Shown here piece by piece: positions 1 to 64,000 of a stretch of DNA of 64,000 bases; the first letter of the stretch is position 1, and each line of letters starts with the position of its first letter. This DNA is from Thermococcus stetteri (GTDB lineage Archaea > Methanobacteriota_B > Thermococci > Thermococcales > Thermococcaceae): the NCBI RefSeq assembly GCF_017873335.1, contig NZ_JAGGKB010000003.1, positions 124,001-188,000 of the forward strand, given 5' to 3'. The position numbers and the translations under genes were made by a program. Below the pieces are notes generated by a model. It was given only the letters and a program-made list of their open reading frames with translations. It had not been told where the DNA came from and did no database searches.

Positions 1-619
1 CCTAACAACGGTCCTGTTGTCTGCGACGCTCAGATAAACCGGGTCTTTTGGGTCAAACTCGACGTAGAACGCTTTACTGCCGTTTACTATCCGCACGGCA
101 TTCTTTCCACCGTAGCCGTCAGGTGCGTAGCCGTCGGCATCGGGGTCGTAGGGCCTTCCCGTCCCGTCATTGGACATATCCTTGACCCACTGGCCGTTGA
201 TGAAGTACTTGTACTCGTACCTTCCCGGACGGAGGCAGAGGGTCTTCTCCCATGTACCGTTCTCCATTTTCATCGGCCATTCTCTCCAGTCGTTGAAGCT
301 CCCGCGGAGGCTGACCGACTTTACGGTCTTGTTTCCGGGGTTGTAGGTGAACTTTACTGGGACTCTTCCCGAGGGACACCCCTCTTTCTATGCCGACATA
401 GATGGGAGTGTAATTAACGGAGGGCAGTCCAAGCTCCGTTCTTTCGGAAGGGCCGTAGGTGGAGGGCTGTGCCGTGGAGGTGGAAGACTCGGAGGATGCT
501 ATTGATGTCGGTGGAACTGTCGAAGTCGTGGTCGTTTGGCTTTTCTGGCTCTCTGAGATACAGCCGCTTGCTATAGAGGCCAGAAGCAGGAGAATCAGCA
601 TCAGGCCACCTTTTTTCAT
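1..619 (-). pseudogene. Secreted lipoprotein with glycogen-binding-like domain, frameshifted and partial
   Basis: The start at 619 encodes a lipoprotein signal (MKKGGLMLILLLLASIASGC, lipobox Cys at residue 20) and a Ser/Thr-rich linker to about residue 65. After a run of four C (379-382) the homology moves to another frame. Removing one base restores a continuous protein with a CBM48/AMPK-beta-like stretch containing GSFNDWREW and GRYEYKYFINGQW, which runs off the left edge. Such N-terminal domains precede GH13 pullulanase or cyclomaltodextrinase catalytic domains in secreted Thermococcales enzymes, so a GH13 enzyme is a reasonable guess; the catalytic part lies outside the window. Read literally, the protein stops at 167 after 150 residues. 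A sequencing error in the homopolymer cannot be excluded. Confidence 0.6.
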
Positions 620-721
620 GCTTCCACCATAATCACTCCTGGTGATACAACTTATAGTCCTTTCCTTTGGATGTGAGAACTCCCGCTCTAATGTTGGATG
701 GGGCAGAAAGAACGGAAAGAG

Positions 722-728
722 TTATAAA
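722..728 (+). promoter_or_regulatory. TATA box for the lsm-rpl37e operon
   Basis: TTATAAA lies about 52 bases before the lsm ATG at 780. Initiation about 25 bases downstream would give a leader of roughly 30 bases containing the GGAGGTG ribosome site at 766-772. Confidence 0.6.
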
Positions 729-779
729 CCGTTCTCCTCGTTAAGGCTATGAGCTTTGATTATTTGGAGGTGCGTGAAA

Positions 780-1010
780 ATGGCGGAAAGACCACTCGAT
801 GTTATTCACAAGTCCCTTGACAAGGACGTCCTCGTGCTCCTGAAGAGGGGGAACGAGTTCAGGGGTAAGCTCATCGGTTACGACATCCACCTTAACGTCG
901 TTCTCGCCGATGCCGAGCTCATCCAGGACGGCGAGGTCGTTAAGAAGTACGGTAAAATCGTCATAAGGGGAGACAACGTCCTGGCCCTCTCCCCTGTTGA
1001 GCTTGAGTGA
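780..1010 (+). CDS. Sm-like archaeal protein (Lsm/SmAP)
   Basis: This 76-residue RNA-binding protein forms ring-shaped oligomers that bind U-rich RNA. The Sm1 region (VLVLLKRGNEFRGKLIGYD) and the Sm2 tail (GKIVIRGDNVLALSP, with the IRGDNV motif) are both present, and the length is typical of archaeal SmAP1. I place the start at the ATG at 780, eight bases after GGAGGTG, and not at an upstream TTG that would add eight unconserved residues. L37e follows after 26 bases; the Lsm-L37e pairing is conserved in euryarchaea and suggests cotranscription. Confidence 0.95.
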   Translation: MAERPLDVIHKSLDKDVLVLLKRGNEFRGKLIGYDIHLNVVLADAELIQDGEVVKKYGKIVIRGDNVLALSPVELE

Positions 1011-1036
1011 AAAACCAAAACCTGTGAGGTGGTAGC

Positions 1037-1228
1037 ATGGGAGCGGGCACCGAGCCAAAGGGCAAGAGGAACCGTACTCCAACTCACATAAGGTGCAGGC
1101 GCTGCGGTAGGAAGGCCTTCAACGTCAAGAAGGGCTACTGCGCTGCCTGCGGCTTCGGCAGGAGCAGGAGAATGAGGAAGTACAGCTGGTCCCACAAGTG
1201 GAGGAAGAAGAGGAACCTCTCCTACTGA
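1037..1228 (+). CDS. rpl37e: 50S ribosomal protein L37e
   Basis: This is a 63-residue basic zinc-binding protein of the large ribosomal subunit. The four zinc cysteines form two pairs, C-x2-C in IRCRRCG and C-x2-C in YCAACGFG, and the C terminus is rich in Arg and Lys ([10 protein letters not shown]). A GAGGTGG ribosome site sits just before the ATG. The gene is the second member of the lsm operon. The length and the whole sequence fit the archaeal family. Confidence 0.96.
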
Positions 1229-1247
1229 ACTCTTTTTCTTTTCTCTC
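1229..1247 (+). terminator. T-rich terminator after rpl37e
   Basis: Directly after the L37e stop the + strand reads ACTCTTTTTCTTTTCTCTC, the pyrimidine/oligo-T pattern that ends transcription in Thermococcales. No stem-loop is needed. Confidence 0.55.
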
Positions 1248-1325
1248 TGCCCGCATCAAATTCTATAACCTCACCACAACCCTTATTAACTAAACGTTTC
1301 TCTGTTCGTTTAGAGGGACATCATA

Positions 1326-2693
1326 ATGTTCCGCAGCGAGACCCAGAGAAAGATATGGTCGCTGGCATGGCCGGCAATAGTGGGCAACATCTCCCAGACC
1401 CTCCTCAATTTAGTGGACACGATAATGGTCGGCCACGTGAGCGCGCTGGCGATAGCGGCAGTTGGCCTCGGCGGACAGATCAGCTGGTTCATGTTTCCCA
1501 TAATGATGGCCGTCTCCGTCGGAACCCTCGCCCTAACAGCCCGCTTCGTGGGTGCCAAGGACTACCCCCAGGCCGAGCTCGTCCTGGAGCAGAGCCTCTA
1601 CCTATCTTTCCTCCTCGGGATTCCCGTGATGCTCTTCGGATGGTTTTTAGGAGATAATGTCCTTCGGATTATGGGGGCCAGGGGAGAGCTCTTGAGCCTC
1701 GCCTACGCCTACCTTAGGATCGTGTTCATCTTCTACCCCATCAGGTTCGTTGGCTTCACGGTCTTTTCAGCCCTGAGAGGAGCGGGGGATACGAAGACGC
1801 CCATGAAGCTCGGTATTTTTATGAACGTCGTTAACGCCGTCTTTGACTACCTTTTGATATACGGAAAGCTCGGCTTTCCCAGGATGGGTGCAATAGGAGC
1901 CGCTTGGGCATCCGGGATTGGGATCACCTCCTCATCTCTCGTTGGCCTGTACCTCCTCTTGGCTGGAAAGCTCGTCCTCAGATTCAGGCCGAGCTGGAGC
2001 TTCCACCCTGAAATGGTCGTCAGGATACTCAGAATAGGCATTCCCGCGCTCATCGAACGCGGCCTCTTCAGCTTCTACAACTTCCTCTATATGAGCATAG
2101 TCACGCGCTTTGGGGACATAGCGCTTGCCGCCCATCAGATAGGCCTCAGGGTTGAGAGCATAGCCTACATGCCGGCCTTTGGCTTCAACGTTGCGGCATC
2201 TACTCTTGTCGGCCAGAACCTCGGTGCTGGAAAGCCGGAAGAGGCGGAGAAAACGGTTTACGAGGCCATGAAGATGGTGGGCGTCTTCATGGGTGCGATG
2301 GCGGTCATCCTCATAGCGTTCTCGCGCTACCTTGTCATGCCCTTCCTCTCCTCAAGCGACCCGCACTACTTTGAGGTTCTCCACTTAGCTAGCATCTACC
2401 TCCTCATAGTGGGCATAAGCGAAGTCCCCCTCGGGTGGGTCTTCGTTCTCAGCGGAGCTCTGAGAGGAGCCGGCGATACAAAGAGCCCGATGTACGTTAC
2501 GGCCATCAGCAAGCTCATCTTCAGGATATTACCTTCCTATGTCTTCGGGTTCGGGCTCGCCATAGGGCCGCTCGTGATAGAGGGAATGGGCGTCATAGCT
2601 GCCTGGCTCGCGATGACACTCGAGACATTCACGAGCGCGGCCATGTACTGGTGGATATTCAAGAAGGGCAGGTGGAAGTACGTTAAGGTCTGA
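1326..2693 (+). CDS. MATE-family multidrug efflux transporter
   Basis: The 455-residue polytopic membrane protein has about twelve hydrophobic segments in two related halves. Both halves carry the family sequence ALRGAGDTKTPM / ALRGAGDTKSPM (around residues 149-160 and 378-389), and the N-terminal half has the VDTIMVGH motif. MATE proteins exchange cationic drugs or metabolites for Na+ or H+ across the cytoplasmic membrane. The start at 1326 precedes the first membrane segment by about 12 residues. The gene stands alone between T-rich stretches. The substrate cannot be read from sequence. Confidence 0.93.
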   Translation: MFRSETQRKIWSLAWPAIVGNISQTLLNLVDTIMVGHVSALAIAAVGLGGQISWFMFPIMMAVSVGTLALTARFVGAKDYPQAELVLEQSLYLSFLLGIPVMLFGWFLGDNVLRIMGARGELLSLAYAYLRIVFIFYPIRFVGFTVFSALRGAGDTKTPMKLGIFMNVVNAVFDYLLIYGKLGFPRMGAIGAAWASGIGITSSSLVGLYLLLAGKLVLRFRPSWSFHPEMVVRILRIGIPALIERGLFSFYNFLYMSIVTRFGDIALAAHQIGLRVESIAYMPAFGFNVAASTLVGQNLGAGKPEEAEKTVYEAMKMVGVFMGAMAVILIAFSRYLVMPFLSSSDPHYFEVLHLASIYLLIVGISEVPLGWVFVLSGALRGAGDTKSPMYVTAISKLIFRILPSYVFGFGLAIGPLVIEGMGVIAAWLAMTLETFTSAAMYWWIFKKGRWKYVKV

Positions 2694-2763
2694 GCCGTTT
2701 TTCTCTTGACTCTTCTCCAAAATGTTTATATCGCCGTATTATAAAAGTGTAAACGATGGTCGT

Positions 2764-2984
2764 ATGGCAGTGATAAGCGTTCGCATCCCAGATGAGCTTA
2801 AGGCGAAGATGAAAGAGCTTGACATCAACTAGAGCGAGGAAATACGGAAGTTCATAGAAGAGAGTCCTCAGGGCAGAGAAACATAAAAAAACTTGACGAG
2901 ATTCACAGGCTCCTCTCTGGTGGAACCCCTGCGGAGGAAGGGACTGCAAGAAGGTACGTGAGGGAGGACCGTGATAGTAATTGA
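2764..2984 (+). pseudogene. Decayed VapB-like antitoxin
   Basis: From ATG 2764 the frame reads MAVISVRIPDELKAKMKELDIN and then meets TAG at 2830-2832, where a Trp codon is expected (the family pattern is IN-W-SEEIRKFIE). The sequence continues as SEEIRKFIEE, then needs a frame change near 2865 to read KKLDEIHRLLSGGTP and RRYVREDRDSN up to TGA at 2984. This is an RHH/VapB-type antitoxin with at least two disabling changes. Its tail overlaps the GTG of the toxin remnant at 2971, as in intact vapBC operons. TATA-like sequence (TTTATATC near 2725-2732) precedes it. Confidence 0.75.
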
Positions 2985-3373
2985 CGCATCATCTCTCGCC
3001 AGGTACATCCTTTTGGAACCAGGATGGGAGAGAATCGAGGAGTTCATAAGAGAAAAACGACCTTGCATCCCTGGAATACGCGTTGATTGAGGTGTCAAAC
3101 GCCCTGTGGAAGCACCATGTGTTGTACTCTCGCATAGATCGGGAAGAGTTTGAAAGAAGGAGCCAGGCCTTAGACCTTATGAGACGCGTTTTATTTCTCG
3201 AAAACCCTCTCGAATACCTGTCCCAAGCGCGAGAGATAGCATGTGAGAAAAGAATAACGGTCTACGACGCCCTCTACATAGCCCAGGCCCTAAAATACGG
3301 AAAGCTCGCCACAAGCGATGGAAAACAGGGAAAGACTGCGGAAAAGCTCGGCGTTGAGGTTGTCTACCTTTAA
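2971..3373 (+). pseudogene. Decayed VapC-like PIN-domain toxin
   Basis: The GTG at 2971 starts VIVIDASSLARYILLEPGWE, with the first PIN aspartate. A run of five A at 3053-3057 shifts the frame; with one A fewer it continues NDLASLEYALIEVSNALWKHH and ends KRITVYDALYIAQALK...KLATSDGK at 3373. The acidic PIN residues (D near the start, E in LIEVSNAL, D in VYDALYIA, D in TSDGK) are all present, so the domain is complete apart from the shift. VapC proteins are RNases. With the broken antitoxin upstream this module is probably dead, unless the shift is a sequencing error. Confidence 0.75.
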
Positions 3374-4464
3374 AGGGCCGAGACGTGGAAGACCGCCTCC
3401 ATCAGCCTTCCGAAGAGATAGCTTAGGAACGCCGCTCCGAGGCCTGTTGAGACCATTTCCAGAGCCTTCTTTCTTATCGAGATTCCCGACAGTAGTGCCA
3501 CCATCGTACCAACGACGCCGAGGACGGTACCTGCCAACAGGATCGAGAAGGGCAGTGCCGTTAAAGAACTCGACGCCAGGAAGTAAGGTGTTACTGGAAA
3601 CGCAACTCCGAGCAGATAGGAGAGACCCGTGTAGAGGGCCGAACGAATCTCGTTCTCATCGCTCTCCCCGACGAGGAGGCTTATCACCGCATCACCCTTC
3701 TGGGCAAGCTCCTCGGCAGTCTTCTCGGCTATCTCCTTAGGTAGGCCCCCTTCCATGAGCCTCTCCATTATCTCTTCCCTGGCCCTCTCTGGAGAGACCC
3801 TGAAGAGGACTTCCATCTTCTCCCTGAGGGCCTCGTTGACCTGCCTCTGGGAGCGGACGGAGATGAAAGCGCCTATTCCCATCGAGAGCGACCCAGCGAC
3901 ACCGACGATTAGACCACTTATGCCAACGAGCTCGGGCCTGTAAGGATAGACCGCTGAAAGGCCTGTCACAGCACCCAGAATCTCGACGAGGCCGTCGTTC
4001 ATCCCAAGGACGAGGTCCCGGATGTTCCCGGTGTGGAAGGTCTTCTCCTCTTCCCTGAAGAACTTCTCGTGCTCAAGCTCGTTCAGGATAACCTTCTTAA
4101 GCCTCTCCCTTTCTTCCTCGCTCATCTCCGATGAGTACTCGGTCAGAAACCTGTAGTACTTCTTTACCGCGTTCCTCTCCCCCATCTCGAGGAGAGAAGC
4201 CACAGCCCCAGCACCGAGCACTCTCCTGAGAATGAAAACCGAGGTAAAGTGAAACCTGCCTATCTTCGGTTTCTCCGGTTTTACTCCCCTCTTCTTGAGG
4301 AACTCGTACCAGAAGCCTGCGTGTTCCGACTCTATCTTAGCCAGTCTCTTGAACTCAGCCTTAACCCTCTCATCCTTCTCGGCCTTGGTCAGCCTGGAGT
4401 AGAGAACCGAATCCGTGTACTCATCCCTGTAAAACTTCTCCGCGAGCTCAATCAGCCTGGACAT
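3370..4464 (-). CDS. Ferritin-like domain fused to VIT1/CCC1-type membrane transporter
   Basis: The 364-residue protein has two parts. Residues 1-135 are a rubrerythrin/ferritin-like four-helix domain with ExxH pairs (KIESEHAGF around residue 46, NELEHEKFF around 132). Residues 145-364 are a CCC1/VIT1 membrane domain with [20 protein letters not shown] and several hydrophobic helices. The architecture matches the MbfA-type membrane ferritins, which move Fe2+ or Mn2+ across the membrane and sense or oxidise iron through the soluble domain. Its start overlaps the end of trm1 by 17 bases, so the two are probably cotranscribed. Metal and direction of transport are inferred from the family. Confidence 0.88.
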
Positions 4465-5587
4465 TTTTCATCACCCCCACAACTACTCTGAAAGGAGCGT
4501 CCGTCTTCACAGAGGTCGGAGAAAAGTGCGTCTTCGTGGCCCTATATCCAAGCTCTCTAAGGCGCTGGATTACGGTTTCAAGCTTTGGCGGAGTCAATGA
4601 ACAGCTCCTGGCCAGAGTGTGGGTGTCATAGTGGAAGGGAACGTCGAGCTCTTCCGAGATGAGCTGAAGAAAAGGCACAGTCTTCTTGTGGGCGAGCGGG
4701 TGGTCTTTGGCAGATTCAAGAAGCCTCTCGGCAAAACTCTTATCCTTCAGCGGGCCGAGCCAGAGCGGGCCGCTCGCTCCAGGTCTCGAGGGCAGAAAAC
4801 CTCTCTCGTACTCGAACCTGCCGCTTTTGTCGGCCCAGAGGTAGCCGAGCTGGGAGAGGCTTCTGTCGGCCTTCTTTGCCCCGCTCTTCAGCCTTAGGAA
4901 GACCCGGAAATAGTGGTCGCGGTGGTAGGCGAGGAGAACTTCAGCCCCGAGGTCGTACTTCGCCGCGTACCTGACGACCGTCCCGATGAGTATCCTAAGC
5001 CCCGCCTCGTGGCAGAGCGGGCCGCGGATGGGTTCTGCAAGGTACTTCCTGAGGCAGGCGTTCCGATAGGCGCCGCATAGCACTCCCGTGTCTGTGGCGG
5101 TAACTGCCAAGACGCCGTTCCGCCTCACGCTCCTGAGGGCGGTGTCGAGGAACTCTACTGGCGAGCCAAAGGGATCGAGGTCGAGGAAGTTGAAGTACCT
5201 GAAGTTCTCGGCCATCAGCCTGTTGGCGTCGCCCCTGTTTATGACGACGATCTTTTCTCCCCAGAGATACGAGCGGTCTCCCTCTTCCCAGAGCTCTCCC
5301 TCAATGTTAAGGCTCGCGTTCTTCTTCATAAGACCGTAGGCTTCCTCCTTGATGTCGTTCAGCCATATTTCTTCCGCTGGAGTCTCGAGAGCGTAGCGTA
5401 TGCCCCTGATCCCCGTTGCGGAGAGAGCGTCAAGAACCCTCTTCGGCTTGAGAACCTTAACCGAGAGGACGCTGATGTCCCTGTTAAGGGACATTACAGG
5501 ATTGTAGAAGATGGGAGCGTCGTATATCCTTTTGGCCTTTGGTACGAGGATCCTCGCGAGACCCTCCTTTACCTCTACAAGCTCCAT
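4448..5587 (-). CDS. trm1: tRNA (guanine26-N2)-dimethyltransferase
   Basis: The 379-residue SAM-dependent enzyme makes m2,2G26 in tRNA. Family features are [18 protein letters not shown] (SAM-binding motif I), [18 protein letters not shown] (catalytic DPFGS motif), [14 protein letters not shown], and the C-terminal RNA-binding domain ending in [14 protein letters not shown]. Length and order match archaeal Trm1. Upstream and on the same strand lies rpl35Ae after 45 bases; downstream the ferritin/VIT1 gene overlaps its 3' end. Confidence 0.96.
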
Positions 5588-5632
5588 TCTCTCACCGGAT
5601 AAAGAAAAGATAGAGGCCTTAAAGGAGTTGCG

Positions 5633-5893
5633 TCAGAGAATTTCGACGTAGTCTCCGAGGGCCTGACCGGGAAGGCCGGGCTTGAAGACTGCCTTAACCT
5701 CGCCGCGGGTGCCGTGAGTCCTGACTATCTTTCCGACCAGCTTCCTTCCGGTTGGTGTTCTCCAGACAACCTTCCTGCCGATGAGCCTCGCCGCACTGCC
5801 CCTGTCGTTGACGTCGAGCGGCTTAAGAATCACCCTGTTTGGATCCCTGTGCTCGTGGGAACCGACATAGGACAGAACGACGGCCTTCCTCAC
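5633..5893 (-). CDS. rpl35ae: 50S ribosomal protein L35Ae
   Basis: This is a large-subunit protein with a beta-barrel fold. The sequence shows [36 protein letters not shown] and the signature [13 protein letters not shown] at the C terminus. The first of several GTG codons is at 5902. I prefer the GTG at 5893 (86 residues), because it aligns with the usual MR-x-AVVLSY start and lies downstream of GGGGGTGGTGG. A promoter is visible at 5954-5963. Confidence 0.93.
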
Positions 5894-5953
5894 GACCACC
5901 ACCCCCTAAGCCTCTGGCCAGGGTGTGGTGCCGTTCATAGGTTGAGCGGGCGG

Positions 5954-5963
5954 TTTTTAAAAA
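5954..5963 (-). promoter_or_regulatory. BRE/TATA promoter for rpl35Ae-trm1
   Basis: On the minus strand, GCTCGAAATTTTTAAAAACC gives a purine-rich BRE followed by a TTTTTAAAAA TATA box about 60 bases before the L35Ae start. It lies in the 79-base gap behind the HAD gene. Confidence 0.6.
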
Positions 5964-5972
5964 TTTCGAGCA

Positions 5973-6626
5973 TCACAGAAACTCCGAGAGGCCATCGTCT
6001 ATCTCCAAGACCTCGACGAGGGACCTTATTTTAAGGAAGTTCTGTCTCTCGAATAGCAGGGCAACGTCGCTCTTGTGCGGTGAAGCCTTCTGGACAAGCA
6101 AAGTGTTCTCGTCGAGGATGTACGTGAACCTGCTCGGGCTGTCGTCAACCCAGACAAAAGGCTCGTCAGGATAGAGCTCCCTGAGTGTATCGAACTTCGT
6201 CAGCATATCTTTCGTGCTCTTGAAGGTGATAACCTCATCGAACTCGTCGTACCAGTTCGTCCTCTTGAGGAATATGACCTTGCCGCCGGGATAAGTGTGC
6301 TCACCGGAGAAGCTGATGACGGTTCTTCCCCGCTTTCTTAGGGTTCTGATGACCCTTCTCGCGTGAGGGAAGTCCTTGATGTACTTGGGCATCTGGAGGT
6401 AGTACTCGTGTATCGTGCCCTGAGCTACAAGCTCGTGGATGACGCCGAGGTGCTGATATGTCAGCTTGCCCTTTATGAAGAGGAAGAGGGCCTTATAGTA
6501 CTCGTCATAGAGGTCGCTCTCTATGACTGCCGGAATCGTCTTCTCAATGGCTATCCTCAGGGCCTTCTCGACGGCGCCGGTGCTGTCCACGAGGGTTCCG
6601 TCGAAGTCGAAGAGGTAAACGGTCAC
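5973..6626 (-). CDS. HAD-superfamily hydrolase
   Basis: The 217-residue predicted phosphatase starts with the HAD motif I DFDGTLVDS (nucleophile Asp at about residue 7 and acid/base Asp two later). Motif II is near VISFSGEHTY, Lys of motif III is probably in the segment near residue 150, and motif IV is FVWVDDSPSRF. A cap domain of about 70 residues follows motif I. The GTG at 6626 has AGGTG ten bases upstream; GTG 6635 is the alternative. The physiological substrate is unknown. Confidence 0.85.
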   Translation of the reverse strand: MTVYLFDFDGTLVDSTGAVEKALRIAIEKTIPAVIESDLYDEYYKALFLFIKGKLTYQHLGVIHELVAQGTIHEYYLQMPKYIKDFPHARRVIRTLRKRGRTVISFSGEHTYPGGKVIFLKRTNWYDEFDEVITFKSTKDMLTKFDTLRELYPDEPFVWVDDSPSRFTYILDENTLLVQKASPHKSDVALLFERQNFLKIRSLVEVLEIDDGLSEFL

Positions 6627-6717
6627 CTCCGACACCTGACGGTAATAAATGTCCGGAGTTTATATCCCTTCCGAAACCGTTTTATCCATACTGGGAGACT
6701 CATCACTGGTGGTCAGA

Positions 6718-7764
6718 ATGAGAATCGAAAGGCTGAAGGAGTTCATAGCCGAGAAGGAGCTGGACGGCATCCTGATAACGTACAAGCCGAACCTCTTCTA
6801 CTTCACGGGTTCCTCTCCGGTGCTCGGCGGCTACCTCGTGGTTACAGCAGATGAAGAGCTCTTCCTCGTCCCACAGCTGGAATACGAAGAGGCCAAGGAG
6901 AGCTCCAGGGTTCCCGTTGAGTATTTCAAGAGGGGAGCTGAGCTGTACGAGAAGCTGAAGGCCTTCAACCTCAAGAGGCTCGGCATCGAGGGAAGAACGA
7001 GCTACTCCAGCGTCCAGAGCCTCAAGGAGAAGGTTGGCGTTGAGGAGTTCGCGATCGTTGACGACGTCATCAAGGAGCTCAGAATGGTCAAGACTCCAGA
7101 GGAGATAGAGGTCATAAAGAAGGCCTGCGGGATAGCGGACAAGGCCATGCTCGTCGCCATAGAAGAGGTGCGCGAGGGAGTCAGGGAGAGGGAAGTCGCG
7201 GCTAAGATGGAGTACGTCATGAAGATGGAAGGAGCAGAAAAGACCGCCTTCGACACGATAATAGCCAGCGGCTGGCGCTCGGCGCTTCCGCACGGGATAG
7301 CGAGCCACAAGAGGATTGAGAGGGGAGACCTCGTCGTCATCGACGAAGGTGCGCTCTTCAACCACTACCACTCCGACATGACGAGGACTGTCGTAGTCGG
7401 CTCGCCGAACGAGAAGCAGAGGGAAATCTACGAGATAGTCCTTGAGGCCCAGAAGAAAGGCGTCGAAGAGGCGAGGCCGGGAATAACAGCTAAAGAGCTC
7501 GATACCATTGTCAGGGACGTAATAGCGGAATACGGCTATGGAGACTACTTCATCCACTCGACCGGTCACGGCGTCGGCCTTGAGATCCACGAGTGGCCGG
7601 GGGTAAACCAGAACGACGAGACCGTTCTCAAGCCGGGGATGGTGATAACCGTCGAGCCCGGCATCTACATCCCGAAGTTCGGCGGCGTCAGGATAGAGGA
7701 CACCATCGTCATCACGGAGAACGGCGCCGAGAGGCTCACGAAGACGGAGAGGGAGCTTATTTGA
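6718..7764 (+). CDS. pepQ: Xaa-Pro dipeptidase (prolidase)
   Basis: The 348-residue cytosolic metallopeptidase cleaves dipeptides with C-terminal proline. The pita-bread fold ligands are visible: Asp in VVIDEGALFN, Asp in HYHSDMTRTV, His in IHSTGHGVGLEIH, Glu in VITVEPGIYI and Glu in GVRIEDTIVI. The frame is open to an ATG at 6649, but ATG 6718 gives exactly 348 residues, the known length of the Pyrococcus enzyme, and follows GGTGGTC. TATA-like TTTATAT (6658-6664) and TTTTATCC (6679-6686) lie upstream. Confidence 0.96.
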   Translation: MRIERLKEFIAEKELDGILITYKPNLFYFTGSSPVLGGYLVVTADEELFLVPQLEYEEAKESSRVPVEYFKRGAELYEKLKAFNLKRLGIEGRTSYSSVQSLKEKVGVEEFAIVDDVIKELRMVKTPEEIEVIKKACGIADKAMLVAIEEVREGVREREVAAKMEYVMKMEGAEKTAFDTIIASGWRSALPHGIASHKRIERGDLVVIDEGALFNHYHSDMTRTVVVGSPNEKQREIYEIVLEAQKKGVEEARPGITAKELDTIVRDVIAEYGYGDYFIHSTGHGVGLEIHEWPGVNQNDETVLKPGMVITVEPGIYIPKFGGVRIEDTIVITENGAERLTKTERELI

Positions 7765-7788
7765 GCCAACCTCTTTTCTTCTTAGCAA

Positions 7789-7798
7789 CTTTTTAAAC
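7789..7798 (+). promoter_or_regulatory. TATA box for pelA
   Basis: CTTTTTAAAC lies about 32-41 bases before the GTG start at 7830, after the T-rich end of pepQ. Initiation would fall a few bases before the GGGGGTGAGAG ribosome site. Confidence 0.6.
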
Positions 7799-7829
7799 TC
7801 CAGTTCCAACTTTTCTTGGGGGTGAGAGA

Positions 7830-8903
7830 GTGCAGATACTCGAAGAGAAGCCCAAGGAAGGCAAGGTGAAGGTCAAGGCCGAGACCCTCGACGACCTCTG
7901 GCACCTCTACCACATAATAGACCCTGGCGACATCGTCTATGCCAAAACCCTTAGAAAGCAAGCCCAGAGGGCTGATTCTCTCCGAGCTGAAAAGGTCGAG
8001 GTCATTCCGGTTTTCCTCGGCGTTAGAGCTGAAAAGATAAACTTCCACAAGTTCGCCAACCAGGTGCGCGTTACTGGCCCCATAGTCTACGCCAGCAGGG
8101 AAGATGTGCCTCTCGGCAAGTACCACACGATAGCGATAGAGCAGGGGACCGTCGTGACAATCCAGAAGCCGCGGTGGAAGGAGCACCACATAGAGAGGCT
8201 TAAGGAAGCTGTTGCGGCTTCCAAGAGGGCGCGTGTGATGATAGTGGTCATTGACGACGGAGAGGCTGATATGGCCCTCGTGAGGGAGTACGGTGTTGAG
8301 ATTCTCAACAGCATACGCCACAACCTCGGCGGGAAGAGGTACAACACAGATAGGGAGAGCGAGGAGATGAAGTTCTTCCACGATGTGGCCAAGACGATGG
8401 AAGAGGTAATGAAGCGAGAGAACGTCGAGAAGGCCATCGTCGCCGGTCCTGGCTTCGTGAAGGAGGACTTCTACAAGTTCCTAAAGGAGAAGTACCCGGA
8501 GCTGGCCAAGAAGGTCGTCATCGAAGATACGAGCGTCACCGGAAGGACTGGCATCTACGAGGTCATAAAGCGCGGGGTCGTTGACAGGGTTTATCAGGAA
8601 AACCGCGTCGCGAAAGAAGTCCAGCTGGTTGAGAAAGTCCTTGAAAACATCGCCAAGAACAACGGGCTGGTTGCCTACGGCCTTAAGGAGGTCGAGGAGG
8701 CAGTGAACTACGGCGCGGTTGAGACGCTATTGGTTCTCGACGAGCTCCTCAAGGGAGAACTCAGGGAGAAGGTCGAGGAGCTGATGGACGCGGTTAGATA
8801 CTCCCGCGGAGAGGTTGTTATCGTCAGCTCGGAGCACGAGGGTGGAGAGAAGCTGAAGGCCCTCGGTGGACTGGCTGCTCTGCTGAGGTTCAGGGTGAAG
8901 TGA
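7830..8903 (+). CDS. pelA: Pelota, mRNA surveillance and ribosome rescue factor
   Basis: The 357-residue eRF1 paralog works with aEF1alpha/ABCE1 to release stalled ribosomes. Domain 1 (residues 1-130) opens MQILEEKPKEGKVKVKAETLDDLWHLYHII. The central domain (about 135-265) lacks the GGQ hydrolysis motif, as expected of Pelota. Domain 3 (about 270-357) ends with VVIVSSEHEGGEKLKALGGLAALLRF. The start is GTG at 7830 after GGGGGTGAGAG. Its last bases overlap a truncated minus-strand gene. Confidence 0.97.
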   Translation: MQILEEKPKEGKVKVKAETLDDLWHLYHIIDPGDIVYAKTLRKQAQRADSLRAEKVEVIPVFLGVRAEKINFHKFANQVRVTGPIVYASREDVPLGKYHTIAIEQGTVVTIQKPRWKEHHIERLKEAVAASKRARVMIVVIDDGEADMALVREYGVEILNSIRHNLGGKRYNTDRESEEMKFFHDVAKTMEEVMKRENVEKAIVAGPGFVKEDFYKFLKEKYPELAKKVVIEDTSVTGRTGIYEVIKRGVVDRVYQENRVAKEVQLVEKVLENIAKNNGLVAYGLKEVEEAVNYGAVETLLVLDELLKGELREKVEELMDAVRYSRGEVVIVSSEHEGGEKLKALGGLAALLRFRVK

Positions 8904-9014
8904 TCTTCGATTTCACGAAGTTAAGGGCAATCTCAGCAAGTTCTATTGCCCTTTCGGCTTCTTTCTTATCAGGTTCATGAAGTGTTGGATACCTTGCTTC
9001 CACAGCATAAGCTC
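8890..9014 (-). pseudogene. C-terminal remnant of a HEPN-domain protein
   Basis: On the minus strand, starting at the mobile-element boundary at 9014, an open frame encodes AYAVEARYPTLHEPDKKEAE followed by RAIELAEIALNFVKSKITSP and a stop at 8890. The alternating helical pattern and the YPT...EAERAIELAE layout are those of the last two helices of archaeal HEPN proteins, usually the toxin partner of a MNT nucleotidyltransferase. Everything upstream, including the start and the R-x4-6-H region, has been replaced by the element, so this is a fragment. It overlaps the pelA 3' end by 14 bases. Confidence 0.65.
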
Positions 9015-10481
9015 TGACCTCCTCCCCGCCCTGAAGGGCGAGGGTTCCAACGGTTTAACCCCTCGCCAATGACAGGGAGGTTTGAGGGGTTCCATTCAGA
9101 CCCAAGTTAAAACGGGTCTTCAACCCCTCAGGCCGGGCCTTCGGCCAATTACCCCTACCCCCCGCTAAAGCGGGGAGGCTTGGGGTTATGGTTTTGACAA
9201 CCTTCTTCAAAATGTTGAAAGCTCCAACTAAATCCGCATTCATGACAACGCCCTCTCCACGGCACTTAAACAAACCTCTAAAAATTCTTCCATTAGGGTG
9301 GCGCTGGCCACAGAGAGGGCAGGTTTGAGAAGTGAAAGCCTCACCAACGACAACAACGGAAATACCATACTCTTCAGCCACTTCCTTCAGCCTTTGAATC
9401 ACAGTATTGAACCGCCAGACGTGAGAGAGAAGGAAATTCTGCTTCCTGCCCTTATCAGAGTTTCTGGCAATTCCTTTAGGATAGCCAACAACAATCCTTG
9501 AAACACCCATCTGGTAGAGCTTTTCAACTGTTTGCCTTACCGCCGTATTAATGTAGTGCTTAGCCTGAAGTTTGGCCTTCTCGTGCATTCTGGAGAGCTT
9601 CCTACTCTTCTTAGCTCCGCTTTTGTTGATTTTGGATTGATACTCTGCAATCTTCCTCTTCCAGTAAAAGTCAATGCTTTTGAGTGGTCTCCCATTCACA
9701 AGAAAACTCTCACCATCCTCAACGTAAACGGCCATTAAATTGTTCACTCCCAAGTCAATTCCCGCTGAAAGGTTTCCTAAAGGTTGCCTCGGAACCCTCA
9801 TCCACTCGTCGTTGATTAGTTTTTCTTCCACCGTGTAGCTTATGTGAGCATACCATTTCCGCTTTACAGGGTCGTAAGTTATTTCCAACCTTCCCTGTTT
9901 GCCCTTCAAGTGTATTCTTCCCTTGAACTGAATTTTTAGCTTCCCAAACTTCCCGAGTCTCCTCAACTCAATAATATTTTCCTCAATCCGGTACTGGTCG
10001 TTCCTGAGGGGGATTACGAAGAGTTTTCTGCTGTTCTCCTCTCTAACGAATTGAGGCGGTTTTGGTTTGAACCATTCGGGTAGTTCTCCGGACTTTTTCT
10101 TTTGGTGAGGGAGAAGAATGAACGCCAGCTTTCGGCGTTCTTTCTGGCTAATTGTTGGACTGTTGAGCCGCCAATCCAGTTCTTGAACTCGTGATAAGCT
10201 TCTTTTTCAGTTGTTGAGAAATCTATTTTGCCGAATTCTTTGAATTGTTTGAGCCTCTGGTAGTTGAGTTTGTTCCAGATTATTGCTGTAGCGTGAGCTA
10301 ACTCGAAGAGTGTTTTCTCTTGTTCTCTTGAGGGTTGGAGTTTGACTGTTACTGCTCGCTTCATTCTAATGTTATGGTATGGTTTTTGGGTTTTAAAAAA
10401 GATTGCTTTCCTCATCGGGCGTCAATCTACCAAGCACCGTACCTCGCACTGAAGGGCGAGGCTTGTTAAAAAAGAAAAAGT
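9015..10481 (-). mobile_element. TnpB-only IS200/IS605-type element, copy 1
   Basis: The element is about 1.47 kb with a subterminal hairpin at each end. In + coordinates the left boundary is TGACCTCCTCCCCGCCCTGA followed by AGGGCGAGG; the right end is CCTCGCACTGAAGGGCGAGG, then a purine tract ending at the TCAAG flank (TTGAC on the minus strand). Read along tnpB, insertion follows TTGAC and the element ends in GGAGGTCA, much as IS608-type elements sit after TTAC. No tnpA is present, so it is the IS1341-like group. The end that follows tnpB should encode the omega RNA guide, whose guide part would be the flanking HEPN remnant. Confidence 0.85.
9055..10364 (-). pseudogene. tnpB: TnpB RNA-guided nuclease, frameshifted (copy 1)
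   Basis: The N-terminal part starts at ATG 10364 (MKRAVTVKLQPSREQEKTLF) and the rest is in another frame from about 10100 to 9055. The break is in an A run near 10099-10103; one extra A restores KKSGELPEWFKPKPPQF. RuvC residues are present: Asp in AGIDLGVNNLMAVY, Glu in VVVGEAFTSQT, Asp in NADLVGAFNIL. The zinc finger CPLCG...FKC is seen with only one Cys in its second half. TnpB is an omega-RNA-guided DNA endonuclease. As written this copy makes only a 117-residue N-terminal stub. Confidence 0.85.
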
Positions 10482-11016
10482 CAAGCACAAGATATATTAG
10501 AAGGGTTAAAACAAGTAGGAGAAGCGACTGGAGAAAGTAGTTCTTAGTGTTAAGGAGAGATGAGAACAGGAAACTTCCAAGAAAGCTTATCGCGAAGCTT
10601 ATCCCGGAACGGTGCTTGTACCTTCTCCCACTGATTCTCTTCCCGCCTATTACCCTAAGAAGCGCCTCGAGGGCTTCCCTGCTCTTCACATTGAAGAAGA
10701 GGGTGAACTCGGGTTTAAGCTCCCCCTCCGGTCTGACCGGGTCCAAAGGAGACACCAAGTAAAACATCCTGCTCATCCCGTCGGTAAGCTCGATTATCTC
10801 AACTGACTTCCCGGAATAGAGCCTCTCGGAGTAAGATGCGAGAGTTTCTGAATCGGGTTCAAGCAACCTTATGAACTCAACTCCCACGGTTTTGAAAATC
10901 GTTTCAAGCTTCGAGGCACACATCGAGAGGGCCTCACATTTGACCTGGGTGTACATCACATATCTCTTGGGTCTCCCTCGTTGGAGTATTCCCAGAAACT
11001 TTTTCCTCACTCCCAT
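10393..11016 (-). CDS. Membrane protein of unknown function, C terminus replaced by the element
   Basis: The protein has a soluble N-terminal part of about 135 residues with RLLEPDSETLASYSERLYSG, then two hydrophobic segments (SFAISFLGSFLFSSLL and FLQSLLLLVLTLLIYLVL). The native frame ends at LVLD, next to the TTGAC insertion site. The remaining residues (FFFFNKPRPSVRGTVLGRL and on) are encoded by the element's hairpin end, so the true C terminus is lost. It resembles its neighbour at 11123-11623, which has the same layout and a matching KLFEPDAQAL motif. The ATG at 11016 lies about 25 bases after TTTTTAAAATTC, suggesting a leaderless transcript. No function is recognised. Confidence 0.7.
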   Translation of the reverse strand: MGVRKKFLGILQRGRPKRYVMYTQVKCEALSMCASKLETIFKTVGVEFIRLLEPDSETLASYSERLYSGKSVEIIELTDGMSRMFYLVSPLDPVRPEGELKPEFTLFFNVKSREALEALLRVIGGKRISGRRYKHRSGISFAISFLGSFLFSSLLNTKNYFLQSLLLLVLTLLIYLVLDFFFFNKPRPSVRGTVLGRLTPDEESNLF

Positions 11017-11101
11017 AGGCTGGGATACTACTTTGAATTTTAAAAACGTTGTCTCTGAGTCAAAAAGCTAAGCATAAAAACTTCAGTGTCCAGACCCCGA
11101 T

Positions 11102-11160
11102 GGGGATGATGAGCAATTTCCCTCACTCCGACCTGTGACGAGGAGCCGATGCTCTGACCC
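11102..11160 (+). ncRNA. C/D box guide sRNA candidate
   Basis: All four boxes occur in order and at archaeal spacing: C box ATGATGA (11106-11112), a 15-base guide, D' box CCGA (11128-11131), a 3-base gap, C' box GTGACGA (11135-11141), a 12-base guide GGAGCCGATGCT, and D box CTGA (11154-11157). GGGG before C and CCC after D can close a terminal stem. Such RNAs direct 2'-O-methylation by fibrillarin, Nop5 and L7Ae. It overlaps, on the opposite strand, the 3' end of the gene at 11123. The guide targets were not determined. Confidence 0.7.
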
Positions 11161-11623
11161 GCTTTTTCTGATACCCCCTTAAAGCACCTCCAAGAACACT
11201 GAAGAAAATGCCGATGAAGAGGAGCAGGTTGTTTATCTCGGAGAGTGCATGGTATTGATAGCCGATGTAGAAGAGAACCGCTATCCCGGTTAAAACTAAA
11301 GCCCCGGTTAGGATAGATCCCTTCGAATTCTTTCCTACTATATCCTCAGCCACTTTTGATAAACCCTTCTCCCTCTGGACAAGGAACTCGTAGGCCTCTT
11401 TGCACTGAACTCCCAAAACCTCTCCAGGGACAACGTACACAACGGAGTAATCGCCAGCGCTGGCCTTCAGGACGGTCAATACTTCTGAGGTCTGAGCGAT
11501 CTGGAGGAGAGCATCGGTGAGAGCCTGGGCATCGGGCTCGAAAAGTTTGAGATAGCCGCTTATATCGAGGTCTCTTGGATCGCTATCCATCACACAGTAG
11601 AAGACAGTGAACCGGGCCTTCAT
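11123..11623 (-). CDS. Membrane protein of unknown function, paralog of its downstream neighbour
   Basis: About 166 residues. The first 110 are predicted soluble (MKARFTVFYCVMDSDPRDLD, KLFEPDAQALTDALLQI). Two hydrophobic segments follow (ILTGALVLTGIAVLFYIGY and LLLFIGIFFSVLGGAL), with a basic tail. Layout and the LFEPDAQAL motif match the gene at 10393-11016, so the two look like a tandem duplication. I favour the ATG at 11623 over a TTG at 11635. An AGTTTTTAAG box near 11655 could drive a nearly leaderless transcript. No known domain is recognised. Confidence 0.65.
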   Translation of the reverse strand: MKARFTVFYCVMDSDPRDLDISGYLKLFEPDAQALTDALLQIAQTSEVLTVLKASAGDYSVVYVVPGEVLGVQCKEAYEFLVQREKGLSKVAEDIVGKNSKGSILTGALVLTGIAVLFYIGYQYHALSEINNLLLFIGIFFSVLGGALRGYQKKRVRASAPRHRSE

Positions 11624-11664
11624 CTCCTTCCACAAAATGAATAGAAGAAAAGGGCTTAAAAACT

Positions 11665-13554
11665 TCAGCCCGCTATCTCCTGAATCTTCTTCCTCACGAG
11701 CGAGCTGACCAGCTTTCCGTCCGCTCTTCCGCGGAGCTTCGCCATTGCCCTTCCCATTATCATGCCCATCGCACCCATGCCCTTGGCCTTGATCACTTCG
11801 ATGTTCTGCTGGATAACTTCATCAATGATCTTCTCGACCTCTTCCTCACTGAGGAGCGTCAGCCCCTTCTCTTCAGCCACCTGCTTCGCGCTCTTCTCCG
11901 GGTGGAGTGCCAGCTCCTTGAATATCTCCTCAAAGGCCTCCTTCGCTATCTTTCCTTCGAGGTAGAGCTCAAAGGCCTCCCTGATGTGCTCATCGGTGAC
12001 GTCCTCTATCGGAACCTCCTTCTTGAGTCCCTTGAGGACGACGACTAGTATAGAAGCCGCTAAGGAAGGTTTAACACCTCTCTCCACAAGCTCCTCGAAG
12101 AGCTCATCGCGCTCGTCGTTTACGAGGGTCTCTGCCAAGCTTCTGTCTATCCTGTACTCCTTAACGTAGCGCTCTACTCTCTCCTGCGGGAGTTCAGGCA
12201 GGTTGGCTTTTATCCTCTCCTTCTCCTCCGGCGGGAGGAATATCGATGGTATGTCGGTTTCGGGGTACATTCTTGCCTTTCCGGGGAGAGGACGCATGTA
12301 CTGGGTGTTTCCATCTGGCAAAGCTCTCCTCGTCTCCTCCGGAACGCCTTCGATGGCCTCCCTCGCCCTCTTGATGACCTCGCGGAGCGCGTTCTTGGCG
12401 GTCTCTTCCTCAGCCGCTACGAGGACGAAGGCGTCATCCTCTCCAAGGCCAAGTTTTTCGATAACTGCATTAACCTCTAATTCTGTAATTCCATAATTCG
12501 GCAATTCATCAATGTGGAAGATGCCCTTCACGTATTTCTTGGCCCTGTCAGCCATCTCCGTTCCGAGCCTTCTTCCAGGCTGGATCTCTTTCCCGATTAA
12601 CCCGCGGAACTTGGGGAGCTTTACCGCGAGAACCTTTCCGCCGCTCTTTATTGCCCTCGCGATTATCTTCGAACCGGTGTTCTGGAAGACATCGGTTACA
12701 TCGTAGAACTCCTCCCTGATGTCTTCCGGCTTAACGCCTCTCTTTCTCAGCTCGTCCCTTATCCTGAGCAGGTTCAGCTGTCTCTCAACTTCCCTCTCTA
12801 TGATGAGGGGTATCATGTCAAGCTCTTGGACACCCTTTATCTCGATCCTGGCCCCGCCCCTAATTGAGACGTTGAGGTCCTGCCTGATTGTTCCCAGGCC
12901 GCGCTTGACCTTTCTCGTGGCCCTTAAAGCGTCTCCTATGTACTTGGCTACGACCTTAGCCTGCTCTGGGTGGTGGATGTCAGGAGTGGTGCTTATCTCG
13001 ACCAGCGGAATTCCAAGGCGGTCGATGCGGTAGATTACCTCCTTGTCCCTCCTTTCGACGATCCTGCACGCGTCCTCCTCAAGGCAGACGGTCGGAATTC
13101 CAACGCTTCCCCAGGGAGTATCTACTTTCCCATTCACGGCCACTATCGCGGTCCTCTGGAAGCCAGAGACGTTCGAGCCGTCTATGACGATCTTCCTCAT
13201 GAAGTGAACCTCGTCAACTGGCTTTGCGTTGAGGAGATAGCTTATCTGGAGCGCTACCTCAAGGGCCTCCCTGTCTGGCCCCCTCGGTGGCTCCTCGTCC
13301 ATGTAAACGAGGTCGGTAAGCCTGTAGTTGCCCTCGTAGATGTACTTCCTTCCCTTCTTGAACTCTTCCAGAGCGGCCGGATCTATCTCCCCCAGCTCGC
13401 TCATCGTGGGCCTCAATCTTCTTTCAAAGGTGAAGTCAACCTCGTCGCTGAGCTCGCTCGGGACGGGTGAGAAGAGCTTCTTCGTGTCAAGCTGTCTGTG
13501 TATCTCAAGACCGACCTTAAGACCGAGCCCCTCGTAGTTGAACTTGTCTGTCAT
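11665..13554 (-). CDS. gatE: Glu-tRNA(Gln) amidotransferase subunit E
   Basis: The 629-residue subunit of the archaeal GatDE complex binds misacylated Glu-tRNA(Gln), phosphorylates Glu and transfers ammonia from GatD to make Gln-tRNA(Gln). The N-terminal GatB-like cradle domain is seen in [43 protein letters not shown] and VEISTTPDI. An AspRS-type insertion and the C-terminal helical YqeY-like tail ([20 protein letters not shown]) follow, in full length. Its ATG overlaps the stop of the upstream PIN gene (ATGA), and GGGGGTG precedes it. Confidence 0.97.
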
Positions 13555-14000
13555 CTTAACACCCCCAGGTGAGTTCTCAAAAAGTCACCATCAAGGGTCA
13601 CAATTTTGGATATTCCATAAACATCACAGACAGCAAGAATCATAGCATCGTTGGGCAGGAGCCCATAGTCCTTCCTGAGCTTCCTGCTCCTTCTGATAAC
13701 TTCTTCATTCTCTTCCAGGAATTCAAGTAGGCCAGCTTCTGAAAGCTCATCGAGAAGTTCATCGAATTTTTCGACGATCTCATAAAGTTCTGGGTTCTTT
13801 TTCAGTTCTTTCTTCAGGGCATAGACACCTTTTTTTCCAGTTTTTGCTGTAAAGTAGTGACCGAGTATCACGAAAGAGACCTCTGAATAGATGGTTGGCG
13901 TGATGCATAGAGTATACTCTTCGCTGACTCTGTCGAGAAGTTCAATGACGTCGCTGTTCCCGCTCAGGACTTCCACCCAGATGTTGCTGTCAATCACCAC
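13551..14000 (-). CDS. PIN-domain ribonuclease toxin (VapC-like) between gatD and gatE
   Basis: About 149 residues from GTG 14000 (an upstream ATG at 14024 is possible). PIN acidic residues are visible: Asp in [12 protein letters not shown], Glu in [11 protein letters not shown], Asp in [11 protein letters not shown] and Asp in [10 protein letters not shown] helical insertion (about residues 60-105) is longer than in minimal VapC. It overlaps the antitoxin by about 11 bases and gatE by 4 bases, so all four genes should be translated from one mRNA. VapC toxins cleave tRNA or rRNA; a target related to Gln-tRNA formation is only a suggestion from position. Confidence 0.88.
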
Positions 14001-14196
14001 GCGCTCTCTCTTCAATGTACTCATAGTACTCTGCCTCCCAGTCGTACTCGCTCTTCTTCAGGACTCCTGAGTACTTCTTTAAAATCGGACCGGCTTTTCT
14101 TATCACTACCTCTACCTCGATGCCCTCAGGTAGTTCCACCTTTTCAAGAGGCTTGAACACCCCGTTCCGGTAAACGGCCTTAATGCCCAACCTCAT
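13990..14196 (-). CDS. DUF104-type antitoxin
   Basis: The 68-residue protein starts MRLGIKAVYRNGVFKPLEKV and continues with LPEGIEVEVVIRK. This is the DUF104/AF2212 pattern: a short beta-strand domain with a xAVYxNGVFKPLEKVxLPEG core, typically paired with PIN toxins. The C-terminal acidic tail ([18 protein letters not shown]) would wrap the toxin. The ATG shares its A with the gatD stop (TGATG) and the gatD end supplies the ribosome site GAGGTG, so its translation is coupled to gatD. Confidence 0.85.
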   Translation of the reverse strand: MRLGIKAVYRNGVFKPLEKVELPEGIEVEVVIRKAGPILKKYSGVLKKSEYDWEAEYYEYIEERARGD

Positions 14197-15518
14197 CACC
14201 TCAGGAAGGTGTCAAACCTCGTGTAGGGCGTTATCTCGCCGGCGTAGTTGGTCAGCATCATTCTCCTCACTTCTTCAAGGTCGTCCGTGTGACCGAGAAC
14301 CCATCCGAGCTTGACGTAGGCCGTCTCCGGAAGCATGTCCTCGCAGGGTATAACGCCGGCCTTGAGGAGCCTCCTTCCGGTGGAGTAGACGTTGAGGTTC
14401 ACCCTGCCGTAGAGGCACTGACTCGTCATGCATACCGCTACCCCGTTCTCGACGGCCCTCTCGATGGCTGGGATCATGTCGTTTGGAGTGTGGCCGAGGC
14501 CCGTTCCCTCGATGACGATTCCTTTGTAGCCCCTATCAACAAGGAACTCAAGGAGCTCACTGGTCACACCCGGGTAGATTTTGAGTATCGCGACCTTCTC
14601 TTCGAATTTGTCGTCAACCTCGACTTCTCCCTCGCCCCTCTTCCTGTAGTCGTCCCTGAGGTACTCGATCTTGCCGTTCGGCCAGACCTTTGCTATCGGA
14701 ATGTCGTTGATGCTTCTGAAGGTGTCCCTCCTGCTCGTGTGCATCTTCCTAACCTTTGTTCCGCGGTGGGCAAGGCAGTAGGTATCGCTGGTCTCTCCGT
14801 GCATGACCACTATTACCTCGGCGGCATCGGCTGTTGCCATCCTCGTGGCGCAGATGAGGTTCATCGCCGCGTCGCTGCTCGGCCTGTCGGAGCTCCTCTG
14901 GGAGCCGACGAGAACCACCGGCTTCGTGAGGTTCCTCAGCATGAAGCTGAGTGCCGCGGCTGTGTAGCCCATCGTATCGGTTCCGTGGGCGATGACAACG
15001 CCGTCCTCACCAGAGTTGAGGGCCTTCGCGGTCTCGTGGGCGATCTTTTTCCAGTACTCCGACTTCATGTCCTCGCTCATTATGTTGAACAGGAGCTTTG
15101 GCGTTATATTCGCGATGTCAAATATCTCTGGAACGGCCTTCGCCAGCTCCTCCGCCGTGAAGGCGGCGTGAACGGCACCGGTCTTGTAATCTATCCTGCT
15201 CGCTATCGTTCCACCGGTTCCGAGGATGGTGACGCTTGGCAACCCTTCTTTTCTCGGCAGGACTTCCTTGAACTCCATCTTGGGAGCTTCCTTCGCCTTC
15301 TCAAGGATCTCAATGCTCTCTATCGCGTCTATCAGGATGCCGATGTTGTAGCCGTTGTCGAGCTTAATCGTGAGTGTCTCCCCTGGAGAAAGCTCGTAGG
15401 GCGGCATCACGAGGCCCTCGAAGGTTATTCTCTCATCGCCCTCCCTCTTGACGACCCTTATGAAGTCTCCGACACCGAGGCCGTGTTTTTCCATGAACTC
15501 ATCGACCTTTCTCTTCAT
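14196..15518 (-). CDS. gatD: Glu-tRNA(Gln) amidotransferase subunit D
   Basis: The 440-residue asparaginase-like subunit releases ammonia from glutamine for GatE. The N-terminal GatD-specific beta domain (about residues 1-85) is followed by the L-asparaginase fold: VTILGTGGTIASRIDYKTGA with the nucleophile Thr, VIAHGTDTMGYTAAAL with the second Thr-Asp pair, and VVLVGSQRSSDRPSSDAA. The length equals known archaeal GatD. I prefer ATG 15518 (GGGGATGG upstream) to ATG 15524. A TATA-like GCGTTTTATAG lies about 35 bases upstream on the minus strand. Confidence 0.97.
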   Translation of the reverse strand: MKRKVDEFMEKHGLGVGDFIRVVKREGDERITFEGLVMPPYELSPGETLTIKLDNGYNIGILIDAIESIEILEKAKEAPKMEFKEVLPRKEGLPSVTILGTGGTIASRIDYKTGAVHAAFTAEELAKAVPEIFDIANITPKLLFNIMSEDMKSEYWKKIAHETAKALNSGEDGVVIAHGTDTMGYTAAALSFMLRNLTKPVVLVGSQRSSDRPSSDAAMNLICATRMATADAAEVIVVMHGETSDTYCLAHRGTKVRKMHTSRRDTFRSINDIPIAKVWPNGKIEYLRDDYRKRGEGEVEVDDKFEEKVAILKIYPGVTSELLEFLVDRGYKGIVIEGTGLGHTPNDMIPAIERAVENGVAVCMTSQCLYGRVNLNVYSTGRRLLKAGVIPCEDMLPETAYVKLGWVLGHTDDLEEVRRMMLTNYAGEITPYTRFDTFLR

Positions 15519-15606
15519 TTCCATCCCCTGCTCAAGTTTGTCAAAGACTATAAAACGCTTGTGAATGTGCTTTTAAGGGGTTTCTCGTACACATAATGGT
15601 GGTCAC

Positions 15607-16227
15607 ATGGAGCTGAAGGAAATAATCGAAGGCATAAGGAGAACCCTTGACGAGGCGGACTCGGCGAGGGAAGAGGCCTTGAGGCTAACGCGAGAAGTTG
15701 TCAGGCTGAGCGGCGACGCCGTGAAGGCCATCCACAGGAACGACCTCGAAACTGCCAGGCAGAGGTTAAAAAGCGCCCAAAAGCTCGTTGAGATGATTAG
15801 GGAGAGCCTCAGACCCTATCCAATGCTGTACTACTCGGGCTACGTCCAAAGCGCCCACCAAGAGTTCGTTGAGGCGACCCTCTTGCTGGCCTACAGGGAG
15901 GGAAGGGAATTCCCATCTCCATGGGACCTCGGTGTCCCAGAGGCAGACTATCTGCTCGGTCTCGGTGACTTCATAGGCGAACTGAGGAGGCATTTTCTGC
16001 TCCTGCTCATCGAGGGCAGGGTGGAGGAGGCTGAGGAAGTTTATCGCTTCATGGAGGAGCTGTACGGCGAGCTCATGACCCTTGAGTATCCCAAGGGACT
16101 CGTGAACGTCAGGACGAAGCAGGATCAGGCGCGACACATTCTGGAGAGAACACTCGAAGACCTCACAAGGGCCAAGCTGAACAAGAGGCTCGAGGAGAAG
16201 CTGAAAGCGGCGGTTGGGGATGAGTGA
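15607..16227 (+). CDS. Translin-family protein
   Basis: The 206-residue all-helical protein belongs to the translin/TRAX family, ring-forming proteins that bind and may process RNA or single-stranded DNA. Family signs are the N-terminal DSAREEALRLTREVVRLSGDA helix, HRNDLETARQRL, YYSGYVQSAHQEFVEATLL, DYLLGLGDFIGELRRHFL and the basic C-terminal coil. The ATG follows GGTGGTCAC. A GCTTTTAAGGG box near 15569-15578 lies about 30 bases upstream. The 3' end overlaps nfi by 8 bases. Confidence 0.9.
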   Translation: MELKEIIEGIRRTLDEADSAREEALRLTREVVRLSGDAVKAIHRNDLETARQRLKSAQKLVEMIRESLRPYPMLYYSGYVQSAHQEFVEATLLLAYREGREFPSPWDLGVPEADYLLGLGDFIGELRRHFLLLLIEGRVEEAEEVYRFMEELYGELMTLEYPKGLVNVRTKQDQARHILERTLEDLTRAKLNKRLEEKLKAAVGDE

Positions 16228-16801
16228 GGAAGTTTTTAAGAAGCTGGCGGAAGTTCAGAGGAAGCTTTCAAAAAGGGTAGTTGAGAAGCCACTGGACATC
16301 TCAAAGATTAGAACCGTAGGGGCAGTTGACGTTTCCTACAGGGGAGAGCTGGCGAGAGCCGCCTTCGTCCTCTGCTCTTTTCCAGGGTGCGAGCTTCTGA
16401 AGAAGAGAGTTGTTGAGGTAGAGGTACGCTTCCCGTACGTGTCGACTTTCTTCTTTCTGAGGGAGACGCGGCCGGCTCTCGTCGCCATTGGAAGGAAGAA
16501 GCCTGACGTCCTGCTCGTTGAGGGTCATGGAAAGGCCCATCCCAGGGGCTACGGGCTGGCTTCCCACGTTGGCCTCGTGCTCGGCATTCCAACCGTTGGA
16601 ATAGCCAAGCGGCCGTTAAGGGGTGCCCCCGAAGGCTCTTGGGTGAAAATAGGTAGGGCCTACGTTAGCGTCGGACACTTGGTTGATCTGCCCTCAGCTG
16701 TCGAGATCGTTAAGGCTTTAAGCAGGGATGGTTATCCACTACCGCTGACAATTGCCGACAGACTTTCAAAGGGCCGTTTGAATGGACATCTGGAGGAGTG
16801 A
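16220..16801 (+). CDS. nfi: Endonuclease V
   Basis: The 193-residue repair nuclease cuts DNA (or RNA) one base 3' of inosine. The metal-binding Asp of TVGAVDVSYRGE, the Glu of FFLRETRPALVAI and the GHGKAHPRGYGLASHVG motif are present. The position that is Asp in the usual DGHG-x-AHPR motif is Glu here (LLVEGHGKAHP). The start at 16220 overlaps the translin stop. A hydrophobic protein gene follows after 3 bases in the same operon. Confidence 0.93.
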   Translation: MSEEVFKKLAEVQRKLSKRVVEKPLDISKIRTVGAVDVSYRGELARAAFVLCSFPGCELLKKRVVEVEVRFPYVSTFFFLRETRPALVAIGRKKPDVLLVEGHGKAHPRGYGLASHVGLVLGIPTVGIAKRPLRGAPEGSWVKIGRAYVSVGHLVDLPSAVEIVKALSRDGYPLPLTIADRLSKGRLNGHLEE

Positions 16802-16804
16802 ACG

Positions 16805-17356
16805 TTGAACACTAAGAAAGTTCTTAAGTTTATAACGGGCTCGGGCTTTGGAGTGTTAATTGCGTTCGCTGTCATTGTAACGCAGTATTCCCCCCTAGTA
16901 TCGCCTCGGATATCGCTCGCGACAGTGTTGATGGGGATAGTGCTCTTGGGCACCTTTTTTCTGATAAAAGTCCCCTCCAACTTCCTTTCGGCTCCCGTTT
17001 CTTATATATCCGGCTTTGTTGCGGTTTTAGCAGTGATGACGTTGGGACTCTGGGGCAACGGCACTTCTGGAGGTGTTCTCTTCGCTGTGATAGTAGTTTC
17101 GACGTTGTTGCCCCTTTACTACTTTCGGCCACTCTCCATTCTGGATGCTCTCCTTTCGGGACCGGAGTACTTTGGTGGAGCGATAACAGCACTTGCAGTT
17201 GGTGGGGTGGGTGAGTTGCTGGTGCCAGAGAGTGCCTTTGGAGCGACTTTCGTCGGCACAATTGGGGCCCTAGTAATGTTGGGGGTGTCAGCCTTCTTCG
17301 CCCTTGTAACCGGAGGAACGATCAAAGGCGGGGCAACGAAAGACAAAGGGCAGTAA
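16805..17356 (+). CDS. Membrane protein of unknown function
   Basis: The 183-residue protein has five or six hydrophobic segments (for example VLIAFAVIVTQYSPLV, LATVLMGIVLLGTFFLI, YISGFVAVLAVMTLGL, AVIVVSTLLPLYYF and TIGALVMLGVSAFFALV) with short loops. The start is TTG at 16805, three bases after the nfi stop, with GGAGGAG just upstream, so it is the third gene of the translin-nfi operon. It is rich in Gly, Val and Ser. I do not recognise a family. Confidence 0.65.
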   Translation: MNTKKVLKFITGSGFGVLIAFAVIVTQYSPLVSPRISLATVLMGIVLLGTFFLIKVPSNFLSAPVSYISGFVAVLAVMTLGLWGNGTSGGVLFAVIVVSTLLPLYYFRPLSILDALLSGPEYFGGAITALAVGGVGELLVPESAFGATFVGTIGALVMLGVSAFFALVTGGTIKGGATKDKGQ

Positions 17357-17409
17357 TGCGGATGAGGTCATGCCAACTAGCGAAAAGTCACGCGCAGAAT
17401 GCTTTAGGC

Positions 17410-17703
17410 TTATCTTCTCTCTATCTTGAACCGGGGTTCCTCTATCCACTCAGACTTACAGCGGGGGCACCGAGAGGGAATTTTTATCTCAGGCTTGAAG
17501 ACGAAGCCGCAGTTCCTGCAAACGGCGGGCTTTATCAGGAGGACTTTCCTCTCTCTCTTAACGATCTTCTGGATGGCCTTCAGATCCTCGAGGATTATCT
17601 TCACCGAGCCCTTCCCGCGGAGATCGAGAGCCCTCGCCAGCTCGCTGGGGGAGTAGTCCCGCTCCTCCAAAAGGCTTATTATCCTCTCCCTCCGAGTCGG
17701 CAT
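17410..17703 (-). CDS. HTH plus zinc-ribbon transcriptional regulator
   Basis: The 97-residue protein has a winged-HTH-like N-terminal half (RRERIISLLEERDYSPSELA, then RALDLRGKGSVKIILEDLK) and a C-terminal zinc ribbon with C-x2-C pairs in AVCRNCGFVFKP and SRCPRCKSEW. This fits the archaeal COG3357-type HTH/Zn-ribbon regulators. The open frame extends upstream to 17862, but the ATG at 17703 (MPTRRER) marks the start of conserved sequence. It is divergent from pus10, 44 bases apart. The target genes are unknown. Confidence 0.85.
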   Translation of the reverse strand: MPTRRERIISLLEERDYSPSELARALDLRGKGSVKIILEDLKAIQKIVKRERKVLLIKPAVCRNCGFVFKPEIKIPSRCPRCKSEWIEEPRFKIERR

Positions 17704-17747
17704 GGGGACTGTTAGGGACTGGAAATAAAAAGCTTTAGGGTGGGAGC

Positions 17748-18917
17748 ATGATAGTCGAGAAGGCCAGTGAGGTACTTGAGAGGTACCAGCTTTGCGACCA
17801 CTGCCTCGGCAGGCTCTTTGCGAAGCTCGGAAAGGGCACAAACGAAGAGAGGGGAAAGGCAATAAGGTTCGTCCTCAGCATGGAGCGGGCCAGAGGGGGT
17901 CTTCCACCGATTGAAGCGCCGGAGAGGTGCGAGCTCTGCGACAACGTTTTTGAGAGAATCCCCGAACTTGTTAAAAGGATGCAGGAAGCAACAGAGAATG
18001 TTGAATTTGAGACTTTTCTCGTTGGCTCGAGGTTCCCTGAGGAGATAGTTGAGAAAGAAAAGGCGATCTTGGAAGAGTTCGGTATAGACACAGCCGAGCC
18101 GATAAACCGCGAGTTCAACCGCGAGCTCGGAAAGGCCTTTGGGAGGGCAACCGGGAAGGACACTTCAAAAACTCCAGACCTTGTCTTCATAGTTGAGCCT
18201 TATTTGGGCAAAATCGAACTCCAGATAAACCCGCTTTACATATACGGCCGCTATAGGAAGCTCGTCCGCGGGATTCCCCAAACGCCCCACCCTGACTTTG
18301 AGGAAAGTGGAGCATCTATAATCTGCCGCCCGTTCTCCAGGGCAACAGGAGGGAAGTGCGTATTCAAAGGAGCAGGCAGAGAGGACGTTGACGTTAGGAT
18401 GCTCGGCAACGGAAGGCCCTTCATCCTGGAGATAAAGCGCCCGAAGAAGAGGAAGATAGACCTTGAGGAGATAGCGAGGGAAATCAACGCAAGCGCAAAG
18501 GTCGAAGTGCTTAACCTGAGGTTCACCACTCCAGAAGAAGCCGAGAGAGTCCTCTCGACACCGCACCGGAAAGAATACCTAGCCCTCGTGCTCGTCGAGG
18601 AAGGAGTTGCTCCTGAAGAGGCCGAAGAAGTTGCCAAAAAGCTCACTGGGCTTGAGATCCACCAGAGGACACCCTGGAGGGTTAGGAAGGCAAGGGCCGA
18701 CAAGGTTAGGGTGAGGAAGGTCCACCACGCTGAGGCAAGATGGATTGATGAGAAACATTTCGAGCTGAGGCTCATCACCGACGGCGGCCTCTACATCAAG
18801 GAACTCATCTCTGGGGATAGGGGGAGGACAAAGCCGAGCGTAAGTGACCTCCTCGGGAAGAAAGCATGGTGTGAGCGGCTTGATGTCTTAAACGTCCTGG
18901 ATGAGGAGAGATCCTGA
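17748..18917 (+). CDS. pus10: tRNA pseudouridine synthase Pus10 (positions 54/55)
   Basis: The 389-residue enzyme converts U54 and U55 of tRNA to pseudouridine in archaea. The N-terminal THUMP-like accessory domain carries zinc cysteines (CDHCLGRLF, RCELCDNVF). The catalytic domain shows QINPLYIYGRYRKLVRGIPQ, ICRPFSRATGGKC and the catalytic-Asp region GAGREDVDVRMLGNGRPF. The TDGGLYIKELISGDRGRTKP segment near the C terminus is typical. The ATG follows GGGTGGGAGC. Confidence 0.96.
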   Translation: MIVEKASEVLERYQLCDHCLGRLFAKLGKGTNEERGKAIRFVLSMERARGGLPPIEAPERCELCDNVFERIPELVKRMQEATENVEFETFLVGSRFPEEIVEKEKAILEEFGIDTAEPINREFNRELGKAFGRATGKDTSKTPDLVFIVEPYLGKIELQINPLYIYGRYRKLVRGIPQTPHPDFEESGASIICRPFSRATGGKCVFKGAGREDVDVRMLGNGRPFILEIKRPKKRKIDLEEIAREINASAKVEVLNLRFTTPEEAERVLSTPHRKEYLALVLVEEGVAPEEAEEVAKKLTGLEIHQRTPWRVRKARADKVRVRKVHHAEARWIDEKHFELRLITDGGLYIKELISGDRGRTKPSVSDLLGKKAWCERLDVLNVLDEERS

Positions 18918-18942
18918 GACTCTTCTTGAGGTGGGTGAAAAA

Positions 18943-18950
18943 TTTATAAA
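18943..18950 (+). promoter_or_regulatory. TATA box for the L21e leader transcript
   Basis: TTTATAAA is preceded by purine-rich GGTGAAAAA as a BRE. Initiation about 25 bases on, near 18972, makes a transcript with about 130 bases before the L21e ATG, long for this genome. Confidence 0.7.
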
Positions 18951-18970
18951 CGCTTCACCAGAGGCAATAC

Positions 18971-19099
18971 TGATTCCCGGGTTAGGTTAGTTGGTAAACT
19001 GGTGCGAAAAGGTAAGTCCCGGGAAATTCGTGAAAAGACGGACTCTCCCGTTGGGAGTTGCTGGATTGAGTGATTAAAGACACCTGCGAGGTGATTGGA
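18971..19099 (+). ncRNA. Structured leader or independent RNA upstream of rpl21e
   Basis: Three helices can be drawn. TTCCCGGG (18974-18981) pairs with CCCGGGAA (19018-19025), enclosing a small AGTT/AACT stem. CTCCC (19045-19049) pairs with GGGAG (19053-19057). CACCT (19081-19085) pairs with AGGTG (19089-19093), which is the L21e ribosome site. ACA at 19080-19082 after the hairpins would also fit an H/ACA guide or one of the conserved Thermococcales small RNAs, so the stretch may be a separate RNA. Which of these is true cannot be settled from this sequence. Confidence 0.55.
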
Positions 19100-19396
19100 A
19101 TGGTTAAGAAGGCGCACAGCTTCAGGAGGAAGACTAGGGGCAAACTCAGCAAGCACCCGAGAAAGAGGGGTCTTCCACCGCTCACCAGGTTCCTCCAGGA
19201 GTTCGAGGTCGGGCAGAGGGTTCACATCGTAATAGAGCCGAGCTACCACAGGGGCATGCCCGATCCAAGGTTCCACGGAAGGACCGGAACCGTCGTTGGA
19301 AAGCGCGGCGATGCCTACGTCGTCCAGGTAACCGACGGCGGAAAGGTCAAGACCTTCTTCATACACCCCGTCCACCTCAGGCCCCAGAAGGGATGA
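19100..19396 (+). CDS. rpl21e: 50S ribosomal protein L21e
   Basis: The 98-residue basic large-subunit protein starts [20 protein letters not shown] and contains the SH3-like core [20 protein letters not shown] and [19 protein letters not shown] 19100 is chosen over an in-frame ATT-side extension from 19070 because the family starts here and GAGGTGAT precedes it. It opens the L21e-Rpo4-DUF655-KsgA cluster, which is conserved across euryarchaea, and its stop overlaps the rpo4 start. Confidence 0.96.
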
Positions 19397-19767
19397 GCAT
19401 GATCGGGCGGAAGAAGCTGGAGGAGCACTACATAACCCTTGCGGAGGCCAAGGAGATCCTGGAACGGAGACACGCCGAGGGGCTCGAAGAGAACCCGGAG
19501 GAGCCGATGTTCTACGAGGCCAGGGTTAGCCTTGAGCACGCAGAGCGCTTCGCAAAGCTGAAGCCCGAGCAGGCGAGGGAGCTCAAGGAGAGGCTTATGG
19601 GCCTCTTTGACTGGATAGACGAGAGGATCGCTGCAAAGCTCGTTGACATCCTTCCAGAGGACTACCTTGACATCCGCGTCATCTTTGCGAAGGAGGACTA
19701 CATGCCCACTCCCGAGGAGGCCAAAGAGATAATCCAGGTTATTGATGAATACCGGCCCCTCGACTGA
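19393..19767 (+). CDS. rpoF: DNA-directed RNA polymerase subunit F (Rpo4)
   Basis: The 124-residue Rpb4-like subunit forms the stalk of archaeal RNA polymerase with Rpo7 (RpoE). The sequence has [20 protein letters not shown], the HRDC-like helical part with [20 protein letters not shown], and [20 protein letters not shown] at the C terminus. The ATG overlaps the L21e stop by 4 bases (ATGA); a second ATG two codons on is an alternative. CTCTTTTCTTTTCC follows the stop and looks like a terminator. Confidence 0.95.
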
Positions 19768-19793
19768 CCTCTTTTCTTTTCCCTTTGAGGAAA

Positions 19794-19801
19794 GTATAAA
19801 A
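19794..19801 (+). promoter_or_regulatory. BRE/TATA promoter for DUF655-ksgA
   Basis: GAGGAAA followed by GTATAAAAACC lies about 35-40 bases before ATG 19835, just after the T-rich end of rpo4. It gives the second half of the cluster its own promoter. Confidence 0.65.
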
Positions 19802-19834
19802 ACCAGTGGGTGAATAAATTCTGGGGGAGAGACT

Positions 19835-21282
<1,448 letters not shown>

Positions 21283-21340
21283 CCCGTTCGTTCAAAGTTT
21301 GAAACCTAACTTTTTAAAACCCCCCACCAGACCCGAACAT

Positions 21341-23086
21341 ATGATAGTCGCTATCATAGATGGTTATACCGACGAACCAGCGGGTTTGGGTGTTCCACCC
21401 TACCTTGGTATATACCCAAGATATGCCTACGGTGCAATAAAGAAGGCCAGAAAAGATGCGTCGATTTTTTACCTTACCATAGACGATCTGCGTGCCACGT
21501 TTCTGGGTGAGCGAGGAATAGCAACCCGAAACAAGACACCAAACTTCCCTAAGACGAAAGAGATCTTAGAAAAAGCCGACATCATAATTTATATCGGCGG
21601 TCTCCACACGCCGGGGAAGTACCTGTCCGCCGTTCCCGGAAGCGTGGAGGAGGTGGCTAGGTTTTTAGGCCGGTTTAGGGGGGAGAAAATCCTCGGCGGA
21701 CCTGCGTTCATGGGTTCTGCCAGCATGGGGGGCATTAAGATAACCAGCAGGGAGCTTCAGCTTGCCCACCAGGTTTTTGACCATGTCGTTTATGGTGACC
21801 TTGAGGCCTTCCTCTTTGACTACCTCACCAACCCTGAGGACGCTGACCCGTTTCGCTTCAGGACTTATGCAGAATTAAGGGATTATGCAATTATTGGAGC
21901 GGAGGTTGTCAAACAGTTCCCCGATTATCCTGACTTTGTGATAGTTGAAATTGAGACCCAGCGTGGCTGTCCCAAGGCGGCCGGCATTGGAGGCTGTTCA
22001 TTCTGCACCGAGCCCGTTAGGTATCGCAGAGTAGAGGACAGGCCAATTGAGGATGTCGTTGCAGAGGTCAAGGCACTCTACGACCTTGGGGTGAGGCACT
22101 TCCGAGTTGGCAGGCAGAGTTGCATCTTTTCTTATATGGCAAAGCCAGATGGCAGGGTTCCCATACCAAACCCTGGGGCTATTGAGAAGCTCTTCCGCGG
22201 AATTCGCTCGGTCGCTCCCGAAGTCAAGACACTCCACGTTGACAATGCTAATCCAGCTGTCATAGCCAACTACCCAGAGGAGAGCAGGAGGATAGCAAAG
22301 GCCCTCATAGAATACGGGACACCAGGGAACGTAGTTGCGTTCGGACTGGAAAGCGCTGATCCGAAGGTTGCAAAGCTCAACAACCTCAACGCCACGGCCG
22401 AGGAGACATACGAGGCGGTTAAAATTCTCAACGAAATGGGAGGGAAGAGAGGCTACAACGGAATGCCCTGGCTCCTCCCGGGGATAAACATAATCTTTGG
22501 CCTTCCCGGTGAGACAAAGAAGAGCTATGAAATCACATTCCAGTTCCTCAAAAAGCTCCTTGATGATGGATTAATGGTTAGGCGAATAAACATCCGCCAG
22601 GTCGTTGTTTTTCCAGGGACACCGCTCTGGCACATGAGGGACAAAGTGAAGACGGAGAAGCACAAAAAGCTCATCCAGCACTACCGCTACAAGATAAGGC
22701 ACGAGATAGACCTGCCGATGCTCAAGAGGGTTGTCCCTGTGGGGGCCGTCCTCCGGGATGTTCGGGCTGAGGTCTTCGACAACAGCCTTACATACGGAAG
22801 GCAGATAGGGAGCTATCCCATTATAGTCGGGATTCCTAAGGAAATCCCACTCAACAGGTTTTACGACGTCCTAATCGTCGATCACGGGTTCAGAAGCATA
22901 ACCGGTATCCCAGTGCCGATAGAAGTTAACAGGGAGAGTCCGAAAGTTTTAGAGCATATACCCGGAATCGGCAGAAAGACCGCAGTGAAGCTACTCTCAA
23001 AGAGGCCGTTTAAAACAGAAGATGAGTTCTTCAAAACTGTGGGGGAAGAGGTTGCAAAGATATTAAAAGGAAAAATCAGAGTTTAA
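21341..23086 (+). CDS. Radical SAM protein with C-terminal helix-hairpin-helix (COG1031 type)
   Basis: The 581-residue protein resembles the COG1031 group. The N-terminal domain (about 1-190) has IYPRYAYGAIKKARKDASIF and ILGGPAFMGSASMGG. The iron-sulfur site is atypical: ETQRGCPKAAGIGGCSFC has C-x8-C-x2-C in place of C-x3-C-x2-C. SAM-barrel elements follow (GNVVAFGLESADPKV, INIIFGLPGETKKSY, VVVFPGTPLW), and the end is an HhH (VLEHIPGIGRKTAVKLLSKR). An open TTG at 21299 precedes, but CTTTTTAAAA at 21309-21318 is the TATA box, so ATG 21341 is the start. The reaction is unknown. Confidence 0.9.
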   Translation: MIVAIIDGYTDEPAGLGVPPYLGIYPRYAYGAIKKARKDASIFYLTIDDLRATFLGERGIATRNKTPNFPKTKEILEKADIIIYIGGLHTPGKYLSAVPGSVEEVARFLGRFRGEKILGGPAFMGSASMGGIKITSRELQLAHQVFDHVVYGDLEAFLFDYLTNPEDADPFRFRTYAELRDYAIIGAEVVKQFPDYPDFVIVEIETQRGCPKAAGIGGCSFCTEPVRYRRVEDRPIEDVVAEVKALYDLGVRHFRVGRQSCIFSYMAKPDGRVPIPNPGAIEKLFRGIRSVAPEVKTLHVDNANPAVIANYPEESRRIAKALIEYGTPGNVVAFGLESADPKVAKLNNLNATAEETYEAVKILNEMGGKRGYNGMPWLLPGINIIFGLPGETKKSYEITFQFLKKLLDDGLMVRRINIRQVVVFPGTPLWHMRDKVKTEKHKKLIQHYRYKIRHEIDLPMLKRVVPVGAVLRDVRAEVFDNSLTYGRQIGSYPIIVGIPKEIPLNRFYDVLIVDHGFRSITGIPVPIEVNRESPKVLEHIPGIGRKTAVKLLSKRPFKTEDEFFKTVGEEVAKILKGKIRV

Positions 23087-23883
23087 CTCTTAGTGCTGTT
23101 GCTGGCTACTTGTTTATTCTTTTCGCCAGAGGGCCACTTGAAATTGAGTATTGTCTCTATTAGGACAACCTCAGCACGCAGTGCATCGTCACTCGAAGCT
23201 TCGAGTATCAAAAGGCCCCTCCGGGGAGTGAATATCCTATTTTCCTCCCCTCCTTCAGCAGGGCCAATTAGGACTACCGCCAGGTGATCCTTGTTGCCAA
23301 GCCTTCCAGTCCCTATTGCAACCTTGGTCATCATAGAGAGATAGCGAACATCGTACCTGTTAATCGTTTGCTCATACGCGTACTGTCTGGCACTGGCGTT
23401 GTCCATCCCCTTTTTCAATGCCTCCTGATAATAGGGGATCTTGAACAGTGTGCTCGTAAGTGCGCTTATCTCTGATACAGCTGCACTTCTCAGCGAGCAG
23501 TCCCCTCTAAACTCAGAGGGGTTTTTGCTGCATGCCTTTACCTTTGTGCTTCCCACAATGATTGTAAACCTCTCGTATTTGGACAGCATTGTGGCGTTTA
23601 TGTCGGACTCAGGGAACCCCGTAAGGTATCCGAAGACATCAACAGAGTACACCCTGACTCCAACTGGTACTTTTTTGCCGCCCTTGGTAATGTTCAGATA
23701 GTAGGGTTCTGGGACAGCCACGTAAGTTCCGTTCGGGAAGTGGAGCACCATATACGTGTGAACCGTTGCATTCTCCTTGGGAGCCAGTAGGCCAGAGAAC
23801 TGGGTATAGCCGTAAGCTATGTAACCCAGGGGTGCTGCAACGATTATAAGCACAAGCAGATACACTAGAGCCCTTCTCGACAC
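23083..23883 (-). CDS. Membrane-anchored extracellular protein of unknown function
   Basis: About 266 residues, with one N-terminal hydrophobic helix (ALVYLLVLIIVAAPLGYIAY) after SRR, so it is a signal anchor with the rest outside the cell. The outer part has potential N-glycosylation sites (NATVHT, NGTYVA, NITKGG, NATMLS), two Cys (KACSKN, GDCSLR) that could pair, and an ERFTIIVG strand. GTG 23883 after GGGGG is preferred to an ATG at 23916. It follows the S-layer gene on the same strand with a 72-base gap. The stop overlaps the radical SAM gene end by 4 bases on the other strand. No family is recognised. Confidence 0.7.
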   Translation of the reverse strand: MSRRALVYLLVLIIVAAPLGYIAYGYTQFSGLLAPKENATVHTYMVLHFPNGTYVAVPEPYYLNITKGGKKVPVGVRVYSVDVFGYLTGFPESDINATMLSKYERFTIIVGSTKVKACSKNPSEFRGDCSLRSAAVSEISALTSTLFKIPYYQEALKKGMDNASARQYAYEQTINRYDVRYLSMMTKVAIGTGRLGNKDHLAVVLIGPAEGGEENRIFTPRRGLLILEASSDDALRAEVVLIETILNFKWPSGEKNKQVASNSTKS

Positions 23884-23921
23884 TCTAGAACCCCCTTTAT
23901 TGGTTTGGTAACACAATGAAA

Positions 23922-23955
23922 ACTAAATAGGGGCAGGAAAGAAAAGGAAGAGAAA
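23922..23955 (-). terminator. T-rich terminator after the S-layer gene
   Basis: On the minus strand the S-layer stop is followed by TTTCTCTTCCTTTTCTTTCC, a strong oligo-pyrimidine terminator as expected for a highly expressed gene. Confidence 0.55.
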
Positions 23956-26900
23956 TCAGCTGAGGTTGGCGATGTACTCCATGAGGGCCTCAGCTGCAGC
24001 CTTGGTGCCTTCCCTGTCAGCACCGGCGACGAGGATGACGCCGTGGCCGCCGATGGTCGGGCAGTTGTCGATGTACTTGTAGATACCGGCCTTGAGGGTC
24101 TCGTTGGCAGCCCACTCCTCATAGGTGGTCGGGACGCCGAACTTGTCGGCGAGAGCGGCGGTTACCTGGTTGACCACCGGACCACCGACGAGGATGAGGT
24201 TGCTGTCGACCTTGTCGAGGCCGGCCTCCATGATCTCTGTGTCAAGGACTGTTATCGGGGTGGTGACCTTGGCGGGCTGGGCGGCCTTAGTCGGGTCAAT
24301 GCTGAAGGTGACGTCGTCAATGATGAAGCCTTTGATCATGTCACCAAGGCCAAGTTCCTGCTTCATGTAGTACGGGTACGGATCGATGACAACCTTTGCA
24401 TTGACGAGGTACTTGGTCTCTTCATCGTTTCCTTTCTTGCAGGGGACCTCTTCGGCAGTGTAGACGTACTTGACCTCGTAGGTGTTGAAGAGGTCTATTG
24501 GGTTGCCCTCAATAGACTCGGCGTTGATAAAGCTTATCTTGTCAATGTACTTGTTGCCGTCCGTATCTTCCTTTATGTCAAGGTATGTAACGTATCCCGG
24601 AGCCAGGCTGTACTTCTCGTCTCCACTTTTGACCCTACCTCCGGCGACTTTAACGTGGAGCTTGGCGATGACGTCCTGGGTTGAACCGATGAATGCGTCG
24701 TCAACAGTAACATGGAGGCCACCGTAGGTGTAGGTCTCGCCGACCTTGACTGACTCGGTCACGGTCTCCATTCCAGGAGCGCTGAATTGGATGAGAACCT
24801 TCTGCTCGAAGATGTTTATGTCGAGCACCTTGAAGGTGTAGTCCTCAAAGGTCTTCTCGTCACCGACCTTGTACCAGGCGGTTCCGTAGTCGTGGCCGTA
24901 GACGAAGTAGTCGTCTCCTATGTCAAGAATGCTAACGATCTTGTTGAATGGGACTATTGTTATCGTGTCTCCCTCGTAGGCACCGTTGACGGACCCATCA
25001 TTTGAGGGATCGGGGTAGTAACTAACTGAGTCTGGATCGCATCCGAGGTCGTAGCAGTAGGGGTTGTTCCATTCTGGATTCTCCTCAACTGCATATCCAA
25101 GATCCACGGTTACCTTGATGCCACCCTCAGGTATTACAAGCTTGGCATCCTTTGGCGGAACACCGTACTTGGAGACGTACTTGTCGAGATCCTTTATCTC
25201 TATTGCTGAGATTGTAACCTCGGCCGTCTCGTTATAAGTACCCGCATACTCGCCACCCTGCTGGGTGTCCCATTCAATGAAGTTCCTTACCACACCAGGC
25301 TTTATAGGCTCATCTTTAGTGCTGTTCCATACGTTGTCTGACCAGAAGCTCTTGCTGAAGCTAACCTTGTAATCTGTTTCTGTTTCGGTCTCAGTCTTAG
25401 TCTCCGTGTTAACAGCTACAAACTTCACGCTGTCAGTGACTAGCTTAACTTCAATCTCTGGCATGTGGAAGGGTATGTCATAAACACCGCTCTCGCTAAT
25501 CTTTATAGTCTTGTCAACTATTATGTCACTGCCTGTAACGTTTGTAATGTGGATGGTTATTGGGTCCGTTGAGACCAGCTGGATCTTGAATGAACCCACT
25601 GTCCACCACTTGCCATTGTCCTTGGTGTACTGGGCGATGTCCGTGTTGTTGCCGATTGTAAGCGGAACTCCCTTGATGGTATCACTAACTTCCTCCAGGT
25701 TTATGTAGAACGGAAGCTTGTTTCCCTCGTATGTTGTTACGTTCTCAAACTGCCACTCACTTGGTGTCATTGTGAAGTTAACTGACCAGCTGCTCATGTA
25801 GTCAACGGTATCACTGGCGTTGTAGTATTCTGAGAGTATTTTAAACTTTGCGTTCTCTTCCGTCAAGTCTACGTCGAGTACCTTGAAGGTTATGGTCGCT
25901 GGAACTATGGGCCATATCTTGACAGCCTGCTGGGTCTCATTGTAGTGGACGTCCAGTACTTCAGACCCTTCGCCATCTACTCTGTACTTGCTTGAGTAGA
26001 TTCCCTCAGCAAAGTCCAGCCTAGCGAAGGGTGTTCTATAGGTGTCTTCCGCGATCTTTGTAACATTGAAGTCAAAGATTCCATCCTTAGTGCGGAACGT
26101 AACTATGTCGCCCTCAGTAACGTTGACTGTAACACTATTCGTGCCTAGAGTAATGTTGCTTCCGCCAGTCACATTTACAACATAATCCGAGTAGCTGCTG
26201 TTCCATTTGAACTGGAGTACTGCCCATCCCTCCTTCAAGTTCACGTCGGTCATGGTTATGTTGAACGGCAGTGTCCAGTCGTTCCAGAGGGTAAGCTTCT
26301 TAGATATTTCCTCGTCTTTGTAGAGAATGTGCTCGCCCTCCAGGGGCCCTAAGTCATATTTCGGAACGTCAATTTTGAACACTGCATAGGGCTCAGTGTC
26401 GGTGTCTCCCAGAGAGATAGGTATCTTTATTGCTCCCTCAGGAACATAGTCTCCAGCGGGTTTAACATCGATTATCTGGGTCTCGCCCTCCTTGAGGGCA
26501 TATATGGTGTCATCAACCTTGAGGAGTATCGTTGGGTTGCCCTCAGTAATGTTGTAGAACCCAACTACTGAGTATTTCCTTCCGTCTGCGCCCTCAACAA
26601 CAGTGCCATCGAGGGGAACCTCGATCTCCTTGGTAGTCCCTTCCATGTTTATCTCAAGGGTGACATTCTTAGCTTCGGTAATGGTCTTGACAAAGACTTT
26701 CCTGCTACCGTACCAGTTGGTGTCCACCCAAACATTCTCGTGGTCCGCGGGGTTCTGGTATTCATCCTCGTTCATAACTGCATACTTCCCGAGGAAGTCT
26801 CCACCGAACACTGGAAGGTCCGGTATGTCCCACAGGTAAGAGATGTCCTTCTTCACAATAACGCTTGCGACGCTAGCTTCGACATCCTTCTCGGTGTAGA

Positions 26901-27117
26901 GAAGGCTTCCGATTGCAACGGCTATGTCAGCGGCTGAAGCAACATCCATTGCAGCACCCTGGCTTCCAACGACGATTTTAACGTTTGGCTGTCCGTCCTT
27001 AACAAAGAAGTCCTTTGGGATGTTATCCTGAACGGTCGGCTGGGCGCTGGCAAAGCCGAGGGTTGCGCCAACCATTGCGGCACCGACTGCGAGTGCCGCG
27101 ATCTTCTTCACCTTCAT
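23956..27117 (-). CDS. S-layer protein
   Basis: The 1053-residue protein has a cleavable signal peptide (MKVKKIAALAVGAAMVGATL, cleavage after ASA) and a mature chain with many N-x-S/T sites. The N-terminal conserved domain includes GQPNVKIVVGSQGAAMDVAS and ADIAVAIGSLLYTEKDV, and the C-terminal domain includes DSNLILVGGPVVNQVTAAL and HGVILVAGADREGTKAAAEA. This bipartite arrangement is that of the TIGR01564 S-layer family of Thermococcales and Methanococcales, and a threonine/glutamate repeat (TETKTETETETDY) lies mid-protein. It forms the outer surface lattice. ATG 27117 follows GGAGGTGTTG. It is acidic and Asp/Glu/Thr/Val rich. Confidence in the function is high. Confidence 0.95.
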   Translation of the reverse strand: MKVKKIAALAVGAAMVGATLGFASAQPTVQDNIPKDFFVKDGQPNVKIVVGSQGAAMDVASAADIAVAIGSLLYTEKDVEASVASVIVKKDISYLWDIPDLPVFGGDFLGKYAVMNEDEYQNPADHENVWVDTNWYGSRKVFVKTITEAKNVTLEINMEGTTKEIEVPLDGTVVEGADGRKYSVVGFYNITEGNPTILLKVDDTIYALKEGETQIIDVKPAGDYVPEGAIKIPISLGDTDTEPYAVFKIDVPKYDLGPLEGEHILYKDEEISKKLTLWNDWTLPFNITMTDVNLKEGWAVLQFKWNSSYSDYVVNVTGGSNITLGTNSVTVNVTEGDIVTFRTKDGIFDFNVTKIAEDTYRTPFARLDFAEGIYSSKYRVDGEGSEVLDVHYNETQQAVKIWPIVPATITFKVLDVDLTEENAKFKILSEYYNASDTVDYMSSWSVNFTMTPSEWQFENVTTYEGNKLPFYINLEEVSDTIKGVPLTIGNNTDIAQYTKDNGKWWTVGSFKIQLVSTDPITIHITNVTGSDIIVDKTIKISESGVYDIPFHMPEIEVKLVTDSVKFVAVNTETKTETETETDYKVSFSKSFWSDNVWNSTKDEPIKPGVVRNFIEWDTQQGGEYAGTYNETAEVTISAIEIKDLDKYVSKYGVPPKDAKLVIPEGGIKVTVDLGYAVEENPEWNNPYCYDLGCDPDSVSYYPDPSNDGSVNGAYEGDTITIVPFNKIVSILDIGDDYFVYGHDYGTAWYKVGDEKTFEDYTFKVLDINIFEQKVLIQFSAPGMETVTESVKVGETYTYGGLHVTVDDAFIGSTQDVIAKLHVKVAGGRVKSGDEKYSLAPGYVTYLDIKEDTDGNKYIDKISFINAESIEGNPIDLFNTYEVKYVYTAEEVPCKKGNDEETKYLVNAKVVIDPYPYYMKQELGLGDMIKGFIIDDVTFSIDPTKAAQPAKVTTPITVLDTEIMEAGLDKVDSNLILVGGPVVNQVTAALADKFGVPTTYEEWAANETLKAGIYKYIDNCPTIGGHGVILVAGADREGTKAAAEALMEYIANLS

Positions 27118-27194
27118 CTCCACAACACCTCCGTGGGTTGTTGGGGGCTTAGCCCCTACTAACAAGTGTTGTCATACCTATCTGGCCACTAGGG

Positions 27195-27212
27195 GTTTAA
27201 ATACTTTTCGCT
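27195..27212 (-). promoter_or_regulatory. Strong BRE/TATA promoter of the S-layer gene
   Basis: On the minus strand GCGAAAA (BRE) is followed by GTATTTAAAC (TATA, 27195-27204), about 80 bases before the ATG. A leader of about 55 bases ends in GGAGGTG. The 194-base gap up to 27311 holds nothing else except A-rich sequence near 27235-27270. Confidence 0.7.
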
Positions 27213-27311
27213 TTCAGACCCTTTCAGCGGCCCAAAAAAGCTCGCTGATTGCCGTAAAAATAGAAAGAAGGCTTAACTGAATGCCTATATATAATTCGCC
27301 TTTTGCCGATA

Positions 27312-28145
27312 TTATCTCGTCAACTTGAAAGAGGTATTGGCCTTCTCAAGTGCCTTTGCCTTTATGGGTCTAGTGACGAGCTCGTGCGCGAACCCCGCAA
27401 GGTCTGTAAGAACCCCTTGAATCTCAGGCGGGTTCAAGTCCACGATTTCAGGCTCCACTACCGATATGGCCACCGGAGCATACTTTCCAGTCAGCTGAAA
27501 GGCCGTCTCCACACTGGAGATGAGCTCTGCAGCCACCAAAAAGAGCTTCCTGCCGGTTTCCTTGTTCTCATCCTGGAGCTGCATGACGAACTTGTTTATC
27601 TTGCATCCCTCGTAGGAAAGTGCCTTTTTAAGGTCTTTCTCAACCTGCTTCTCGTCTTCACCGTAGGCTTCGATGACGAACCTGTAGAGAACCATCCTGT
27701 CGTCTATTATCATTGACTCTATTTCTTCTCTGGAATATCCAACATGAGGTTCTGGGAGCTCCTCAAGTTTGGGGTACGCTGCCAGCGGACCGAACTTGTC
27801 AATAAGCTGGCCCATCAGGTATGAAACTCCCCCAAGGATCTTTGTTAAGTGCTCCGCGGGGATTTCAATGCTATCCGTGGAAACCAGATCGATCGCCGCA
27901 GGCGCGTATCTGATGGCCAAATCAACGAGAACTTCAAAAGGCCCCCTGATCCTGGCCTCTATCATCCCCGAGTATGGGAGGAGGTCGTTCTCAGGGTCCT
28001 CGACTATCTCGCCGACGTAAACATCCTTGATCTCGATGCCCTTTTCACCCTTCAGGGCCTCTACAGTCTGCTCTATAGAGCTTTCTAAAGCTTTCCTGTC
28101 GTTGGAGAGACCTTCGATATAGAAAATAACTTCAATCGGCTCCAT
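27312..28145 (-). CDS. Conserved protein of unknown function with an internal duplication
   Basis: The 277-residue soluble protein shows two similar halves. FEVLVDLAIRYAPAAIDLVS ... HLTKILGGVSYLMGQLI in the first corresponds to VETAFQLTGKYAPVAISVVE ... EIQGVLTDLAGFAHELV in the second. Each half begins with a beta strand (VIFYIEGLSNDRK; LYRFVIEAYGEDE) and an acidic helix, giving a repeated alpha/beta unit of about 120 residues. ATG 28145 follows GGTGGTG. The gene directly follows the AmrS-like gene (2-base gap) in one operon. I do not recognise a family. Confidence 0.7.
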   Translation of the reverse strand: MEPIEVIFYIEGLSNDRKALESSIEQTVEALKGEKGIEIKDVYVGEIVEDPENDLLPYSGMIEARIRGPFEVLVDLAIRYAPAAIDLVSTDSIEIPAEHLTKILGGVSYLMGQLIDKFGPLAAYPKLEELPEPHVGYSREEIESMIIDDRMVLYRFVIEAYGEDEKQVEKDLKKALSYEGCKINKFVMQLQDENKETGRKLFLVAAELISSVETAFQLTGKYAPVAISVVEPEIVDLNPPEIQGVLTDLAGFAHELVTRPIKAKALEKANTSFKLTR

Positions 28146-28147
28146 TT

Positions 28148-29197
28148 TCACCACCAAATGCCTGGATATCTCTTTTTTGTGTATGTCCCAATGATAGGAA
28201 TGGGTTCGCCGCAGAACCCGCACCTTCCATCATCGGTCACGTTGTACTCAACAATCTCAAACCCATACCGGACTATTAAAGGCTTTCCACACTTCGGGCA
28301 GTAGGTGTGCTCTCCCGGATGGCCGGGGACGTTTCCAATGTAGACGAACTTCAAACCCTCTTCCTTGGCAACGCGGTAGGCCATCTCTATAGTCTCCACC
28401 GGGGTCGGGGGAAGGTGGAGGAGCTTATAGTGCGGGAAGAAGCGGGAGAAGTGGACTGGTGTATCGTCGCCCATCTCTTCAACGACCCAGCGGGCAAAGG
28501 CCCTTATCTCCTCCTCTTTATCGTTCAGCGTTGGGATTATGAGGTAGGTCAGCTCGACGTGGATTCCATAGTCTTTCTTCGCTATCACAGCCGTCCTCCT
28601 GCTCGGCTCCCCGCTCGGGACGCTCGCTATCTTCATGTAGAACTTATCGTCGAAGGCCTTAATGTCGATGTTCATCGCATCAATGTAAGGAGCAAGCTCC
28701 CTAAAGGGCTCCTCGTTGATGTAGCCGTTGGTTATCATGAGGTTGTAGAGGCCCTCCTTTTTAGCAAGCTTTGCCGTGTCAAGAACGAACTCGTACCATA
28801 TCACAGGCTCGTTGTAGGTGTAGGCTATGCTCTCACAGCCGTACTTCTTCGCCATCGTGACTATCATCTTAGGCGTCATGTCGTGGAGGTAAGGGAAGTT
28901 CTCATCGGCCTGGCTTATCTCCCAGTTCTGGCAGTGCTTGCAGTGCATGTTGCAGCCAACGGTTGCTATCGAGAAGGCACAGGAACCCGGCCAGAAGTGG
29001 AAGAGGGGCTTCTTCTCAACCGGATCGGCCGCTATCGAGGAGACTTTCCCGTAGTTGAGGGTGTACAGCTTCCCGCCTATGTTCTTCCTGATCTTGCACG
29101 ACCCTCTCTTACCCTCGTCGATGATGCAGTTGAGGGGGCAGAGCCTGCACCTTACGCGGTTGTTCTCAAGGGGCTCCCACCACATCGCCTCGCGCAT
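28148..29197 (-). CDS. AmrS-like radical SAM enzyme (pyruvate-formate-lyase-activating-enzyme type)
   Basis: About 349 residues. The canonical radical SAM cluster motif C-x3-C-x2-C is in TVGCNMHCKHCQNWEISQ. An N-terminal RCRLCPLNCIIDEGKRGSC cysteine group and a C-terminal HTYCPKCGKPLIVRYG / GRCGFCGEP zinc-ribbon-like tail flank the barrel. This architecture matches AmrS of the AmmeMemoRadiSam system (annotated as PflA-like), whose AMMECR1 and Memo partners are not in this window. The GTGGGAAC ribosome site favours ATG 29197; an ATG at 29224 overlaps the stop of the deacetylase. The substrate is unknown. Confidence 0.88.
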   Translation of the reverse strand: MREAMWWEPLENNRVRCRLCPLNCIIDEGKRGSCKIRKNIGGKLYTLNYGKVSSIAADPVEKKPLFHFWPGSCAFSIATVGCNMHCKHCQNWEISQADENFPYLHDMTPKMIVTMAKKYGCESIAYTYNEPVIWYEFVLDTAKLAKKEGLYNLMITNGYINEEPFRELAPYIDAMNIDIKAFDDKFYMKIASVPSGEPSRRTAVIAKKDYGIHVELTYLIIPTLNDKEEEIRAFARWVVEEMGDDTPVHFSRFFPHYKLLHLPPTPVETIEMAYRVAKEEGLKFVYIGNVPGHPGEHTYCPKCGKPLIVRYGFEIVEYNVTDDGRCGFCGEPIPIIGTYTKKRYPGIWW

Positions 29198-29220
29198 GTT
29201 CCCACCCATCGGGTTTATTA

Positions 29221-29946
29221 TCATCGTTCCCGTTTAAGGTTTCCGTAAAGATCATGGTATTCTTTTATCATCAGGAATCTCGCGCCCAGCGATTTGTAGT
29301 AATCAATAAGAGTAGCCAACAGATCAAGGGCCTTCTCACCGGTATTGAATCTGCAGTCCCACCGTATTTTTTCGTTCTGCATAGGCACAAACTCCCAGGG
29401 GTGAGCAAAGTACACCCTAGGTTCTCTTAGCCTTCCGTGAATTACTCTCTGGAGCTTCCAGGGAAGTCGGAGCACTGAACTGGTCGTTGATGCGGGCACT
29501 TCTAGGACTCCTCCAAAAAACCTGACTCCCTCCCGGTAGCCTTTGTAAGTAGCTTTAGAAGAATCCACGAGTACTCCATTTTTTTCAAGAAGAGAGTAAT
29601 AGGGCCCTGGGAGCTGGAGGTTGGGTGCCCTAAAAGAGACGACGTCCCCAAACTCACGCAGGACTTTTAAGGACTTCTCAATAACAAAAGTTGCCTTGTC
29701 CTTTGGCAATTTATCAAGTCGCTCATGGTTATAGCCGTGGCTTCCGAGTTCGTGACCTTCGTCTACTACACGCTTAGCAAGTTCCGGGAAGCGCCTGGCC
29801 ATCTCCGCAGTAAAGAAGAAGGTAGCTCGTACTTTCTTCTCCGCAAGAAGGTCAAGTATCTGTGAGAGGCCCCTTTCCATTCCCTTTGTGGTGTTAAGGT
29901 ATGGAGGGCAGTCCTGTTCGACGTCAAAGGTCATCGAAACGTGCAT
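29221..29946 (-). CDS. Polysaccharide deacetylase (NodB homology)
   Basis: The 241-residue CE4-type enzyme has the catalytic/metal motif MTFDVEQD (Asp pair) and HELGSHGYNHERLDK (two His). The later motifs SFRAPNLQLPGPYYSLLEK and RVYFAHPWEF are present. It should remove acetyl groups from N-acetylated sugars of a surface glycan or glycolipid. It is cotranscribed with the GT4 gene (1-base overlap at 29946) and the UPF0104 gene. There is no signal peptide, so it acts in the cytoplasm, possibly on a lipid-linked precursor. Confidence 0.92.
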   Translation of the reverse strand: MHVSMTFDVEQDCPPYLNTTKGMERGLSQILDLLAEKKVRATFFFTAEMARRFPELAKRVVDEGHELGSHGYNHERLDKLPKDKATFVIEKSLKVLREFGDVVSFRAPNLQLPGPYYSLLEKNGVLVDSSKATYKGYREGVRFFGGVLEVPASTTSSVLRLPWKLQRVIHGRLREPRVYFAHPWEFVPMQNEKIRWDCRFNTGEKALDLLATLIDYYKSLGARFLMIKEYHDLYGNLKRER

Positions 29947-31169
29947 TATCCAATCCTCCTGGACAGCTTGTAGAGCAGATAGAGCTTGTCTCTCCCATCT
30001 GCCTCGTTCAGGGTCACCTTATAGACCTTAATCATTTTCCTAATTATAACCTCCCACGAAAACTTTTTGGCCACACGCCTCCTGGCCTCTGAACCAACTT
30101 TCTCAATCAACTCCGGGTTCATCAGGGCATACGCTAGGTTCCTACTCACTTCTTCTTCGGTGTGCCCCAAGAGTCCAGTTTTTCCATCGAGGATCACGTC
30201 TGAGATCCCGCTCCTTTCCCTGCCCACAACCAGCCTGCCCGTTGCTGATGCCTCTAAACCGACTATGGAGAACGACTCCAAGATTCCCGGTACCAACACG
30301 ATATCCGAAGCCCAGTAAAACTTCAAAAGCTCATCGCGGGGCATGAAGTAATAGAGGAGGGTGTTGTCCATGAGTCCGGTTCCTTTGAGGTTCTCCTCTA
30401 ACTTCTCCCTCATCTCTCCGTTGCCCACAATCAACAGCTTCACTTTATCCTTGGGCAGACCGGAAAGCCTAATGGCGTTTGACACAATCAGAGGTAACCG
30501 GTGGGCATTTTTTCTGGCTGTCATCCTCCCGTTATAGAACAGGACTATCTCGTCAGTTATTCCCAACATCCTTCTAACCCTCTCCCTCTCCTCCGGCTCG
30601 GGGGGCCTCCACTTTTCAGTGTCTATGCCGTTGGGAACTACGAAAACACGCCTGTCTTCGAGGGCTTCCTCAAGTAATCTGACAGTGTCCCTAGCGACGG
30701 GTCTGCTCACCGCAACAAAGGTGTCAACTCTTTGAAGGACGCGCTTTAGGATTGGTCTCAAAATCGGGTCGGCCGAGGGGGCACCGTAGAAGGAGTGATT
30801 TGTTGCCACGACTGGAACACCCCTAATCCCACGTGAGAGATTCGCCACGGCGATTGATAACGGGGAGTAGATGCTGTGAACATGGGTTATATCAAAACCT
30901 GTTTGTTTGTACAGCTTGTTTATCTTCCACAACTGATTTGCCCCAAGGCTTATGTGGCTTTTTTTGAGATAAACTGGAGCAGGAAATCTGACAACTGGAT
31001 ATGGATGGCTGTCAGAGTATGGCCTCATATACCTGTAGTCGTGAGTTATCACGTAAGGTTCGTGACCCACCTTTAGCAGGTTTCGGGCAAGCTCATCAAT
31101 ATGACTCTCTATCCCTCCGATTTTAGGGAAAAACCAGTCCGATGCTATTGCGATTTTAAGGCTCTCCAC
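29946..31169 (-). CDS. Family 4 glycosyltransferase (GT-B)
   Basis: About 407 residues. The N-terminal Rossmann domain has FFPKIGGIESHIDELARNLL, and the C-terminal domain has VLFYNGRMTARKNAHRLPLI, IVGNGEMREKLEENL and the acceptor/donor-binding segment VPGILESFSIVGLEASATGR (E-x7-E). This is a retaining sugar-nucleotide glycosyltransferase. GTG 31169 after GGGTGG is preferred, with GTG 31178 possible. It overlaps the UPF0104 gene by 25 bases and the deacetylase by one base. Confidence 0.93.
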   Translation of the reverse strand: MESLKIAIASDWFFPKIGGIESHIDELARNLLKVGHEPYVITHDYRYMRPYSDSHPYPVVRFPAPVYLKKSHISLGANQLWKINKLYKQTGFDITHVHSIYSPLSIAVANLSRGIRGVPVVATNHSFYGAPSADPILRPILKRVLQRVDTFVAVSRPVARDTVRLLEEALEDRRVFVVPNGIDTEKWRPPEPEERERVRRMLGITDEIVLFYNGRMTARKNAHRLPLIVSNAIRLSGLPKDKVKLLIVGNGEMREKLEENLKGTGLMDNTLLYYFMPRDELLKFYWASDIVLVPGILESFSIVGLEASATGRLVVGRERSGISDVILDGKTGLLGHTEEEVSRNLAYALMNPELIEKVGSEARRRVAKKFSWEVIIRKMIKVYKVTLNEADGRDKLYLLYKLSRRIG

Positions 31170-32023
31170 ATGAGCCACCCCCCTGAGGTAACTAGAATAA
31201 CAAAGCCTGTTATACTGCTCAGGACATAAGAGATGAACCTCTCCAATAACGTTACTGGGACTGCCAAGGCCATTGGAACTCCCAAGTGGGCAAGTAGTCC
31301 CACTAAGCCCCCCTCTACTATTCCCACTCCCCCAGGAGTTAGTGCAATGAGCCCGAGGAAGAAGTTAATGATTGACACTCCAATAAGAATCCCCCAGCCG
31401 AGATTAAGCCCGAATGCCGCAGTCACGAGCTTGAAATGGATCACGTCGAGAACCCACACAACCGAGCTCAGAGTTATGACTCCCAGGGTTATGTGGTGCT
31501 TATCACGCAGAGATGATATCTTTTTTATCTCTTCATTGTCCGATTTCTTGCTGAGAATCTTGAATGAAAACTCAACGAGCAGATCCCATTTCCACCAAAT
31601 AACTCCAGTCACGATCACCACGACTAAGACAACAGTCTTGGGAATATGGTGGAGGCGAGTTAGGTACAGCATAAAGAGCGCAAAAACTGGGATGCTCTCA
31701 AGGATTCTCTCATAAATAACACTGGCTGTTGATATTTCAGGTGGAATACTGTTCTTCTTTGAAACCCAAGCAATCCTCAAAATCTCGCCGCCTCCACGGC
31801 TGGTTGGGGTCACGTTATTTACAAATATAGAGGCAAGTATTGCCTTGACGAGATCTTCCAGAGGGGCGTCTCTCCCCATTCCTCTAAGAACCAGTTTCCA
31901 CCGAAGGGCATATATCAAAACGCTCAAATAATACGTTAGAACTGCCAAAAGAAGGTATGTAACTGGAATATTCTCTATAATGCTCAAGTACTGCGTGCCT
32001 GAGTTCATAATCCCTTTTATCAT
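31145..32023 (-). CDS. UPF0104/LPG-synthase-like membrane protein
   Basis: The 292-residue protein has about eight hydrophobic segments. Family markers are YALRWKLVLRGMG, NNVTPTSRGGGEILRIAWVSK (conserved GG-E-R motif of the lysylphosphatidylglycerol synthetase TM region) and ALTPGGVGIVEGGLVGLLA. Archaeal members such as AglD-like proteins act in glycolipid or N-glycan steps, and this one lies in an operon with GT4 and deacetylase genes. The frame opens further to 32110, but ATG 32023 is preferred, because the upstream extension overlaps thiL and lacks conserved sequence. A flippase role is inferred. Confidence 0.85.
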   Translation of the reverse strand: MIKGIMNSGTQYLSIIENIPVTYLLLAVLTYYLSVLIYALRWKLVLRGMGRDAPLEDLVKAILASIFVNNVTPTSRGGGEILRIAWVSKKNSIPPEISTASVIYERILESIPVFALFMLYLTRLHHIPKTVVLVVVIVTGVIWWKWDLLVEFSFKILSKKSDNEEIKKISSLRDKHHITLGVITLSSVVWVLDVIHFKLVTAAFGLNLGWGILIGVSIINFFLGLIALTPGGVGIVEGGLVGLLAHLGVPMALAVPVTLLERFISYVLSSITGFVILVTSGGWLMWRALKSQ

Positions 32024-32099
32024 TCTCTCAGCCCAGCCCTGATTACTAATGGGCTTTAAAAAATTTTGTTCATAATATGGTTCGTTGTGAAGGATAAAA

Positions 32100-33035
32100 T
32101 TAGAGCACAAACCCTCCCGCTAGGTGCTCCCAACCGTAGAGGGCGAGAGGTTCCCCATCAATGTAAACCCCATCCCCCTGTTTTACTTTTCCAATTACCG
32201 TGAAGTTGAAATCAAGCTCAGAGGCTTTCTCTGGCGGCACTGTAAAAACAAGCTCAAACTCCTCACCGCTGGCCAGGGCTATCTCAGTGGGATCCATCCC
32301 AAGGGATTCTGCCACTTCATAAACTTCCTCCCGTATTGGAAGTCTCCCGGAGCTTATCTCAATTCTAACACTGCTCATTCTAGAGATCAAATGGAGCTCC
32401 TTTGAGAGGCCGTCGCTTATATCTATGGCGGAGTTCGCAAATTTGCTGAGGACGGCTCCCTCCCCAACTCTCGCCTTTGGCTCAAGGAATTTCTCATAGA
32501 GTGCCTCTCTAGTCCTCGGAGACACGTCAAGGCCATGTCTCCATACCAGATAACCGGCAAGCGCCCGCCCTATGTCCTCGGTAACACACACAAGGTCACC
32601 TGGCTTGGCTCCAGAGCGCGTTAAGAGCCTCTTAGTCCTCCCGAGGGCAATGCCGTCGATTATCAAATCCTCCGCCTCGTTGGTGTCCGCGCTGAGAACC
32701 GGAATCCCGTAGTAGTCGAGGGCCTTCCCAATCCCCTTGGCTATCCCCTCCAGATACGCCTCATCCAGCTCCTCCGGAATTCCAAGAGAGAAGAGGAAGC
32801 CCACCGGTTTAGCACCCATCGCGGCAACGTCGCTCACGTTCATCGTCACGGCTTTGAAGCCGACCTGCTCGGGCGTCATTATGTCGGGAACGTCCGTTTT
32901 TCTAACGAGCATGTCGTTCGTGGCTACCAGCCACCCATCTCCAATCTTTAAGGCTCCGGCATCGTCCCCGAGGGGAAGCTCCCCCTGCCTCTTCAGGTGC
33001 TTGAGGAAGAGCTCGATTATTTCTGACTCCCGCAT
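32100..33035 (-). CDS. thiL: Thiamine-monophosphate kinase
   Basis: The 311-residue ATP-dependent enzyme makes thiamine diphosphate from thiamine phosphate. The PurM-like fold shows GDDAGALKIGDGWLVATNDM, VTMNVSDVAAMGAKPVGFLF, GIPVLSADTNEAEDLIIDGI, IDISDGLSKELHLISR and IALASGEEFELVFTV. ATG 33035 lies after GGAGGCGAT, while the upstream extension to 33101 overlaps the PIN gene. It is complete. No other thiamine genes are in the window. Confidence 0.96.
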   Translation of the reverse strand: MRESEIIELFLKHLKRQGELPLGDDAGALKIGDGWLVATNDMLVRKTDVPDIMTPEQVGFKAVTMNVSDVAAMGAKPVGFLFSLGIPEELDEAYLEGIAKGIGKALDYYGIPVLSADTNEAEDLIIDGIALGRTKRLLTRSGAKPGDLVCVTEDIGRALAGYLVWRHGLDVSPRTREALYEKFLEPKARVGEGAVLSKFANSAIDISDGLSKELHLISRMSSVRIEISSGRLPIREEVYEVAESLGMDPTEIALASGEEFELVFTVPPEKASELDFNFTVIGKVKQGDGVYIDGEPLALYGWEHLAGGFVL

Positions 33036-33060
33036 GATATCGCCTCCGAGGGTGTTAAGA

Positions 33061-33441
33061 TCATGAAGCAGAAGCCCAATAACAGAAAAGCTTTTCATCA
33101 TCCCTCAAACTGAGTAAGTCCTTATCCCCGGTTACAAGTGCTTCAACCTTTCCAGCGATCGCAGTAGCTATTACGGGATTATCCTTTGGATCCCTCGAAA
33201 TGGGAGGGATTTTCCCCGTCTGGACTTTGATTGAGAACTCTCCTAAGAGTGAGAGATACCTCTCCACCTTATCCCCGGAAATCCCAAATTTTCCCGTGAG
33301 GATTCTCCTAATTTCCTCTTCTACATAATCTGAAATGACGTTCTCATGAACTCCCACAAGGCATTCCCAGAGGAGCTTCCTTTCATTACCGTGCCAGAAG
33401 TAAGCGGAAATGAGAACATTGGTGTCGAGCAGAACCCTCAT
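33061..33441 (-). CDS. PIN-domain toxin (COG1569/PIN_3 type)
   Basis: The 126-residue predicted RNase has the first Asp in MRVLLDTNVLISAYFWHGNE, Glu in DYVEEEIRRIL, Asp in SRDPKDNPVIATAIAG (signature DPKDNPVI) and Asp in ALVTGDKDLLSL. The order and spacing are those of archaeal COG1569. The upstream AbrB-like gene overlaps its start (ATGA at 33438-33441), so they form a toxin-antitoxin pair. It lies between thiL and endonuclease Q with no own promoter visible. Confidence 0.88.
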   Translation of the reverse strand: MRVLLDTNVLISAYFWHGNERKLLWECLVGVHENVISDYVEEEIRRILTGKFGISGDKVERYLSLLGEFSIKVQTGKIPPISRDPKDNPVIATAIAGKVEALVTGDKDLLSLRDDEKLFCYWASAS

Positions 33442-33674
33442 TCCCCATACCTCACTTCCCTTACTGCCTTGATAACATCCTCCTTTGAGGCCCTTAGGGA
33501 TTTTGCCGCTTCTTCTCCTTCTTTGAGAACTTCCTCAACATCTATCTTGAGTTTCTTCATGACTATTACATCCCCTCCGGAGAACATGAGCAGGTACTCC
33601 CCCTCCTTTATGCCAAGCTTGTCTCTGAGACTCTTGGGTATCTCCTTACTTATTTGGCTTTCGGATGAATTCGG
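33438..33674 (-). CDS. AbrB/SpoVT-type antitoxin without a clear start
   Basis: The open frame encodes SQISKEIPKSLRDKLGIKEG, the swapped-hairpin AbrB core, then EYLLMFSGGDVIVMKKLKID and an acidic/helical tail ending REVRYGE. The stop overlaps the PIN start. Between the TAA at 33675-33677 and the core there is no ATG, GTG or TTG; the first is ATG 33587, inside the domain. The N-terminal residues share DNA with the last codons of endonuclease Q in another frame. It may be truncated, use an unusual start, or depend on a frameshift. Confidence 0.6.
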   Translation of the reverse strand, partial: PNSSESQISKEIPKSLRDKLGIKEGEYLLMFSGGDVIVMKKLKIDVEEVLKEGEEAAKSLRASKEDVIKAVREVRYGE

Positions 33675-34914
33675 TTATGCTCCTCTGCTTGGGCTTCTCC
33701 TCAACATCGGGAACCTCCACCTCGATGCTCTCAAGGTCTTCGATACTCGCGTTCTTGACCTCCTCTAGAAGCCTAATCTCCCCGTACTTTCCTCCACCAC
33801 CGGGAATTACTATCAGCTTTCCATTCCTGTACGCCCAGATGGCCTTTGCAACCTCTTCGTGAACCTTTGCCAGCTCCTCAACCGGCACATCCACGAGGAC
33901 CTTTATCTCGCTACCGAACTCCCTCAGAAACCTCTCCCAGACGAACCTTACAGCTTTAGTCTCAACGCCCTTTTCGAGAACCATCGCTATTATCTCGGCG
34001 AGAGGGGCGAGATGCAGGTAAGGTGGCCTGTCCTTCGGCCTTTCATCTGTGTCCGCAAGCTCAAGGATTCTGTCCCTTACTCCCTTCTTTATCCTCCCGC
34101 CGCACTTCGGGCACTTCCAGTGGTAGGCCTTGGCCTCTTCGAGGGAGTACTTCGTGTAACAGCGGGAGCATGCGGTAAGGTGGTACTTGCCGAGCCTCGG
34201 GTCGAGACCCGCGTTGAGGATTATTTTCCTCCCGCCTTTTCTCAGGATGGCCTTTCGAATCTCCTCGAAGGTTGCCTCCTCGACTTCAAAGCGGTTGAAC
34301 TCCCTTCCAAGCCTGTGGGGCATCGGCGAGTGGGCGTCGCTGTTGCTGAGGTAGGTAAGTTTGTGATGAGCCTTTATTCTGTCGGCCATCTCGCTGTCGG
34401 CCGAGAGACCCAGCTCGAGGAAGTGAATCTTGGCATCTCCATAAGCTTCCCTCAGCGAGTCGTACTCCTTGTAGAGGCTCGTCCAGGGGGTAAAGGCGTG
34501 GGCTGGACCAATTAGAACATCAAGCTCGTTGGCGAGATCCGCTATTTCAGCCGCCGAAAGGCTGAGGTGAGGCCTTCCCTCACTCTCGATATCTGGAGAA
34601 TAGGGTTTAAGCCTCTCCCTCATCTCGCGGACGGTTTCAATGCTCGGAAAGATAAGGACGTGATGAACCCTCCGGTTGTCCTCAACCTCGGTCGTGAGGA
34701 GAAACCTGATGCCGTTCCTCTCGTAGGTTCCCTCGTCGACCTTTTTGGCGTATTTGAGAAGTTCTCTCTCCCAGTGAGGGTTGAGGATGTCCCCGGTGCC
34801 AACGATTCCAAGCCCCTTGAAGCGGGCGTTCTCAGCCAAGTTCGGAATCGTCATTGCCTTTGAGACGGCCTTCGAGTAGCGCGAGTGTATGTGGAGGTCG
34901 GCGTCAACTATCAT
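33646..34914 (-). CDS. nucQ: Endonuclease Q
   Basis: The 422-residue DNA repair nuclease cuts 5' to deaminated bases (uracil, hypoxanthine, xanthine) and AP sites. The N-terminal PHP-like metal domain has ADLHIHSRYSKAVSKAMTI, GTGDILNPHWERELL, VLIGPAHAFTPW and LSNSDAHSPMPHRLG. A four-Cys zinc finger (ACSRCY, WKCPKCGGR) and a helical C-terminal part follow. The tail QRSITEFIRK resembles a PCNA-interacting (PIP) motif, in line with the known EndoQ-PCNA link in Thermococcales. It is complete. The CLC gene lies 9 bases upstream of its start. Confidence 0.95.
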   Translation of the reverse strand: MIVDADLHIHSRYSKAVSKAMTIPNLAENARFKGLGIVGTGDILNPHWERELLKYAKKVDEGTYERNGIRFLLTTEVEDNRRVHHVLIFPSIETVREMRERLKPYSPDIESEGRPHLSLSAAEIADLANELDVLIGPAHAFTPWTSLYKEYDSLREAYGDAKIHFLELGLSADSEMADRIKAHHKLTYLSNSDAHSPMPHRLGREFNRFEVEEATFEEIRKAILRKGGRKIILNAGLDPRLGKYHLTACSRCYTKYSLEEAKAYHWKCPKCGGRIKKGVRDRILELADTDERPKDRPPYLHLAPLAEIIAMVLEKGVETKAVRFVWERFLREFGSEIKVLVDVPVEELAKVHEEVAKAIWAYRNGKLIVIPGGGGKYGEIRLLEEVKNASIEDLESIEVEVPDVEEKPKQRSITEFIRKPNK

Positions 34915-34923
34915 GCCATCACC

Positions 34924-36645
34924 TCAGTCAATGTACATTCCCTCAAGGCCGCGGTAGTAGGCCTTGTATATGTCCCTTTTGGTTATCACACCCACAAGCT
35001 TCCGGTTCTCTGGACTCTTAACAACGGGAAGGAGGTTCTGGTCGTAGGCCATTATCTTCTCAAAGGCATCTTCGGCCGTTTCAGTCTGATAAGTGACGGC
35101 GTAGGGCCGGTTTAAGAACCTCTCAACCTTTAGCCTCTTCACAGATGAGGGCCTCTTCAGAATGTCTTTGATCCCGATTATCCCTATAACGTTGAGGTTC
35201 TCGTCAACGACGGGGAAGCAGTCGTGGCCTGTCTCACCTATCAGATGTTCCACATCGAAGAGCGTCATGTCTTTCGTAACGTAAACGGGGTTTCTGCTCA
35301 TTATCTCACCAACCGAGATGGTCTCAAGGACAACTGGCCTTCCAGTTCTAACGCGGTAACCCTTCCTCAGGAGCTTGAGGGTGTAGATTGACTCTCCCCT
35401 TAGGAAGAACCTCGCGGTCAGGAAACCCATGGTGGCGGAGGTCATGACGGCGGGTAGGAGGGCGTAGCTTCTTGTCAGCTCGGTCACCATGAGTATCTGG
35501 GTTATTGGAGCCTGGGTCATGCCGCTGAAGAAGGCCGCCATGCCCGCGAGGGCATAGACAGCAGGGTTTGGCGCAAGGAAGGGGAAGAGAAGCTTGATCA
35601 GAAAACCAAAGGCCGCTCCAAACATCGTTCCTATGTAGAGGCTCGGCGCAAAGACGCCCCCACTGTTCCCAGAGCCAACGGTCAGGGCAGTTGCCAGCAT
35701 CTTAACTACCCCAAGGGTCAGTAGGAGGACGATGGTCATCTTCCCATAGAATGCCAACCTCATGCCCTCGTATCCTATCCCAAATATACCGTAATTGGGA
35801 AACAGCATCCCGAGAAAGCCAACGCCAAGGCCTCCTATGGCCGGTTTTAGAAGTGGATTGATTTTCAGGCCCTCAAAGGCGTCAAAAACGCGGTAGATGA
35901 ACTTCGCATAGAAGGCCGCCAAGATTCCAAGAAGCAGACCGAGGATGAAGAAGAAGGGAAGCTCAAAGAGCGTGTGCCCTAGACCCCCGGGGATTTCAAC
36001 CTCAAAAGCCTGTTTGAGAATCGCCAGTGTAACTGCGTTTCCAGTAACTGCTGAGATGAATATCGGAACGAGGTTAACTGAGAAAGCACCCATATAAACT
36101 ACCTCCAGGGCGAACATAGCCCCGGCAAGCGGAGTGTTGAAAGTCCCCGCTATCCCCGCTGCCAAGCCACAGGTTACTAGGAGCTTTTTCATTTCCTTTG
36201 ATAGATTGAACCACCTTGTGAGGATTGAAGTTAAGGCCGCACCTATGAAGCCTATTGGACCTTCCCTGCCCACGCTACCGCCCGAACCGATGGTTATCGC
36301 TGTAGCAACTATCTTGGCTACGGCAAAACGGCTGGATATGTTGCCTCCTTTAAAGATAACAGCCTCAATGACTTCAGGTATCCCGTTCCCCCGTATATCG
36401 GGAAACTTGACAACGAGAACCGCAACCAGGAGGGCACCTATTGTGGGTAAAAGGATATACCCGAGGTTCACCCCATCAACCCCATACGAGACTAAGGGCA
36501 AGAGCCCCTCAAAGAAGAGCTTGTGCGTCCACGCTATTAGAACCCTGAAGACAACCGCACCCAGCCCTCCAACTAACCCCGCCAAAAGAGAAAAACCAAG
36601 CACAGCTACCCACTTTTTGATGTAGTGGCCGTTCGAAGTGTTCAT
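34924..36645 (-). CDS. CLC-type chloride channel/antiporter with CBS domains
   Basis: The 573-residue protein has a CLC membrane domain with the ion-path motifs GSGGSVGREGPIGFIGA (gating Glu in GREGP) and VGSGNSGGVFAPSLYIG. The segments around ATALTV and FFSGMTQAPITQILMVTELT are also family-like. Residues from about 455 on form a pair of CBS domains (GEIMSRNPVYVTKDMTLFDV; LNVIGIIGIKDILKRPSSV; VGVITKRDIYKAYY). It should move Cl- across the membrane, with CBS regulation by nucleotides. ATG 36645 after GGGGTACT is preferred to 36693. Confidence 0.95.
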   Translation of the reverse strand: MNTSNGHYIKKWVAVLGFSLLAGLVGGLGAVVFRVLIAWTHKLFFEGLLPLVSYGVDGVNLGYILLPTIGALLVAVLVVKFPDIRGNGIPEVIEAVIFKGGNISSRFAVAKIVATAITIGSGGSVGREGPIGFIGAALTSILTRWFNLSKEMKKLLVTCGLAAGIAGTFNTPLAGAMFALEVVYMGAFSVNLVPIFISAVTGNAVTLAILKQAFEVEIPGGLGHTLFELPFFFILGLLLGILAAFYAKFIYRVFDAFEGLKINPLLKPAIGGLGVGFLGMLFPNYGIFGIGYEGMRLAFYGKMTIVLLLTLGVVKMLATALTVGSGNSGGVFAPSLYIGTMFGAAFGFLIKLLFPFLAPNPAVYALAGMAAFFSGMTQAPITQILMVTELTRSYALLPAVMTSATMGFLTARFFLRGESIYTLKLLRKGYRVRTGRPVVLETISVGEIMSRNPVYVTKDMTLFDVEHLIGETGHDCFPVVDENLNVIGIIGIKDILKRPSSVKRLKVERFLNRPYAVTYQTETAEDAFEKIMAYDQNLLPVVKSPENRKLVGVITKRDIYKAYYRGLEGMYID

Positions 36646-36671
36646 AGTACCCCACTGGTGTTGGGGGCTTA

Positions 36672-36682
36672 AGCTTTTATAC
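36672..36682. promoter_or_regulatory. TATA element readable in both directions
   Basis: The 67-base gap between the divergent clc and 36713 genes holds one AT-rich box, CTTTTATACCC. On the minus strand it is GGGTATAAAAG, about 30 bases before clc; on the + strand TTTTATAC is about 33 bases before GTG 36713. No second TATA-like sequence is visible, so the genes may share this element. Confidence 0.5.
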
Positions 36683-36712
36683 CCACCGCCCAACTTATCT
36701 TGGTGAAAAGCT

Positions 36713-37183
36713 GTGAAAGTTGAAGGGTTTGTAGCATCTCTTAGAGAAGCCGAGACGATAGGCGGGCTCTTTAAGATACTCCAGGAGAAAGGCGCTCCGG
36801 TTCTCGAACTGGACGGTCAAAAGTTCCTCATAGTTGTTGAGGGCGACTTCGAGGGAAGACCATTCTGGACCGAGATAAACGGTGAGAAGGCCAACCAGGC
36901 CCTCGGTGATGCAATGCTCAACTCATCGAGCTTCCCCTTCAAGTGCAAGAAGCCCTACACGGGTGGAAACGTCATATTCGTGAACTTCGACGACATAGAG
37001 GTTGAGAAGTTCCTCGTTGCCTACCGCGACCCGGATTATGGCATATTCTACCTCGTTGAGAACGGCATGGCCAAGGAGATAACGAAGGAAGAGTACGAGA
37101 ACCTCATTCCAGAGATGCCGGAGTTCAAGGTAAAGGGAATGAGCGAAGAGCAGATGGACATGATGGGAGCCTTCTTCGGATGA
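36713..37183 (+). CDS. Conserved Thermococcales protein of unknown function
   Basis: The 156-residue soluble acidic protein starts MKVEGFVASLREAETIGGLF with GTG at 36713. It has a hydrophobic strand (KFLIVVEGDFEGRPFW), NVIFVNFDDIEVEKFLVAYR and a Met-rich acidic end (MSEEQMDMMGAFFG). No signal peptide or membrane segment is seen. It is divergent from the CLC gene and convergent with the antiporter. No family name is recognised, and the function is not known. Confidence 0.7.
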   Translation: MKVEGFVASLREAETIGGLFKILQEKGAPVLELDGQKFLIVVEGDFEGRPFWTEINGEKANQALGDAMLNSSSFPFKCKKPYTGGNVIFVNFDDIEVEKFLVAYRDPDYGIFYLVENGMAKEITKEEYENLIPEMPEFKVKGMSEEQMDMMGAFFG

Positions 37184-37191
37184 AAAAGAGA

Positions 37192-37208
37192 GGGCTCAGG
37201 AGGAGCCC
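37192..37208. terminator. Hairpin between convergent genes
   Basis: GGGCTC (37192-37197) and GAGCCC (37203-37208) form a 6-bp stem with a 5-base loop in the 35-base gap between two converging genes. TTTATCTCTCC follows at 37219, inside the antiporter 3' end. Confidence 0.4.
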
Positions 37209-37218
37209 CTTAGCTCCT

Positions 37219-38514
37219 TTATCTCTCCTTCGTTTCCTGTATCCTCCCGACCTTCTGGGCGGCCTTCTCCGCCTTCGCCTTCTCTATCTCCGCCTTGAAG
37301 GCCCACTCGAGGAGCGGCGGCGTTATCAGCACCGAGACAGTTATGAATATCAGCGTTGCCGCTATGAACTTCGGAGCGTCGCTTGATGGGATGGCCCCAC
37401 CGTGGATAGCAACCATGAGGTCAACGAGCGCCACCTCCGTCCTCGGCACCGAACCTATTCCCATCTGGAGAGACATCCAGAAGTTCTCCCTCGTGAAGAG
37501 GAACTCCCTTCCCCTTCCCCAGGCTGTTATCCAAGCTCCAAAGCCCCTGCCAACGATCTTTCCGACTACGGCTATGACTGACAGAACCGCCGCGAGGGTG
37601 ATCGCATCGCCGTGCTCGAAGACCCTGAGGTTGAGCATGGCTCCAGTGTGGACGAAGAATAACGGGATGAGGAGGCCGTAGCCTATAGCCCTAACGTCTT
37701 CCATCATGCGCTTGCCTTCTGGAAGCTTCGAGAGGATGAGGCCCATCATGAAGGCGCCCTCTATGGCCGCCGCAAACCATCCCTCAGCTAACGCCGCGAA
37801 GAGGAACATCATTCCTATTGCCATCCCAAGGATGCCATTCTCGACGTGGAGCCTCTCGGCGAACCTGATGTAGTGGTCGATGAAGTACCAGCCGAGGACG
37901 CCGGTGATGAAGAAGAACGCAACTATCTTGAGGCTCAGGCCAAGGAGATCGCCGCTGCCCACCGCGAAGATGACCAGGGCTATGCCGAGGAAGTCGTCCA
38001 TAACGCTCGCGCTGAGGGAAGCGGCACCGACCTCGCTCCTCAAAACCCCCAAATCCATCATGACCCTGACTGTGAGGCCTATGCTCGTGGCCGTGAGGAG
38101 GACGCCGCCGGCGAAGGCCTCCCTGCTCGGGTACCCCCTGGCCATGAGCGCCCACCAGCCGAGAACGAGGGGCACGAAGACGCCGAGAACAGTTGATACC
38201 GTGGCCGTCAGTCCCGTCTTTTTGAGCTGTTCTATGTCCGTATCGAGGGCGCCAAGGAAGAGGAGAAAGATTATACCGAGCTTTGCCAGAAACTCGGCGA
38301 TCTGATTTAAGACGGACTCATATCCAGCCCCGCTGACTATGGGAAGGTACTGAGGAGCTACATAACCGAAGTAAACGAGGTTACCGAGGATCATACCCAT
38401 TATAAGCTCCCCGAGGACTCCAGGGAGCTCAAAGCGCTCTATTATGCTGTCCCCGATTTTAGCCAGAATGAGTGCGATGCCTATAGTTGCTAGAAGCCAA
38501 GTTACTCCTTCCAT
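37219..38514 (-). CDS. CPA2-type cation:proton antiporter (NapA/KefB-like)
   Basis: The 431-residue protein has about twelve to thirteen hydrophobic segments. The Asp-Asp pair in SASVMDDFLGIALVIF fits the electrogenic CPA2 ion-binding site (Asn/Asp-Asp). Other conserved parts are LGELIMGMILGNLVYFG, LLFLGALDTDIEQLKKTG, GVLLTATSIGLTVRVMMDLG, MMGLILSKLPEG and the C-terminal basic tail. It should exchange Na+ or K+ for H+. Its start overlaps the 3' end of the upstream CBS gene by 13 bases, suggesting a regulatory partnership. Confidence 0.93.
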   Translation of the reverse strand: MEGVTWLLATIGIALILAKIGDSIIERFELPGVLGELIMGMILGNLVYFGYVAPQYLPIVSGAGYESVLNQIAEFLAKLGIIFLLFLGALDTDIEQLKKTGLTATVSTVLGVFVPLVLGWWALMARGYPSREAFAGGVLLTATSIGLTVRVMMDLGVLRSEVGAASLSASVMDDFLGIALVIFAVGSGDLLGLSLKIVAFFFITGVLGWYFIDHYIRFAERLHVENGILGMAIGMMFLFAALAEGWFAAAIEGAFMMGLILSKLPEGKRMMEDVRAIGYGLLIPLFFVHTGAMLNLRVFEHGDAITLAAVLSVIAVVGKIVGRGFGAWITAWGRGREFLFTRENFWMSLQMGIGSVPRTEVALVDLMVAIHGGAIPSSDAPKFIAATLIFITVSVLITPPLLEWAFKAEIEKAKAEKAAQKVGRIQETKER

Positions 38515-38996
38515 CGGGCACCACCTACTCTGAGCAGTCTAAGGAACTCGTCTATCAGAATCCTGAGGCTCATCTCGCCGACCAGCCTGTCCCCCTCCAC
38601 CACGGCCAGAACCTGGGATTTATAGTGCCTCATCTTGTTTAGAGCGTCGAGAACCGTGGCGTCCTCCTCGATGGTCAACGGATGCCTGTCGGCAACGTCC
38701 TCGGCTTTGGCGGCCCCTCCAAGTAGAGACCTCATGCTCCTGCTCGTTATCCCAAGTTTAAATCTGTGGGACTCTAGAGGGAGGAGGATGTCTATGACGT
38801 CCATGTATCTGATGTATCCCACGAGCTCCATGCTCTCCCTGTCCTTCACAACCCAGACATGGTGCCCTGTCCTGAGGAGCTTGAGGACGTTGAGGAGGTC
38901 AGAATCTGCAGTTACGATGGGCATGGTGTCAGGTCTGGGCATTATCTTGGAGAGCTTGAGTGAGTGGAACTTTTCAAGGGCCGCTTCGACATCCAT
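38502..38996 (-). CDS. CBS-domain protein linked to the antiporter
   Basis: The 164-residue protein is a tandem CBS pair. CBS1 is about residues 15-80 (LSKIMPRPDTMPIVTADSDL, HHVWVVKDRESMELVGYIRY) and CBS2 about 98-160 (DVADRHPLTIEEDATVLDAL, QVLAVVEGDRLVGEMSLRIL). Such domains bind adenine nucleotides. It precedes and overlaps the CPA2 antiporter gene by 13 bases, so it may gate that antiporter in trans, as CBS regions do when fused. ATG 38996 after GGTGAGG is preferred to 39059. CCTTTAAGAG is a weak TATA box. Confidence 0.82.
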   Translation of the reverse strand: MDVEAALEKFHSLKLSKIMPRPDTMPIVTADSDLLNVLKLLRTGHHVWVVKDRESMELVGYIRYMDVIDILLPLESHRFKLGITSRSMRSLLGGAAKAEDVADRHPLTIEEDATVLDALNKMRHYKSQVLAVVEGDRLVGEMSLRILIDEFLRLLRVGGARWKE

Positions 38997-39078
38997 AGGC
39001 CTCACCAGAGGAAAAATTTTGAAAAGCCCTCTTAAAGGTTTCTGAATTGTGAACAACACAGGAGCACAGAAAAAGGCA

Positions 39079-39107
39079 TTTTTTCACGGTGATGGATAGT
39101 GAAAAAA
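39079..39107. promoter_or_regulatory. Nine-base inverted repeat in an intergenic gap
   Basis: TTTTTTCAC (39079-39087) and GTGAAAAAA (39099-39107) form a perfect 9-bp stem with an 11-base loop, between the end of agmatinase and the CBS gene promoter. On the minus strand the stem ends in T6, so it may be a terminator for speB; an operator is the alternative. Confidence 0.45.
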
Positions 39108-39120
39108 GAACGCAGAAGGC

Positions 39121-39987
39121 TCAGCGGCCGAATTTTGCCATTGCACCAATGAAGTAGAAGAGCAGCTTGGCGGCTGTCAATGCCGTGGGATCGCCGAGCT
39201 TTTCGCCTGCAACCTCCATTATGTCAAAGCCCGCTATCTCCTTCTTCTCGGCCAGCCACTCTATGGCCTCAACCACGTCCCAGAATCCCAGTCCCCCGGC
39301 CTCCGGAGTTCCAGTGGAGGGCACCATCGAGATGTCAAAGACGTCTATGTCTATTGAGAGGTAGACCGGCTCAGGAAGGGCCTCCAAGAGGTCAACGAAG
39401 GCGTCAAAGCTGTAGTCCCTCGCGTGTACCCATGGGATTCCCCTTTCCCTTGCGAACTCTACCTCCTCCCTCGTCCCGCTTCTTATCCCGAACATTGCCT
39501 CTTTTACCCCAAGCTCGCTGATCCTCCTCGCGACACAGGCGTGGTTGTACAGGTTGTCCTCGTAGGAATTCCTCAGGTCGAGGTGGGCGTCAAAGACAGC
39601 ATAGCTGGCAGGCTTCAGAGCCTCAACTGCCCCGAGCGTCTGGGAATGCTCCCCACCGAGGAGGATCGGAATGGCGTCAGGGTTTGCCCTTTTGAGCTCT
39701 TCAATGGTATCCCTCACCCTGCTGGCCGTTTCACGTGGATCTCCAGCGACGACGGCGATGTCTCCGATGTCAGCTATCGGAAGCTCGGCTATGTCGAGGT
39801 CGTAGTCTAGGATGTAGCTCTCAAGGTTCAGGGTCGCTTGCCTTATTAGGGTCGGCCCGAAGCGCGCCCCAGCCTTGTAGCTCGTAGTCCCGTCAAATGG
39901 AACCCCCAAGAGGACGAATCTAGCTTCTTCTGGCTCCACGAGTGGAAACTCCAGCTTGAACGTCTCGTACGTGTACAGGAACTCCAT
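39121..39987 (-). CDS. speB: Agmatinase-family ureohydrolase
   Basis: The 288-residue binuclear Mn enzyme of polyamine synthesis hydrolyses agmatine or, in Thermococcales, more likely N1-aminopropylagmatine to the spermidine route. Metal motifs are LLGGEHSQTLGAVEAL (His), VFDAHLDLRNSYEDN (Asp-x-His-x-Asp region) and SIDIDVFDISMVPSTGTPEA (DIDVFD). It is full length. It lies about 2.4 kb from aIF5A, which needs spermidine for hypusine. The preferred substrate cannot be told from sequence. Confidence 0.93.
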   Translation of the reverse strand: MEFLYTYETFKLEFPLVEPEEARFVLLGVPFDGTTSYKAGARFGPTLIRQATLNLESYILDYDLDIAELPIADIGDIAVVAGDPRETASRVRDTIEELKRANPDAIPILLGGEHSQTLGAVEALKPASYAVFDAHLDLRNSYEDNLYNHACVARRISELGVKEAMFGIRSGTREEVEFARERGIPWVHARDYSFDAFVDLLEALPEPVYLSIDIDVFDISMVPSTGTPEAGGLGFWDVVEAIEWLAEKKEIAGFDIMEVAGEKLGDPTALTAAKLLFYFIGAMAKFGR

Positions 39988-40029
39988 TCTCTCACCCGGG
40001 AGGCAAAATAGAAGAGGGCTTAAAAGCCT

Positions 40030-40479
40030 TCACCTGACTATCATTACCGGAGGCTTTATCTCCCCAACAACGTCCTCGAGAAGGGAGCCTATCCTGGTCT
40101 TCCCGCTCTTTCCGTATGCACCCATCACGACGAGGGAGTACTTTCCGCTGTTCGCCTCCTCAAGGACTTTCTCGCGGGCGCTTCCCTCAATAATCCTGAA
40201 GGAGCAGTTGATCCCCTCCTTCTGACCAAGCTCCAGGAGGGCGGAGATAACGTCGTGGATGCTCTTCTTCATCTCCTTCCATGCAGTCTCTTCAAACCTC
40301 TTGAGCTTTTCAACGTCGCCGCTCCTCATGGCGAGACTGACTGCGATTGCCTGCGCTTCTTTTCTGTCGAGGACTGAGAACAGTATGACCTTAGCTCCCT
40401 TTCTCTTCGCCACCGAAAACGCATGCAAAGCGGCCTTCTGGCTCCACTTCGAGCCGTCCACAAGCACGAGTATCCTCAT
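40030..40479 (-). CDS. Universal stress protein (UspA family)
   Basis: The 149-residue Rossmann-like protein begins MRILVLVDGSKWSQKAALHA. It ends with the nucleotide-binding signature LVVMGAYGKSGKTRIGSLLE and DVVGEIKPPVMIVR, corresponding to G-x2-G-x9-G(S/T). The region around ADVEKL-like helices is typical. The start codon at 40479 follows GAGGTGATGG; ATG 40485 is the alternative. It directly follows, with slight overlap, the permease gene. Confidence 0.88.
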   Translation of the reverse strand: MRILVLVDGSKWSQKAALHAFSVAKRKGAKVILFSVLDRKEAQAIAVSLAMRSGDVEKLKRFEETAWKEMKKSIHDVISALLELGQKEGINCSFRIIEGSAREKVLEEANSGKYSLVVMGAYGKSGKTRIGSLLEDVVGEIKPPVMIVR

Positions 40480-40489
40480 GTCCATCACC

Positions 40490-41770
40490 TCACAGACCAA
40501 CGTACCTCAACCAGATTATGGCCGTCCCTATGGCCACGGTCGTCACCATAATAGCCATTCCAACCTTGAGGAAGTCGCCAAAGGTTATCCTTATTCCCTC
40601 ACGGTGGGCTATACCTATGACGACGACGTTCGCACTGGCCCCTATGGCAGTACCGTTGCCTCCGAGACAGGCTCCCAGCGAAAGCGCCCACCAGAGCGGG
40701 TAAGTGTTCAATTGAGTGCCCATTGCCTTTATCAGCGGTATCATTGTAGCCGTGAAGGGTATGTTATCAACTACAGCACTTGAGAACGCAGAGAACCAGG
40801 AAATAACGAGCACAGCCTCGCCCTCGCTGTGAATATGACTTACCATCCAGTTGGCGATCTGGGCAATCGCTCCTGTCTCAACTAAGGAGCCAACGATTAT
40901 GAAAAGGCCCCCAAAGAAGAACAGTGTCGCCCACTCAACTTTCTCCAGGGCATGCTCGGGCGAAGCCCCGCTCCATAGGAGGAGCACTGAAGCCCCCGTG
41001 AGGGCTATAACGGCAGGTTCAACGCCAAGCCTGTCGTGGAAGAAAAAGCCTATGATTACCCCCACGAGCACTGTTATGGACTTCTTAAAGAGTACTGGAT
41101 CCCTGATGGCGTCGTTTTCGTCCAATGACATTATCGTCATCCTGATGCCCTCTTCGTTCTCCTTGTGGGCGTTCATCTCGGCGCGGTACGCGAGGTAAAT
41201 GATGCCAACGGTCGCGAAAAGGTCAACTAGTGCTATCGGCCCCATGTTGAAGAGGAACTCATTGAAACTGAGGCCAGCTGCAGATCCTATCATAATGTTC
41301 GGCGGGTCGCCAATGAGCGTTGCTGTTCCGCCGATGTTCGAGGCAAACACCTCCGAGAGCAGGAAAGGTATCGGGTTCACATCCATTCTCTTGGTTATAT
41401 ACAGAAGCATTGGAGTCAAAAGGAGGACTGTCGTAACGTTGTCCAGAAACGCGCTGACAACGGCCGTAACTACCGAGAACAGAAGAAGAACTTTCATCGG
41501 GCTACCTTTTGAGAGTTTGGCCGTTTTTATGGCTATGTATTCGAACAGCCCGCTTTCTCTAGCTACGTTGACAACGACCATCATCCCAGCAAGGAGAAGT
41601 ATTGTATCAAGGTCGAGGTACTTTGGCACCTTCTCCCAGGGCACTATGTTAATTAAAAGCACGAGGGAAGCTCCAACCATTGCCGCCACTGTCCTGTGTA
41701 TCCTCTCGCTCATTATGAAGCCATAAACACCTATGAATATTACCAGTGCTATTAGCTCCATTGTGTCCAT
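40490..41770 (-). CDS. ArsB/NhaD-type anion permease (ion transporter superfamily)
   Basis: The 426-residue membrane protein has about ten to twelve hydrophobic segments in two related halves. Conserved helical-hairpin sequences are SAFLDNVTTVLLLTPMLLYI in the first half with NIGGTATLIGDPPNIMIGSA, and SAVVDNIPFTATMIPLIKAM with GNGTAIGASANVVVIGIA in the second. This is the SLC13/ArsB/P-protein architecture, with candidate substrates arsenite, dicarboxylates or Na+/H+. It is flanked by two Usp genes on the same strand. ATG 41770 after GAGGTG is preferred. Confidence 0.9.
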   Translation of the reverse strand: MDTMELIALVIFIGVYGFIMSERIHRTVAAMVGASLVLLINIVPWEKVPKYLDLDTILLLAGMMVVVNVARESGLFEYIAIKTAKLSKGSPMKVLLLFSVVTAVVSAFLDNVTTVLLLTPMLLYITKRMDVNPIPFLLSEVFASNIGGTATLIGDPPNIMIGSAAGLSFNEFLFNMGPIALVDLFATVGIIYLAYRAEMNAHKENEEGIRMTIMSLDENDAIRDPVLFKKSITVLVGVIIGFFFHDRLGVEPAVIALTGASVLLLWSGASPEHALEKVEWATLFFFGGLFIIVGSLVETGAIAQIANWMVSHIHSEGEAVLVISWFSAFSSAVVDNIPFTATMIPLIKAMGTQLNTYPLWWALSLGACLGGNGTAIGASANVVVIGIAHREGIRITFGDFLKVGMAIMVTTVAIGTAIIWLRYVGL

Positions 41771-41780
41771 TTTTGTCACC

Positions 41781-42326
41781 TCAGTAAAGGATCACGGGCT
41801 TTTCCACGTGCTGGACTATTCTGAAGACAACAGGACTTACACGATGAGTTTTTGTTGTCTCGGAGCCGTAGCGACGGGAGATTACAAGCAGGTCATACTC
41901 CTCAGACAGGTCTTCGACGTATTCAGCCTTGTCCCCGAACGCAATTTTCCTGCTGAACTTGAAGTTCAGCTCACCCAGCTTCTTCTCAACCTCTCGCAGG
42001 AAATCCTCAGCGAAGGCTACTTCTTTTTCCTTAAATTCCTCTGCCGCTTCTTCTCCGAGTGTTTCACGTATCATCCTAAGAACGCCCTCGTCAATTACAT
42101 AAACCACCTGAAGGCTGACATTCTCGAATGCCGAGATGGTCTCATAGACATCTTCAGAAACCCTGCATGAAAACCTATCGAAAGCAAGGAGAATCGAGTT
42201 GATCTCTGGGATTACCAGCTCTTCCTCAGTCAGAAAGAAGTTTTTGTAAGCCTTAAGTATTTCCTCATAGCGGGTTCCAGCGATGTCGTTAAACTTCCTG
42301 AGTATGATATCATGAAGCCAGCTCAT
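41781..42326 (-). CDS. Universal stress protein-like, extended N terminus
   Basis: About 181 residues. The N-terminal 40 residues (SWLHDIILRKFNDIAG and on) are helical and unlike UspA. The UspA-like fold follows from about residue 47 (NSILLAFDRFSCRVSEDVYE, VSLQVVYVIDEGVLRMI), with a weaker end (DLLVISRRYGSETTKTHRV, VFRIVQHVEKPVILY) lacking the Gly-rich ATP loop. It precedes the permease by 10 bases in an operon. It may regulate that permease or sense a ligand. Confidence 0.72.
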   Translation of the reverse strand: MSWLHDIILRKFNDIAGTRYEEILKAYKNFFLTEEELVIPEINSILLAFDRFSCRVSEDVYETISAFENVSLQVVYVIDEGVLRMIRETLGEEAAEEFKEKEVAFAEDFLREVEKKLGELNFKFSRKIAFGDKAEYVEDLSEEYDLLVISRRYGSETTKTHRVSPVVFRIVQHVEKPVILY

Positions 42327-42419
42327 ACCCATCCCCGGCCGGAAGGAGAAAAGGTCCTTTTAAATGAGTTTCGCTTCAAGTTAAAACCAATGAGGTGTGG
42401 AAGAAAAACAGAAAAGGAT

Positions 42420-42830
42420 TCACTCGCCCCTGACCTTCTTTATCTGTATCCTGCCGAGGGTCTCCCAGTACTCGACGGTTATTCCCTCGCTGAGCTGGCC
42501 CTTGACCTCGTCGTCGACGCCGCCCTCGATCGGGACGTCGAAGGTCTCGTAGGTCTCCATGTCCATGAGCTGGACTGTGTCGGGGGTTATGGCGATAATC
42601 TGGCCAACGCGCTTGTCGATGATCGGGACGTCAACTTCGGCGCTGGTCGGCTTCACGATGCTCCTGACCTTTCCATCGAAGATGCCGACTGCCTCGATCC
42701 TGGCCTTGGCAGAACCGTGCTTTCCTGGTGAGGAAACCGTAACGTTAACGATCCTGCACGGCTCACCGTCGATAATTATGTACCTGCCCGGCTTGAGCTT
42801 GCTGACCTGAACCTTCGTCTTGTCTCCCAT
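42420..42830 (-). CDS. eif5A: Translation factor aIF5A
   Basis: The 136-residue factor helps the ribosome through stalls such as polyproline. The hypusine site is Lys in [19 protein letters not shown] (usual S-P-G-K-H-G). The N-terminal [20 protein letters not shown] and C-terminal OB-fold with [16 protein letters not shown]-like sequence ([14 protein letters not shown]) are present. ATG 42830 precedes MGDKTKV; the open extension of six residues is unlikely. CTTTTCTGTTTTTC after the stop on the minus strand is its terminator. Confidence 0.97.
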
Positions 42831-42911
42831 CTCACATACCTCCCACAAACGTTCTGGCTTCCATAGGAGAGGGCATTTAAAAAATTTTTGAAAATTTTGG
42901 AAAGGAGAAAA

Positions 42912-44294
42912 CTACCTCCTTCTTCCGACTCTAAGAAGGAAACCGTTAAACGCTAAGGGAACCAGGAGTATCAAACCTATAACGGCCGCGAGTTTCATTG
43001 CCAGTGTTCCAGTGAGCGAATAGTAGAGAGAGCCTGCGCCGATTATGAGCACTACTGCCGCCCCTATTACTGTCAAGAGCTTCTCGTTAGACGGGAGGGC
43101 CTTAAGTGAGAGATAGGCCTCAACGGCTGCTAGAAGCCCCACTATGCTGAACGGAATGAAGATAAGCACCCTGAAGAGTGCTTCGTTCAACATGACTGTA
43201 GCCGTTGCAAGGCTCAGCACCGAAACCGTCGCCAGTGCGTTTCTCCTGCTGGTTTGGACTACTTCAGCAGTCAGCTGGGCACCCATCTCCAGGAGGACTA
43301 TCACCGTCGTGAAGCCCGCCAGGTAAAGGGAGATCATCAAAAGATAAACTAGCGCACGGGATTTTGGAAGGACTTCAAGGAGGACCGCTGGTATTAAGTA
43401 AAATGTCTTTATCGAGCCGTAGACAGGGATTGAGGGGTTTTCAGTATAGGTCTTCAACATCTGGAACTTCTGATAGAACTTAAAGACTTCCTTGGAAGGT
43501 ACGTTGAGGTTGTGGACCGCATTATCAAAGGCCTGGAATGACGCTCCAAGAGAATAGGCCACTGCGTAGGAGGTTGCAATGCTCAGGATTAACTGAAGAA
43601 CGAAAACTCCAATCAGGACCCTCTCCATTTTCAGCTCCTCAGGAGAGAAGCTTCCAATCACGTAATAAACGCCAGCACCCAAGCCGAACGCCAGTATAAT
43701 CTCGGAGAGGAAGACAATCAGCCCTTGGAAGTTCAGAGGGGGTTCAAAAGACCACATCTGGGAGAAAACCTGGTTCATGTACAGCTTTGCTTGCTCTGAG
43801 ACTATCACTGAGGAGGCCTCGTTGCGTATCAGAAAAACTGAAACAAGAGTGAGGATTATCACCAAGACAGAAAGAGTCGCCAAAAGTTCCACTGTCTTGC
43901 CCTTTGCCATGAGGAGGAGCAGTGCCGCTATCAGTATCGTCAAGACTGCCAGGGGGACGATGAAACTACTGTCCTGTCCGAAGAGGAATATTAACGCCCA
44001 TCCAGAAAGGTAGGACGTGATGCCCGCAACGAGAACAAGGAACAGGACGAACGTTATCATAAGCGCAGGGGTGCGGGAGACCTTGAACATGAACTCGTAG
44101 GGAAGGTACCTCGTCCTTTTGGTGCTCTCGACTTCAGACCTAATCAGTATAAGGGCAATAATAGAGACCAGTGTTCCTACCAGCATACCTTTGAGACCGA
44201 AGACTATGCTGTACTTTGGCAAGACAAGGTAGTTCATCACACCAAGAATGTAGCCAGTTATTAACAGCGCCATCAATACGTTAATTTTCTTCAT
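42912..44294 (-). CDS. LeuT-fold transporter, NSS/SNF-like (uncertain)
   Basis: The 460-residue protein has about twelve hydrophobic segments. The N-terminal layout (ALLITGYILGVMNYLVLPKY, then a second helix and KRTRYLPYEF) resembles the unwound TM1 region of sodium-dependent (NSS/SNF) transporters, but the G-N-W/V-R-F-P motif is replaced by GVMNYLVLP. No catalytic soluble part exists. Solute and coupling ion are unknown. ATG 44294 follows AAGGTGG. A palindromic site at 44326-44348 overlaps its promoter, so it is probably regulated. Confidence 0.55.
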   Translation of the reverse strand: MKKINVLMALLITGYILGVMNYLVLPKYSIVFGLKGMLVGTLVSIIALILIRSEVESTKRTRYLPYEFMFKVSRTPALMITFVLFLVLVAGITSYLSGWALIFLFGQDSSFIVPLAVLTILIAALLLLMAKGKTVELLATLSVLVIILTLVSVFLIRNEASSVIVSEQAKLYMNQVFSQMWSFEPPLNFQGLIVFLSEIILAFGLGAGVYYVIGSFSPEELKMERVLIGVFVLQLILSIATSYAVAYSLGASFQAFDNAVHNLNVPSKEVFKFYQKFQMLKTYTENPSIPVYGSIKTFYLIPAVLLEVLPKSRALVYLLMISLYLAGFTTVIVLLEMGAQLTAEVVQTSRRNALATVSVLSLATATVMLNEALFRVLIFIPFSIVGLLAAVEAYLSLKALPSNEKLLTVIGAAVVLIIGAGSLYYSLTGTLAMKLAAVIGLILLVPLAFNGFLLRVGRRR

Positions 44295-44325
44295 TTTGAC
44301 CACCTTGTAGTACTATAGTGCTGTA

Positions 44326-44348
44326 GATCGATAATACATGTATCGATC
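44326..44348. promoter_or_regulatory. Operator-like palindrome upstream of the NSS-like transporter
   Basis: GATCGATA (44326-44333) and TATCGATC (44341-44348) are exact inverted repeats with a 7-base spacer. They lie between the gene's ribosome site and a minus-strand CTTTTATCTTTTAG TATA-like box near 44355-44367, so a bound repressor would block initiation. Confidence 0.6.
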
Positions 44349-44423
44349 GAACTAAAAGATAAAAGCTTTTTGGAACCAAAAATCGAAGGGTTTGAACCCA
44401 ATGAGCATGTTAGGGGGCTGTTC

Positions 44424-46155
<1,732 letters not shown>

Positions 46156-46247
46156 CTTATCACCACCCAACGTATGGAAGCATACCCTTATAAGGTCTCC
46201 CGACGTAGATTGAACTGAATGGAAACGGTGAAGGTGTTGTGCCTACC

Positions 46248-46814
46248 ATGTTCAGGTTCCTTCTGAGGAGGCACCTAAGAAGAGAGAGCGAAGAAGAAAA
46301 GGCACTACTCCATATCAGTGACACGCCCGAGAGGGTTTACCCTAGAATAGCCCAGCTTATAGAGAAGCTCCATCCCGAGTACATAGTCCACACAGGGGAC
46401 CTCGTTGACAACATAAAGCTTGAGAGAAGGCCCGACCTGAAACCCCTCTACGGAGGGGGACTCAGAAAGCTTGCCAGAATTCTAAAGAGTTCTGGCGCCG
46501 AGCTGTACGTGGTTCCAGGTAATGAGGACGACCCCGATATCCTGAAGGAGTATTTCGAGGGTTCAGTCGTAGAACCCGGTACCATCGTCGAAATAGAAGG
46601 GGTGAGATTCGCATTGGGGCACCGGCTGGAGGAAGTTGCAAAACTGGACGCAGATTTCCGGCTCTACGGCCACAACTTCAAAGTGATACCACGGGGACTA
46701 AACGGCCTTAGGAGCATCAACGTTGTTTTCCTCCCCTCAAAACGGGTTGTAAAGATAGGTTACCCGCCTGGCACCGACACTCATAGGGGTTACAAACTCT
46801 GGAGGGGATTGTGA
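46248..46814 (+). CDS. Calcineurin-like metallophosphoesterase (YfcE type)
   Basis: The 188-residue protein has HISDTPERVYP (Asp-x-His-like first motif, here HISD), VHTGDLVDN (GD), VVPGNEDDPDIL (GNED, in place of GNHD) and LYGHNFKV (GH with only one His). The order fits YfcE/MJ0936-type phosphodiesterases. The missing second His of GNHD suggests changed metal binding. The start is ATG 46248 or GTG 46239. It overlaps the next gene by 4 bases. Confidence 0.8.
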   Translation: MFRFLLRRHLRRESEEEKALLHISDTPERVYPRIAQLIEKLHPEYIVHTGDLVDNIKLERRPDLKPLYGGGLRKLARILKSSGAELYVVPGNEDDPDILKEYFEGSVVEPGTIVEIEGVRFALGHRLEEVAKLDADFRLYGHNFKVIPRGLNGLRSINVVFLPSKRVVKIGYPPGTDTHRGYKLWRGL

Positions 46815-47803
46815 TGAGGTTTATGCGGTTCGGCCCTTCGATCCTGTTTTTACGGACTCCGCATCCCGAAGCCGTCAGTGAAGGGATTAAGAAGATATTC
46901 GGAGTTGAACCGATGCCAACTGACCGAGCAATAAAGGAGAGCAGCGAGTTTGAGACCCTCCTCTTTGTCACCGCCGAATGGCAGAAGGAGACGATACCCC
47001 CTAAAGAGGGATTTCTAATAAGGGATTCGGCCCACTCTGTTTTAGCCGGCATCATAAACAACGATCTCCCGATAGAGAAAGTCCACGTGGAGAGCACGAT
47101 AATATTCCTCCGGGTTCCTGAAAAAGTTGATGAGGCCCTAAGAATTCTGTCTGAAGAGCTCAACGGGGAAATAATGTCGCTGAGGGACGCCTTAGATGAG
47201 GGAGAAGCTAAGGACACAGTTATAGCAGTGACAAGAAAGAGGCTCTCCTGCCCACTTGGACCAGAGGAGGTCGAGGGTGCAGTCCTCGTCAGAGAACACT
47301 TCCTCAGTGTATACCGCCGCTTGAGCATCGACGCCCCACTACTTCTCCTCAAGCTGATGCCGGAGTGGAACGAGATCACGATAAAGCTCTACGACACTGA
47401 CAGAAGATATGAGGAGAACATCGCGAGGCTCATGATGGTTCTTGAAGACCTCGACTTCGGCTTCGTCATCGGAGAAGGCTGGGACTGGGACTACCCGAGG
47501 CCGTTCATGCGCGTTCCAGTCTACAAGCTCAAGCTCCTAACATGGGAGGACCCAGTGAGAGTGAAGTTCTTCCTGAAAGGCCTTGAATACAGGGGCTACA
47601 ACAGGCTCTGCGACATAGACGTCTTCGTTGAGGGGAAGAAGATAGACTGGATAAAGCTCGGAAAGTTCGACTCGAAGTTCGAGCTGGCCAAGGCCGCGAG
47701 GGAAGAGCTGGAGAAGCACCTAAACGAGGACGTGAAGAAGAGGCTGTATGAGATTGAGGCAAAGCTTCTGGGGAAAACGACTAAGGAACCTAAAGCTTCC
47801 TGA
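46811..47803 (+). CDS. Conserved protein of unknown function
   Basis: The 330-residue soluble protein starts with GTG 46811, overlapping the phosphoesterase stop. It has no signal or membrane segment. The N-terminal part includes SILFLRTPHPEAVSEGIKKI, the middle is acidic and helical (RILSEELNGEIMSLRDALDE), and the C-terminal part contains a Trp/Asp-rich stretch (GEGWDWDYPRPFMRVPVYK) and VKFFLKGLEYRGYNRLCDID. It overlaps the tail of the convergent methyltransferase gene by 14 bases. No family is recognised; cotranscription with the phosphoesterase is the only clue. Confidence 0.7.
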   Translation: MMRFMRFGPSILFLRTPHPEAVSEGIKKIFGVEPMPTDRAIKESSEFETLLFVTAEWQKETIPPKEGFLIRDSAHSVLAGIINNDLPIEKVHVESTIIFLRVPEKVDEALRILSEELNGEIMSLRDALDEGEAKDTVIAVTRKRLSCPLGPEEVEGAVLVREHFLSVYRRLSIDAPLLLLKLMPEWNEITIKLYDTDRRYEENIARLMMVLEDLDFGFVIGEGWDWDYPRPFMRVPVYKLKLLTWEDPVRVKFFLKGLEYRGYNRLCDIDVFVEGKKIDWIKLGKFDSKFELAKAAREELEKHLNEDVKKRLYEIEAKLLGKTTKEPKAS

Positions 47804-48719
47804 GCTTCGCCACAAAGAAGCCGCTCGTCCCGTGTCTATCGGGGTAAAAGCGCCTCGCCTTCTTTATTTCCTCGCTTAGCTCGATGCCAAATGGCTTTGT
47901 CAGAGCTGGTTCGCCGTACCTGAGGGGGAGAAGCTCAACCTCAAAGTTGTCCAGAACCCACTGGATTACAAACTCGTTCTCCTCTGGCTCGAGGGAGCAG
48001 GTTGAGTAAACCAAAACACCTCCCTTCTTCAGGACGCTCAGGCCCTTCTCGAGGAGCTTCATCTGGAGGCCCTGGCAGAACTTCACGTCTTCCATCGTCC
48101 TGTTCACCTTTCTCTCCGGGTTTTTGTGAATGGTTCCGGAGCCGGTGCAGGGCGCATCGAGGAGGATTTTGTCGAACTCAACGCCGAGCTCGTCTATGTG
48201 GAGCGATGAGCTGTGGAAGAGGATCGTATTAGTAACACCCAACCTCGAAAGGTTGAGCCTCGTCTCCCTCAGCCTGTCCTCGCCGACATCGAAGGCGTAG
48301 ATTATACCCTCGTTCTCCATCAGCTGGGCCATGTAGGAGGTCTTCCCGCCGGGGGCGGCGGCCATGTCTGCGACGACTTCACCGGGCTTGGGCTCGAGAG
48401 CAACTGGAGGATACATAGAGCTCGCTTCCTGGATGTAGAGGAGGCCGCTTAGATACTCTGGCGTGGAGGTTATTGAAAAGGGCTCCCTCGTGAGGCAGAA
48501 GCCTTCCCTCGCCCATGGAACTCTCTTAAACTGAAAGCCCTTCTTGTTGAGAAGCTTTGTCAGTTTGGGAACCTCGATGCGGAGTGTGTTAATGCGGAAG
48601 CACCTCGGCAGGGGCTTTTCCATCGCCTCCGCTATCGCTAAGGCCCTCTCGCCCCAGAGCTGGTAATAGCGCTCCGCGAAGGTCTTTGAGTAGCCGAGGC
48701 TGAAGAGACGTTCGAGCAT
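47790..48719 (-). CDS. RNA (cytosine-C5)-methyltransferase, NSUN/RsmB type
   Basis: The 309-residue SAM enzyme has PGGKTSYMAQLMENEGIIYA (motif I), DAPCTGSGTIHKNPERK (motif IV Cys) and YSTCSLEPEENEFVIQW (motif VI nucleophile Cys). The N-terminal RRM-like part (CFRINTLRIEVPKLTKLLNK) matches the archaeal tRNA m5C48/49 group, known from the Pyrococcus enzyme. It converges with the upstream unknown gene. A tRNA target is inferred from length and family. Confidence 0.93.
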   Translation of the reverse strand: MLERLFSLGYSKTFAERYYQLWGERALAIAEAMEKPLPRCFRINTLRIEVPKLTKLLNKKGFQFKRVPWAREGFCLTREPFSITSTPEYLSGLLYIQEASSMYPPVALEPKPGEVVADMAAAPGGKTSYMAQLMENEGIIYAFDVGEDRLRETRLNLSRLGVTNTILFHSSSLHIDELGVEFDKILLDAPCTGSGTIHKNPERKVNRTMEDVKFCQGLQMKLLEKGLSVLKKGGVLVYSTCSLEPEENEFVIQWVLDNFEVELLPLRYGEPALTKPFGIELSEEIKKARRFYPDRHGTSGFFVAKLRKL

Positions 48720-48811
48720 GTTTGGGGGTTAAGAGAGGGGTTTAAAAGGTTCTTCGTTGTGAAAGTGCATTTTCATAAAACAAGTAAAAAGAAGTGGCAC
48801 GGAACGTACTC

Positions 48812-48838
48812 TGCCTTATAGGGAAACAGTAAAAGGCA
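48812..48838 (-). terminator. Stem-loop after argF
   Basis: CTGCCTT (48812-48818) and AAGGCAG (48832-48838) form a 7-bp stem with a 13-base loop, just beyond the ornithine carbamoyltransferase stop. The minus strand reads TATCTTTTTCTCCTG before it. It could be a terminator, or a short regulatory hairpin for the next gene. Confidence 0.4.
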
Positions 48839-48854
48839 GGAGAAAAAGATAATA

Positions 48855-49802
48855 TCAGACCTTAATGCCACCCATAACGAGAGCCATGACCGCCTTCTGG
48901 GCGTGAAGCCTGTTCTCGGCCTGGTCGAAGACGACGCTGTTCGGGCTGTCTATGACGTCGTCGGTGACTTCCTCGCCCCTGTGGGCTGGGAGGCAGTGCA
49001 TGAAGATGTAGTCCGGCTTCGCGTGCTTTACGAGGTCCCTGTTGACCTGGAAGGGCATAAATATCTTTCTCCTCTCCTCGACCTCGGCTTCCTGGCCCAT
49101 GCTCGCCCAGACGTCGGTGTAGATGACATCCGCGTCCTTGACGGCCTTGACAGGGTCGTGGAGGAGCTCAAAGCTTCCACCGCTCTCAGAGGCGTTCTGC
49201 TCTGCCCACTTGATGACCTTCGGGTCCGGCTCGTAGCCTTCTGGTGTGGCGACGACGACATGGGCACCGAGCTTGGTTCCGGCTATCATGAGGGAGTGGG
49301 CAACGTTGTTTCCATCGCCAACATAGACAACCTTAAGGCCCTGTATCCTGCCCTTCTTCTCGAGTATCGTCTGATAGTCAGCAAGCGCCTGGCACGGGTG
49401 TGAGAAGTCCGAGAGGCCGTTTATGACCGGGACGCTCGCGTACTTGGCGAGGTCCTCAACGTCCTTGTGGGCGTAGACTCTCGCCATGATTCCATCAACG
49501 TACCTGCTGAGAACCCTGGCGGTGTCCGCTATGGTCTCACCGCGCCTGAGCTGGAGGTCCTGGGCGTTGAGGTAAAGGCCGTAGCCGCCGAGCTGGTAGA
49601 TTCCGACTTCGAAGGATATTCTGGTTCTGGTTGAGGGCTTCTGGAATATCATTGCCAGGGTCTTGCCCTCGAGAACGCGGTGAGGCTTTCCGATCTTGTT
49701 CCAAATCTTCATCATCTCGGCCGTCTTAAGAATCGTCTCAAGCTCCTCCCTCGTGAAGTCTTGGAGGCAGAGAACATCCCTTCCTGCGAGGCTAACCACC
49801 AT
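48855..49802 (-). CDS. argF: Ornithine carbamoyltransferase
   Basis: The 315-residue enzyme of arginine synthesis makes citrulline from ornithine and carbamoyl phosphate. Signatures are FQKPSTRTRISFEVG (carbamoyl phosphate site STRTR), DFSHPCQALADYQTI (HPCQ), YTDVWASMGQEAEVE (ornithine SMG loop) and FMHCLPAHRGEEV (HCLP). ATG 49802 gives the known Pyrococcus length. It is not next to other arginine genes in this window. The 211 bases upstream to 50013 hold only its promoter area and the DUF996 promoter. Confidence 0.97.
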   Translation of the reverse strand: MVVSLAGRDVLCLQDFTREELETILKTAEMMKIWNKIGKPHRVLEGKTLAMIFQKPSTRTRISFEVGIYQLGGYGLYLNAQDLQLRRGETIADTARVLSRYVDGIMARVYAHKDVEDLAKYASVPVINGLSDFSHPCQALADYQTILEKKGRIQGLKVVYVGDGNNVAHSLMIAGTKLGAHVVVATPEGYEPDPKVIKWAEQNASESGGSFELLHDPVKAVKDADVIYTDVWASMGQEAEVEERRKIFMPFQVNRDLVKHAKPDYIFMHCLPAHRGEEVTDDVIDSPNSVVFDQAENRLHAQKAVMALVMGGIKV

Positions 49803-50013
49803 GTGCATCACCGTATAGAACTGTGGAGCGAGTTTAATAACCCTTTCGTCGAATAAATCTGCTTCCCGCTGAAATCTTTTGATGGTTGGCGAACGAATGG
49901 TTTCTAAACGTAATGTGTGGGTGTATTTCTTTGCTATTCAGTCATACATCTATAATGGGTGGGGAAAGCATTTTATAAGATGAGCACGACATTTGCTTTT
50001 GAGGTGGTTTGTG

Positions 50014-50156
50014 ATGGCCGATTTGAAAAATGCCAAACTCCTTGGTGGTATAGGTGCTATCTTGACCGTCGTCGGGGTTGGCTTCATAGGCTTTATCTTG
50101 AAGCTCCTGGCGGTCAAAAACATTGCCGAGGCCACTGGGAGGGAGGAGATATTCAC
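50014..50156 (+). pseudogene. DUF996 membrane protein, N-terminal half
   Basis: ATG 50014 after GAGGTGG starts MADLKNAKLLGGIGAILTVV, with a first hydrophobic segment (GGIGAILTVVGVGFIGFILK), then AVKNIAEATGREEIF. It is cut at 50157 by the mobile element; read through, it ends after 17 element-encoded residues. The family (DUF996, small archaeal polytopic proteins) has KLLGGIGAILxxxG at the start. The missing C-terminal half is at 63165-63539. TTTTATAA near 49970 is the promoter. Confidence 0.8.
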
Positions 50157-51611
50157 TGACCTCCTCCCCGCCCTGAAGGGCGAGGGTTCCAACAGTTTAA
50201 CCCCTCGCTAAGGGCAGGGAGGTTTGAGGGGTCTCATTTAGACCCAAACTAAAGCGGGTCTTCGACCCCTCTGGCCCGGTCTTAGGCCCATTACCCCTCC
50301 TCTGAGCATAAAGACCGCTCAGATTCGGGGTTATGATTTTGACAACCTTCTTCAAAATGTTGAAAGCTCCTACCAAGTCCGAGTTGAAGATAAGCCCCGT
50401 TGCGGGACACGAATAAAGTCCACGAACAAAGCGAGCCCCTTCGTGGGGCTTCCCGCAAACGGGCAGGTTTTCGAAGTGAAAGCCTCATTAACCACCAAAA
50501 CCTGAATACCATACTCTTCAGCAACTTCTCTAAGGCGTTGAATCATAGTGTTGAAACGCCAAACGTGAGAGAGGAGATAATTCTGCTTTCTCCCCTTGTC
50601 GGAGTTCCTCGCTATGCCTTTAGGATAACCAACGACAATTCTGGAGACACCCATCTGGTAGAGCTTTTCAACTGTTTGCCTGACAGCAGTGTTAATGTAG
50701 TGTTTTGCCTGAAGTTTAGCCTTCCGGTGCATTCTGGAGAGCTTCCTACTCTTCTTGGCTCCGCTTTTGTTGAGTTTGGACTGATAATCTGCTATTCTCC
50801 TCTTCCAGTAGAAGTCAATTGCTTTTAGCGGTCTGCCATTCACGAGGAAGCTTTCTCCATTCTCGACGTAGACAGCCATTAAATTGTTCACTCCCAAGTC
50901 AATTCCCGCTGAAAGGTTTCCTAAAGGTTGCCTTGGGACTCTAACCCATTCTCCACCGTAAAGTTTCTCCTCGGCGGTGATGCTGATGTGAGCATACCAT
51001 TTTCGTTTAACAGGGTCGTAAGTTACCTCTAACCGCCCTTGTTTGCCTTTGAGGTGAATTCTTCCCTTGAACTGGATTTCAATGCGTTTGAACTTTCCGA
51101 GGCCTTTGAGGATTAGTTTGTTACCTTCAATTTTGTATTGGTCGTTCCTGAGGACTATTAAGCTCTCTTCCTTGATGTAGTTTGGGGGTTTTGGCTTGAA
51201 CTACTTGGGAAGTTCTCCGTTCCGTTTGTTCCTGATGAGTGAGAAGAATGAACGCCAGCTTTCGGCGTTCTTTCTCGCTATTTGCTGGACTGTTGCTGAG
51301 CCAATTTCCTTTTTGAATTCTTCATAAACGATTTTCTCGGTTTTGTTAAAGTCTATTGGTTTTCCTTCGAAGAATTCCTGTCTTCTCAGATAGTTCACTT
51401 TATTCCAGATTTTCGAGCTAATAAGGGCTAACTCTTTGAGGATTTTCTCTTGGGCTTTTGAGGGCTGGAGTTTTACCGTTATTGACCGCTTCATTCTAAA
51501 GTAGGGTAATGTTTTTTAGGCTTTAAAATAGTTTTGCTTTCCTACCCTCAGGCCGATTTTTCGATTACTGCATCCCCGCCCTAAAGGGCGAGGCTTTCAG
51601 AAGAAAAAAGT
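50157..51611 (-). mobile_element. TnpB-only IS200/IS605-type element, copy 2
   Basis: The element is about 1.45 kb in the same orientation as copy 1, with matching ends. The left boundary is TGACCTCCTCCCCGCCCTGA and the right end is the CCCCGCCCTAAAGGGCGAGG hairpin, CTTTCAGAAGAAAAAAG and then TAA (minus strand TTAC flank). It interrupts DUF996 on the left. The terminal hairpin beyond tnpB may supply the omega RNA scaffold. TnpA is absent. Confidence 0.85.
50197..51494 (-). pseudogene. tnpB: TnpB RNA-guided nuclease, disrupted (copy 2)
   Basis: The N-terminal part begins MKRSITVKLQPSKAQEKILK at 51494 and hits an in-frame TAG at 51201-51203, where the family has Trp (GELPEWFKPK becomes GELPK-stop-FKPK). 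The frame then stays open through GIDLGVNNLMAVYVENGESF. Near 50465 one C is missing in CPxCG, so VVNEAFTSKTCPF leaves frame; adding one base restores VCGKPHEGARFVRGLYSC and NSDLVGAFNILKK, including the last RuvC Asp. Two lesions make it non-functional as written. Confidence 0.85.
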
Positions 51612-51710
51612 AATGGACAAAGGTTTCAGAAATCCAAAGCCTCCGACCGGCCCAGCCTCCCATCATACATCCGTGCAGCCGTTCTTCCAGCTACAGAGCG
51701 CTTCAGAGGG

Positions 51711-53636
51711 CTAAACTTTGTGCACCTTCGCCCCAGCAACCCGCTCCAGGAGGGGGACGTAGGACAGGCCCGGGCTTATCCCCCTTCCTCTCGTGTCATA
51801 AACCGTAAGCTCAACCTCTTTCTTTTTCAGCGCCCTGGCCAGCTCCGTTATTTCCTCCTTAATCCTCTTTCCAAAGAGCGGAACGTTCGCCTTTCCGTCG
51901 GTTATTAGAAAAGCCCTCACCTTGACCGACCTGTCCTTCATCCTCTCCCTGTTCGCCAGAAGCAGAAGATTGTAGAGGGCGGAGCTTAAAGGTGTCCTCC
52001 CTCCAGTCGGAACGCTCTCTATTTTCTCAAGCACTTCCCAGTAGTTCTTGGTGGGTGGAACGAATATCTCCGCCCGATTGCCTTTCGCAACGATCAGGGC
52101 CATCTTTGACTTTTTGATGTAGCCTTTCTCAACCAGCTTCTCCGCTATCCCCTTCGCGATGCTTATCCTCTTCTGCACGGCCATGCTTCCGCTCGAATCC
52201 AGGAGCAGAACCCAGAGCGTTGGTGCCTTTGCCTTCCTGACCCTAACGCGGATATCGTTTAAATCGAGCTTTATTGGGGGCCTTTTGCCATTTAAGACTG
52301 CCCAAACCAAAGAGTTGTAGAAATCAACGTCCTTAATCCTGCCGTTGACAGGTGAAAGGTATGAAACTGGAATGCCTTTGGGGAAGTTTATCACCGTGAC
52401 GCTGACGTCCCTCGAGGAGCGGTATCCCCTGAATTCGCCTCCATCAAAGTTTCTGCTCTCTATCCTCGGGATTTTAGCTTCGCTTGAGCGAAAATTTTGC
52501 TCTAAGTTTCCAGTCCCTCGACTTCGAGACTCCTGGTTTCTCCTTTCACTCCTTTCTTCCTTCTTGTGCTCATGCTTATGGTCGCCTTTGTGGTCGTGAT
52601 TGTGCTTGCTGTCGTCCTTAGGCTTTGGGGGCCTCATCTGGGGTGGCTTTTGGAACGGCCTGTCCCTCAGGCGGTGCGGTAGAGCCAATTCCATAGCTTT
52701 TTCTAAGTCTTCCAGTGAGACCCTTCTCCTTCCGTTTAAAGCAGCTATTGCCTTGGCCGTCTTTATCGTTGCTATCTCAGCTCTGTTGGTTTTGATTCCC
52801 AGGTCAACGACCGTTTCAGCCAAAAGCTTCAGCAAATCGTCGCTTATCTCGACCTTCGGCAGAATCTCCCTCGCCTTAACAATCCTCTCCGTAAGCTTCT
52901 TCTCTTCGCTCTCATACTTTTTGTAGAAGCTTATGGGGTCTTCATGGAACTCCTCAACGCGCTTGACTATCTCTATCCTCTCCTCCGGGTTCATAGGTGC
53001 TGAAACTTCAACGCATAAACCGAACCTGTCGAGGATCTGCGGTCTGAGCTCGCCTTCCTCGGGGTTCATGCTTCCAACCAGGATGAACCTCGCCGGATGC
53101 CTGAAAGAAATCCCTTCCCTCTCTATCGTGTTCCATCCCATTGCCGCAGCATCTAAGAGTGAATCGGCTATGTAGTCATCCAGGAGGTTCACCTCATCGA
53201 TGTAAAGAACCCCTCTGTTTGCTTCCGCGAGTATTCCAGGCTGCAGAGCTTTTTTGCCCTCTTTTAAAAAGCGCTCAACGTCAATTGTTCCAACTAATCT
53301 GTCTATCGTAACGCTTAAGGGCAGGTCCACAACGCGCATCTTCCTCTTTGCCACTGGCAGTTCTTCTCCCCTCTCGTATCGCTCGTAGCAGCTGTCGCAC
53401 ATCTCCAGCGGGTTCCTCGGGTTGCAGTTGAAGGGATAATCTGCCACAACTTCAATCTCGGGCAAAACGTTGGCCAGAGCCCTGACCAGGGTAGATTTTC
53501 CCGTTCCTTTGTCTCCTTTAAGCAGGACACCCCCGATCAGTGGATTAACGGCTACACAGAGTAGTGCCAGCTTGGCCTTTTCCTGCCCGACTATTGCAGA
53601 GAACGGGAAGACTAATCGTTTTTCACGAGACCCCAT
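51711..53636 (-). CDS. Mg/Co-chelatase-type ATPase, ChlI-ChlD fusion
   Basis: The 641-residue protein has an AAA+ ChlI/BchI-like N-terminal half with Walker [14 protein letters not shown], Walker [29 protein letters not shown] and sensor region. A 4-Cys insert [19 protein letters not shown] is visible. A linker rich in His ([14 protein letters not shown]) follows at about residues 345-360, and then a VWA domain with MIDAS ([12 protein letters not shown]) and [11 protein letters not shown]. It is the ATPase partner of CobN-type metal insertion into tetrapyrroles. It follows and overlaps cobN by 25 bases. The His-rich linker may hold Co2+ or Ni2+. Confidence 0.9.
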
Positions 53637-55507
53637 ATTCCATCCACCTCCCTCATATTTTCACTCCAGTGTTCGTCGTCTTCAGCCGTGTAAATTTCAA
53701 TCGTCCCACCCTGGACTTCCCCTTCACCGAGGCTTTCTTCCAGAATTCCTTCGATTTCCGAATAAACTTCCATGAGCCTTTCAATGAGCTCCTCACTCGT
53801 CTCCCACAGGCCGCGCTCATAGGCTTCAATCAGCCTTCTCGCGATCTCCTCGATGGCGTAGGGGTTGTGCTCCTCGAACCATCTCCTCATCTCTTCGTCC
53901 AGAACGTATTTCCCTGCTATCTCGTCAAAAACCCAGTCTTCAACGAGCTTCGTCGTTGCCTCCCAGCCGTATAGGTGGTTGATCTTCTTGGAGAACTCGC
54001 TCGCTCCCCGGTAGCCGTGCTTCTTCATCTCCTCAATCCAGCGCTCGTTGAGGAGCTTTGCCCTGACAACTCTCTCGAGCTCAACTTTCACCTCAACGAT
54101 TTTGGTATCGCTTATGTCCCTCGTGTCCGTCTGAACCACTTCAGCGTTCTTGCCGGTTAGGGCATCAACTGCGGCCTTGAATCCTCCGTGATGGGCAAAA
54201 TAGCAGCAGTTAGTCGGGTCGTGCTCATCGCTTATGTGGTTCCTGTTGATTACGTCCACCTCTTTTAGGCTCAGAACCAGCGAGTCATATGCTTCAACGC
54301 CAAAGGTATCCTTTCCGTAGGCGTAGCCACTCCACTGAATCCACACCTTGGCCAAGTCCTCGTCACTCTTCCAGCCCGATGATTCAACCGCTAAATTCAC
54401 TCCAGCCCCATAGGCACCTGGCGGGGCCGAGAAAACCCTAAACCTTGCGAACCTCTGTGCTTCCTCAAAGCTCTTTCCGAGCTCAATTAGCTTTTTGATG
54501 TGCTCAACATAGTGCTTTCTAATGTAGTTCATCTCCAAGGGCTCATCCAGCGTAACGACCTTCTCTATGGCCTCGTCAATCAGGTAGATGTAGTTCGGCA
54601 GCGTGTCCCTCACGATTCCGCTTATCCTCACCAGGACGTCAATCCTTGGCCTTCCGAGATCCTCCAGAGGTATGCCTTCAAGCCCGGCAACCACGTCCTC
54701 CTTCCAAACCGGTCTGACTCCAATCAGGTACAGAATCTGGGCTATCTGCTCTCCATCCACCTTATAACCGTCTATGCTCCAGAGAACCTGTCCGACGCTT
54801 TCCGGGTATTTTCCGTGCTTTTTCATGTATTCCTCCAGGAGCTTCTCCGCGGTTTCAACCCCTATCCGCCACGCCGCTTTAGTCGGCAGAGTCCTTGGAT
54901 CAACTGCATAGAAGTTCCTTCCCGTTGGCAGAATTTCGAACTTCCCTCTCGTTATCGCGCCTGAGGGGCAGGGTTCAACGTATTCTCCACTCAGTCCCTT
55001 CAAGAATCCTTTGTGCTCCTTTTTACACTCAATTATCTTCTCTGCACCTTCCAGGGCTTTTCTAAACGTTTCTTCAAGCTTTTCTTTCTCCGTGACTTTA
55101 AATCCAAACTTCTCAATTTCTTCTGCAATGACTTCAAAGCTTTCTCCCTTAAGCAAACGCTCCAGGCTCTTGACTGCTATCCTGTGGAAAATCTCCAGAA
55201 GCTCCCTGTTCGTGAACCTGTTTGTAGTTCCCAAGGGGTTCTTTTTTAGTTCATCATAGTCCAAGCCTATTGCCTCAGCTATGACGCGCTTAATCGAAGG
55301 GGAAGAGTAGGAATCATAGGCCATTGCAGTGGCAACGTATTCCGCCAATCTTTCGGGTTCGTTTGGTGGGTATCCAAAGATGTGAAGGCCGAGGTTTATC
55401 TGGGAGCCCCTCATCAGCTCAACGTAGCGGTGTATCTCCTCTATCGTCCGCTCCTCATCTTCGGGATTCGCTATTCTCAGCCTGTTTTCCTTAGCCTGCT
55501 CAAATTT
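53612..55507 (-). CDS. cobN: CobN/BchH-like cobaltochelatase subunit, lacking its N-terminal half
   Basis: The sequence corresponds to the C-terminal half of Cob[92 protein letters not shown] and [12 protein letters not shown]. The frame is open to a TAG at 55508-55510, but the first start codon is the ATG at 55414, inside conserved sequence ([20 protein letters not shown] upstream). Complete CobN proteins are about 1200-1300 residues; here at most 631. The N-terminal half is not within 2 kb upstream. It is probably truncated or a split gene whose partner lies elsewhere. Confidence 0.78.
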
Positions 55508-55583
55508 CTAATTTAGTAATACAAAACCGGAAGGATATTGCTGATTTTTAACACTTTTTAAAACAGCAGGTTCATAACTTATG

Positions 55584-55604
55584 GTTTTTGATAATATCAA
55601 AAAC
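55584..55604. promoter_or_regulatory. Perfect 10-bp inverted repeat upstream of cobN-chlID
   Basis: GTTTTTGATA and TATCAAAAAC are exact inverted repeats around one central base. The site lies between the nrdG stop (55613) and a minus-strand GTTTTAAAAAG box near 55555-55565 that should drive cobN-chlID, so it is placed as an upstream operator. It may respond to cobalt or cobamide status (inference). Confidence 0.6.
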
Positions 55605-55612
55605 GAAAAGAA

Positions 55613-56326
55613 TTAGACCCATCTGTTTACATGAAATTCAATACCAAGCTCATCAAGCCTCTCTCCGAGTTTTCTGACTTCGTCTTCCGGCCAGCAGTGG
55701 GCGGAGCACCATGCTTCGTCGCGAGGATTCGTCAGCGGTTTTCCAACAAGAGGATTAAGGACGACGTAAAACTCCGTGTCGATGTGTCCGAGCCCTTCCT
55801 CGATCCATGGCCATACGTCAAAGTCCCTGGGAACGGGAATGCGAAGTTCAAGGGGAAGACCGTAGTCGGATACCAGCTCAAGCCCCCTCAGGAACAGCCT
55901 CCAGAGCCGTTCGCTGGCTTCCCCGGGAAGGCCATAGAGAACAGCAGGGGGTGCCTTCAGGTCGGTCGCGATGTGATCAACGAGCCCGGCATTAAGGAGT
56001 TGTTCAAGAGGCCCAACGAGGGTGAGGTTCGTGTTGAGGCTGACGGGAACGTCAAGGGCCTTCACACCAGCTAACAGCGATGAAAGCTCGGTCCACTGCA
56101 TCAGCGGCTCGCCACCGGTGACGTGGAAGTAATCGATGAGGAAGGAGTTCACCTCAAGCTCCTCAAGCATTGCCCCCCGTTCCAGCTTGAAGCAGCCTTT
56201 TCCCTCAGCTATCCGCCAGTTATGACAGAAGGGGCATTTCAAGTTACAACTGCACAGCCAGAGCGTAAAGGTGACCTTTCCGTGCACATCCACCATGCTG
56301 ACGGCTTTCCAGCCACTTGTGAGCAT
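55613..56326 (-). CDS. nrdG: Anaerobic ribonucleotide reductase activating protein
   Basis: The 237-residue radical SAM enzyme makes the glycyl radical on NrdD. The cluster motif C-x3-C-x2-C is CNLKCPFCHNWRIAEGKGC, preceded by VTFTLWLCS. The downstream segments FHVTGGEPLMQWTELSSLL and VSLNTNLTLVGP fit activating enzymes (VTGGEP). It is longer than minimal NrdG (about 160 residues) and closer to archaeal forms. The start ATG follows GGGGGTGATTCG, 28 bases after the nrdD stop, so both share one transcript. Confidence 0.9.
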   Translation of the reverse strand: MLTSGWKAVSMVDVHGKVTFTLWLCSCNLKCPFCHNWRIAEGKGCFKLERGAMLEELEVNSFLIDYFHVTGGEPLMQWTELSSLLAGVKALDVPVSLNTNLTLVGPLEQLLNAGLVDHIATDLKAPPAVLYGLPGEASERLWRLFLRGLELVSDYGLPLELRIPVPRDFDVWPWIEEGLGHIDTEFYVVLNPLVGKPLTNPRDEAWCSAHCWPEDEVRKLGERLDELGIEFHVNRWV

Positions 56327-56354
56327 CGAATCACCCCCAAGAGAAAAGAAGGTG

Positions 56355-58199
56355 TCAGGAGGTGTAGTGCCTCCTCGTCCAGAACTCCTTCTTCCTGAAG
56401 GGGTTCCAGTTTTTGAGCGGGCGGTAGTAGCCGATAATCCTGCTCCATATCTCGACGTTCTCGCTTCCGCAGCGCTGGCAGGATGTGTGCAGACCAGTAG
56501 TCGAGTGGCCGCACTCGTTGCAGACTGTCACTGCAGGTGTGTAGCTCCAGTAGACGAGGTCAGTCCTCATGAGCCTCTTCGTGAGCTTTGCCAGTGCCTC
56601 CGGATCCGGCTCCTCTCCAAGGAATATGTGCATCATCACTCCACCGGTGAAGCTCCTCTGAACCTTCTCCTCTATGCGTATCCTGTCACCCAGCTCAAGC
56701 GAGCCGTAGTAAGGCGCTATGCTGGTGGAGTAAATTGGATTCTCCGGATCTTCGAGGTATCCCCCCAGCTCCGGAAATTCTTCGATGTCTTTGATGGCGA
56801 GCTTCGCAGCGGCGCTTTCACCCGGCACTTCCTCAACGTTCCACGGCGTTCCGGTTTCACGCATCCATCCTCTGGCCTTTGCTGTTGCGAACTCGACCAT
56901 CTCCTTCATGAGCCCTGCGGCTTTAAGCCAGTCCTTCCTCGTGCCCTCTTTCCAGAGGTCCGGTTCGTTGAGGTAAATTGCAGCTGCCTCAGGCAGACCG
57001 AGGATTCCGATGGTGTTGAAGTGGCTCGATGGGAACTCCTCAAGGTAGAGGTGGATCATCTGATACATCTGGCGGTAGTTCGTTATCAGTCTCACGTAGC
57101 GCTCACGGAACCAGTCGGTCGTTGCTTTAACCACACTGAGAACCCTTTCGTATTCCTCCCAGAACTTATCGTCATCGCCGTTGGCCTTCAGGGCGAGCCT
57201 CGGAAGGTTGACCGTCGTGACGTTCACGGAGCCAGTGACGTCGGGCATCGCCCAGAGGCCGCCGAAGCGCTGCCTCTCAACTTCATTCAGCCATTGCTCT
57301 TTTGTATCACCCGAATTAAAGCTAAAAACCTCTTTCATTTCGTTTTTATCTATTACAAGCCTGCAGCACATCGAGAAGCTTGCGTCCGGGTCCACAACGT
57401 TTGTGTTGAGCCAGTAGAAGCTTCCGCGCTTTGAAGCGGTTGTAAAGACGGCCTCAAACACCTCGGGGTCGTTCCAGAGCATGTTCGCTGTGGTCATGAG
57501 AGTCGGAATCGGGAAGGTGAATGGCTGTCCCTTTGCGTCCCCCTCGCGGAGAACTTCGGTTAGGGCTATGAAGAACTCCCTGGCTTCTCTCTCGTACTCT
57601 CCGAGAGGCTCGACCTTCTCGCCGGCGTAGATTGCCATGTCCCCTTCGAGCATCTTCTTGGGAGCATCGAGTGTTACGGTGAAGTTGGTGAATGGACTTT
57701 GCATACCTACTCTGCTCGGGTAGTTGAGGTTGAAGACCAGTCTCTGAATGTTCTGCCGTATCTTGCTCCTGTCGAGGCCCTCTTTCCTTATGAACGGCCC
57801 CGCGTACCACTCGACGCTTGAGAGGGCCTGAGCGCCGCTGAAGTAGTGCTGCATGGTTATGAGGTAGTTGGCTATGTGGTCGACGTAGGTGTCGAAGTGT
57901 TTGGCCGGCCTCGATATTATCGTTGGTGTCTTTAGACCCTTCTCAAGGAGCCTCGCCGTGCTATGGCCCGTGCAGTAAGGGATGTAGAGACTGTAGGGAA
58001 GCTTGTGGATGTAGATATCCCCGCTGAAGTGGGCCTTCCTGCCCTCCGCCGGGATGAGCGAGAGGTGCTCTTTGAGCGCTTCTTCCATCACGTAGGCAAA
58101 GAAGCCGGTTGGCCCGGGATAGCGGTTTGCATTTTCGAGAACGTCGAGACTGCTCCAGCCGGCGTACTCCTGGATAATGTCCTTCCTCACAGTTTCCAT
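56355..58199 (-). CDS. nrdD: Anaerobic ribonucleoside-triphosphate reductase
   Basis: The 614-residue class III reductase makes dNTPs in the absence of oxygen. Features are the catalytic core with SFSMCCRLVID, YPSRVGMQSPFTNFTVTLDA, SSHFNTIGILGLPEAA, the C-terminal zinc ribbon CNECG ... CQRCG, and the glycyl-radical region SRIIGYYRPLKNWN. The usual motif is R-V-x-G-Y, here R-I-I-G-Y. No N-terminal ATP-cone is seen; the chain starts within the catalytic part. ATG 58199 after GGGTGGTTGAAA is preferred to 58310. The operon with nrdG has palindromes in its promoter. Confidence 0.95.
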   Translation of the reverse strand: METVRKDIIQEYAGWSSLDVLENANRYPGPTGFFAYVMEEALKEHLSLIPAEGRKAHFSGDIYIHKLPYSLYIPYCTGHSTARLLEKGLKTPTIISRPAKHFDTYVDHIANYLITMQHYFSGAQALSSVEWYAGPFIRKEGLDRSKIRQNIQRLVFNLNYPSRVGMQSPFTNFTVTLDAPKKMLEGDMAIYAGEKVEPLGEYEREAREFFIALTEVLREGDAKGQPFTFPIPTLMTTANMLWNDPEVFEAVFTTASKRGSFYWLNTNVVDPDASFSMCCRLVIDKNEMKEVFSFNSGDTKEQWLNEVERQRFGGLWAMPDVTGSVNVTTVNLPRLALKANGDDDKFWEEYERVLSVVKATTDWFRERYVRLITNYRQMYQMIHLYLEEFPSSHFNTIGILGLPEAAAIYLNEPDLWKEGTRKDWLKAAGLMKEMVEFATAKARGWMRETGTPWNVEEVPGESAAAKLAIKDIEEFPELGGYLEDPENPIYSTSIAPYYGSLELGDRIRIEEKVQRSFTGGVMMHIFLGEEPDPEALAKLTKRLMRTDLVYWSYTPAVTVCNECGHSTTGLHTSCQRCGSENVEIWSRIIGYYRPLKNWNPFRKKEFWTRRHYTS

Positions 58200-58211
58200 T
58201 TTCAACCACCC

Positions 58212-58224
58212 GGATAATTTATCC
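58212..58224. promoter_or_regulatory. 13-base palindrome in the nrdD leader
   Basis: GGATAA and TTATCC are inverted around one base, at 13-25 bases before the nrdD ATG, near the expected transcription start. A regulator bound here would block early transcription. Confidence 0.5.
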
Positions 58225-58239
58225 AATAACTGGAGGGGC

Positions 58240-58281
58240 AAATGCCCGATATAACGCTTCCCCTTGAACCTGCGGGCATTT
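58240..58281. promoter_or_regulatory. nrdDG promoter flanked by a 9-bp inverted repeat
   Basis: AAATGCCCG (58240-58248) and CGGGCATTT (58273-58281) are exact inverted repeats 24 bases apart. Between them, on the minus strand, lies CGTTATATCG, a TATA box about 50 bases before nrdD. The rest of the gap up to 58502 is AT-rich with no further gene and contains the CTTTTTAACCC box (58459-58470) that should serve the TPR gene. Confidence 0.6.
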
Positions 58282-58502
58282 ATCCAAGATCCCCAGTGAA
58301 ATTGCGTCAAACGACAAGTTGGACAAAATATCCATTGAATTTAAGACAGACAAACTGACAACACAGGAAGCCACTAAAACAAGTATCGACAAATAATTGT
58401 CATCCATACAAAATGCTAAATCAATATTTGACTATAAAACACAGTTTCTGGCGACCATAGCTTTTTAACCCGTTCGGCGAACCGAAACCAGGTGATGTGA
58501 AA

Positions 58503-59528
58503 ATGGGCAACATCAAGGCCGAATGGGAGAATGCCCTCACCGCGAAGGACTGTGGGAGGCTCCTGGAGCTCTTTGACGATTACATAGACTCCATAGAGGA
58601 CGAGGAGACCCTCAGAAAGGAGCTCGAGAGGCTCAAGGGGGTCGCCGAGGAGTGCGAGGATCCCTACGACCTGGCCCACGAGATAGGCCACGTCTACGCG
58701 CACCTCGACGACGCTGAGGCCGGAATCGAGCTCTACAGGATGGTGGCCGAGAGGAAGAAGGATGACCCCGAGGAGTACGCGACCGCGCTCTACTACCTGG
58801 CCGATGCTTACGAGCACTTCGGCATGCCGGAGAAGGCCATAGAAACCTATGGGAAGCTCCTCAAACTCGAGGAAGAGGTTCTGAAGAACGAGAGGGAGAT
58901 AGCGCTCACGCTGGCGAACCTGGCGGTGAACTACGACGAGCTCGGCGAGACCGAGAAGGCCATCGAGCTCATGGAGCGCGCGAGGGGAATCTTCGAGGGG
59001 ATACGGGACGAGAAGAACCACATGATAAGCCTCCTCGACCTTGCGCACTTCAGGTACGAACTCGGGGACTACGATGCCGCCGAGGCTCTGATAAACGAGG
59101 TTCTCCGGAACCCGAGGGAGGATGAGATTGAGATAAACGCCAGGCTGGTCGAGGCGGAGATATTCGCCGGAAGGGAGGAGTACGACAAGGCTTTCAGGGC
59201 GATAAGAAATGCACTCGTCAAGGCCATAAACGTAAGCGACGAGATTTTTGGCCTCGTCTTCGACACGCTGACGGATTTCATCGAGGGGCTCTTCAACGAG
59301 GGCTCCTACGGCGTTGTCGCGGAGAACATGGAGTCCTTTGCGGAGCTCTTTGAGGATGATACCGCCTACTTCTTCAGAGCCATCGCCGAGCTGGCGCGCT
59401 GGAAGGCCGGAGAGGACGGTGCGAAGGAGCGCTTTGACGAGCTCTACTCCAAGGTGGAGAACGAGGAGCTCCGCTCGGTTCTGGACGAGTGGAAGAGGCC
59501 GAAGCTGAGTCTGGGTCTGGGGCTTTAG
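58503..59528 (+). CDS. TPR-repeat protein
   Basis: The 341-residue protein is made of helical TPR-like pairs. Examples are EEYATALYYLADAYEHFGMP, EKAIETYGKLLKLEEEVLKN, IALTLANLAVNYDELGETEK and ISLLDLAHFRYELGDYDAAE, each about 34 residues with the usual A/G/Y/A pattern. It is acidic and soluble. ATG 58503 after AGGTGATGTG is used. Proteins of this kind scaffold protein contacts; a partner cannot be named. It is divergent from nrdD. Confidence 0.88.
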   Translation: MGNIKAEWENALTAKDCGRLLELFDDYIDSIEDEETLRKELERLKGVAEECEDPYDLAHEIGHVYAHLDDAEAGIELYRMVAERKKDDPEEYATALYYLADAYEHFGMPEKAIETYGKLLKLEEEVLKNEREIALTLANLAVNYDELGETEKAIELMERARGIFEGIRDEKNHMISLLDLAHFRYELGDYDAAEALINEVLRNPREDEIEINARLVEAEIFAGREEYDKAFRAIRNALVKAINVSDEIFGLVFDTLTDFIEGLFNEGSYGVVAENMESFAELFEDDTAYFFRAIAELARWKAGEDGAKERFDELYSKVENEELRSVLDEWKRPKLSLGLGL

Positions 59529-59749
59529 GCTTCTATTTTTCTATTCAACGCCTTCGTATAGCGCTCTATTTCCAGGAGACTTTTTCTGATAACATTCTCC
59601 CCAGCGTTCCATATCTCTATTCCTACCACGTTTCCCCTCTCATCATACTCGAACCACACGTCTTCGTCAACTTCGTCGGTGTCTGCCACCGGGCCCTCTC
59701 TGATCAGAATATAGAGGATATCATCCTTTGGGTCATACCTAACCTTCAT
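59525..59749 (-). CDS. DUF2283 protein
   Basis: The 74-residue protein reads MKVRYDPKDDILYILIREGP, DEVDEDVWFEYDERGNVVGI and EIWNAGENVIRKS. This is the DUF2283 pattern (D-P-x-D-D-x-L-Y-I), small proteins often paired with DUF4258 and considered possible toxin-antitoxin partners. Its ATG overlaps the stop of an upstream remnant (59746-59749). It overlaps the TPR gene 3' end by 4 bases on the opposite strand. Confidence 0.85.
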   Translation of the reverse strand: MKVRYDPKDDILYILIREGPVADTDEVDEDVWFEYDERGNVVGIEIWNAGENVIRKSLLEIERYTKALNRKIEA

Positions 59750-59802
59750 ACCTCAACCCACCTCCGAGATGATAATCTCATTTCAATGATTTTATCAAGG
59801 CT
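59746..59802 (-). pseudogene. 3' remnant of a gene coupled to DUF2283
   Basis: On the minus strand an open frame, KSLDKIIEMRLSSRRWVEV, ends in TGA overlapping the DUF2283 ATG. It stops being open just at the element end at 59804. It looks like the last residues of the usual upstream partner. Too short to name; DUF4258 is only a suggestion. Confidence 0.45.
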
Positions 59803-59803
59803 C

Positions 59804-59845
59804 TTACTTTTTCTCTCCTGAAAGCCTCGCCCTTCAGAGTGGCGA
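59804..59845 (+). mobile_element. Solo left-end remnant of the same TnpB element
   Basis: The + strand reads TTACTTTTTCTCTCCTGAAA followed by GCCTCGCCCTTCAG. It matches the promoter-proximal end of copy 2 (TTAC, then TTTTTTCTTCTGAAAGCCTC on the minus strand there). Only about 40 bases remain, in the opposite orientation to the full copies. The internal part and the other end are missing. Confidence 0.7.
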
Positions 59846-59885
59846 AGAAGATCAGGATAACGGTATAGAGAAAAGGAACGAGGAT

Positions 59886-60161
59886 TCAGATCCTCGAGAC
59901 GGTCTCAACTTCCGCGCTCTCGACGTTCTCGACCTCGCGGAAGAGATCGGCGACGGCGTCGTAGGAGTAGCCCTCCTCGTCCCTTCCGAGGACGTAGAAC
60001 TTGAGGGCGACGAGACCGAAGGCAATCGGCTCGCGCTCGACCTTGGCGAGGCCGAACTTCTCGGGGATAACAGCTTTCAGCTTCTCCTCGAGCTCGTCGA
60101 GGTTCACATCAGGGTCGGTCGGCATGACCTTAATGACACCAACAAGGTTGAAGTCGCTCAT
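59886..60161 (-). CDS. ef1b: Elongation factor 1-beta (aEF-1beta)
   Basis: The 91-residue guanine-nucleotide exchange factor recharges aEF-1alpha. It reads MSDFNLVGVIKVMPTDPDVN, EKLKAVIPEKFGLAKVEREP and IAFGLVALKFYVLGRDEEGY, with the VADLFREVENVESAEVETVS end, typical in order and length. ATG 60161 is favoured (upstream MEVKK is unconserved). The zinc-ribbon gene lies just upstream, a common archaeal pairing. A single-copy core gene in this 13 kb block argues that the block is chromosomal. Confidence 0.95.
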   Translation of the reverse strand: MSDFNLVGVIKVMPTDPDVNLDELEEKLKAVIPEKFGLAKVEREPIAFGLVALKFYVLGRDEEGYSYDAVADLFREVENVESAEVETVSRI

Positions 60162-60187
60162 CTTTTTCACCTCCAAATCAGCCTAAT

Positions 60188-60367
60188 TCACGGCCCCTCC
60201 CAGCCGCACTTGGGGCACTTGTAGGGGACGCTCAACACCCTGCAGCTTTCGCAGCGCCAGATTATCTCCTCGCCGCAGTTCGGGCAGACGAAGTGAGTGG
60301 CGTGCTCCCTAGGGGTTATCTCCTTTCCGCATGATGTGCATACGGGTATCTCGAACTTGGCTTCCAC
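60188..60367 (-). CDS. Small zinc-ribbon protein (DUF1610-like)
   Basis: The 59-residue protein has four C-x2-C pairs: [27 protein letters not shown] and KCPKCGWEG. They can form two zinc sites, as in the HVO_2753-like family that lies next to aEF-1beta in many archaea. GTG 60367 follows GGAGGTG; an ATG at 60382 would be too close to the ribosome site. The role is unknown, possibly in translation. Confidence 0.85.
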
Positions 60368-60455
60368 TGCGAACACCTCCAAGAAAGGTGGTTTTAATCA
60401 CTGGTGGGCATTGAGGGAGTTGGCGTATAAACCTTTCTCTGGGGGAAGGCGCGAA

Positions 60456-61250
60456 CTACGAAGAGAACACCTGGCTCAGTTCTTCAATTCTGAGCTTCAG
60501 GCTTTCTATAATCTCCACCCAGTTGGGGCGCAGGCTCTTGGGGATAAAGTGGTTGGTGGAGTTGCCAAGGTACCGGGCATTTTTCTTTGCATAATCGAGC
60601 TTTTCAACTAAACTCTTTAGGAAGTCCCCAGTATTAATGTGGTAGAATTCAAGGGTGAGCTTCAAAGCATTCTCCAGCTTGTTCTTATCAAACTCAATGT
60701 TGAGGGCATGGAAAGAGTCGTAGATGTCCTTGCCTTCAGTGCGGTTGTAGAGGGCGGCGAGTTTCTTGGCGAGCAGGTCTTCAAAGGAGTACACCCTGAA
60801 CATGGTCGGGTACTCACCGACGAAGGGTGATTTGACCAGCTCAACTCTGGCCCCAATGTAGGGCGGCCTGCTGAGGTAGAACTCAACTTTAACCCTGTCC
60901 CTGTTTCCGAGGGGGTTCATGTAATAGCAATCGAACCGAAAGGTCCTGTGCAGAACCCTCGGACCCTTAACGTCAAATCCCTCAATGAGTTCCATGCCCT
61001 CTTTTATCTCCTCGGCCGCCGTGCTCAGGTCGCCGTCAAAATAGTCAATGTCTATGTCCTCGGAAAACCTTGCCGCCCCGATTCTGGCGAGATAGACCCT
61101 GTTGAGGGCAGTGCCACCTTTAAGTATAGCCTTCTCGCCGAAGATTTCCCACAGCTGACTGAGCAGGTAAGAGATCTTCTCCTCCTTGGCAATATAGTTC
61201 CGGCTCAGTCCCGTCTTTGCCGCCAGATACCGGAGCATCTCCTCATCCAT
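60456..61250 (-). CDS. AbiEii-type nucleotidyltransferase toxin
   Basis: The 264-residue protein has the nucleotidyltransferase motif ILKGGTALNRVYLARIGAAR with SEDIDIDYFDGDLSTAAEEI (Asp-x-Asp). Residues such as KLAALYNRTEGKDIYDSFHA are conserved in the AbiEii/AbiGii group. Such toxins add CTP or GTP to tRNA or block growth after phage infection (type IV systems). It overlaps the upstream AbiEi gene by 8 bases. ATG 61250 is preferred to 61280. Confidence 0.88.
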   Translation of the reverse strand: MDEEMLRYLAAKTGLSRNYIAKEEKISYLLSQLWEIFGEKAILKGGTALNRVYLARIGAARFSEDIDIDYFDGDLSTAAEEIKEGMELIEGFDVKGPRVLHRTFRFDCYYMNPLGNRDRVKVEFYLSRPPYIGARVELVKSPFVGEYPTMFRVYSFEDLLAKKLAALYNRTEGKDIYDSFHALNIEFDKNKLENALKLTLEFYHINTGDFLKSLVEKLDYAKKNARYLGNSTNHFIPKSLRPNWVEIIESLKLRIEELSQVFSS

Positions 61251-62034
61251 ACGCCCACCCCAGTATCTTCTCCTTTCCAAGGTTGTCTATCACTTTCCAC
61301 CCCTCAATGCTCCTCCCGCGGGATGGGAGAGTTGGAACGAGCTTCGTCCAGCCCTTAACTCTGCTCCTTAGATGGTTAAGAACCTCCTCTGGGATGTCGA
61401 CCCCTAACTCGTTTTTGAGGAGCTCCAAGACGTAACCGGTTCTCTGACAGAGGGAGTCGCTGGCAAAGCGCTCGAAGTAGCCCACGAACTCGTCCCAGTC
61501 GAGTTTTTCGGCCTCATAAAGGGCCTTGGTTATCTCAGAGTAGCCCCCGCAGTATCTCGGCTTGTAGAAGCAGTCGAAGAACGTCTTCGCGAGGGTAGAG
61601 GTGTAGAGGCCGTCCTTAAGCATCATTCCCGTGGCCTTTTCTCCGAGGGCAACGGCCTTGATCGTGTACTCCCCTATGGTTCTCTCACCGGATTTCCTAG
61701 GTGTGGCCACGAATATCGTGAAAGGCTCGTAGTCGAGCAGGTCATAAAGCCTCAGGGCGGAAGAGAATGCTATGTATCCCGGGAACAGGGCGAGGGCTAT
61801 CCTGTAGGGGTTTTTTATTGAGGGGTTTCCAGGGTGTTCATTGACGAGGTAGAGGCCTTTCTTCAGCCTCGTGAGGTAGCCCTTCTTTGAGAGGCTCCAA
61901 AGGACCTTTTTAACCATCCCCCCGCTGAGACCCGGGAAGAGTTCTCTAATCTCGTCAGCACTCACTATATCAGTCCCTCGTATCACCCTCATTATGTCCT
62001 GTTCAGTTTTTGTAAGGTAGTAATTTTTCTGCAT
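61243..62034 (-). CDS. AbiEi-type antitoxin and autoregulator
   Basis: The 263-residue protein has an N-terminal winged HTH (KTEQDIMRVIRGTDIVSADE; KKVLWSLSKKGYLTRLKKGL), then the AbiEi C-terminal domain (PYRIALALFPGYIAFSSALR, LDLLDYEPFTIFVATP-like stretch, and KTFFDCFYKPRYCGGY). In the AbiE system it binds an inverted repeat upstream of its own operon and represses it; a matching repeat is at 62038-62054. It precedes the toxin with overlap. Confidence 0.88.
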   Translation of the reverse strand: MQKNYYLTKTEQDIMRVIRGTDIVSADEIRELFPGLSGGMVKKVLWSLSKKGYLTRLKKGLYLVNEHPGNPSIKNPYRIALALFPGYIAFSSALRLYDLLDYEPFTIFVATPRKSGERTIGEYTIKAVALGEKATGMMLKDGLYTSTLAKTFFDCFYKPRYCGGYSEITKALYEAEKLDWDEFVGYFERFASDSLCQRTGYVLELLKNELGVDIPEEVLNHLRSRVKGWTKLVPTLPSRGRSIEGWKVIDNLGKEKILGWAYG

Positions 62035-62037
62035 ATA

Positions 62038-62054
62038 GTGACCAATGTGGTAAC
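62038..62054. promoter_or_regulatory. Inverted repeat operator of the AbiE pair
   Basis: GTGACCA-ATG-TGGTAAC is a nearly exact 7-base inverted repeat (one mismatch) right before the AbiEi start. It overlaps the leader, with TTTTATTAAG a few bases further upstream on the minus strand as TATA box. Confidence 0.55.
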
Positions 62055-62132
62055 TTTCTTAATAAAATTTTCGAGATGGGGTTCAGGGTGGGACTTATGA
62101 TAACACACTCGCTCATCTTGATGTGGTGGAAT

Positions 62133-62190
62133 GCAGGGGCGAAGCCCCTGCACCCCGATTTATTTTGAATTACTGGGGGGCTCCGCCCCC
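62133..62190. repeat. Twin GC-rich hairpins
   Basis: GCAGGGGC/GCCCCTGC (62133-62151, loop GAA) and GGGGGC/GCCCCC (62176-62190, loop TCC) stand 24 bases apart in AT-rich sequence, next to CACCCC and CACGCCCCCGG. This looks like a small palindromic mobile or boundary repeat. It lies between AbiEi and the PIN gene. Confidence 0.55.
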
Positions 62191-62209
62191 ACGCCCCCGG
62201 AGGTTTAGC

Positions 62210-62650
62210 CTAACAGAGTTGTTTCAGAACCTCGTGATAGAACTCAAGAGGTCGGAGGATTTTAAGGGCATGGTCCTCCAAGCACACAACCTTGTTCTCG
62301 TCCCTCAAAGCTATCAAATCATCGTCCCAAGTTAAGATGTACTCAACTTTTCCTTCGTAGGCAATTTCCAGCCATTTATTATCCTCGGGATCCCTGGATA
62401 TGTTAAACTCCCTCGAAGGCAAGACTGTTATGGAGCCCCTCAAATACCTGGCCAGAATCCGCTTCCATTCACTGGAGAGCCTCCCCTTCTCAGCCAAGAG
62501 GCCAATCTTTAAGCTGATCTCATGGAGCGCTTCTTCGCTTGTATAATTCATAAGAAAATCCCCGTCTAGGGCTTTGATGAGAAGTGCCGCCAGTCCGCTT
62601 GGCTTAATCATGGCCGCCAGGACAACGTTGGTATCCATGACCACCTTCAT
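62210..62650 (-). CDS. PIN-domain toxin
   Basis: The 146-residue predicted RNase has acidic PIN residues: Asp in MKVVMDTNVVLAAMIKPSGL, Glu in YTSEEALHEI, Asp in ISRDPEDNKWLEIAYEG (DPEDN-W pattern) and Asp in YILTWDDDLIAL. It is of the same broad group as 33061-33441. It follows the antitoxin with a 4-base overlap and ends near the GC hairpins. Confidence 0.88.
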   Translation of the reverse strand: MKVVMDTNVVLAAMIKPSGLAALLIKALDGDFLMNYTSEEALHEISLKIGLLAEKGRLSSEWKRILARYLRGSITVLPSREFNISRDPEDNKWLEIAYEGKVEYILTWDDDLIALRDENKVVCLEDHALKILRPLEFYHEVLKQLC

Positions 62651-62970
62651 CTCCTGGCACCCGTGAGTCTCCTGTACTCCCCATCAACTTCCTCGAGGAC
62701 ATCCTTGACTTCAGGCCACTCGTCCTCAAAGTCTCCAGAGGCCAACATTCTCCGGGCATTCTCGCTCTCCGCACGAACATCCTGAAGAGTCAGGTCCTTG
62801 GCAAGTTCCTTGGCCTCTTCCATCATCATCTGTCCAAGTGCCAGCGTAACGGCGAACTTGATGAAGTCTGAACGGCTCCTGAACTCCTTCTTTTTTACCA
62901 GCTCATCTATTTTCTTGATAACGTACCCCGGTAACCTCACGGAGACGGGGTAATCTACCGTCCCCGCCAT
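62647..62970 (-). CDS. RHH-type antitoxin
   Basis: The 107-residue protein has an N-terminal ribbon-helix-helix (VDYPVSVRLPGYVIKKIDEL, SRSDFIKFAVTLALGQ) and a C-terminal helix (EWPEVKDVLEEVDGEYRRL) to bind the toxin. ATG 62970 is favoured. CTTTAAATACT at about 63000 on the minus strand is its TATA box. The rest of the gap to 63117 holds only this promoter and sequence of unclear origin; no gene is visible there. Confidence 0.82.
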   Translation of the reverse strand: MAGTVDYPVSVRLPGYVIKKIDELVKKKEFRSRSDFIKFAVTLALGQMMMEEAKELAKDLTLQDVRAESENARRMLASGDFEDEWPEVKDVLEEVDGEYRRLTGARR

Positions 62971-63117
62971 GGCAATCACCAATTACATATAGACTACAAT
63001 AGTATTTAAAGATGACTCCCCTTCTCCTACAAGTCCCACGAACATCCAACTTCAACTACAACGCCCATTTTCGCCACACTTAAGACGAGGTCAGCCCCTT
63101 CATTCTGGCCCTTATAT

Positions 63118-63164
63118 TGACCTCCTCCCCGCCCTGAAGGGCGAGGCTTTCAGAAGAAAAAAGT
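63118..63164 (-). mobile_element. Collapsed copy of the TnpB element (ends only)
   Basis: 47 bases contain the tnpB-distal end (TGACCTCCTCCCCGCCCTGA) joined through the shared AGGGCGAGG to the tnpB-proximal end (CTTTCAGAAGAAAAAAGT), with nothing between. It has the orientation of copy 2. It separates the 13 kb block from the DUF996 C-terminal half. Confidence 0.8.
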
Positions 63165-63539
63165 AAGTATCTCTGGGCCGCCATTCTGGCCATAATAGCG
63201 AGCCTTGTCTGGTTTGGAACGATATTCGGCTCAATGATAAGCATGAACAAATCCCCGGAGATGGGCCTGGGAATGATGGGCACCGGCGGACTCGTGGCGG
63301 CGCTGCTTATGATAGCAGGAATGTGGTTTATGAAGCAGAGCTACGACATAATCTCCGAAGAGACAGGCGTTAAGACCTTTCACACGGTCGGTCTGCTCTA
63401 CATCGTCGGCGCCGTGCTGTCGATAATCGTGATAGGCATCCTCCTCATCGTGGTTGCGGCGATACTCGAGATAATAGCCTTCTTCTCCCTTCCCGACGAG
63501 CTTGAGAAGCCCAGCGAGGACGCAGTGGTCGTCGCATGA
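63165..63539 (+). pseudogene. DUF996 membrane protein, C-terminal half
   Basis: The frame continues from AAG TAT CTC TGG at 63165 (KYLWAAILAIIASLVWFGTI), followed by GTGGLVAALLMIAGMWFMKQ and VGLLYIVGAVLSIIVIGILL. It ends ELEKPSEDAVVVA at 63539. There are about three hydrophobic segments. It has no own start until ATG 63234, no visible promoter, and completes the N-terminal half at 50014-50156 (REEIF plus KYLWAA). Confidence 0.82.
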
Positions 63540-63652
63540 ACTCTTTATCTTTTTGAACGAATGGTGCCACCTGGTAACTCAAGTTTCACTTTTCTCTGAA
63601 CCTCCCTAGTAAACCTAATAAACATGGGGCTCTTTTTCCTCCGGTGGCGGTC

Positions 63653-64000
63653 ATGGGCAGTGGAATCAAGGTCCGGCTCGTCAATTATACGAAAAAATCC
63701 CTGGAAACTGTCACATGGGCGGCTCTCATAAGCTACTGGGATGGCTGGGAAACCGAGGCCTTTGGGAGAATGAGCGACAAGGATGTTGAGATGCACCTGC
63801 CCAGGGTTCTCGGCTACGGTCATGAGTCCATTCTGGAGCACGCGACGCTCACCTTTGCCATCGAGGGATGTTCTCGTGTTTGTTCGCACCAACTTGTGAG
63901 GCATAGGCTTGCAAGCTATACCCAACAGTCACAGCGCTACATCACCTTAAACCCTGAAGACGTTGAAGAGACTTTCGTCATTCCCGAGGGTATAAAGAAC
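63653..64000 (+). CDS. thyX: FAD-dependent thymidylate synthase, partial
   Basis: The N-terminal 116 residues start [20 protein letters not shown] at ATG 63653, after GGTGGCGG. The ThyX motif with R-H-R-x7-S is seen in [17 protein letters not shown], and [20 protein letters not shown] fits the family. It uses CH2-THF, FAD and NADPH to make dTMP. It runs off the right edge. CTTTTTCCTCCGG and CTTTATC lie upstream, but no clear TATA. Confidence 0.95.

Follow-up and report, generated by a model that had tools for sequence, protein, structure and literature searches.

In bacteria, B12 riboswitches keep B12-independent isozymes (reductase, methionine synthase) off while B12 is available, and work by Rodionov et al. 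in 2003 reportedly found a CBL-box in some archaea as well as B12 control of B12-independent reductases in bacteria. Ribonucleotide reductase genes are also controlled by NrdR, a bacterial dNTP-responsive repressor that acts through DNA sites near the promoter. For the Thermococcales, PMC10746257 gives a predicted cobalamin (CblR) regulon of Pyrococcus, that of P. furiosus, with RegPrecise among its sources and the regulator entered as ‘unknown’. In a table of B12-dependent enzymes arranged by archaeal order, methylmalonyl-CoA mutase and class II ribonucleotide reductase have entries for the Thermococcales (PMC2667541).

Here we analysed a 64,000-nt stretch of Thermococcus stetteri DNA (the window), drawn from a 2.03-Mb genome, in which the class III reductase gene nrdD is preceded by a palindrome that we predict, with a probability of roughly 80%, to be an operator of a Thermococcaceae cobalamin regulon through which a B12-responsive regulator represses nrdD. 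As judged from sequence, the operator would, with good support, belong to the cobalamin regulon already predicted for the Thermococcales, where nrdD, nrdJ and the mutase genes may possibly already be listed; we liken it to the CblR regulon of PMC10746257 by cobalamin gene membership and not by motif. The proposed logic is that of a bacterial B12 riboswitch, with the difference that the element at nrdD is a DNA palindrome at and upstream of the promoter, and an Rfam search of window positions 57900–58800 found no cobalamin aptamer in the nrdD leader. Both motif and gene set differ from those of the NrdR regulon, and just as the original prediction had seen no NrdR box, we found none with up to three mismatches in the window; a search of the genome with TIGR00244 likewise gave no NrdR gene.

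A conserved palindrome at the nrdD promoter

nrdD (56355–58199, minus strand, ATG at 58199) encodes a 614-aa class III, B12-independent ribonucleotide reductase (NF006358 and TIGR02487, above cut-off) and is followed by nrdG (55613–56326, minus strand) for the activating radical-SAM protein, an NrdG2-type activase (TIGR02495, above cut-off). The original prediction described two nested palindromes upstream of this gene pair. Both are present: a 13-base palindrome, GGATAATTTATCC, at 58212–58224 near the nrdD start, and a 9-bp inverted repeat (58240–58281) whose arms at 58240–58248 and 58273–58281 flank the TATA-like element GTTATATC of the nrdD promoter (58248–58255, minus strand, ad hoc TATA weights). 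They lie side by side rather than nested, the 13-mer being outside the 9-bp repeat, between the repeat and the ATG. With one base added on each side the 13-mer becomes the proximal operator TGGATAAATTATCCG (58211–58225, minus strand, −26 to −12 from the ATG), which is centred at +33.5 from the TATA-like element and directly followed by the ribosome-binding motif of nrdD. An exact match to the operator, the distal site TGGATATTTTGTCCA (58320–58334, minus strand, −135), had been overlooked; it and the palindrome are the two sites above 7 bits in the window, with matrix scores of 25.1 and 19.7, respectively. Between them TGGATAAATGCCCGC (58272–58286, minus strand, −87) has one half intact, and the right part doubles as the distal arm of the inverted repeat; it is probably a decayed operator, because several relatives carry a good site at −86/−87.

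A search of 94 family genomes gave nrdD in 52 of them, and the upstream regions of all 52 were fetched and compared. The operator consensus is TTGGAYAWWWTRTCCAA, of 15–17 bp, with the 13-base palindrome as its core. Scoring with a 19-position matrix, built from 39 unique non-nrdD sites that had been picked by the exact pattern TGGAYAWWWTRTCCA, places the first base of a site no more than 50 nt from the nrdD start at all 52 Thermococcaceae loci and reveals additional upstream copies at 29, giving 81 sites against 0.55 expected from dinucleotide shuffles, where the 52 regions are all distinct but related sequences and the counts are not independent. The 9-bp repeat fares differently from the palindrome in this comparison, with both arms found at two loci, L001 of the window genome and L002 of the relative nearest to it. 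Repeats with perfect arms of at least 8 nt and loops of 10–40 nt are present in 5 of the 52 upstream regions versus 3.9 ± 1.6 in shuffles, so the 9-bp inverted repeat is at chance level. Conservation, which the original prediction had proposed to check, holds for the palindrome alone, and its presence at every locus supports the predicted, specific control of class III reductase transcription. Helical phasing of paired nrdD sites was considered and rejected, as spacings of 51, 61–62, 71, 92–93 and 108–110 are inconsistent, the shorter ones being suggestive.

Genes that carry the operator

The exact 15-mer is present in all 64 family genomes of at least 98% completeness, at 208 places summed, versus none for a reversed control. 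In the T. stetteri genome, three matches are exact, those upstream of mcmA2-meaB, upstream of mcmA1 and at nrdD; a further six, with one mismatch, lie at btuC, cobA, cobT, the acyl-CoA synthetase alpha gene, nrdJ (150 nt before the gene) and the proximal nrdD position. These nine sites occupy eight loci, all of them cobalamin-linked. The btuF-type gene of this genome has two weaker sites flanking its TATA box, each with two mismatches, a class of matches that is mostly chance (34 matches versus 19 in the control for zero to two mismatches). Across the family we used 105 loci with an exact site from a pattern-fetched set (L053–L167) that represents some of the 208 places and was selected, non-randomly, to span many genera and targets. 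In this set 102 of 106 distinct site contexts are no more than 260 bp from the start of nrdD, mcmA1, mcmA2, acyl-CoA synthetase, btuF, cobT, carboxyltransferase or meaB. The four without an assigned target are L142, L146, L166, where the site is at a synthetase start by eye, and L084, which is cut by the contig end and adjoins a TPR gene neighbouring nrdD.

The operator recurs at two groups of genes, those for B12 uptake and salvage (btuF, and in T. stetteri btuC, cobA and cobT) and those for B12-dependent enzymes (mcmA1, mcmA2 and nrdJ). btuF-like genes are present in 64/64 genomes, and every one of the 25 loci read (the best 25 matches, one locus being listed twice) has a site at a threshold of 10; 20 carry a pair that flanks the TATA box, usually near −64 and at −16 to −20, with a spacing of about 48. 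The btuF name rests on PF01497 plus a BtuF match below cut-off, and btuC is likewise named below its model cut-off; iron and B12 transporters look alike, according to PMC2667541, and we call the btuF-type gene a B12 uptake gene because it is located among cobT-, cbiP-, cobS- and cbiB-like genes. As a separate observation, many genomes (G013, G014, G017, G087 and others) have two btuF-like matches back to back in one frame of ~615–730 aa, as if two binding proteins had been fused.

nrdJ, for the class II, adenosylcobalamin-dependent reductase, is also present in 64/64 genomes, and 21 of 23 upstream regions have a site at −153 to −167, mostly within the gap after the preceding gene. The original prediction had looked to other dNTP genes for the same sites, which holds for nrdJ and fails for thyX (start at window ~63674), where the matrix finds no site. 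Its view of a control dedicated to nrdD does not survive the recurrence of the site before nrdJ, both methylmalonyl-CoA mutase subunits, btuC, cobA, cobT and btuF. As for the signal, it had suggested oxygen or dNTPs; since the operator gene set of uptake, salvage and B12-dependent enzymes points to cobalamin instead, nrdD is very probably controlled by vitamin B12.

Beyond the Thermococcaceae, one of ten genomes from the other families in the class contained the exact 17-mer, and there it fell within a coding frame. A double-site scan of the contig database returned 54 stretches, four from Thermococci, all at btuF-like genes, and the rest bacterial. Several Thalassospira species (L212, L219, L231 and other contigs) have paired TGGACATTTTGTCCA-type sites 42–43 bp apart, which probably belong to a bacterial regulator that is unrelated but has a similar motif.

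Site position and the predicted direction of control

In archaea, a regulator bound over the transcription start is usually a repressor, and one bound upstream of the BRE and TATA box can be an activator. We measured operator positions from the centre of the best TATA-like 8-mer, found with ad hoc weights. Of the 38 nrdD loci measured, 36 have the proximal site at +30.5 to +34.5, where transcription is expected to start, the other 14 of the 52 having been left out for an unaligned start or the different spacing of a Pyrococcus-like group. The T. stetteri cobT and btuC sites are at +15.5 and +13.5, respectively, that of cobA directly adjoins the start codon, and btuF sites are at about −16 and mostly +26 to +38. 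Upstream of TATA lie the sites of mcmA2 (−42.5/−43.5, 18/18), the carboxyltransferase gene (−43.5/−44.5, 5/5) and mcmA1 (−45.5/−46.5 in 9/14, with the others from −27.5 to −53.5). Repression is what these positions suggest for the B12-independent reductase and for B12 uptake and salvage; for the mutase pathway activation may apply, as the fixed distance upstream of TATA at the mutase promoters suggests. A simple rule of repressing uptake and activating use leaves unexplained the varied geometry of the acyl-CoA synthetase genes, where sites at 16 loci are at −43.5 (4), −22.5 (2), −30.5 (1) and +28.5 (4) and five are unreadable since the weights chose another TATA, and the start-site operator of meaB in two genomes.

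We envisage a dimeric, cobalamin-responsive DNA-binding regulator that would occupy the operators while B12, probably adenosylcobalamin, is available. At nrdD it would cover the expected transcription start and repress the class III reductase, which needs no B12, so that dNTP synthesis would fall to NrdJ, the B12-dependent enzyme of class II; when B12 becomes scarce it would release, and nrdDG and the B12 uptake genes would be expressed. Where the site is upstream of TATA, as for methylmalonyl-CoA mutase and the carboxyltransferase, the same protein may activate. More tentatively, and with the odds somewhat against this fuller version, a single archaeal regulator could read adenosylcobalamin with a sign set by position, repressing nrdD, btuF, btuC, cobT and cobA from core-promoter sites and activating mutase genes from ~43–46 bp upstream of TATA, and thereby swap class III for class II ribonucleotide reduction as B12 appears. 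nrdJ might be activated in the same way, from its conserved site ~95 bp upstream of TATA. With B12 as the signal, the guess of oxygen or dNTP control would give way to a specific switch by which B12 selects between two classes of ribonucleotide reductase in hyperthermophilic archaea, and the strong nrdD and btuF operators could serve as bait for isolating the Thermococcales cobalamin regulator. At some mutase promoters (mcmA2 and mcmA1; L087, L092, L126, L147) we also observed a second palindrome-like stretch, AACCTTTAGGTT or TACCTTTAGGTA, between operator and TATA; it was not seen at nrdD or btuF and could be another regulator's site.

Other signals, candidate regulators and neighbouring genes

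The many sites at mutase subunits, carboxyltransferase and acyl-CoA synthetase alpha genes would also be expected of a regulator that senses a metabolite of the pathway from propionyl- and methylmalonyl-CoA to succinate, with nrdD and the cobalamin genes following that signal. We consider this unlikely, as it leaves nrdD, nrdJ, btuF, btuC, cobA and cobT unexplained, and cobalamin is their only common link. A dedicated response of the class III reductase to oxygen or dNTPs accords with a palindrome kept at every nrdD read, yet it must contend with a majority of sites at genes unconnected with oxygen or dNTPs, with a thyX that has no site and with the absence of both NrdR and its box, which together make it very improbable. 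The position of the palindrome at −26 to −12, immediately ahead of the ribosome-binding motif, is what one would look for in an RNA element for translation control or a riboswitch, but the stretch folds no better than its shuffles (z −0.59), the sole Rfam match in window 57900–58800 is unrelated and below its gathering score, and at other genes the same palindrome is upstream of TATA, outside the expected transcript; among the three readings we give this one the least weight.

Cobalamin remains our preferred signal, and within that reading we searched for the protein that responds to it. With the B12-binding domain model PF02310, only mcmA2 and one 458-aa frame matched in the T. stetteri genome. 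An ArsR-family protein of the PH1932 type (PDB 1uly), divergent from the acyl-CoA synthetase gene, could refine the B12 explanation by being the regulator itself, as it is present in 74/74 good genomes and the operator is found between it and the synthetase gene in several. The ArsR loci of five genomes of other genera were, however, read without a strong site (G001, G002, G075, G077, G093; best score 14.1), and in G005, G009 and G087 the site near ArsR is at the synthetase gene. The site accompanies the synthetase gene and not ArsR, and we set this protein aside as a weak, rather improbable candidate. P. furiosus PF1932, which may or may not be the same gene, is given as a Phr target in PMC10746257. 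In several genera we noted a trio of the PH1932-type ArsR, a ~101-aa protein and a second ArsR beside acyl-CoA synthetase alpha (L263 5150–6619, L266 7910–9362, L296 6303–7768).

Downstream of nrdDG in the window is a cobN-like gene (CobN/Mg-chelatase, 51711–55414, minus strand) of which the C-terminal half is left. Relative to L336 (5198–10014), ~4.8 kb is missing, which would encode an ABC transporter of the B12/iron type together with the first half of cobN (1252 aa in full), with the junction at about 55497–55503, where the two matches overlap by 7 nt. An intact cobN cluster follows nrdDG in 4 of 14 relatives read; the idea that the nrdD operator controls this cobN/chlID cluster was rejected, as no operator above 10 bits precedes the cluster in the four relatives that have it in full. 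Both reductase genes also show interrupted matches: in several relatives (G011, G033, G034, G089) a single long open frame holds the nrdD match in separate parts, and the T. stetteri nrdJ is in pieces within a 1768-aa frame (G000:C1:823384-827874), most likely reflecting inteins in both reductases.
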